Below, in pieces: positions 1 to 64,000 of a stretch of DNA of 64,000 nucleotides. The translations under genes were made by a program, and so were the position numbers. The DNA comes from Hirudo medicinalis (taxonomy: Eukaryota; Annelida; Clitellata; Hirudinida; Hirudinidae), in NCBI GenBank assembly GCA_011800805.1, contig MPNW01000280.1, positions 1-64,000 of the forward strand, in the 5' to 3' direction. The notes under the pieces were generated by a model. The model worked only from the letters and a program-made list of their open reading frames with translations. It did not search any database and was not told the origin of the DNA. Within the stretch, counting starts at the first letter, position 1. Each line of letters starts with the position of its first letter.

Positions 1-38
<38 letters not shown>
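1..38. repeat. (TA)n microsatellite at window edge
   Basis: Uninterrupted alternating TA dinucleotides, followed by AT-rich DNA with no coding signal. Confidence 0.9.
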
Positions 39-40
<2 letters not shown>

Positions 41-628
41 TCCTAAATAATTGTTTAATATGTTTATTTATTTTCAACCAATTGAATCAATGACACAAAT
101 TTGTAGAGATAATGAATATGCAAATATACATTAATAATTAATGTTAGAAACAATAAATATTCACAATAATATTACTATTCATGAGGTAAAAACTCCGCCT
201 CCTTCCTGACGAAATGAATGATTAGAAAGCAATAAGCACTGAATTCCGTAGGACCTCGAATTTACTGATTGAACGAACAAATGATTGACATGTCACAAGA
301 CATCTTCCTTCGACATTTCAACAGTTATCAGTTATTCCAACAGAATATCATCCGTAGAAAAATATCCATGTAATCCCAAAATAACTGCTGATCCTTATCT
401 TTCACAACGCATTAAACTGACCGCTAGCTTCGCTTAGTAAGTAAGGTCCACGCCCAACACAAGCAACATAAGTGCTCTCAACTTTTCACTTGCTCAGTTG
501 TAGACATGCTTCAGTGGTTAGGATGAATACTGTTTTCAGTCTCAATTGACGATTCATCTCATTTCAGGATTTCTACGGGGTTTGAGGAACAGCATTTTTA
601 GGCAACATGATTTGAGAATGTTTAGACG

Positions 629-697
629 TTTATACCTTACTTACTGAAGTTTTTATACCTTACTTATTAAAGTTTTTAGATCTTACTTACTGAAGCA
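629..697. repeat. Short tandem repeat upstream of the adhesion GPCR
   Basis: About three imperfect copies of a roughly 26-bp unit containing CTTACTTACTGAAG lie 60-130 bases before the GPCR start codon. The rest of 39-757 is AT-rich with no gene that I can support; it probably holds the promoter and 5' UTR, but no clear TATA box or other element stands out. Confidence 0.6.
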
Positions 698-757
698 ACT
701 TTGAAGGAGTGAAATTATTGTTAATTTATTTATTTACTGTTACTGAACATCGTCATC

Positions 758-3700
758 ATGTCGTCGTCGATTTTAATCCCAGTTTTGATGTGTTCCATCC
801 TGCAATTTGACTTCATTTGCTCGAGAAGTCCTTTTCATCCGTGTGGATACAGCAACACTCCGATAGCAGGACCCACCTGCTTCCTTTACTACGACTGCAC
901 GTTTCCTGGAGAGAAGAATCTCGTGGCATGTCCTCGTTTTTCTGTTTTTGATGGGAAGGCACGATCCTGTGCATCCAATTCTTCTGCATGGATCAGTTGT
1001 TTGATGAATTTGAACACCAACGTCAACATGAATTCTTTGATGAAGCTTTTAAACATTTACATGATGCCGAGAGTTTCAGGAACGATTGAGGACATCTTGA
1101 AAACAGCTGCAAATCTTTCAAAGTTTCAATCTTCCGAATCAAATCCATGTTCTGTGGAGTGTCAGAGAATCTACAATGCCAGCCTGTGCGTCATTCCTTA
1201 CGACAACTGCACTGGTTACTACAACTGCTCAAGTCCTCTTTCTAAGTTCAACTACTGCCAATTCAATGAAAAGTTTGACGAATTCAAAAGACAATGCGTG
1301 GCTCGTGAATATGCTTCGTGTGGGATTGGATCAAGTTACCCTGCAGAAGAGAGAGGCAACAGGAAACTTCGGTTTTGCACAGAAAGTCAGATGACCGAAT
1401 GCTCTCAGTCCGACTTTCCAATGCACGACTGCGTTTATTCGACAAAGTGCATGGCTTACGAGGATTGTTCACGCACGAAAGTCAACAGATACGTCAACTG
1501 CTCGGAACAGCAGAATAACAGCATTTGCAACATCCTCTTCCCGGAGGACTGCGAGAAACTACCAGAACTTTTGGATGAAATCACAAACGGTGTCAGCATT
1601 TCCACTGAGAAATACGTTTTCAGGGAAGGAGACAAAGCAGAATTCACCTGCAACTCGAACTTAACTTCGATTGAACAGTTTGTTTGGTTCCTCAACGAAC
1701 GAGAAATCAATGAGTCGGAAAGAATGAAAATCGCTTCTCAAAGAAACAAATCAGTGCTATTCGTCAGCCCAATGCTCGTGCAAGACTCTGGTGATTACCT
1801 GAATCATACATTTTTATTGCAAATCTTATTTTTTTATGTAACATTCTTAACATTGTTATTATTATTATTATTATTATCATCATCATCATCTTTATTATTA
1901 ATAATATTATTATTATTAATCACGAAGTCATTCCTAGCTCACAACTCAAGTGGTCCTATTCAATTTGATGGCACACAAAATAAGAGTCACATTGCTAAAA
2001 TTATTTTAACCCACGATTTGTGAGTGAATATTTGTATATTTTTATTTCAGGATTATTTTGAATGAATATTTGTACATTTTTATTTCAGGATTATTTTGAA
2101 TGAATATTTGTATATTTTTATTTCAGGATTATTAACATGTTCAGTGGAGTACGGCCATAATTTCCACCAAACTGACTCCATCCACATCCTCACCTATCCA
2201 CTTCCTAACGTGACCATCAGTCCCTCATTTCAAACTCTGGTCAAAGGATTCAACAGTAGCACTCAATTTACCTGTAATGTTACCTGGTCCACATTTTATT
2301 TAGACAAGGCGATCGAAATTAACTGGTTCGTAAATGGAGAACAGGTTTCATCCACTGGTGAGTAAGAAGTGATTGATGGATCTTTGCCTTGCATCAGGGA
2401 ACATATCGGTCAATTGATGAGTGCACGATGTGCTTATTAGTGGACTATTTGGGATCCAATTATGCAGAGATGAGTTGAAATTGTCCAACACACGCAAACC
2501 AGCTGATGCGGTTAAAAATATCTGCCAGTGAATAAATATTTGCCTATCGAGAGATGATGCCATATTTATCAGCCAATGAAATCTAAGTTTAAATTGCTGG
2601 ATATTATTTGTTTTTCAGACTACAGTGAAATTACCCGACAAAATTTGACTTTCAACGAATCTTCGGATGTCAAGTGCTGCGCGAACATGTCACAAACTGG
2701 ACTCGTCTTCAGCCAAACAAGCCACGTGTCCTTCTTAACAAACGAAGGTTTGAACTTATAACTTGTATAATTGGATGTTGTTACGACTTTTACAATCAAT
2801 CACGACATGAATAATATTCATTAACAACTTTTGCAACGTTTATTCGTGAAGCAAAAAAAAAATGAGGAGCATGTTCTTACAACATTCATTCAAGTTTTTC
2901 AATCGCTCCTTACTTGACTATTATTTATTTCCACTTGAAAATGAATTCAAAATGAAATAAAATGAATGATTTCTGTTTTGGCAGACATTCCAGTGACAAA
3001 CTGTAAGTTGGAAACCTTGGGTGGATTGACATGGGAATCCACAAAACCAGGAGAGAACTTCACTCATCCTTGTCCATCACTTTCCTCAGGTTGTCATCTA
3101 CTCATGCGTGACTGCCTGTTTTGTTATCGTTATCACCATCGATATCGCAGTTTAATTACTATCATCATTATTTTGTTATTAATGAATGTTTATAATGTTT
3201 GACGATTAATAGGTTGATTAATGCATGAATGAATGAGTGAATGAGTGAGTGAGTGAGCATCAAAGGAATGGTAAACTCCGTTAAACCAACATAACATTAT
3301 AACATCACGATACCACAACTTTCAGGTAGGCTTGTGAGAAGTTGCCTTCATGGAGGAAATTGGGGAGAAATAAACGAAGATGAATGCTTCAGCGTGAAAC
3401 TTATCCAAATTTCTGATCTTGTGAGTAAACCGTCAATCATGATAATGATCATCATTTGTTTATCAGAATTGTAACTAATGGTTACCAGTGTACACAGTTA
3501 ATATTAGCAACAGTTCTGCAAAAGTGGAATTTCTTTGTTGAGCATGTTATCAACAATGCTTTCAAAGTTGTCATAAATGGGATCATTTAATAAGTGTTAA
3601 TAATATTGTTGAGTAATTAATTAAAATATAATTAGTTACATAATAATAGTTGTAACGATGTTTTTATAATTATATATTTTAATATTAAAAACAGTTGGAT

Positions 3701-4673
3701 GCCTTGAGTTTAATGCTTGTGAACTCGACAAAGTCGTTGAAACTGGCACAACTGACGCAAGAATTGCCAAACATCAGCAACACCAACAACAAACTCATCC
3801 TCAAAAACATGGCGACCATCTTGTACAGAATATCGTCAATCAGAAAGAATTCTGTCGACGAACATAACGAGGCCCGAATGGAGACTCAGGTTTAATTACT
3901 GATGCAATATAATTGCAATGATGTTGTTATTGTTACATAACATTACAACAATAATAAATAATACATTAATAAATAATAATTTCATAAACTAACGACCAGT
4001 CAATAATAACTGATTGAATGTGCAGAATTAATTTCAGAATGTTCTCAACTCCTTGGTCAGTGTTGTCCAATCAAAAGCCTGGAATAACAACTCATCCTTG
4101 GTTTGTTTGGACATTTCGTCTTTCGAGCAGACGCATTTAATAGTTTTATAACTAATTTTATTGTTTAAATTTATTAAAATTTACGATTTAATGAGTAATT
4201 ATGCCGCACAATTATATATTTACATATTTTATTGAACAACGCAAACTAATCAACTAAAGAATGTGAAACATAAACTCAAAAAATCAGCTCAAGGATTAGT
4301 CCTAAGGGGTTGACATCCTGTTATTTGTTCAACCCACCTCATATTCTACAATAAGTTTTCAGTCTATCAGGTTATTTGGTTATCGATGGAAAGAGTATTT
4401 TAACGTTGCGATGTAATATTATAATTAATTGTTTATTATGAAAATTATAATTTTAACAAGAATTACGGCCAAGAAAATAACAAAATACTACCTCGACTAT
4501 TTATTGAAAGCATTAATTCCAAATAAGTTGAAATATTAAGTGACAAATTGTGTATTTACAGCGACTTTCCTCCCTGGAACTGATTGAAACGATCAACGTT
4601 TATTCATCGCATCTTTGGACCGACAAGACTTTCACTTATTCTTTCCTTGGAAACAAACTCGGTGAATTATTGC

Positions 4674-4748
<75 letters not shown>

Positions 4749-7700
4749 CGTCTTGATTATTGTTCTTTGTTAATACATTAGTAAATAATATGAAATATAA
4801 ATAATAGGGCATAAATAGAAACACAAATAAAATATTTTTCAAACAAAAATATTTGCTTTTGAAATAAAAATACTGTAAATAATAAAAGATCATGAATATT
4901 ACAACATCATCAAATAAATTAAATAGAAATAATTATTCATTCGCCATTTAAATTACTCGTGAATTTATTTCCGATAAACTGAGAACATTTGTTGAATCAG
5001 AATTTGAAAGAAGTTTAATGGAGGTTCACGAGGATGAAAACATTTTCAATCAAAACTTACACAAAAACCGAATCAAAGTCTTCTACAAACGACAAGATCA
5101 TACGCTCAGTAAGATTGTGTTTACTTATAATAAATTTTATTGTTTTGTTTCAAAAATAAATAATATTATTTTATTGTTATTGTAATTATTTTAATCGCAT
5201 TACATTCCATTTAATATTTAATCATTTGAAAAAATATAAACGATAGAAGTTGATAAGAAATAAATTGTTGAAAAATAATCTTATCTGATGTTGTGGAGTC
5301 CTCGTTGGTACAACTGCTGAAAGCACTTCAACATCTCGACCAACTTCTTGACGACATGAAATTCATGTTTTATTAAATAAATTATGAATAAGCAACTATT
5401 TTAGAACTTTTTATTAGCAATATTAAAACATAAATTAACAAATGTATTTAGGATAATTTATTACAATTATGGACGTTTTAATGCAAATTCTTATTTTAAA
5501 CTGAAAAACAAAACAATAAAACAAAACTGAACAAAACTGAACTGAACTGACAGACAGAACTTCAACATTCCCCATTGGAGCATCAATTGTGCAGAACCTG
5601 GCAAATGTTTTGACGGACGACGAGTTAGTAAATATTATTGTAATTGTTATTAATATCATAAATAATATTTATTCACTTCAAATGTAATAATTAGTGAATT
5701 AATATTAAGAAGATAATAAGGCGATGATGATGATGATGATGATGATGATGACACACAGCAATTCATCAAGAATAAATTCCGATTTGCTATCTTTGGACAT
5801 CATGACTCCAATGCAGGATCAACTTGTTACTCAATTCACAATTCAACATTTGCAGGTTCAAATTACCTATTAAATATGTTTTTTAATCCTTCAATTATTA
5901 ACAGTTTATTAGAAATATTATTTGGGATATAATAACAAATAACTTCTCAAACATTAAGGTTTTGCCAGAATTCATCCCTCATTGTGTCTTTTGGTTTTTC
6001 AATGACACGTTGGAGTGAGTAACCCTTACTAAGTATTAATCACTAAGCTGATCAGATTGCTACTGCTGATGATGATGATAACGATGACGACGATAATGAC
6101 GATGATTGCAGTGGCTACTGGTCGAGTGAGGGCTGCAAACGGAAGGAGTGGAACGTGACTCACACGACATGCGCATGTTCTCACCTCACCAACTTTGCAA
6201 TCCTCTTCAGTCCTTCCAATGCTGTCCGTTGACAAATATTGTTATTCTTTTACTTATTTCGATTATTTTAAACACTTACGTAAATATTATTCTAGTCGCC
6301 AATGCGTCATTATGCAATTTTTAATTATAAGTATTTATCAATTCTTTCAAACTTGGAAATTATGTTTTATATTATATAATCATATATATATATATATGTT
6401 ATAATATGATATTATTATTAAATATAATTATGCTACAGTCCTAGTGCAATTATAAAAGTGCCATTGTAAAAGTTGCTGCAACTGTTGTTGTGTTGTTGTG
6501 ATGTTGTGATGTTGTGTTGTTGTGATGTTGTGATGTTGTGGTGTTGTGATGTTGTGATGTTGNTTGTTTTGGTGGTTGTTGGCGTGGTCGTTGTTTCAGT
6601 AGTCGTTGGAGTGGCTGTTGTTGTTGAAACGGTAGTCGTTGGTGAAGTTGTTGTTGATGCGGCTGTCGTTGGTGTAGTGGATTTAAAAGTTGTTGTAGTG
6701 ATAGTTGGTGTTGTTGTTGCGGTAGTCGTTGTTTCGGAAGTCGTTGGAATGGTTGTTGTTGAAACAGTAGTCGTTGCTGTAGTTGTTGTTGTTGGTTCGG
6801 CTGTCGTTGGTGTAGTTGATTTCATTGTCGTTGTAGTGATAGTTGGTGTTGTTGTCATTGTAGTCGTCGGTGAGGTTGTTGTTTTGGTGGTTGTTGGCTT
6901 GATCGTTGTTTCGGTAGTCGTTGGAGTGGTTGTTGTTGTTGTTGAAACTGTAGTCGTTGGAGTGGTTGGTGTTGTTGTTGAAACGGTAGTCATTGGAGTG
7001 GTTGGTGTTGTTGTGATGTTGTGATGTTGTGATGTTGTGTTGTTGTGATAGGATGAAGAACACAGCGTGATTCTCGGCATAATTTCTATGGTCGGATGCA
7101 TTATTTCCATTGTGGCTCTCTTCCTGACGATCATACTCTACGTCTTCAAGTGGAGGTGATGATGATGATCTCTGCTATCATTGTAATTATAAATATTATT
7201 ATTATTATTATTTATTTTTATTGCTGTTACTGTTCTCACAATTGCAATAATATAACAAGTTATTATAAACAAATAATATGAATGTGGATGTTGATAATGA
7301 CGACGACGATGATGATAATGAATATTATTATTATTATTAATTATATTATTTATGGTAATGCGATTATAAATATTAATGTTAATTAATATAACTAATTAAT
7401 GCAGTTAATATTGTTGAATAAATATTGTTGAATAATAGAGTCTTGAAGTCAAAGAGAGCAGTGTTACTCGTGAGTTTGTGTGTGTCTCTCATCATCGCCA
7501 ACATCATCTTTCTGGCAGGTGTCGACCAAACATCGAACCCCGTGAGTTTTCAGAATAAATTTCAATTTCACTGACAAAGTTGAATAATTTTAGCCAAGTT
7601 TTAGTTGAATGTCAAAGTTGATTACCGGAGAAAATGATGGTCGACTTAATATTTAACTGTCTGATGAAATAATTAATTCATTAATGTTCATTCATATTCA

Positions 7701-9749
7701 TTAACATTAATTAATATTCATTGACACAAGTAAAAATTCATCAACGTAATTAATGTTTATCAATACTAGTTAATATTCATTGAAACTAATTAATATTCAT
7801 TAACACTAATTAATATTCATTAACACTAATTAGTATTCACTGACACTAATTAATATTCATCAACACGAACTAATACTCATTAACACTAAAAAACTTTCAT
7901 GAACACTAACTAATATTCATTAACATTAATTAACATCATTAACACTAATTAATATTCATTAATTATGAATTAATATTCATCAACACTAATTAATATTCAT
8001 TAACACTAACTAATATTCATTAACATTAATTAATATTCATTAACACTAACTAATATTCATTAACATTAATTAATATTCATTAGGGCGGATGCACAGCAGT
8101 GTCGGCACTCCTTCACTACTTCTTCTTGACCTCCTTCTTCATGATGCTGATGTTGGCTCTTCATCTTTTCATATCAGTCTTCTTCGTCTTCTTCACCATC
8201 ACCAAAAAACACGTCATCATTATGATCACTTCTGGATGGCGTGAGTATCATCATCACCTTTACCAGCGTAAACATCATCATCATCACCATCGCTATCATT
8301 ATCATTATTACAATCATGATCATAATTACAATCATCGTCATCAGCATCTGCACGTGAGTAATTGTTAATTAATAATTCACAGTTCTGCCCCTAATCACAG
8401 TATCAATATCTCTTGCTGCTACGAAGCTTCGTGGTTACGGTAGTGACAGAAAGTAATAGTTATTAATATTTAATTATTAACTATTAATTATCATTCAATT
8501 TATTTAAAATATAAATTTAAAAATATATATATATATTAAGTGACTTATCATGATTTCATGTTGACTTCATAAGCTGTTGGCTCTCTCTGGAGTTCGGAGT
8601 TTTGTGGGCCTTCGTGGGACCTGCCTTGGTCATCATTATTGTGAGTGTCATCACCATCACCATCACCACCATCATCGTCGTCGTCGTCGTCATTATCAGC
8701 ATCGCAGTCACCTTCTCCATTATTACATTCTTTAATGCCATTATAAGCAGCGACACCAATAACAATAACAATCTTAATGACGTGAATGGGATTAATTAAT
8801 AACTGTAATTATTTTTTAAATTTGTGTTTATTTTGTTAAATAAATTTTATATATTAAATATATGCTTTCCAATTTGAATACGTTTTTATCTCCAGACAAA
8901 TATGACCATCGCTATATCGGTCCTCGTTAAAATCTGCCAAATGAAGATTTCGCGAATAAACTTGAAGAGATCAAAGTGGCTGTAAGTCCTTCATTCAAAC
9001 TTATATAATTTAAGTATCTGTTATTTGCAATATAAATATTCACTAAAATATTATTATTCAGTATTCAATTTAATTATTTACCCTCTAAAAACTTCTTAAT
9101 AATATGATGTAATATTCCCATCAAAACTCTCAAATCAACATCAATGTTGTCAATTCCTAATAAATCATATCTAATATTTAACACCAGCAATATTAATTGT
9201 TATCTTTCTACTTTTGGAATAATTTTCTTTCATTTCCCCTTTTAAGGTCAGCAGCACAGAACCTTGTGATCCTGAATCCAATTCTTGGCTTAACATGGAT
9301 TTTTGGAGTTTTGTCCGTCGATAAGGAACTGGTCGTGTTTCAGTACATCTTTGCCATCGTTAACTCACTACAGGTAAGCCATCTTAAATCGCAATGTTCA
9401 TTTACATGTTCATGGTAACATTTCGACATTTGAATCGAAATATATTCGTAATATTTTAATAATTCTACAGGGACTCTTCATTTTCCTACTTCACGGAGTT
9501 TGCCTCAAGAAGAGTCTGTCCACTCAGACGAAAAAACTCAAGGACGGCAAAAGGCTGCCAGAGAAATTTTCTTCATCTTCTTCTTCAAAAGCTCGAATCC
9601 CAGTTCAGGACAAGAGCAAGTTGAAGTCTGACGAATATTACATCCTCAACAACGGAGCATCTTCTGAAACGTCAACTTACAAACCGTCAAACATCTCATC
9701 TTACAGCTTCTCCACGGATGTGACTAATTTCTCTGAAGATAAATATTAA
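758..9749 (+). CDS. Adhesion-type GPCR with chitin-binding (peritrophin) ectodomain
   Basis: Twenty exons give a phase-consistent 1106-aa receptor: 758-1790, 2127-2357, 2619-2747, 2985-3089, 3326-3420, 3695-3889, 4038-4100, 4562-4661, 5001-5108, 5554-5623, 5759-5855, 5959-6014, 6112-6223, 7052-7155, 7439-7541, 8084-8244, 8574-8640, 8896-8981, 9247-9373, 9471-9749. After a signal peptide come three cysteine-patterned modules (about residues 27-82, 132-190, 208-272) with the C-x5-C-x9/10-C-x8-12-C spacing of CBM14/peritrophin-A domains. Ig-like segments follow, then a hormone-receptor-like module (W and paired Cys in exons 4-5), a GAIN region and a GPS motif ending CACSHLTNF, where the family self-cleaves between L and T. 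Seven hydrophobic helices follow, with a Cys at the start of TM3, LWAFVGP in TM4 and GLTWIFG in TM6. The tail is Ser-rich. Seen: domains and splice phase. Inferred: chitin or glycan sensing at the cell surface. Confidence 0.9.
2025..2138 (+). repeat. 38-bp tandem triplication that includes the 3' splice site
   Basis: Three near-identical 38-bp units begin at 2025, 2063 and 2101. Each contains TTTATTTCAG, so there are three equivalent acceptors ending at 2050, 2088 and 2126. Only the last keeps the Ig reading frame across the exon junction of the GPCR; the first two would add 76 or 38 bases and shift the frame. Confidence 0.85.
4675..4748. repeat. (ATT)n microsatellite in GPCR intron
   Basis: Pure ATT trinucleotides for about 74 bases, starting a few bases after the exon 8 donor. 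The poly-Leu, poly-Tyr and poly-Asn reading frames across it are artefacts of the repeat. Confidence 0.95.
6473..7050. repeat. GTTGTT/GTNGTT-rich repeat block in GPCR intron (mucin-like on the minus strand)
   Basis: A degenerate array of GTTGTGAT and GTTGTTGTTG units fills the intron between the GPS exon and the TM1 exon. An N at 6563 shows an assembly join. Read on the minus strand it stays open from 7134 to 6433 (233 codons), giving Thr-rich TTTPTTT-like repeats. The plus strand is also open, as Val-rich sequence. Because both strands are open, low complexity is the simplest explanation, but an antisense mucin-like exon cannot be excluded. Confidence 0.7.
7680..8083. repeat. Minisatellite (about 21 bp, ATTAATATTCATTAACACTA-like)
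   Basis: Roughly 18 diverged copies of a unit close to 21 bp run without a break to the next exon. The last unit ends in ATTCATTAG, which is the acceptor for the TM3 exon at 8084. The repeat therefore supplies the 3' splice site. Confidence 0.85.
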
Positions 9750-10130
9750 TTTATGAGTTGAAGACTTTATTTTGTCTAAGTCAAGAACAGAAATTATGGA
9801 ATTATGTTAATTTTAACCTTATTTTATAAAAATGCTTACATATTAGGAAGAGAATTGTGACATCATCCACGAATAATTCTGATTTTCTTATTTCGACAAA
9901 AAGCAAATCCAGCCCCCAAATGCGTCTCAAGGAGAAGTTAAAAACGTGCTTTCATATAAATTTCACAAGATGCACGCAAAAAATAATAATACCGAAATAA
10001 ATCGGAGTCCATAAACTTGGGAGGTTTTCAAGTAAGTTTATTGAAGCACACCCTTTTTCGATCGTCAAGGAATGGACCTGGGTCTTCCATGACCTCTCTT
10101 GACCGTCTCCTCACTGCTTTGGTACTCCGA
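9750..10130. other. 3' flank of the GPCR gene
   Basis: Non-coding AT-rich sequence. A canonical AATAAA at 9996-10001 on the plus strand is a plausible polyadenylation signal for the GPCR. No other gene is visible on the plus strand. Confidence 0.5.
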
Positions 10131-10159
10131 TTTCAAATCTTGGATCTACGGTCTGACTC

Positions 10160-10640
10160 GACATACCTTGACAGTCTTGTCAATGTTCCCGTTCCCTATG
10201 GCCATACTTCCATTCGGCAAGGGAACAACAATCGGGTATAACCCAGGTCCTCTCTTGAGGAAAACATTGAGTACCGGCTTTTGATTTTCTTTTGTTTGTT
10301 CACGGGAGTTAGGGATTAAGCAGGTTTGATTAGAGTACAGATGAATTTCGTGGAATATCGGAACGGTGAGGTGAATAGAGGTCCTTCTATTTCTATTGAC
10401 GAAAAGGCGCTTAGAGGATGACGACTGCCAGATCTTCTGCACAATAATGAAAGCGAAAATCCTTGCGGAGGACTCCAGCTCTTCGGAGTGATTGTATAAG
10501 TCTGCGATCGGGTTTCACGGATGTAAGATGCCGCCGCTGCCTCAACACGGACAAATTCAAATTCAAACTCATTAGCATATCATATTCCATCATTGGTCCA
10601 CGGCGAGCAACACTCATAACAGACAACAATTGAAAACAGA
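10160..10640 (-). CDS. Unrecognised candidate gene, divergent from COG3
   Basis: Less AT-rich than its surroundings. On the minus strand two overlapping open frames (10647-10411, 78 codons; 10442-10146, 98 codons) could be joined. The second holds the phrase KRGPGLYPIVVPLPNG and passes a possible donor GTATGT after DKTVK; an acceptor-like TTGTGCAG lies at its start. A GTGAGA donor near 10875 on the minus strand could end a 5' exon, and an AATAAA signal occurs on the minus strand near 10035, so a small transcript convergent with the GPCR and divergent from COG3 is possible. I do not recognise the protein and the exact exons are not resolved. It could also be old repeat DNA. Confidence 0.3.
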
Positions 10641-10647
10641 CCGGCAA

Positions 10648-11149
10648 AATGTAAAACTACTGATAAAACTAATTTGTTGTTAGTTAGGAGTAATCCAACA
10701 CAGAAATTACATATTTAAAGGTCTGATTACAGCCATAAATGTCGCTATAACCGAGAAAAAGACTAGGGACGAGAGAAAAAACAGGCGTAGCGGCCGAACG
10801 TTCAGCGTCTAGAACTCTTGTAATATAATAATATAAGGGCTACTTCGGTGTACTAGGATCGGTTGTTCTCACCTGCCTCGAACTCGTCCGTTTTATGTCT
10901 TACAAGAATTGGCAAAATTTTAAAGTAAGAGAACAATGGAACATATAAAAATATGTTATGATTTGGAAAAAAGTGTCAAGTGAACATATATTGCTTTATA
11001 GCAATTTTATTTCAGAATTAAAATTATTTTGTAAAAATAAGATGACTATGTTATAAGAAATACGATGTAACTAACAATTATAATAAGGAACCTTGATATC
11101 TGCACATCTCTCACTATGATATGTTTTCAATGACAGATTGTTTTGAATA
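10648..11149. promoter_or_regulatory. Probable promoter region of COG3
   Basis: About 500 bases without a supported coding exon precede the COG3 start codon. It includes a locally GC-richer patch at 10780-10900. If the candidate gene on the minus strand is real, this is a shared bidirectional promoter. No specific element is identified. Confidence 0.35.
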
Positions 11150-14100
11150 ATGGCCGACACGTCGCTCTTGGATTCTGTACGATCAAAACACATCCGAGAA
11201 AAATTATTTCAGTGGGATGACAAGCTGAATGCGAAAACGTTTTTAACAAATGTTCAAAAGGACAGCATAATTGAACTAACCACAAAAGCGAACTTTAAAC
11301 GTCTGCCAATTGAGGTAACAGCAGCATTTTAAACCTAGCTTGGGTTTAGTCATTTATTATTTCTGGGATGTAGAAATTTGTGTAAAGTCATGGATGTGAC
11401 TTAAATTTTCATTCATTTCGAAGATGCATCGCAAATGTAGATTATTGTAATGGAGTAAAATTGTATTTTGAAGCTGCCATTGGAAGACTTCCCTATCATT
11501 ATTACAAATGATAAAAATGGTGAAGATGTAGCTTCAGAGCAGATTAACACTGCACAAGAAGTTTGTGAGATTTTATTGAAAAGAAATATTACATAAGTTT
11601 ATAAACAATTTAATGATATTATTTAGGAATATGTTAATTGTATTACTTATGACGATGTTTTGTAGTTAAAGATTTGTTATCTGACTGTGAAATGATGATT
11701 TTGAAAATTGAAATTGGTGTTATTTTTTATGAGCCCACTCTCTTATTTCTTATTAATTTTTTGTTTAGTTTTTCGACTGGTTTCGAGAGGTCGAAGGTGA
11801 AATGAAAGAAAAAGAAGACGAACATCAAATGTAAGAAAATATTTTTATTCAAAAAATTATTGGAAGTAAACAACTTTGAAAGGTCTGTCATGTGCACATC
11901 TACCACATAATACTTTTCCAGAATCTTCTTCAACAACCTGAAGAGCTACGTGGAACAGTGCGACCGAGTCGTCGAAGAAACGGAACAATGTCTCGAATTC
12001 CTGACGGTTCTCAAAACCGATTACATCAGAGTCGCCACCAAAACCAACGCCCTGCATGAGGCTTGCGAGAACCTACTCGAGGAACAGGTTTGCATTCGTG
12101 AAATGACGTTCGTGAATCTGTTCGTTGGTCGTGCAGACGAGTTTCCATCGAAAGTCTGACGATCTTTGCTTTTGTTTTTGAAGGCTTTTATTTTTTTGAC
12201 CGACGTTGGTGCATTCGTACATAAGAAACGCAGTTGCAGTCTCGCTCGATGATTTATTTTTCTGCCCGCGTGGCGTCGCACAATTATAATTGGTTCTCCA
12301 TGTTTTGAAACATCAGATTTTGTGGCTGAAATAAGCTAATTTCAATTAATCAGTGATGAGATATTTCCTTCCTTCCTTCTTCACAGACACAATGTGTAAA
12401 TGCAGCAGAACATATCAACAACCGCCTCTCATATTTTGCAGAACTGGACAGAATTTCCAGTGTCAGTTGTTTAAAGTTTTATTTGTAATGAAATGAGTAA
12501 TATCCTTAACTAATTCAGTAATATCCTTAACTAATTCAGTAATATCTTTAACTAATTCAGTAATATCCTTAACACATCATTTTCTTTTAGAAAATCAATG
12601 CACCAACCTTCAGCATTCACAGCGAATCATTTCTTGGGCTCCTGATTAGGGTCGATGAGTGCATTGAATATTTGGAACAACACGTCGGTATTTCGTTGCA
12701 GTTCGGCATTTTACGAGCAATTTTTTGGAGAGGATGTTAATGTAGGTCGATGAATATTTTATGTTAATTACTTTCAGCCTCAATACAAGGAGTCTTCGAT
12801 ATACCTGGCAAGGTTTCACCTGTGTTTGTCTCGTGCTCTGTCGCTCGTCAAGACTCACGTCTTCGGCATTCTTCAGACCACCACCAGAATTGTCACTCAG
12901 GGAAGCACTGTGAGTGAACGTGTTTTGTCGTCGTTTCGTTTCATTGAACTTTATTCTCGTATTTGAGTAAAAAATTTTTGCTTAATTTCATTTTATTTCA
13001 GAAGTGAAATGCAAAATTGCTAAAACGTGAACGTAAAATATTTGCGCGAGTCGAACCGTCGACGGATTTGCGATGGAGTGCCGATCGGTCGCTTGTTTCG
13101 ACGAGCGTCGTTTAAAATGCAATCATTTCTCACAGGACAAGTCCGCCGAAGATGCTTTCATACTTCTTTACGGCAAGTTCAGAACTTCAGCTCCAAAGGT
13201 GAAAGTTCACATGGAGAGGATCGAACAGAGACTTGATAAGAGTCCTGAGTAAGTTTGTGTTTCAACTTGTGTTTTAATGAGTTCTTCCTGCAACATCAGG
13301 TATCTCTCACCTGTCATTCAATTACTTGCTTTTGATTCATTTATTTTGCCATTCTTATTTATTTTTGTACAATTCATTCAATTTAAATAATTTTCTTTTG
13401 GAGGTTTAAATTAATTTTCAAGCGAACATGTTTAAAGTTTGGTCCATTGTCGAACCGTTCCTTCTCACCTGCTCAGGTATCAGGACCTGTTGAGCGAATG
13501 TCACCAGTTTTACTTCCAGCAGCGACTGTGTCTCCTCCCTCCAAGCATTTCGTCTGCAATCAGTGAACTTTCAAACAAGCACACCAAGGACCATTGTGCT
13601 TTTGTATGCAGCATCAATTCCTCTTACAACTGAGATTACTTGCTATTATTTCATAATTATGTCGTTACCTTGATTATTTTTGAGTAATTCTTAGAATAAG
13701 ATTTTCAAATAATTGTTTTATTAGCATTGCAGTAATTATTATTAAATTTATTGTCAATTTACATTTCGAAGGTCAGGAGTGGATGTGCCTTCATTCTGCA
13801 CGTGTGCGAGGACGAACGCAACTTGTTTACTCAGTTCTTCAGCCTCCCCACCCCAGCTCTCGAGTGAGTGATGATATTGCAGTCGTGTTTGTCATGGCGA
13901 TGATGAGATGGATGTAAACAAAAGGTTCTTTGAAGATGTGTTCTTGTTGAAGAGCACCATGCAACTGCATTGTTGGTCGTGCAATTATTTTGTTTGATTT
14001 CTTGTGCAGTAAATTGAATTATTGCATTTGCTATCGTTTCATCAGCTGTCATTTTTATGCGATGTTGCTTTCAATTTCACCGTCCAGCGAGATGCTCGAG

Positions 14101-14351
14101 AACCTGTGCATGTACCTGTACGATGCATTTCGACCACTCCTCATCCACATCGTTCACCTGGAAACTCTCGCCGAACTCTGCAGCATCCTGAAGGTAAAAA
14201 CATCTGAGCACATGTTCCATGCATTCAAGTGATTTATTGCTGATCCATGCATTTTTTTCTTCAATCAGGTGGAGATGCTTGAGGAGCATGTTCAGTCCAA
14301 CAGTAATTTCACTTCATTTTTGTGTCATGTTGAGTTAAACTATTATTAAGA

Positions 14352-14408
<57 letters not shown>

Positions 14409-17264
14409 CATTTCAAGATGTTCAAGATCTAAGAATGTTCACAATGCCTTAATGCTGATGCATTGACTGTTTTGAATCATCAATATTTTCAAGTTCATGA
14501 AACATTTCTGTGCAGATGTTCATGAACTTCAGGCCTTCCAGAAGATTTGTTCTCAGATGTTGCAAGATGTTCAAGAAAGGTTGGTGTACAGGACGCACAT
14601 CTTCATCAACAGGGAAATTCTCCACTACAATCCTGCCAGCGGCGACCTGGCATACCCTGAGAAACTCGACATGATGAAGGTTGGCCATTCGTCGGGGTTT
14701 GTTCTCGTCCTTTACGATCTCGACTGACCAGAATGAACTCGAAAACAGAGCATATCGGAGAAGATAAAAAAGGAGAAACTTCAGCAACGACCGTCGTGCA
14801 GTGGCGAGGAAAACTCGTTATCTCGCCAGGATTCCGAATCCTCCGTCGGAAGTCTCGCCAGTCAAGAGGTGGCTCGAATTTGCGACGAGATGTCGGCCAG
14901 GAACGCGGGATTCGTCGACTTATCGTCGGGTGAGCGGAGTTTCGACCGGACGTCGATCGACCGACGTCGGCCATTTAGGAAGGATGACGTTCGAATTAAA
15001 AATTAATTATTGTCGATTGCTAATTTTTAATTATTAATATTATGAAGACCGTTCAGACTCGGCCACGAACATGCCCCTCTCTCCTGCGGACCTCCACGGG
15101 ATGTGGTACCCGACCGTCCGAAGAAGTCTCCTCTGCCTCTCGAAACTTCACAGATGTCTCGACGTTTGTGCTTTTTATAATTTTTATGAACAACAATTGA
15201 GAAAATTGAAGGAAAGGTCATTAACTGTTGACATGCTTTGAGTATGGCATCGCATAAAGTTATTATTATTAAGTTTTTGATCGTAGTCGCGTGATGCACG
15301 ACGCATTAAAACCAAGTACAATTGCAGAGGTCTACTTTCCAAGGACTCTCCCAGGACATCCTGTCCCTCTGCGTTCAATCCCTCGTCCGAGCCAGTGAAG
15401 CCATCACCGAGAACAAGGTCGATTTGCATTTGCTGCTTGACCGACCAATGTTATTATTGTCACGAAGGCTATTATTTCATGGTCTCGACAACAACGACGT
15501 AAATGATGATGGTAATTATTACGACGATAACGACGATGCTCGTGCTGCTGTCGGTGATGATGATGAACCCTCTTCTACAGACAGAGTTGGATGGCCTGTT
15601 GTTCCTGACAAAGCACCTGCTCATCCTCAGGGAGCAAATCATTCCTTTCCACATCGACTCGGTCGTCAAGGAAACCAGCCTCGACTTCAGCAAGATAAAA
15701 GGTCGGTAAAACCGTCTTCAATCTTCCATTGACTTTTCATTTCACATTTTTATTGAATTGCAATATTAAATTGATAAACAATTGTTTATTCTCATTGAAT
15801 CTGCTTTCAAATTCTGCTTTCAGATGCTGCCTTTGTGCTCCTAAAATCTCGATCGAAACTCTTTTCTCTCAACTCGAACAATGCCATGCTGCAGTTCCTC
15901 TTGGAGGTTTCATATCACTTGCTATCCAATGTTGATTATGACAATGATATCACTTGCTACCTATCATCGATTATGACAATGATTATTGTAATTATTATTT
16001 TTATGAAGTTTTCCTATTTTTTATTATCGACGTTATTACGTCGATAAATATTTCATTATTTACTTTCAGGGGACTCCGGCTGTGCTCGAGAAATATGTTG
16101 ATTGCAGGCAGGAGGTTGACGACCAATTGAAGAAGTCGTGCGAGGAGTTCATCAAGCACGTCACTCTCTCGTTCGTCGGCCCGCTCGACGACTTCCTCTC
16201 CAAGGTCTTGCAAATTATTTGTTTTATTTATTTAATAAGTGAGCAAATAGTGGAAATTATTTCGTATCATCTGACGAGCAAAAGTCGGACCCGTGTTTAA
16301 ACTGATGTCTTCTTGTGGATGAGTAATTAGAGACATGAATATGCTTTTTGAGGTCTGTTGATGTGAGGTCATTGATTGTCGTGCACGATAAGCAGAGATC
16401 GGTCGTGAGACGGCAAGGTTCGAGTGATTTAAGTTTAATGCCTTTAGATGATCGTGATACTCGAGTTGACCGGGGTGGCCTTGGTAAATGTTGTTTGAAT
16501 TTTTTATGAGTGGTGGTGAATTATATCAAATTATTCGTTCAAGTTCGATTAATTCAATGTTTGCGTAACTGAATCATTTGAGTAACAAAACATTCAGGCA
16601 TCGGTGATTCTGAGCAAGTCGTCCGAAGAAGTGTCTCTTCGCGTCCAACCCTTCGCGAGCCCCGAGAAGTTGAGGGACGTCGTGACTTTGACTCACAAGA
16701 ACTTGAAACAATCCAAACCTGTCATCCTCAAGAGCATGTCTCTATATTTGGCCAATGAGGACACAGAATACATCCTTTTCAAACCAATTAAAGTGCTCTT
16801 ATGTTCTTTGAAATTACAATTGTTGAAACATGGATTGAAAATGTCCTTCATTATCACTCATTCTCAACAGACTGGGATTGATGTTTTTGGATGGATTATT
16901 TCATCTCACTTTGTTACTTAATTGACCTCAACTTATTACAATTAATTACATTTACTTGTTTTATTGGAATATGATTTAAAATATGTTCCAGTCGAACGTC
17001 CTCCAATCATTCCACAACCTGCACCAACTGCTGCTCGACCACTATTCAGAAGAAGACCAACAGATTGTTGGAGCACCTTCAATCGAACAGGTTCTTTCGT
17101 TCATCTTAACGTTCGCATTAATTAATAAATATTCACTCATATTCTCGTGTTTATTCATTCATCTCTGCGTTCCACCGACGTGAATTGTTTTGAATGAATT
17201 GTGCTAATTGTTTCAGGTGAATGCGATGATGTCGCCAAATGTCGTGTCGACTCAGAGCGGCTAA
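11150..17264 (+). CDS. COG3: Conserved oligomeric Golgi complex subunit 3
   Basis: Twenty-two exons give 827 aa, almost exactly the human COG3 length (828): 11150-11314, 11474-11560, 11769-11830, 11922-12087, 12387-12461, 12591-12683, 12778-12909, 13136-13248, 13477-13603, 13772-13863, 14088-14193, 14269-14302, 14516-14679, 14749-14929, 15048-15163, 15328-15417, 15581-15701, 15824-15906, 16070-16204, 16598-16792, 16992-17090, 17217-17264. Diagnostic stretches include [17 protein letters not shown] in the Sec34 N-terminal coiled region, [44 protein letters not shown] and [20 protein letters not shown]3 belongs to lobe A of the COG tethering complex, which tethers retrograde intra-Golgi vesicles. 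Start chosen because the first exon opens with ATG GCC in a good context and the family N-terminus follows. The acidic/Ser-rich linker in exon 14 is the least conserved part, as expected. Confidence 0.97.
12484..12572 (+). repeat. 21-bp tandem repeat before a COG3 exon
   Basis: Four copies of TAATATCCTTAACTAATTCAG-like sequence, each ending in a potential acceptor (ATTCAG). The real acceptor CTTTTAG at 12590 lies just after the array. Confidence 0.8.
14352..14408. repeat. (ATT)n microsatellite in COG3 intron
   Basis: About 19 uninterrupted ATT units in the intron after exon 12. Confidence 0.95.
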
Positions 17265-18347
17265 AGATGAACATTTCTGTTTGTTAAAATATTTTAAAAT
17301 CTAATTTATTCGTGTTTGTTTATTCGAGGTTCGTAAATTCTCCGAACACCCTTAGAGATTCTTTCCGTTGTAATACCGAAATTTCTTAAAATCTCAATCA
17401 AATTGCAGCCTTTGTACATTAAAAACATGTTTTAATGCCTAATATTTGCCAACTACTTACCAGAATATGTTGAATGTTTGAGTTAAGAAGGATTAAGTTG
17501 GATTGTTGAATAAATCTGTTCCTCGTAATACGAGGTACGATATGTTAAACATTTGAGAATTCATTTGGCTTCTTGCAGATTAAAGGAAATGTAAATCCTT
17601 GACATGTGTTTCATTTAAGTCTCCAGCCACAATGTCAATCACTTTAAGTGGTGCTCATGCAGGATCAGACTCCAGCTGAGATAATATGCAACATTTGCAA
17701 GTTAAGTATCAGCAGAAAGCACGGCTCCTCGCTCGGTCAACGCAAGATTTGATGCTTGTACTAAACTGTGGTAGGTGTCGTGACTACTACTCGCATTAAT
17801 ATTATTGATGAGTTGAACTTGGTGCTGAGTTGTTTGCAACGTTAAAGGATCTTTAAAAGATGCGACAAAAACGAAAATTGCACATCCAAACATGGAGAGC
17901 GTGCAACCTCCCTCCGAACTCAAAAGCGCATTTCCAGTTCACGCTCGTGGACGTCGGGCAGATGTTTGACCAGCATCAACTACTTTAACCTCTCCCCAAA
18001 TGTGCGTCGTGCGTCTGCAATTGAAAGCAGAATCAGGCGTTCAGCGCACCGTTCTTCATTTCTCTGCGTTCACAAGTTTTGTGTGTTCGAGTGGTCAATG
18101 AAGCAGGATTTTAGGGAAGGACGAACATTTACGATGCGAAATACAACCAAGTTCCGATAACAAGTAGGATTTTATGAGATTTCACATATTTGCTGATTTC
18201 ATAAATGTTTTGTTTTATGATTTTGAAATATTTGCGCACAATCACTCGAAAATAAAATTATTTTTAATGTTAAAATCACAATCGAGGCTTTCGCAAGCCG
18301 ATTTCTCGATGAACATCAATAATGCCATAAAAGTCTCAAAGGTCACG
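17265..18347. other. Intergenic region between COG3 and the synaptotagmin gene
   Basis: An AATAAA near 17507 fits the COG3 3' end. I see no coding exon. The minus-strand open frame at 17702-17923 and the plus-strand frame at 17966-18160 resemble no family. An upstream exon coding a transmembrane segment for the synaptotagmin would be expected here or off-model, but none is visible. Confidence 0.5.
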
Positions 18348-20733
18348 ATGTCTGCTGATGAAAAGTCACCAATAATTGAGGAGGAGGACAAGGAGGGGAG
18401 ATGCGGGTGTTGCTGTTGCCTTGGTTTTCTGGTGAGTTCTCGATGATGATGACGATGATAATGTAAACAAATCATTATCTTCTTGCGTTGGTAAGAATTA
18501 ATTGCAGTAATTAGTTAGAATTTTAATGATTTGCTACGTTTCATCGTCTTGAAATGTTGTGATTAATTCAACCCGATGTGTCTGATGGAAATATTAATTT
18601 ATTGGTTGGTTATTGTTAATTATTTGTAATTTGTTATAAACCATATTTTCATTTAACAAATAAGTGAAATAACCATGTAAGTCGGCAGATCTCCATTCGA
18701 TATCATCGTTGTCATCAGCACCCATTGCATTCATCATCATCATCGTCGTCGTCGTCGTCATCATCATCATCGTCGTTGTGGTCGACCATAATTAAATTAC
18801 TATCCACCATCATCTTCATCGATTTATTGTTTTAACTTTGATTTAATCGTCGAGAATAACATCTTTAGGACCTCATTTGGTTGTAATTAAGAAATTGAAA
18901 TAACGTTCAATTTCTTTCAACAACTCTTCACTTATTCTCAAGAACAATTCCAACAAGCGTACCAAGTCATCGCAACATCCAAGCACCAGCACCCAGCCAG
19001 TCACAAGTCAGCACTCTTGTTGTACTGTTGAACAACAACAGGCAACAAATTTGTTGTTGCAACAAAACATTCTTCAACCACAAATTGCAAAATTTCTGCT
19101 CAGTTCAACACAACTTGTCGCCGATGATCCTGTTACTGAACTGAGTGAGAAAATAGGTAGTTGTTTTTATAAAATGGTTTAAGTTTGTTATTGTTGTGTT
19201 AATAGTTATTTACACTAGCCGTAATTAATTACGGACATTTCACATCGCCATATTTAAATTATTTATTTGAACGTTTCAAATGGTGATAAGATTGAGTGAT
19301 AACAGATAAAAATGATTCGAAACATTTAGTGAAACAACATTTCAAATGAAAGTTAATAAAACCTGCAGCATGATCCTACAGTTTGCATCGACCATTTGTT
19401 ACATAACAACATTTATTAGCGCACATTTTAACCATTACCCGCCGAATGTACCATTACGTACAAGTGACGTCACGCACCTGGGTCAGGTGTTTGCGACGAA
19501 TTGTGACAGGAAGGAAAATGATTTTTTACTTCGAATGAGGAAATCGAAAGCGATTAAAACGTGATGACGTCATTACACGGTCCATTTACATATCAACGAT
19601 ACGTAATAACCACGGCTAAACACCGACATCAATAATAAGTAGTCTTTTAAGTGCTGATTAACTGTGAACATTCCATTTCAATTTTCCTTCTTTTTAAGAT
19701 TATATTCTGCTGAAAATCATCTTTTTGAACAACACATAAAAGTTATTTTGTTTAAAACGGAAGGTCGAATCCAATTCAGTGTAAAATACGAGGCCCACAT
19801 AAAAACACTGACCCTCAAGATCATTCGAGCCACCAACTTGGAAGCCAAGGACTTCGGAGGCACAAGTGACCCTTACGTCAAGGTCACCCTCCTCCCAGAC
19901 AAAAAGGCCACACTCACCACACGAACCAAGCACAAAAACTGCAACCCGACGTGGAACGAAAGTTTCGCTTTTGAAGGTTTTTCCGGATTAACTTGGAAAT
20001 TTGAGTCGCTTTAATTTCGTTTTCAATTAGAAATCTCCTAGAATGGGAATTCTATACACAACGAAGATGAAGATGTTTATTATAACTTAAAAAATTATTA
20101 TAAATAAATTATTTGATAATTAATTAATCAATTAATTCGTCGCAGATTATCCGTTCGATAAAATTCAGCAAATGATTCTCTTCATGGAAGTCATCGATTA
20201 CGACAGATTCACCAGAGACGATCCAATAGGGGAAGTGGAAATCCCCCTCATGAACTTTGACCTTCTCGGGGGTCAGACTGTCTGGAAGAACCTTCGATCG
20301 TCACAAAAACGCAGGGTGGAAAATGAATTGATGATGTCATGAATTGATGACGTGTTGCATTCAAATCAACGAAGAGGTAATTAATTGTTTATCAAATTGT
20401 CATCAAGAAATCAATTTGACAGGGAAGACTTGGTGACTTGGGTCTGACGCTGCGCTACGACAGCCCACTGATAAACGTGAAGGTCGTTCAGGCGTGCAAC
20501 CTCAAAGCTAAGGACATCAACGGAAAATCTGGTAAATTTTTTTGCTCCTGCTTCACGAAGCCACATCCAACTTAGACCAACAACACAAACTTAGTTAACT
20601 CACAATTTTATTTGTTAAAATCTCTGCTTCTAATAAACTGCACGTGCGCTATATAAATGCTAAAGAAGGAATGATAGATGTCATCATCACCATCACTATG
20701 TCGATGTATATAATACGTGCAACAGTATTAACT

Positions 20734-20798
<65 letters not shown>

Positions 20799-22931
20799 GT
20801 TGTTGTTGTTGCTGTACACTGAAAGATCATGAGGAAGATAATTACCCTCATGAGTATCCATGTTTTGTTCGCCCTTTTGAGCAGTAATTGCTGGTTCTGT
20901 TAAAAATAGATCCTTACGTGAAGATCTGGTTGTTGATGGATGGAGTGAAACGAGATAAGAAGAAGACCTCAATTAAGGAAAGGAACCTCAATCCTGAGTT
21001 TAACGAGAGTTTTACTTTCAATGTGCCTGCTGATAAAATAAGGTGGTTAAACATATTTTATTATTTGTATTGTGTGATACATATATTTGTATTGTGTGAA
21101 ACATATATTTGTATTGTGTGATACATATATTTGTATTGTGTGATACATATATTTGTATTGTGTGATACATATATTTGTATTGTGTGATACATATATTTGT
21201 ATTGTGTGATACATATATTTGTATTGTGTGATACATATATTTGCATTGTGTGATACATATATTTGTATTGTGTGATACATATATTTGTATTGTGTGATAC
21301 ATATATTTGCATTGTGTGATACATATATTTGCATTGTGTGATACATATATTTGTATTGTGTGATACATATATTTGCATTGTGTGATACATATATTTGCAT
21401 TGTGTGATACATATATTTGCATTGTGTGATACATATATTTGTATTGTGTGATACATATATTTGTATTGTGTGATACATATATTTGTATTGTGTGAAACAT
21501 ATATTTGTATTGTGTGATACATATATTTGTATTGTGTGATACATATATTTGTATTGTTCAATACTTACATTTGCATTAATTGCCATGCTTTAATAATTAT
21601 TAAACCTGAAAACAGATAATAATAATAACAACAATAATAACAACAACAACAACAATAATAATAAGAAGAAGAAGAAGAAGCAAAAGAAGAATAAGATGAA
21701 TATTATACCTTACCCCTGTCCAACATCGTTAAGAACTTCGACGTGTCTTTTCACCAAAACGCGGATGACACGAGCTTTTATTCTGTCCTCTCCAACCACA
21801 GTGTCCCCGAACAACTTGACAATCTGCGTAAGTGCACAGATGCCATTAACGACTGGCATCTCGTCAATTTTCTTCAACTCAACCCGCAGAAATCCAAAGT
21901 TATGTTTATCGGCACACCCACACACCTCAAGAATCTATCCCCCCCCATCTTCAATAAAAATCGCTGGCACTATTCTTCCTTCTTCTTCCACTACCCTAAA
22001 ACTCCTCGACCTTTGACTCCCACCTCAGCTTTAAACAGCACGCCATCTCTGTAATAAAATCCTACAACCATCTCATCTGGGCTATCCGACATGTCCGTCC
22101 GTTCCTCTCTGTCGACACAACTTCTGCTCTTGCACAGTCTTATCCTCTCTAAACTACTGAAACTCCCTTCTCTACGGTGCTTCTTACTTAGCTATCCACT
22201 CCCTTCAGCGCACCCAAAATAATCTAACCAAACTCGTTCTCCTCGATCCCAGCCTGACCAGCCCTGAATGCCTGACGCAACTGCACTGGTTGCTTATACA
22301 CCTTCGCATCATCTTTAAAATATCATTAATAATCTATCATACTCTAGCTACATCCTATCCACCCTATTTCAATCATGCCATTAACCGCCGCCAAACCCCT
22401 GACCACCTTTGTTCATCCTCCGCAATTCATCTGCACCAACCAGTCCATAGATCATCCATCGTCAATCCAGGCTTCACCTATGCCTCTTCAAGCGTCATTT
22501 GAAGACTCATCTATTCAAGATAGCATTAAACTGAGAACCAAGGCGCCTCTGACATTACGCCTTCGACGCCATATAAATGAACTATTATTATTACATTATA
22601 TGATATTATAATAATGTTATAAGTGTATTAATTATTATTATTATTATTATTATTATTATAAGTACATTATTATTAGTATCATTATTGAATTGTAACTTTT
22701 ATTATCATCATCTTACTAATATTACTTCTCTACGTGATCTGCATCCCATCAAGGTCTGCCAGTTTGCTTGTTTCAGTCATGGATTACGACAGGTTCGGTC
22801 GAAACGAACTCATAGGTCAAATCATCCTTGGTGCCAAAACATCTCCTGAGGAGGTCAAGCATTGGAATGAAATGTTCCAGAAACCACGACAGGACATATT
22901 CCAGTGGCACACGTTGAAGACTTTCAAGTAG
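18348..22931 (+). CDS. Synaptotagmin-7-like Ca2+ sensor with tandem C2 domains
   Basis: Seven exons: 18348-18431, 18943-19156, 19764-19976, 20146-20315, 20423-20531, 20910-21042, 22754-22931; 366 aa. C2A starts GRIQFSVKY and has [12 protein letters not shown] and [13 protein letters not shown], so all five Ca2+-ligand positions are acidic or Ser/Thr. C2B starts [12 protein letters not shown] and has [12 protein letters not shown] and [12 protein letters not shown], with Glu at the last ligand position where Asp is usual. The end carries EVKHW, KPRQ and the WHTL motif typical of synaptotagmins; both C2 domains resemble Syt7 most. The N-terminus is only a short acidic segment with a CGCCCC cluster, probably palmitoylated, then a Gln/Ser/Thr-rich linker. 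No transmembrane helix is seen. The chosen ATG follows an open frame reaching back to 18174. Expected role: Ca2+-triggered membrane fusion. Large last intron holds a minisatellite and a LINE. Confidence 0.9.
20740..20809. repeat. (ATT)n(GTT)n microsatellite in synaptotagmin intron
   Basis: Pure ATT units turning into GTT units; creates spurious poly-Leu and poly-Asn reading frames. Confidence 0.95.
21062..21556. repeat. 22-bp minisatellite, about 22 copies
   Basis: Tandem units of ATACATATATTTGTATTGTG plus TG, highly uniform. Copies vary at one T/C position (TTGTATT or TTGCATT) and at GATAC/GAAAC; one GAAAC unit lies near each end of the array. All three minus-strand frames are open through it because three 22-bp units make 66 bp, so the long open frames there are repeat artefacts. 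It lies in the last intron of the synaptotagmin gene. Confidence 0.95.
21616..21695. repeat. AAT/AAC/AAG simple-sequence block
   Basis: Mixed AAT, AAC and AAG trinucleotides joining the minisatellite region to the LINE fragment. Confidence 0.85.
21730..22590 (+). mobile_element. 5'-truncated, decayed non-LTR retrotransposon (L2/CR1-like) fragment
   Basis: Plus-strand remnants of a reverse transcriptase: [11 protein letters not shown] is the catalytic ADD region, followed by [18 protein letters not shown] and, after frameshifts, [19 protein letters not shown] and [15 protein letters not shown], the order seen at the C-terminal end of L2/CR1-type LINE polymerases. Several stops and frameshifts separate these blocks, so it is dead. 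The 5' end is truncated at the simple-sequence block; the 3' end runs into ATT repeats. The fragment sits inside the synaptotagmin gene, in the same orientation. Confidence 0.8.
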
Positions 22932-23306
22932 AAACATCATCACCAGTTTTTTTTCTTCTTCATATTTACTTTATCAATTGTTGAAAACTATTTAATTTAT
23001 TGAATGGCTTATTTGGATATGAAGTATTTATTACTAGTCGTTTTAGTCCATCCGATTCCAAACTTCAGTTTCACAGAAATATGAATTTATTCAATTAATT
23101 TTACAAAAATTAAATACATTACGAAAGAGTTTTTGACATAATTTTAAATGAATATTCATTTTCTTTCAACAACAACAACAACAACATCGCTGTTTATTTT
23201 GAAATGAGAATTAAAAATATCGACGGCGTCTGCGTCGTGGGCGCGCGTTGAAATGCGATTGTTTCCTGCGGTGGATGAGAAATAACTGGAATGATTCATT
23301 GTCTTC
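22932..23306. other. Short intergenic region, synaptotagmin to kinase-like gene
   Basis: AT-rich 3' flank with no additional exon seen. The two plus-strand genes are only about 375 bases apart. Confidence 0.5.
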
Positions 23307-26300
23307 ATGTCCGCACAGGAATATGAAATTCTCGCTCATGTTGCCAATGGAACATTTTCGAAGGTTTAAGTTTTAAAAGTTTTAATTATTTCTGTTTAAT
23401 TTGCACTTAGTAAGCTGAATTGCTTGTCAGCATTTTAATTAATTCGTTTAGGAGATTAATTAGTTTCGGTTCTTATTGCACGTTAAGCACGTAGATGATA
23501 ATTGGTCGGGCCAACCACAGAAATATCTGATGTAATCTCAATAATGGTGGCATTAATATGGCTGGTAATGCTTGCAATTATAATTGGAGGGCAATTATAA
23601 TCTGCTAATTATCCTAAAATTCTGCTAGCAACACCCACTATCAAATTTTCGCTTCCGAAAGTACGGACCACGATAAGAGAATTGTTTATTTTCAAAACCT
23701 TTTGCTCTTTTCGGTTAGCGTCATTTGTTTGTGTCATCACAAACTTTAGACTATTTTAAAACTATTTAAACTGCGGAATATGTAATTAATTAATTATTTT
23801 TAAACAGTGCTGCACATCGATTAATATGTTTGCTGTCGATTAATCGCGCGTTCAATCTTTTTAAATCTAAGATTAATGCGTAATTAATCGCACCATCTTA
23901 TTTTTCAAATAATTTCCCAATACATTTCATTTATATCAAAAAAACATTTTAATTCATGAAATGTTCGCAGTTATAGTTTAGAAATAGTTTTTTGTGGTTC
24001 ATTAATTGACATTTAGCCAATTGCTGAGACAAACGAATATGTTGATGTTGTCTGGAGACAGAGAAGCACGTTTCTTAATCTCAACATGTCCAGAAATGGA
24101 AAATAACCGTTCACATGGCACAGTGAGGAGCGCTAATTATTTGAAGGCTATCTTGGCAGCTAGGCCATGTGATGGCTCACATTTCCGCCAACATTCCAAT
24201 GGACACAAATCTTTGTCAATTTCTGGTTCTGCTCTATAATGTGCTTTCTAATGTAGCTTTTCAGCTTTTCTCAGCTGATGACACATCACAGGAACCCATC
24301 CTTGACTTCAACAGGTGCCAAGAAAGTTCGCCATCTAGGCCCACAATCCTGATTGGATTCCGTCCGCACACCATATCTTACGTCCGGGAGAGGAGTCACA
24401 CTAGGCCCTTGCTAAATGCTGAAACTTATGAAGCCATTGGCTTGTATGAAACGTATGAAGACATGGGAATATCGGGGCGGTCCAACCCTTATGCAGTACT
24501 CCGCATTATCCCCGAGAGAAGATCCATCCAAGTTGGATCAGAAAAAGTTACTGATATCTTTGCTCGTCCATCCCTGGTCCAGATTCATGAACACCAAACC
24601 TCTTCCGGTGGCCACTCCCACAGTCCCCGATTCTGGAAACGTTCCAGCATTACCTATAACAGGCTATGTGCTCCAAAATTAACTTACCTATGCTATTTAT
24701 GGCCATCGTATGTTCTTAAGCGCAGTATATGTTCGGTCTCTGCATGCAATAATAATATGGGAAGCCGAAAGCCCAAGAAATAACAAGATATAAAAACAGT
24801 CATAAAATAAAAATTAGTTTAAAATATTCTATAAATTAATGAAATAATTTATTTAAAAAGTATAAAAATTTCACGAGTTAATCGTCCCGTTAATTATTTA
24901 AACTGCACAGAAAAATTAGCGCGTTAATCGATCTCGCTAACGCAGATTAATCTGCAGCCCTAGTTTTAAATAATGCAGTTGAAATCTGAATGACAAGTCG
25001 AGAACCTTGTAAAAATCATGACTAAAATAAATGAAAATTATCTCCAAATTTGAGTTGAAGGATTCATGCATGAATCCATGTGAGCCTGGTCAGCTTTCCT
25101 GATCATAACAGGCACAGTGACTTGTAACAGTTGATGATTTGTAAGGAGCACGATTGCATGTTTAACTCGATTCGTAAACTTATAAAACTAATAAGGCATT
25201 TGTTGCACAAGTATTCTTCACTTGCACGTGTGTGGCTTCGTCGAACTTTTTTAATCTTTAAAATTGAAATTGAAAAAACAAAATACTTTTAAGAGGAGAA
25301 AATTATTAAAAGCATTTAAAATTTAATCATTTGAGTAAATCCTTTCGTTCAAAGTTTGAAAACCAAGTTGACAAGTTTTTCTAGAACTAGAAAGAGGTCA
25401 GAAATACGAAATCGATGTTGAAAACGTTTGAAATTCTTTTACTGAATTTTAGAGACATTGATGTCGATTCAATATGTAATAGGTTTGTTACGATTATAAC
25501 AATAACCGTTTGAATCAAAAATGTAAGCGTAAATACCTGTGCGATCGTCAAAGATAAGAAAAGGAACCTTTAATGAATCCTCAGGTATTCAAAGCGTCTG
25601 GAAGGATTCCAAATCACTTCTACGCCTTGAAAGTACAACAGAAAAGCAGGCGGAGTGAATTGAAGCGGGAAGTTGACCTCATGACAACCATTTCATTGAC
25701 CAGCAGTCCTTTTCTTAACCACTTCCATGAAGCTTTCCAGTCGAAAGTTATATGTTTCATTTAATATTTAAATATCCAAAGTTAATTTCACATTAAAAAA
25801 GCTTAAGCAGTTTTAGAACTTTAAGGTTTAACTGATAAACTTGTGAATGTTGAATAATTAAAAATTGTTTCAATAAGTTAAAATAATTGTTCAGTAACAA
25901 ATCAGGTCGGTGAACGATGTGTGTTGATGTTCATGAAAATGCTTCAACTTATATGAATGTGCATCTCAGATATTTCAATGTGAAATTCATAAACTTCTAA
26001 ACTCCACAGAAACATGTTTTCATTGTGATGGAGTACTTAGATGGAGGTAACTTGTTTGAACATCTGCAGAAGGAAGGAAGGTTCAGTGAAGGAAGGTCTT
26101 GTTATTATGGGGCTTGCTTGATCTCAGCCTTGGAGACTCTGCACAACCTTGATATTGCTCACAGGTGATTTGTTGTTATGATTGGTTTTCGAATTAGCAC
26201 CAATGCTGCTTATCTGAATTTAAAGTGAGAATTTAAAGTCATTGATTACTACAGATCGTTGGAAATGCATTAAATGCATTAAAGAAATAGGTAATTAATA

Positions 26301-27608
26301 GATTCTTAAAAATTCGTTTGAATGCATCGAAAATAAGCAGAGGTATGTTAATTAAATCAAGCCTCACTCAAATAAATTGAGCCTCCAAACAATGCGATTA
26401 AAAATGTTATTAGAAATTCTGCTGACAGGGATGTCGGTTTGAAGAACATCGTTCTCAACAAACGAGGTCAAGCAGTTCTTGTTGACTTCGGAAGGTGTTG
26501 CAAGTGCCCCGCAGATGAAATAACCTTCGACCTTCTTCTTGACCTGGTTGACTTGGGGAGTGTCGTACACGGGATGCTAACCGGGAAGGTGACTTTAATT
26601 TTGTGAGACATGGGAACTTGAGTCAGGAGGTCCTTTGAGAAAGCTGCTGCTGTATGGGATTTGTTTTTATGTTCTTCCATATTGTTGCATTGACCATAAA
26701 GCGTTTGCTCGAAAATATGGGATATTAAGTTTTACATTCGGTTGAAGATGTTTTTTTGTTACAAAAACTACTTCAGAAGTCAGAATTCACTCAGGGGAGG
26801 AGGTTGCTGAGTTCCTCCGATATGTCCACAAAAGCATTTAACTTCCTCGAGTTTGTTAGTTTTCATTGGATAATTTGTTGTCAAAAGTTGTAAAGGTTTC
26901 AGTAATTGCACTTGTTGCTGTTGTATCGTGTGTTGCAACATGAAATGAACAACAATGGTTTGTTGATTGCAAAGAATCAAAAATGATCAGCTCCCAAGCA
27001 GCCATATTACTAGCTTACATCTTAAATATTTTCCGAGTGACCTTCTCTAGCGAGACTTCTCAGTTTGTTGGTCGCTAATTTCAAATATTGCAGACGAATA
27101 GCTGAGGGCGGAATTGTTTGCTTTTCAATTTTTTTGCCCTTTTTTCATTTTTAACCAAAACTTTTCGAGTGAAAATATAGTTAATAATTTCGTAAGAAAT
27201 TTCTGTAATTAGTGATTAGTCATTTTATGATAAAATGCTAAAATGCGTAAATTGTCGAAACACGCGTATTAGAATTTGGAAGTTAGAACCTATCACAAGG
27301 ATTTAAACAGTCTCAAGAGAGCATAAAGTTGACTCGAAAAACATCAAATAAAAATTGGGGCGAGTTATATTTGACCTCCGCTGAATAATTTTGTGTTGAA
27401 TTTTTATTGATTATTAATTACTTACTAGAAATTATTTCGTTGTGAAAGGAAATAATATTCCTTCCAGATGTGCATTCCTGTTCTGAACGAGTTTGACAAA
27501 CACAAAAATATTTTGAAATCGATGAAAATGCAACCATTTTTTGAGAAAATTGATTGGAATGAACTCCTATTTGCAGCAGCTTCTGAATGTTGTGACAATG
27601 CATTATAA
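23307..27608 (+). CDS. Small degenerate AGC-family kinase, probable pseudokinase
   Basis: Six phase-matched exons: 23307-23363, 25585-25746, 26010-26164, 26429-26588, 26777-26854, 27468-27608; 250 aa, essentially a bare kinase fold starting MSAQEYEILAHV. The glycine loop is ANGTFSKVF, keeping one Gly. The beta-3 Lys is present (FYALKV), the hinge is VMEYLDGGNLFEHL, the catalytic loop is HRDVGLKN (Asp and Asn kept, but the Lys two after Asp is Gly), and the metal Asp is in VDFGR. The activation segment is reduced to about 20 residues with no APE motif before DLVDLGSVVHGMLTGK. The end, MQPFFEKIDWNELL, matches the HPFF-x3-DW close of AGC kinases. It most resembles RSK-related/SgK494-type proteins. 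Exon 5 is the weakest. The first intron carries a hAT element. Function unknown; likely scaffold or regulator. Confidence 0.72.
23797..24970. mobile_element. hAT-family DNA transposon relic with 8-bp target duplication
   Basis: Element 23805-24962. Its ends read CAGTGCTGCA and, on the opposite strand, TAGGGCTGCA (8 of 10 match), and it is flanked by TTTTTAAA / GTTTTAAA, an 8-bp target duplication with one mismatch, as expected for hAT. Subterminal regions repeat ATTAATCG-like motifs. On the minus strand about 24160-24002 encode the C-terminal hAT dimerisation region: PCERLFSISG then LSPDNINIFVCLSN and a stop. An in-frame stop shortly upstream shows decay. The middle, 24170-24783, is open on the plus strand (204 codons) with no hAT similarity. 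Confidence 0.85.
24002..24160 (-). pseudogene. hAT transposase C-terminal fragment (dimerisation region)
   Basis: Minus-strand codons give the conserved PCERLFSISG block, KKRASLSP and a hydrophobic NINIFVCLSN tail ending at a stop (24004-24002). A stop codon a few residues before the block, where Tyr is usual, and loss of the remaining transposase show that it is non-functional. Confidence 0.8.
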
Positions 27609-29706
27609 TTACTTGGCAATACACTTTTTAATTATTTATCCATTGACGACTTCATAATAAATGGGGAATAATAGATTGTTGCACGTTTAAGTTACAAAAT
27701 AACAAGTTCTAAAGGTATGAAATACTTTTAGATTCCGTCAATGAATTTTCATATTTTACATCTTGAATAGTTGAGGAATTAGTTGGAAATATTTCGTTGA
27801 AGCATAAATTGAGCTGGAGAAGCAGTAGTTAATTAAAGAAGTTGGTGACCAGAGAGAGATTGTGTGAAAGTAAGGGGAAATGTAAGCGAACAAACCACGA
27901 TAAGGAATTGAACTGACGTCAATCAGGCATCTTGTGTTGATCTAAATTTATTATGATCGGGATACTGTTCTCATTTTCCATCATGAGGGTGTCTAATGGC
28001 TGCATCTGTTTACAAAAAAAAACAGTGGTAACATTTCTGAAACAAGTTGAGTTGATATGTTGATTGTAATAGGTTTGACACTTGAAAATACATTGAGATT
28101 AAAAACGTTTTATTTGTCGTCGATCATTCAACAATTCGACAATGATTTGTTCACTTCAAATTAAGTTGCATGGGAATTACGTGAAATTATTCCAGCGAAA
28201 TATATAAACTTTGAAATATGTTTTGTGCACAGCTTGCCTCGTTAATGCAAGCGTTCGCATGCATCGATTTACAACCTGCACATTCTTTTATTGTTTAGTG
28301 GTTCATCATTAAAAGTTTAAAAATAATATTAATAAGTTACGTAATGTCTTCATTCATCCATGCGGAAGTTACACCAGCTTATTGTAAGGGAAGGTTAGAA
28401 GTCATAATGTTGGAAATAACGCTCTTAAATGATGATTTGCAAATCGTTTCCAAGAATGGGCTTGCTAAGGACAAAATAATCCGTTGGAAATTTGTGGTTT
28501 TATCCCACTGAAATAAAATGATCTTTGACCAGAGATTCTCTATAACCCGGAGAAGCTGATTTTACTTGCGTGCAAGTTTATTTACAATTTATGCCTACAA
28601 ATTTTGATTTGGATTATAAACACGGAGTAGATTCATAATATTCAAGTATAAATTATAGTTTAATTAATTGCTTTCAATTGATATTTGTGATCTGTTCTTA
28701 TCAAAGCAGAGACCGCCCACATCTAAACGTAGGAGCAGCATGCTGTTGCTTGCGTGGATTGCCCAGAAAGAAAAATAAACAGCCTCTTATAAGAACTCGC
28801 CTCTTGAATAGATTCTTAAATCGTTTTTTGCAGTTAAATATTTATTTTAGATTTTCGCTGACCTTATTTTTCGAATCCTGGGTGAGCTATATTTAGAACA
28901 TGAAGTAATTAAAATGCCAGACAGTGTTTACGACGAATGTGCGGTTTAAAACAAGCGAAACATGGTTGAAATAAACATTTTCTTACATCACAGGAGGACA
29001 TTCTGATGCACTTTTGAAGCTTGCAATGGTTTGCTGTGCTTGTTAATTTTGCATTTAACGGTTTAAAGGCGAACCGGCTTTGATTTCGGATACTGCTAGA
29101 ATACTCTGTACAAAAGTGAGTTGGTCGTGCATGAGTGTTGTGGTTGGCCTGCAATTATTTATACGAACAATTTTTCTATCCACTTATTTGTATCGGTGTG
29201 TGTTTATTGAAGACACCTTTTAATTTGAGAGGGTTGAGCAGCATTGAAGTGACATGATGTATGAGTTACGAATGACCAGAATGTGTTGCCACCATCGGCC
29301 TATAAATAAACTCTCGACAAAGTTCAATCATAAGAGTTGGTCTTAAAAGACCGATTGTGATTGAAACAGTTTCGTCTGCTTCTGTGCCTGTATACTAACC
29401 GGTTCAAAGGTGGATTGTAGATTATTTTAAGTCTAGATTTTGGAGGATGGAACTTTTTGTTTGATAAATTACTTTAATTTAAATTATAATTGTCTCCAGT
29501 CTTTGTTTCCAGCTTCTAATTTGAAATTAATTGACTTTGTTACTTTTTAGCAGTCTCAAATGTCTATGTGAAGAAAGAGAAGGGATTGTGTCATATTTGG
29601 ATGTTTGATTGACATTGATATGAAATATTTGCGTTTGAATTGAAAGCTTGCCGTGGATTGAAGCTCAATTTAAAAGTTCATTTGTCGGTTGCATTACACC
29701 CAAAAC
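27609..29706. other. Intergenic region before the plakin gene
   Basis: About 2.1 kb of AT-rich sequence. Open frames at 28678-28896 and 28909-29154 show no family features. Missing N-terminal plakin exons (for example an actin-binding domain) could in principle lie here, but none is recognisable. Confidence 0.5.
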
Positions 29707-32700
29707 ATGGCTCAGAAACAAGTCGAGGTAAAGTTTTCAAAGCATGACACTCACTTTCACACTATCTCTCTCGTTACACTGCATCAATTTTTGATAACAT
29801 TCAACTTTCGTCGTGCATGCTAACATTACGCTTGTTAATTTGTGTATTTCGAAGCATTTTCATTCTTCAAAGCGTTTGTTTGTTGAGGATATTCAAAATG
29901 CCTCACGTGTCTCGTTTGTGGTTCTCAATTGATCTAATTTTCAATTCAAAGTGGATTAACGCAGACAGTGCTTTTTTCTTGATTTACATTGAAAACGAGT
30001 CTTCAAACAAACAGCGGTTCATCGCTGAACCAGGCTTGCATTCATCACGAGTCCCACCCTCCCTGACCTGCTTGAATGCTCACAACGTGAACATTTATCG
30101 ATCCGTATATCGCTCAAAATTTATTCAGCCTCTCACAAATCTACCCACTCGACTCGAGTGGCCACCCATCAGGCTTGCTGTTGCCATAGAAACAGAGTTA
30201 CGCGTCAGTGAACTGATACAAAAGGGTCAAGAAAACGTCTGTGACAATCAGACCACTCATTCACCCATTCAGTCGGTGAATTGTTCATTCCTTTCGCCAA
30301 CGTTCATAATGGTGCATTATCACGGCATGAATTAAAATTGTGATTCGTTGAAAATCTTTTCTTCTGGTGAAGATTTGTGAAGGATTTGTGAAGGATTTGT
30401 GAATGCATCTCAGAAGCTGTAACATCTTTTCCAAGCCCTTTGACATCTTTACTTTCGCTTGCTTAAATCGACTTTATGAAATGTTCATTCAAATAACAGT
30501 TGACATTCCATGCTTTGTATATCGAATACAAACAGTGATACATGCTTACTTTGTCTAGGAAGCGTACAACTGTAAGTAAACATCCTCTCACGAGGAAATC
30601 ATTCCCCACTTATCTTAGATAAGTTAATTGGATGCGCTAATTAGGACATTTAAAATTGATAATCAATTGTTGACATTTGAGATGAACTCAGTTCTCTGTT
30701 AGTACAAGTTGATGTCCTTAAATCGATTATTCTTAAATTGTTGTCATTCCTTTAAAAAATACTATGTTTGAACGCACCTTTATTTGTTTGAGCCAAAAAG
30801 TTGTCAGAACAAACTTTTTATAATAATTATTTTTATGATAAGAACATTGTTTTGATAAATTTTCAAATGCTTCACGGAATCAATGAAGCGCGGTGATGAC
30901 GACGACGATGATGATGACGACGATTATGATGGTGGCGGTGATGATGATAACGACGATTGATATGGTGGTGGTGATGATGATGGTGCTTTGATAGTTGAAA
31001 TTTAGTTTCTAATTGTTATAATTGGAGACTGAGCAGGTTAACAACTAACGTGTTGTTAGATGTTCTAACGACTGTTATTTCGATATCGTCTGCTAACACA
31101 TGAAGATGTTACCTCTGTTACTCTTTCGGTTGTCCCTAACAACACTTGTAGTTGAAGTTACAAAACTTGAAAATATTGCATTGGATGTTGTTGTTGCATT
31201 TGTCAACAAATATAATTTATTGGCGGTTAATTAATTAAGCAATAATTATTAGCAACAAATTCATGAGATGAGTTGATTGACTTGCAGGAGATGAAGAGTC
31301 ATTGCATGACAACTTTGGAGAAGTTGGGAGCGTCTGAGGAGTTCATCAAGGTTATTGTCACGTGCCCTGTCACTTCATATTTATTCAACAGCTGCTGTAC
31401 TTCTCATTATTCTAATTATATATTAATGATATTCATATATTCATGAGTTACGCAATTAATCGCAACCATTTAACCACATTTTCTCCTGAGATTGCACTGA
31501 TTTGGTGTGGTTGTGCAATTTCTTGAATTTGTGACCATGTCGTGACAATAGAGTGAATCATTCATAAGCACTCAACAAAGGTGTACCTTTACACTGTGAC
31601 AGTCAGTTTCTCTGCTGTTCTAGGAACAAATATCGGCTTCATCCATTCACTCACTCACTCACTCATTTATTTATTCATTTATTTATTTATTTACTCATTC
31701 TCATCAGAACCGATATGTCCTCCATAACCAGGTTTTATGACGGTGATGGTGATGATGATGATAACGATGACGATGATGATGATGATGTATGGGTTAATGA
31801 CATTGACGTTATATTTGTGGCAGTTTTACTCAGAGGCCCTAGAATGTGAGTACGACATGAGTCTAACCATCTACAAACTTCAGAGCAAACTGAGGACTGA
31901 TGTGGACAGTACCGGCTCACTACCTCCCAATGTTACGTTTGGCATTCTACAGGTTTGTTAAAGATGATTACAATGATGGTGATGGTGATGATGATGGTTA
32001 TGTTGGTGATGATGATAGTAATTATTATTGCTGATATTTGAGATAACAAACTATTGGTCAGGAAATGTGGTAATTATTTGTGAAAATGATTGATTATTAA
32101 GTTATTTGGCGGGCAGTGGATGAAGATGTTCATACGTCGACCTTTTAATGCGACGATTGATGTTGTTTCCCCGATAAACTTGGACCCACTTTTGTCATCA
32201 AAATCATCCTCCAATGTGTGACCTCATCTATTTTTAGGCTGTTTTTATGCGTTTCCTTGTTTATGTTGAAGTACGTTTTTTCTAAAAAATAACTTTTTAA
32301 AATCGGTCTGCATGAAATAATGAATACTTATTGATAACTATTTTAAAGAGTTGCACTTGCTTCAAGGTTGAAGTGCATTGAAAGTTGTAATATATTATTA
32401 CATTTCCGTATTTCTTCAAACATTCAAACATCTGGGATGCCTTTCCTCCTGAAATGAATGGAATCATGTTGCATGCAATCTTCATTCTTTAGCTCCTTCG
32501 AATTGAGCCTTCCTTTTCAGCGCTTTGCATCCTTGAATTCTCTTTGAATTCTCCTTGAAATTCGGCTTTTAATGCGGCATTAATGAGGAATAATATAAAT
32601 ATAATGAATATTTATCGAATCAATAATGGTTGATGCTAAGAATAGAATTACGATTACGATCGAGATTTTAGTAAATAAGAAGTGTTAAACATTTACAATC

Positions 32701-34141
32701 GTTAAAACGCCGCTTTGCAGACGATGACAAAACATTTTCGAAACTGGAAGAAAACAGTTGAGAACCTCAGTGAGCAGGGAATCACTGTTCCTCCACTCCA
32801 GCTGGACTTGGAAAACCTGAGCAAACTCAAGATGCTGACCGCTGTCTGCTCCATGGATACAAATCAGGTTTGATGGTGGTGATGATGAAGGAGGGTTGAT
32901 GCTTGTGAATGTAGTCAAAACTACTGAACGAAACATGAAATTCATCATCGATTCATAATTGAATTTGCTGCTAACAAGTAAATGGACGTTGTAAATCTTG
33001 GTGAGTCGTCTAAAAACTCCACGATGCAATAACTCCACACGTTGCTACATCGAAACCAAAATTCAAAAACACAGCCAAAAAAATATGGCAGCAAAAAATA
33101 TTTTGGCTTCACCTAATTCCGCACCTAAGAACTTTTCGCACATGCACAACAGCATTTGCACGTGCATTGTACACGCTGATGCACGCACAATTAATCACTC
33201 AGGCGATCTCTTCACTCAACCTCTCATCATCTCCCCATCTCAGTCGTCATGGTGACGTAATTCCTCGTTGGTGAACTTTTAATCTTCATTCTTAGACACG
33301 CCCCTTCGATGACGTCACAATCTATTTTTATTCTAAAAGGTCCAAATATGGATCTCAGTACAATTGCACCTCCACGACTGTCACATTGTGTACTGGTCCA
33401 CATGAAATTAGGTCATTGACCATGCTATTAATAGATCTCCAATCTGATTGGTTGTTTTTTGTTGATGATGGTGATGATGATGATGATGATGAGGGTGATG
33501 GTGACGATGATGGTGTTTACAACGGGATAAATGGTTTGTTTGCAGATGAATCTGAAGGAAGGTGAGGAGTTGCAGATAACTGATGCCTCGCATCCGAACT
33601 GGTTGAAGGTTGGTCTTTCACGTTGAAAACCTGCCGCTTGCTGCTTTCACGTTACTGAGCCGCTGAACTGTTGTCGGCGTTCAATGAGCAGCCTCAGACG
33701 ACTTAGACGTCTAATGACGCCTTACGACGTACAAATAATAAGTCAATGCTTTCACCAGGCTGGAGTTACATCACTGAACATTTGTGGATTGTTTTAGCTT
33801 CGTAGGACGACGACGATGATGCTATTGATTCTGTCGTAATGGTTTTATGCTTGGATCGTTGACTCATTTAACACAGCTGTGGATGACGCCATAACCAACA
33901 ACTGGTTGTTATTCTTCAAAACATCTGCACACGTTTTGTACGTGTGCATTGTTTATAGAATAACGTACGTGTGATGTTGTGCTTCAGTGACTTATCATTA
34001 TTTCTTATTGACGTGCTGATGAATATTTCATTAATTCAAATTAATTTAACCCTGGAGTCCATTGAACATGTTTTTAGAATTCACAAGCAGTTTTAGGTGA
34101 CACAACGTTGCAATCATCATTATTCGCATTGAATATGAGGC

Positions 34142-34174
<33 letters not shown>

Positions 34175-35584
34175 TACCATAGTCGTCATCATCATCGTCG
34201 TCAGTAGCGGCAATAATTGTGTGGGTTGTTAAATAAGATTTGTGAAGTGAAACATTGGGCTGTTGTTTGAAAGTTAATTGGTTTATTTGAGGGGCTTAAA
34301 AGGAATACAAACGTTGTACACGTCCTCAGATATTCTACTTTGTTTCCTGTGCTTGTTGGTTATTGTTGGTGTTGTTATTGTTGATGCATATTGTTGTTGT
34401 TGACGTTGATGATGATGCATATAAATGTTGTTGTTGTTGTTGATAATGCATTTTATTTTATGTTATTTGTATTTTGCAAAAAAACAATCTCCATTCCATG
34501 TTTGTGAATGGAGCATGTTTGACGGTTATAAGACTTAATAACTGCTGGTAACAACCACACAACTTGTCAATTATTGGATGTCATTGATTCTCTCGACTTC
34601 TTAAAAGTCAATATTTTGTGATAAAACAGCCGGCAGTAATAAGAGGAACAGTATTAATAATATTAATAATTGCATTAACATAATTATGACAGGTGAGAAA
34701 CGTGCACGGGAAGGAAGGCTTCCTACCTGCATTATCATGTCTCATCCCAACACCTGACAACAATGCCATAACTGCTGTTGAGAGGTGATTTTATTGACCA
34801 TGTGATCTGTGACGTCATTATGGGTGAAATTCGTAATTTTATTTATTAAAAAAATTCTTTTAAATTTGAATATAAATAAAAATACATTTAAATACGTTGA
34901 AATGATGTGTCAAAACAAGAAGTAAGTCTTTGTTTGAGTCAATTTGTTAGCACGTGTGAGACTTGAAGTTACACATAATTTATGAATAACATTACTGGTG
35001 ATGATGATGGTAATACTTAATGACATGACAATGATAATAATTACAATTTTACTTAATGACGTAAGGTTAATAACAATCAAGATGTTGAATGTTCAACTCA
35101 GACTTCAAGTCCTGCTGTTGACTTCGTGGACTGAGAGCATCAGAGAGCTCAGGTCCATCCTCGCTTCAACTTGTGTCTCCTCGTCGCAGGACCTCAACCA
35201 AAAATGGGTGACAACTTCATCACAACTTCAATAATTTGTATATTTATCAACCATGATAAATATTTGATGTCAACAATGTTGCGCAAGAGATGCACTGTGC
35301 GTGAGATGTGACATAACAACGAAGTCTTATGACAGGGGAACTTATTGCTGACCGACCTCAAAGCTTTCAACCCAAAAGTGAGGGAAAAGTTGTCACTGAG
35401 ACTGAAGAGGATTTCAGACTCCTCATCGAGGACCAACATCAACCTGGATCTCAACAGGCTCCACCTCAACCTCTCCAAACTTGAAAATGAACTTCTCAAC
35501 GTCAATACTTCCAACAACGGTTTCTATTAGCAACCACTATTTGATGATGATAATGATGATGACGGCGACGATGATGATGATGAT

Positions 35585-35616
<32 letters not shown>

Positions 35617-35712
35617 TGATGGTNCAACGTCAATACTTCCAACAACGGTTTCTATTAGCAACCACTATTTGATGATGATAATGATGATGACGGCGACGAT
35701 GATGATGATGAT

Positions 35713-35744
<32 letters not shown>

Positions 35745-36948
35745 TGATGGTTGCATGTGGAAAATTCAGTGGCACAATATGTGATTCCTGATTTATGGAG
35801 TCAAATTAACTTGGTTGACCAATGAAATAGTTCATTTCATCGTCATCGTCAGGTCTTGCCCTCATGCTGAGGTCTGTGGAAGGACTCGACAGAGCAGTGC
35901 TGTGCTACCAGGTTTGTGTCATCCTCGTCGTCTTCGTCACCGTCATCATCATTGCTATCGTCATCATCCCTGTCATCGATCTTATCATTGTATTCGTCAT
36001 CAGCGCAAACGAACATCATTGCCTTCGTCATCATTCTGGCCACAATTGTTTGTCAATCGCATTGGTTGGTCTCATATTTTGAACTTATCGAGCGATTAAA
36101 CTTTGGATCACCATCTTGGAGGCTGCACTTTCATCCTGCATTCAAGTCCAAGTACGATGGACGACGACGATGACGACGATGACGACGATGATGACGATGA
36201 TGATATTTGTGAGGATGCAATTCATCCGTGTCATTTCCTCGGAAAAGTTAAAATATCAATAGTAATGGAAATAATAATAGTAATAATAGCAATAATAATA
36301 ATAATTATTATATTGAAATAAGCATAATATTCTTTGCAGTGTTTGAGTTGGTGATTGTTTGTATTTCTTGTTTTGATATCTCATGCATGCATGCATCTAA
36401 TAAGTCGTCCATTCATCGAATAATTCATTTCCTGGTCATTCATCAGTGCATTCTCAAGTGCAAAGTAGGCCGTGAGGTTGTTGTTTACTTTTAACTGGAG
36501 CAGCCTGAAAGTTTGTGACGTCATGACATACGATACTTGTGATCTTGTGTGTGTGTGTGTTTACATGTGAAAGTATCTTAACGTGGGATGATTTCAGTTT
36601 TATGAAAGTTTCCACCTACAAACGAATGTTTTTGTAAACAGGCACTTGTTTTACAATTCTGATGATAATGATGCTATCTATGATGACGACGTAATGATGG
36701 CAATGATGATGATGATGATGTTAAAGCAGACGTGTGACTCTGCAGCTAGCTGCACGTGTTCACCTGCAACGTGTCCTGCTATGAGATGAAAACTATTGAA
36801 CCTCTTCACGTGCACATTTACACATGTATGCTCACATACACCAACAACAAGAGCAACAATCAAGAGTTGTTCTTTTCATTTTTGTTATTGTTGCCTCATG
36901 TATTATCAATACTGTCATTATTAATAATAATAATATTATNATAAGTTA

Positions 36949-37012
<64 letters not shown>

Positions 37013-40000
37013 AACTTGAGATTTGGTCCGCATAAACTGACAAGTTGAAAAGTAGGCCAATTTCTGACCTAATGGTTTAATGGCTTGTTGCCCCCACAGG
37101 TTGTTATTTAGTTTTTTGTTTTAATTCTTTTCAGTCCCTCTTCGGTCAGTGGGCCAGTTACAGGAAGAGTTTGAATGAATCTTCGAGGCCAATCAGGATT
37201 GTTGAACAGTGGGAGGAGTTGAGGAGAGCTGCTCGGTTCAAACAGTTCAAGTATGTACTTGTTATTATTATTCTTGTTGTTGTTATTATTATTCTTGTTG
37301 TTGTTATTATTCTTGTTGTTATTATTATTATTCTTGTTGTTGTTATTATTATTCTTGTTGTCAACATTATTATTGGTATTATTATGATTGTTACCAGCAC
37401 CATCGTCATCATCACCATTTCTATTGTCGTTAATATTATTAACATTGTTGCGTGATTAGTAATAATAATAATTATTGTTATTATGCATTACACGTCATAA
37501 TATTATTATGTCGCGGTTATACAATAAAAACCCAACAGCAAGTGCTGCTCAGTTATAAAAATGAATTTGAAACAGTTACAAGAATGATTATGATTATGAT
37601 TATGATTCAAGTATAACGAAAGGTCATGGAATGGAAAAGCCTAACTTATTTGTTGGTGTTGCATCTGTTTTATTCAAATGGATTATTAATATTAATAATA
37701 TCGTCAAATTATTAATTAAGAATAATATGAATAATATATAATAATATCATCTCCACACTCCTTCCATTGTAATGCGTTTACATTAATTCAATTTGTTGTG
37801 ACCTTGAGAAATACTTTATTGAACAAGAAATTATTGAATAAAGAAAATAAAATGAGCGTAAATGCCGAATGTAATTGGATGATAGATCCAGTTTCACGTG
37901 GAATGTTCTAAGGACGCTTTCCATGTTATGTTATTACTCTGATAAGACAGCGTCAGTAACTATTGTTAATATGGTATTTCGAAATGTATATATCTTGTAC
38001 ATTTATTTGAATACAATGCGTGCATGTTAGTTCAGAGTGTGTTGTTCTTGCATGCAGAAGTAATGGCAACAGTCGTAATGTATGGTTTTCGAAACCCAGC
38101 TTGCACAAGCATCCTTGGAAAGGAGCGCTGCATAAACGGATTGCATTGCAACAACAAGGTGTGGAGATACAATTCAAGAACAGTGGTGGCATATCGGTAT
38201 TATTCGAAACCATTACAACTAATCTTCAGGGAGACTATGGTTTCGCATTTGTTTTCCGATGTCCATCAATTAAACTACACATCCACGATGTGCACGTGCA
38301 CACAGATATTACGAGATGAAGATGACTCTGGAGGAAGTGGACACAGCCGAAGAAATAGTTTACATCAACTCGGAAACTGGAGAAACGTACACATCGGAAT
38401 GTAGGAAGAAAAGACAGAAGGTAATCAGATGCTCCATTTATTGGGATAAAAATAGATTGACTTTCATTGTTTGAGACTGCTGTGCGTCTGTGTGTCTGTG
38501 TGTCTGTGTGTCCGTGATTGTAATAGTGAAATGTGTGCACATCACTCTAAATTACAAAAATGACAAACTGTTCACATGTCTGTGCACCCATTAGCTCACT
38601 TACGGCAAGAAGAACTTTATCGTTCAAATTAAATGTTTTTCTCCATCATCATAATTTCCACGACCTTGTTGGGACATCACGACCTTCACATCGTGACCTT
38701 CCAATGAAAAACATTTGAAGGGCGCCACAAAATGTGTTTATTATTCTGTTTATTGCTCCTTGCGTTTGTATTAAAAAAAATCAGTGCATGTTAATGTAGT
38801 AATGCAGTACTATTAATGGGGATTAAATAACATTTTACTCAGAATTCACCATAAATTCATGTAATAGTCATCCACAATGAACTCGTTTTAAAGTCTTGTT
38901 TGCAGCTTCTCACTACAGGTTGATGTTATTTTTTAGTTGAATTTGTTTGAACCTGTTGTTTTATAATGCTGAGACATACAATGACACCCGTATGCAAATG
39001 AGGGATGTAATGGATGACTCAAACAAAAAGATTATTACTTGTAATTTACGAGCCAAGCATTCGTTGAAGGTGATTGCGGAGGAGTTGACATCAACGAAGC
39101 AAGAGGAAAAGAAGAGATTCATCATCAAGGGGGTTGTTGACCCGAGAACAGGGGACAGGGTGGCTTTCAGGTATGCAGTGTCCGAGGGTATCATTGACCA
39201 CGCTAAAGGTCTCTACGTCAACCCCGATACTGGAGAAGGTATTAATTACTTAATGAATCTCTTATTTCTTCATTCTCTTTATTCTTGTCCTCTTCAATGA
39301 CACCCAATTGAAAAGTCTCTAAGTTCTTAGACCTAAGCTTCTAACACGTACTAATACAATAACAAATAATATAATACGTTACATATTGTATTAATAATAT
39401 TATATTATTATAATATTAATTATAATTCACAATATTCTTGGATTATCCCCCACTTCTGCCAATTGGTCTGCGAAAGGATACATCATAAACCGATCTGATC
39501 ATGAATGCCAAACGGAGGGGAGACATTCGCCAAATGTCTTTCCATGTGACGGATCTTTGGAGGACCTCATCCCATGTTGTCCATTGGCCTTGTTGGCTTT
39601 GTTGCACTGCCAGAGCGATTCTTTCCGTTTCCATCTGTCTCCTTCTCTCTTGAGTTATCATGGCTGCTTTGGTTGGTGCACTTGCTGTGGACCATCTCTC
39701 AAAGCGGGTCCATCCGACTCCATGACGGTCAACCTGAATGGACCTTCTTATTTCCTCAAAATCCAAAATTGCCTGTGACTTCTCGATCTCTTCTTGCGCT
39801 CCGAATTGCCGTCCAGAACGAAGTTGCGGCATCACTTCGCGGACTCTGTTGTCTTTGGAGTTGTTGAGCGACCATTGTGTTCTGATTTTGCTGATTTTGT
39901 ATTCTTCAACAATGGACCTGAGCGGCAGGATCAATCGTGCGCTCCTACTGTAGAGAGCGATTGACGATATTTCTGATGGCAATCCCAACCACTTCCTTGT

Positions 40001-41496
40001 GCATTGATTGATTTTCCTCTCCATTTCCTCCACCGACGGCAATCCTATTTCGTATATGGTGAGTGGTCAGAGCAGCCTCGGCAAGAGAACGAATTACAAA
40101 AGCCAGATTTTGAAATTGCCCTGAAGAGGCGTTCTGGCAATTCCATTCAGTCCATCCGACATTTTGCTAACCGTGGCAGCCTCTTGATTTTTGTCACGGA
40201 ACAACTCGTCAAAAACTTTTCCAAGGCTCTTTACCGGTTCTTCTGAGACATCGGGATGCGCTGTCCTCCGACTGTGAAGTATACGTCATTGCGAACATTC
40301 CCCCTGGTTAGGGAGAGACTTCGTGATTTCGCAGGTTTGAGAGCAGGACGGAGTAGATAGTTGAGCTTGTCGAGGACTCTTTGGACGATCTGCTTCCTGT
40401 TGAAGGCTATTGTGGTGTCGTCCATGAACGCCTTTATGGAAGGCATGCATACCCCACTGCCCATGCGCGCCTCGGGAATTCCAGCTCCTACTGCATTCAG
40501 AACAATATGCATGGCAAGTGCAAAGAGAGATGGAGAAATGGCACATCCCATGGCTATGACAGAGAATGCAGAGGAATCCAGCCTGTGGCGCATTCTTTCA
40601 TAGAAAAACGCATAACAAATCCATAATACATAATAATACAATATGCATAATATATCCTAACAACATGTTAACCTTTGATCACTTTTAACTTCCATCAAGG
40701 CATTCCAATCCAACGTGCCATGTCAGAAGGAAGGATCGTGGTGGAGTACACTTCGGTTCAGAAAGGTGTTCCAGAGACGACAGCAGTTCCCCTAATCACG
40801 GTGAAGAAAAGGATCGACAGACAATACGTCATCACTGGGGCACTCGATCCTCGCACCGCTGAGAGGGTGGATGTGAGTGAAGCCCTGAAAAGGGGACTCA
40901 TTGACCCACAAACCGGAGAGTTTGTGAACGATGAGAAGGGCGGCCTGAGGACGCCAGAGAGGGAGGCGGTCGAAGACGGGTGGATATTGGCTCATTTCGA
41001 CAATTCAAGTCCGACCTACGAAAGCGAGACATTTGCAGTTGTTGCAGTTTACGACGACAGATTCAACTATTACACTTCCTTCATGCAAGCCGTTCGAAAA
41101 GGCCTCCTGGACCCGGGCACTGGAAATTATATCAGCTCGAAGAGCGGGAAAAGAATTTATGCGGCAGACGCCATGAAGAGGGGCTTGATAAAAGCTCAGA
41201 AATGTCCGAACAACATTACTGAAACGGAAATATTCAAATCTGCATTGAAGTCTTTCAAAGATAGCAAAAGACTCGAGCTGTTGAGTCCATCACTGAGCAG
41301 CACAGGTGTCCAGCAAGTTAACCAGCCAACCTGTGTCGATGTGGCTCCCTCCACTTCAGTCGTAACCAATGGCAACATCTCAGATCCCTCCACGCCCCCT
41401 CTAGACACCCCTCCTCCCCTTAAGCACATCGATAATCACGTGACATCACCTCCCTTTCCCACTTATAGCAAGAAAACTGAACAGTCGATCATATAA
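29707..41496 (+). CDS. Compact plakin-family cytolinker (SH3 plus plakin repeats)
   Basis: Exons: 29707-29727, 31288-31350, 31824-31952, 32721-32867, 33546-33608, 34693-34784, 35102-35207, 35336-35519, 35853-35911, 37135-37250, 38306-38420, an exon ending 39238 (start 39058-39070 uncertain), 40700-41496; about 690 aa. Spectrin-like helices (exons 2-4) lead into a plakin-type SH3 spread over three exons: LTAVCSM, KEGEELQI, NWLKVRNVHGKEGFLPAL and then IPTPDNNAI. More helices follow, then plakin repeats (VDPRTGDRVAF..AVSEGIID, LDPRTAERV..ALKRGLIDPQTG, AVRKGLLDPGTGNYI). Plakins link intermediate filaments, actin or microtubules to junctions. No calponin-homology domain and no coiled-coil rod are seen, unlike most plakins; the first exon supplies only seven residues, so upstream exons may be missing. 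The tail is Ser/Thr/Pro-rich. Confidence 0.85.
29817..31287 (+). other. First large intron of the plakin gene
   Basis: Contains a 172-codon open frame (29817-30335) without recognisable features and a (GAT)n stretch near 30895-30985. I treat both as intronic. Confidence 0.5.
34138..34205. repeat. (ATC)n microsatellite in plakin intron
   Basis: A run of about 11 ATC units, continued by degenerate ATC/GTC units. Confidence 0.9.
35497..35751. repeat. Apparently exact 127-bp duplication flanking an N: probable assembly artefact
   Basis: 35497-35623 and 35625-35751 read the same, including the last codons of plakin exon 8, its donor and the following (GAT/GAC)n run; a single N at 35624 separates them. 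Equal length, identical content and the N suggest two overlapping contig ends that were not merged. Only one copy should be used in the gene model. Confidence 0.85.
36951..37010. repeat. (ATT)n microsatellite with assembly N nearby
   Basis: About 20 ATT units in a plakin intron; a single N at 36940 lies ten bases before. Confidence 0.95.
37255..37372. repeat. GTTGTTATTATTATTCTT minisatellite
   Basis: Six or so imperfect copies of a short TTCTTGTTGTTGTTATTATTA-like unit directly after the donor of the plakin exon ending at 37250. Confidence 0.8.
39340..40641 (-). mobile_element. 5'-truncated non-LTR retrotransposon with reverse transcriptase remnant
   Basis: Minus strand, inside the last plakin intron. 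The 40641-40231 segment contains AMGCAISPSLFALAMH and the catalytic FMDDTT. It continues with VKSLGKVFDELF, and 40042-39443 contains KWLGLPSEISSIALY and LPLRSIVEEYKISK followed by a basic tail. These blocks are the usual order of the C-terminal half of a retrotransposon polymerase lacking its N-terminal part. Stops between 40231 and 40042 show that it is dead. Orientation is opposite to the host gene, so it contributes no plakin exon. Confidence 0.85.
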
Positions 41497-41596
41497 CGGA
41501 CTCTACTTTATCAGTTCTACTTTTAGTTGCTTTAGATTTGAACGCAGACAACAACAATAATGATAATAATTACAATAATTAATAATGATGATGATG

Positions 41597-41627
<31 letters not shown>

Positions 41628-43770
41628 GTAATAATAATAATATTACCATGTTCCCGATAACAAACATTGTCACGATTCTTCAGAGCATAGCTTGGGACGT
41701 TTGCTTACTTTGTGACAATCTGCAGATCTTCTTCCGGTTGCTTGTGGTGCTCGTCCGCCTGGGAAGGCTTTGTAACTATTTCTACGTATTTCTCGAAAGA
41801 TTATGGCCTACAACGACTCAATTGACTACTTTTCTAATGAATGCTTCAAATTAATTTCTCTAATTTGTTTTCAATACTCACTATCACTCTGAACATGTCG
41901 GTCTCTGTGCAGAATTTGAGAAATGTTTGCATTCATCTGACGATCAAGTCGAATTGACTTTTTGCTTCTGAGTTTCCATTTTTACTGTTTGTCAGTCTTT
42001 CTTAATGTCATCGCTAATGTCATCATCGTCGTCGAACATCATGAAATAACGCGAGTTACATCTCCCTATCGTTGTCATTGTCAACGTTGTTGTCATCAAG
42101 AACATTATTTTTGTTATTTTGCTTGAGTTTCGAACGAACATGAGAGCGCCCCACTGTTTTTATTTATTGTGACCACTGCAACTACAACAATAACCACGAA
42201 TTTTAGTGTGTGTGTGTGTGTGTGTGTAGGATTAGCGTAGGCTGAATGACAAGGTTGTTTCGACGGGGCAGGTGTACCCGCTCAAATTCAAAGCTCTTCC
42301 CGGTTGCACTGCAATACAGAGTCAACGTGGAGGAGCTTGGACTAGCTGAACGATACGAATCCTTAACAGTCGTGTTTTGTATTTGTATTTAGCTTTTTAA
42401 ACATATTTTGAGTGCTCGTCTTGAATGCGAAGGCACTAAAAAGGAGGGCTTTTTATTAGCGTCACGAAGTCTCTATAGCCACCAAAACATTTATTTAGCG
42501 GTCTGAGTTTATTATCCACCATGGTTCGTTCGCCATCTTGAATTCCATCAAACTCCGTCCGAAGAATTTTCAGTGCTCTTACATTATTGTTTACATCAAA
42601 AACTGCCCAATGGTGGTGAGTTTAAAAGTGAAATTGGTATAAACAGTCATTCAGAATTACCAAAATAGTAGAAAAAACAAAAGAAAATAGTTGTTATTGA
42701 GGCTTGAGACCGATTCTCTGATAGAAATTATCTTTTTATGGAAGAAATTATATAGACGATTCGTCGTTTGTGTGCGCATTTTTCGAAGCAAATTTTATTT
42801 GAAGACTATAATTAAATGTATTATATATTTTTTTAAATAAATGGTATATAATTGAAATAATTTATAACTCATATAAATTAGCGTGGAGCAAAAGTCAAGC
42901 AGAAATAAAAATTATAAACCTTTCCTTGAAAGTTAGCATTCTGAATTCTAGGCATTTTTAATACATTCGTAATGTAGTTCTTCCTGGCAGGCAAGAATTG
43001 ATCGATCAATTTTTAGAATTTGCTATTGTAAGTCAGACTGGAGAGACACGCCTTTAGTAATAATTACACGGAAAACCAAAAAAGTTCAATCATTCATTCA
43101 TGTGTTCAAGACAGTAAGACAATCCCTAATATAGAGTGAAATGGATTTTCAAATTCACAAAGATGCTCAACAATACCCGACTATGTCGTTATGTTGTCAT
43201 TACTATCAGTGCGTGCCTGAAAATTTTAGCTGTTGAAAAATAATGTGCTTATCGATATCTTGATGAGTTCAAATGGGCAGAAGGTGTTCGATATGACCTA
43301 TATTACTATCGAGGGAGGAAAGTAAAGAGAACACGTTTGTCTTGCACTGGTTTTAAAAGTCGTAATTTCGTTATTTACTTCAATTATTTTGTTTGCATTA
43401 AAGCATTCTTTTTTGGATTGAATCTTTTTTAATTTCTGATTGAGAGAGAACTCACGACTGAAAGTAGATTGATTTATTTCCAAATTGTGTTTTTACTCCC
43501 AAATCATTACATTTTTATAATTTGAAATATCTTTTTATAAATCTGGTTGCATGCATTCCAGTTACTCTACGTACAAATATCATTATAAATATGAACAAAA
43601 TCAATTACTGAAGGTCAAGTGGTGAACATTTTTATCACGGTGATCAGATCAGAAAATTGAATCTATTTAAAATTCCACACATTTTTGAATAAATTCTACA
43701 ATGTAGTAAATAGTAAATTGTTCAAATAAAAAGTAACTTTCCATTTTCCATTGTGAATTCATAGTACACG
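41497..43770. other. Intergenic region, plakin to BPI-like gene
   Basis: About 2.3 kb. Contains AAT/ATG simple repeats near 41555-41645 and a (GT)n run at 42207-42228. A mildly GC-richer stretch at 42230-42360 has no intact frame. No gene supported. Confidence 0.55.
42207..42228. repeat. (GT)n microsatellite
   Basis: About eleven GT dinucleotides. Confidence 0.85.
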
Positions 43771-45157
43771 ATGAGAATGTTGAAATTTATCCTCGCTGTG
43801 TCTCTGCTTCGTGTCAACAAAGGTAAGAATTATAAAGTTGCAGCACAAAATTTTTTTCTTAGAATTTGAGCTCATTAATTTGCACTAAATATTACTTTAC
43901 AATTATGTTGACAAATAATATTGCAGCTAATCATGAGCAATATTAGTGATGTTATCATGTGTCAGACTAAACTAGTTAGCAGAGTTAATGATTCCATCAA
44001 AATGAATAAAGATTAAGCAAAGTTAATATAACACTGCCATCACGACAATTTAACAAACTCACATTTACTACGAAATTAACTTCTGCCTTATTAACATAAA
44101 TATAACATGGCCTTCAAATAAATAATTATGACGACAAAACTTTCGAATATTTATTTCCAGTTTATTAATATAAATTATCATTATGCCGATTCAAAGATTT
44201 AGTTCGTTTTTAAGAGATTGAAGTTTTCTTAATCAGGAGAGGTAGAAAAAGGATTTTTCATAACCCCGAAGGGACTGAAATTTATTGCCGGCGTCCTGTC
44301 AGAGAACATTTCATCGGAACTTTTGGATGGAAACCTTCAGTTCTTGAAAGGCTACCACTTGAAGTCAGAAGATTTGAAGATCTTCGTGTTGAATTTGAAG
44401 GTTTGCCAGAGAATTTCATTGATAAATAACTGCAAGTTGTAATGCACAATTGTCATTCTTAATCATGATTGCAATCCAGATCACAGATATCCAAACGCCA
44501 GAGCCTGACATTGTTACTACTGAAGGATCGGGCCTGAAGCTGAAGATACATGACATGTCTCTCGAGATGGAATTCCGTTGGAGGGTTAAGAAAGGCGAAG
44601 AGGGTCATTCTATCGACTTTGGAACGTTCTCATCGATGATCAAGAAACTCAACTTTGATCTTTCTGGTAGGTTTATTAAAAATGAAGACAAAACAACCTT
44701 CATTCTTAAATCATGCGATGCAGACATCGAAGAATTGATCCCCAAATTGAAAGGGAAGATTCCCGAGCCTCTGTGAGTCCTTCCATGAAATTCATTTTTG
44801 TTTTGTTGACAAAATTTCACGACTTCATTAGCTACTGTCGACTACTAATGAATATACATAGGCGTGTATCTGAAATAGCTTAAAATACACTGAAATATCC
44901 AAAAATAATTAACATCGTGTTTTATCTATATCAACTTCTGAAATCAGGCCTCAACTTGAATGTCAATCTGCAATAACTTTGTTACAATTTAAATAAATAT
45001 GTTTTATAAAAATTATTGCGCCCAAGAAATGTGAATATTCCCATTGTTTCATCACAGGAAAAGCGTCACAGGTCAATTCAATGATGACTTCCAAGACAGC
45101 ATCACCTTTGAAGTCATCAAGATTGTGATTCAGTCTCTAAACACCGTGTTGAATTAA
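43771..45157 (+). CDS. Single-domain BPI/LBP-family lipid-binding protein
   Basis: Four exons: 43771-43822, 44237-44400, 44480-44772, 45058-45157; 202 aa. A signal peptide (MRMLKFILAVSLL) is followed by the BPI N-terminal pattern: GFFITPKGLKFIAGVL, YHLKSEDLKIFVLNLKITDI, SGLKLKIHDMSLEMEFRWRV, and a strand-and-loop KSCDADIEELIPKLKGKI, ending with a helix QSITFEV-like region. BPI/LBP proteins are secreted and bind lipids, in animals often bacterial LPS. Here only the N-terminal barrel exists; the second barrel is absent and the protein ends soon after the final helix. The mature part has just one Cys, so the usual disulfide of the N-terminal barrel cannot form. Gly follows FDLS where a weak donor occurs, but reading through keeps the family pattern. 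A polyadenylation signal AATAAA lies at 45269-45274. Confidence 0.85.
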
Positions 45158-46294
45158 ACAACTTCAACAATCAAGTTACTCACTCATTATTTCTTCTTTT
45201 GTGAATGATCAAATTGTTAAGAATTTAGGCAAACAGTTTTTGTGATTAGTCGACAAATCTACGAAATCAATAAAAATTTAACAGAAAAATAAGAATCATT
45301 TGCAAACATCCTCAATTTCTCAGCTTATGAGAATAACTGTCATCAACGAAGGAGCCACTTTCGAGCGAAGTTTCACGATCAACATTGATCGAGAAAATGA
45401 GTTATAATTAATGTTTTTATTATATTATTTATATTTACTACAAATATGTAAATCCTCCCCGTACTCACAACTGAAATAGATTTTATGGAAAATTTATTTT
45501 CGCAATGCTTGTAAATCAATATAAGACATTTAAGGACAGCTTATATGATTGTCATTGACATTCCATGAAATTATTAAAAATCCTTTTGAATATCAAATAA
45601 AATCAAATAATAGGATCTTCTGAACAATCTGGATTTTTCAAAGGGCTGCAAACAAAGAGAATGTTTCATCATATTTGGCTTTCTTTTACGCAAATCGATA
45701 TTTAATTAGGTGATTAATTACGTGATAATTGCATTGGTCACTGACGTATGTGATTTCCATCGAATTGACTTGTACTTAGAAATGTTTCGGCGAATTAAAA
45801 TTATCGAAATCTTAAAATTTAATTAAATTGTAATCATACTGTGTAGTGGCACGACACATATTTACATGCTTCACTTATTACTAATTCATTGCTGTGATGA
45901 TCGCTTTTATGGTTTTGCTCAACAAAGTTATGGCTGGGAAACTCTGTTGTTGGAATCGTGCAATCAAAAATAGATTTAAAACAAACGTAATTTACAAAAA
46001 TATTTTAACAAATTAATCCATTAAATCTTTCATATTTTCAAACGTGGACCATTTTCAGAGGACCTCGTATTAATAATTCAAGTCGACTGTGTTGACACTG
46101 CAAAATAGAATTTATGTCATTAGGAACTAAAATTATTGTTATCTCAATATCTATTTGGCGAAGAATGTGTAAATCAAAGGTATTTTCAAAGAGAATGGAT
46201 GCATTATAACAGATACAAATTCTGGGATCAAGGATTTGACTTGAGATTAGAATCTCAACAAAGGCATTGAAAGTCTTCAAACCGATTCTCCATC
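45158..46294. other. Convergent intergenic region
   Basis: 3' ends of the BPI-like gene (plus) and the GCK-III kinase (minus) face each other. AT-rich, with an AATAAA at 45269-45274. The minus-strand open frame 46376-46038 overlaps the kinase's last exon only at its start and is mostly 3' UTR. Confidence 0.5.
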
Positions 46295-49737
<3,443 letters not shown>

Positions 49738-50185
49738 GACTTGAAATCGTAAACAATACAACAATATTAACACAATAATATTCACTCTCTCCTTATTAAC
49801 TTGGCACTATCTGCGTACAAAAACTGTCAGATCTTAAAATCAAGAAGTTCTCCCCGAAATTGTTCTCAAGTTTTAGGCTCGTTAAGTAAGGCGTTGTCTG
49901 TGAGGAATAATCACGAAGCTTCCTCTGAGCTCGAACAATGAGGGAGCTCCAATAAATTCTTAGCTTTAAATACGGGCTTGTCTGCACAGACACGCATCAA
50001 ATGACTGGTTTTTTAATTTTCATGACTTAGCGACACACATTTGCGGATAACCCACTTCTCTTATTGATACATGCTTCGTGGTGCGACCTCAACGAACGAC
50101 AACGCTGTGATTTAACCATATATTCAAATACTTTGCCATCAAAACTTTGCGTCAACAACGAAATAAAAAGTCACGCATGAATGAA
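49738..50185. other. Short intergenic region, dynein 3' end to kinase start
   Basis: About 450 bases, AT-rich, probably holding the kinase promoter (minus strand) and the dynein 3' UTR. No exon seen; the minus frame at 49796-49993 has no family features. Confidence 0.5.

Positions 50186-64000
<13,815 letters not shown>

Follow-up and report, generated by a model that had tools for sequence, protein, structure and literature searches.

Two CBM14-like modules on an adhesion GPCR gene of Hirudo medicinalis and their possible role in chitin sensing

The plus-strand gene at positions 758-9749 of the window (the 64,000-nucleotide stretch of DNA that was analysed) is correctly read, from its sequence, as an adhesion GPCR with CBM14-type modules. 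We put at roughly one in two the probability of a fuller reading, that this Ig-HRM-GAIN-7TM receptor binds chitin or chitin matrix through its CBM14 tip. The modules would attach to a chitinous target such as cuticle, gut lining, egg coat, prey or fungal wall; cleavage of the receptor would take place in the GPS, between the Leu and Thr of His-Leu-Thr; and pulling or remodelling of the bound chitin would release a tethered agonist (TNFAILF...), which would then activate the helices and a G protein. The strongest evidence for CBM14-bearing receptors lies outside the window, in two paralogous loci of the same genome (C329 and C465), and the three related receptors may sense chitin directly.

Two CBM14-like modules are supported in exon 1, not the three of the initial annotation. 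When searched singly, module 1 (positions 842-1000, plus strand, residues 29-81) and module 2 (1142-1321, plus strand, residues 129-188) each matched CBM_14 and no other Pfam family, at 14.0 bits (E = 0.055, query stretch 830-1000) and 17.6 bits (E = 0.0041), both below the curated cut-off of 22.1 bits for this family (PF01607). Module 2 has the cysteine spacing that had been reported for it, C-x5-C-x9-C-x12-C-x7-C (residues 151, 157, 167, 180 and 188). When scored on a profile built from 20 other CBM14s of the same genome, both modules outscored 1000 of 1000 full shuffles, and when the cysteines were kept in place, 4 of 1000 shuffles scored as well as module 1 and 10 of 1000 as well as module 2. 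The third cysteine-rich stretch (1370-1567, plus strand) had no Pfam match and failed the shuffle test on the same profile, with 42 and 83 of 1000 shuffles equally good. Likewise, hhalign gave 84.5% for a profile of modules 1 and 2 against the CBM14s of their own genome and 3.5% for the third stretch, and a reading with three CBM14 modules was rejected. The 20 sequences were drawn from 28 genomic CBM14 places, and 15 of them were used in a further alignment. Those left out contained stops (C634, C10:182694 and C18), were at most 40 aa long (C10:173554 and C116:59067), or were omitted for independence (C329:108654, C465:114691 and C465:194267).

Matching of CBM14 profiles to residues 27-272 had been set beforehand as a test of the annotation, and the outcome was divided: the search with the whole of exon 1 returned no CBM14 match at E ≤ 10, whereas modules 1 and 2 matched one at a time. 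CBM14 was also missing at E ≤ 1 from the whole spliced protein, the contig was absent from the 28 genome-wide CBM14 matches at E ≤ 0.001, and none of the gene's frames appeared at E ≤ 5 in a scan of 15 loci. Exon 1 as a query in its own genome found itself and one weak Ig match (E = 0.98), and missed the CBM14 exons of the paralogs. The CBM14 reading stays alive because of the module-wise searches and because both paralogous loci carry CBM14 above the cut-off. A profile of modules 1 and 2 alone matched no solved structure in the PDB at E ≤ 10; one built from the receptor modules and a single secreted relative matched solved CBM14 chitinases, squid beak protein and Der p 23, and tachycitin weakly. 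AlphaFold modelled module 2 alone, from a single sequence, with low confidence (pLDDT 48).

In both paralogs the Ig-like, GPS and 7TM parts follow downstream of the CBM14. The C329 locus yields one stop-free model in which CBM_14 (46.2 bits, in two stretches) is combined with Ig, HRM, GPS and 7tm_2. At C465 a CBM_14 exon (40.8 bits) is followed in order and on one strand by an Ig-like domain below the cut-off, then GPS and 7tm_2; this CBM14 exon is spread over two frames, through decay or an assembly error of a single base, and the locus was kept uncorrected and its pieces compared separately. Exon lengths from the GPS to helix 7 are nearly identical among the three genes. Two of six GPS loci have a CBM14 within 10 kb upstream, against an expectation of 0.0027. 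A four-way alignment found no one-to-one match between the modules of the 758-9749 gene and those of C329.

It is quite possible, if somewhat short of an even chance, that the gene is as described and that its modules have decayed into a protein-binding or spacer segment, the true chitin binders, if any, being C329 and C465. Such decay is suggested by module scores that fall under the cut-off here and over it in the paralogs, and by the nearest relative, database protein P0001, in which Pfam found no CBM14, so that this branch can apparently do without the modules. Decay is countered by the preservation, in modules 1 and 2, of the cysteine frame and of the Tyr within the C-xx-Y-xx-C core, and the modules' non-cysteine residues raise the scores above those of cysteine-kept shuffles.

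The spliced model comprises 21 exons and a product of 1128 aa with a single terminal stop; it is phase-consistent, and all 20 introns have GT-AG borders. The initial annotation had joined exon 1 to the receptor in one such model, with exon 1 ending at 1790 and exon 2 starting at 2127, and this was borne out. Exon 1 (758-1790, in an open frame spanning 725-2023, with the donor at 1791) encodes a start that resembles a signal peptide by eye, the two modules, the third cysteine-rich stretch and the first part of Ig domain 1 (I-set at residues 282-345). Exon 2 (2127-2357) holds the remainder of that domain and the beginning of a second, weak Ig-like domain that is completed in exon 3 (2619-2747; C1-set, E = 0.024, residues 390-444, below the cut-off). 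The HRM domain (PF02793) occupies exons 4 and 5 (2985-3089 and 3326-3420) and scores 26.5 bits (E = 8.4e-6), just over its cut-off of 26.2. Exons 6-11 (3695-3889, 4038-4100, 4562-4661, 5001-5108, 5554-5623 and 5759-5855) are assigned to the GAIN region by position, exon phases and alignment to P0001. The GPS motif (PF01825, 52.5 bits, E = 7e-14) falls in exons 12 and 13 (5959-6014 and 6112-6223), with the putative His-Leu-Thr cleavage site at 6182-6190. Exons 14-21 (7052-7155, 7439-7541, 8084-8240, 8383-8452, 8574-8640, 8896-8981, 9247-9373 and 9471-9749) encode the seven-helix domain and cytoplasmic tail; 7tm_2 (PF00002) matches at 154.9 bits (E = 3e-45) over profile positions 4-250 of 250, indicating a complete domain. 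Thus Ig, HRM, GPS and seven-helix parts are confirmed by Pfam as annotated, whereas the GAIN profile PF16489 did not match the spliced protein at E ≤ 1, though the GPS did; PF16489 matches a member of the same clade, P0132, at 1.3e-12.

We consider it very improbable that this is a mis-assembled locus or a pseudogene in decay. Its introns are filled with repeats, and helix 3 has lost a Glu (MLMLALHL, versus MLAEGVEL in C329), which would fit such a reading; however, P0001 also lacks this Glu (MLVISFHL), the 21 exons are free of stops with a GC content of 0.43 against 0.27 in the introns, and 7tm_2 is full-length.

Exon 1 is taken to be part of the receptor because intron 1 divides the first Ig domain. 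For exon 1 alone the Ig score is 25.9 bits, and splicing raises it to 41.6 bits (E = 1.6e-10, residues 286-360). That exon 1 is a separate secreted chitin-binding gene wrongly fused to the receptor by the model is scarcely credible and was rejected: secreted-type genes with a single CBM14 do occur in the genome (e.g., C465 near 194.3 kb), and exons farther 5' would be out of view since the window begins at the contig start, but the joined Ig domain gains 16 bits across intron 1, P0001 aligns unbroken from residue 267 over the exon 1/2 join as far as the 7TM domain, and in C329, too, a phase-1 intron interrupts the first Ig domain close to its second cysteine. With P0001 as the query nearly all exon boundaries of the gene, including those of exon 2, were recovered; the P0001-guided model deviates at the end of exon 5 and the starts of exons 6 and 10.

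A tree of 7TM domains placed the 758-9749 gene, both paralogs, P0001 and P0132 in one clade (100/100). Among the best 120 of 881 matches, alignments that cover half the model or more reach at most 35% identity. Molluscan Ig-HRM-GAIN-7TM receptors are the neighbouring rows (fork 99/86), and by sequence the gene is a member of this subfamily, its nearest named relatives being molluscan. These proteins (Haliotis, Littorina, Mizuhopecten and Sinanodonta; named "adhesion GPCR B1-like", "L3-like" and "E3-like") have Ig, HRM, GPS and 7tm_2 in common with it. Where their tips carry further Pfam domains, these are, for example, PF00057, PF01390, PF00431, PF00090 and PF00084 (which we take to be LDLa, SEA, CUB, TSP1 and Sushi), and CBM14 in none among the matches listed. 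Vertebrate ADGRB (BAI), which joins the group at 97/92 via one long-branched sequence (Esox), shares HRM-GAIN-GPS-7TM and has thrombospondin repeats (PF00090) where the present receptor has CBM14 and Ig. The modules themselves share the cysteine frame and core aromatic with CBM14/peritrophin-A proteins such as chitinases, tachycitin, squid beak protein 3 and Der p 23, which are secreted and, unlike this protein, have no membrane receptor part.

The sequence databases also contain receptors of Stylophora, Orbicella, Montipora, Acropora and Nematostella with the architecture CBM14-PA14-GAIN-7TM. These hexacoral proteins resemble the 758-9749 receptor in bearing N-terminal CBM14 on an adhesion GPCR, and differ in having PA14 in place of Ig and HRM. 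Their gain of CBM14 was probably independent, since they form a separate clade beside ADGRD1, with modest support, in the 7TM tree. A shared origin of the two kinds of receptor was rejected, as the tree sets them apart, with weak deep forks. An AlphaFold model of the coral protein P0029 with 9 rows had a pLDDT of 47.

None of the papers searched describes a chitin-binding domain on an adhesion GPCR. The annotation's view that the architecture is undescribed agrees with these papers, but CBM14-bearing adhesion GPCRs with a different ectodomain, from corals and Nematostella, are already in sequence collections. We regard as rather unlikely the broader proposal that direct chitin sensing by adhesion GPCRs, reading chitin by force or contact, arose at least twice, in the CBM14 lineage described here (three loci) and in hexacorals. 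Chitin is widely made and encountered by animals. It is also cheap, solid and readily presented on beads or films, and a receptor family of this kind, which has paralogs and a coral counterpart of apparently independent origin, would, if real, provide a ligand-defined system for testing how matrix attachment and force are converted into signals by adhesion GPCRs. One of the three receptor loci has a close secreted-type CBM14 twin, which could serve as a donor or decoy.

The receptor gene at 758-9749 on the forward strand consists of 21 exons and 20 GT-AG introns, which yield 1128 codons plus a stop in consistent phases; its GC content is 0.43 in exons and 0.27 in introns. The spliced protein has Pfam matches to 7tm_2 (3e-45, positions 4-250 of 250), GPS (7e-14), a first Ig domain (1.6e-10), HRM (8.4e-6, 26.5 bits versus 26.2) and, weakly, a second Ig-like domain (C1-set, E 0.024). 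The exon structure and these domains bear out the initial annotation in joining exon 1 phase-consistently to Ig, hormone-receptor, GPS and seven-helix parts. The profile search that it proposed for the spliced protein returned 7tm_2 but, at E ≤ 1, neither CBM14 nor GAIN (PF16489). The GPS contains His-Leu-Thr at 6182-6190, and it is followed by TNFAILF, which we take to be the tethered agonist expected from work on adhesion GPCRs. Genome-wide searches, which work exon by exon, are less sensitive: the one for GPS includes the window contig, those for 7tm_2 and HRM do not.

Exon 1 (758-1790) is part of the receptor gene, because the first Ig domain begins in exon 1 and finishes in exon 2, which starts at 2127; this domain scores 41.6 bits spliced versus 25.9 bits from exon 1 alone. 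A database relative, P0001 (964 aa; its contig of 2961 bases, source 'lgn', is presumed to be a transcript), matches the window protein at 34% over window residues 267 to 1075. Spliced alignment with P0001 as query likewise ended exon 1 at 1790 and agreed with the boundaries of the exons that follow bar three (exon 5 end, exon 6 start, exon 10 start); it also produced a small piece at 885-922 that is spurious, and its next piece begins at 1489, within exon 1. Since the window starts where the contig starts, further exons may lie 5' of exon 1.

The introns hold several features of their own. The acceptor of intron 1 occurs three times within 2041-2133, as TTTATTTCAGGATTATT at 2041, 2079 and 2117, so alternative acceptors are available. 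An open stretch at 5281-5370, in the intron before exon 10, resembles a coding remnant or an alternative exon outside the model. Intron 13 is a minisatellite with periods of 8-138, and its minus strand has 234 open codons (6433-7137), Thr/Pro-rich and mucin-like, probably a chance product of the repeat.

Three cysteine-rich modules in exon 1 (842..1000, 1142..1321 and 1370..1567) had been read as CBM14, a claim that survives for the first two. When each was scanned alone, CBM_14 was the sole Pfam family matched by modules 1 and 2, at 14.0 bits (E 0.055) and 17.6 bits (E 0.0041) respectively, both under the cut-off of 22.1; the whole of exon 1 gave no CBM14 match at E ≤ 10, and module 3 alone matched no Pfam family. 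The genome-wide profile search, with 28 CBM14 matches, does not include the window contig either, nor does the 15-locus frame scan include any frame of the gene at E ≤ 5. Scored with a profile built from 20 further CBM14s of the same genome, filters off, modules 1, 2 and 3 reached 13.3, 13.8 and 2.4 bits; these scores were equalled by 0, 0 and 42 of 1000 full shuffles, and by 4, 10 and 83 of 1000 shuffles that kept the cysteines. In hhalign comparisons with 15 of those 20 CBM14s, a profile of modules 1 and 2 gave 84.5% (E 7e-6 for one comparison) and module 3 gave 3.5%. Judged by sequence, modules 1 and 2 are CBM14-related and diverged; module 3 is not established as a CBM14.

The profile of modules 1 and 2 alone found no PDB chain at E ≤ 10. 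Combined with the modules of two paralogous receptor loci of the same genome, on contigs C329 and C465, and with one secreted relative, it found 16 chains, CBM14 structures leading: a polyphenol-binding 25 kDa protein (1.7e-12) and a squid beak protein (7.5e-7), with chitinases, Der p 23, chitotriosidase and tachycitin (0.14) among the further matches. The matches to two respiratory-complex subunits, at 1.2, presumably arose by chance. The combined result is probably carried by the paralog modules.

In this genome (133 Mb, 1557 contigs), two of six GPS matches, those on C329 and C465, are preceded on the same strand by a CBM14 match no more than 10 kb away; with 12 CBM14 loci, 0.0027 such pairs are expected by chance (Poisson P for two or more, 4e-6). 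Counting in the window gene would make it the third of six GPS loci with upstream CBM14-like modules. The C329 model is free of stops over 1123 residues. In it a Ser/Thr-rich linker separates the first CBM14 from a second, which is encoded by two exons, and two Ig domains, HRM, GPS and 7TM follow; the model excludes the C-terminal tail, some GAIN splice sites were guided by a single mollusc query, and no signal exon was found at the locus. C465 shows CBM14 (40.8 bits), Ig-like (21.9 bits, under the cut-off of 27), HRM-like (an exon recognized by eye only), GPS and 7TM in this order; it was assembled from the end of GAIN onward, the join to CBM14 being given by order and strand. Its CBM14 exon switches frame within the module (about 5550-6150 of stretch L013), reflecting either a one-base assembly error or decay.

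From the GPS exon through helix 7, six of eight exons are equal in length in the three genes (104, 103, 157, 70, 67 and 127), and in the other two one gene is off by three bases (112/109/112 and 86/89/89). The window gene and C329 are identical at 123 of 256 positions of the 7TM part, and their N-terminal modules do not match up module by module in the same alignment; exon 1 as a genome query did not retrieve either paralog. Helix 3 of the window gene (8084-8240) reads MLMLALHL, without the Glu of MLAEGVEL in C329, a residue absent from P0001 too. About 80 kb from the C465 receptor CBM14 lies a secreted-type locus (C465:190000-199999, about 4010-4480 of that stretch) whose signal-peptide-like start is at 4010 and which reads through a single CBM14 to a stop, in two pieces, unspliced. 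The two CBM14s share 34 of 59 residues, and 20 of 30 in the other frame; the locus is a possible exon donor, or soluble relative or decoy, of the receptor. The EGF domain and the CBM14 domain that lie beyond the 3' end of the C329 receptor (6719-7395 of stretch L012) probably belong to another gene.

Database searches used the window model (881 matches, 120 of these listed), residues 1-300 of the coral/Nematostella-group protein P0029 (12 matches) and the C329 model (102 matches, all listed, from a search that scored the candidates sharing most words). Over 228 collected proteins, a CBM14 profile matched nine at E < 0.001, all of the coral/Nematostella group (P0029, P0121-P0127 and P0129). Pfam CBM_14 lies above cut-off in P0029, P0121, P0122 and P0125 and slightly under it in P0126, P0127 and P0129; P0123 and P0124 were outside the rescan, and P0128 of Acropora cervicornis has no CBM14 by profile. 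The records name Stylophora, Orbicella, Montipora, Acropora and Nematostella as sources and label the proteins 'L4-like', 'L3-like' or 'D1'; P0029 is 82% identical to a Stylophora protein over the part searched. A tree of 40 rows was built from the GPS-7TM part; its midpoint rooting is arbitrary and its deep forks are weak. It unites the window gene, C329, C465, P0001 and a further database protein, P0132, in one clade (100/100) and the five sampled cnidarian CBM14 receptors in a separate one (100/99), a separation that argues for two gains of CBM14. P0001 pairs with the window gene (99/95) and has no CBM14 by Pfam or CBM14 profile, unlike the other genes, which calls for either a loss in P0001 or separate gains; P0132, which starts at the first Ig domain, is known here without its tip.

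The view that no adhesion GPCR of such architecture had been described holds for the titles and abstract openings listed by searches of the openly accessible literature, preprints excluded, where no chitin-binding adhesion GPCR appears; sequence records do contain the CBM14-bearing adhesion GPCRs of corals and Nematostella, which have a different ectodomain. The word 'chitin' is absent from the searched part of a 2026 Pharmacological Reviews article (PMC13197933) and from a 2025 eLife survey of GPCRs of close relatives of animals (PMC12716839). The abbreviation list of a social-amoeba GPCR survey (PMC10445921) includes 'type 1 chitin binding domain', with no other mention in the searched part; given this entry, an amoebozoan GPCR may already have been described with a chitin-binding domain from a different family.

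If the window gene is a chitin sensor, its CBM14 tips would grip chitin, the Ig-HRM part would act as transmitter, GAIN/GPS would cut itself, and pulling or detachment would uncover the Thr-led agonist. Self-cleavage and agonist exposure are general adhesion GPCR behaviour. These two steps are also stated for animal adhesion GPCRs in a passage of PMC10445921. Decay of chitin binding in the window gene is a serious alternative, since of the three genes (this one, C329 and C465) it has the weakest modules.

The neighbours in the window are a C2 domain (19658-20011), plectin repeats (40672-41493) and a dynein heavy chain on the minus strand at 55820-63354, with Pfam covering 55820-56401 only and the extent taken from frames. 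At 21021-21589 there is a tandem array in which all minus-strand frames are open.
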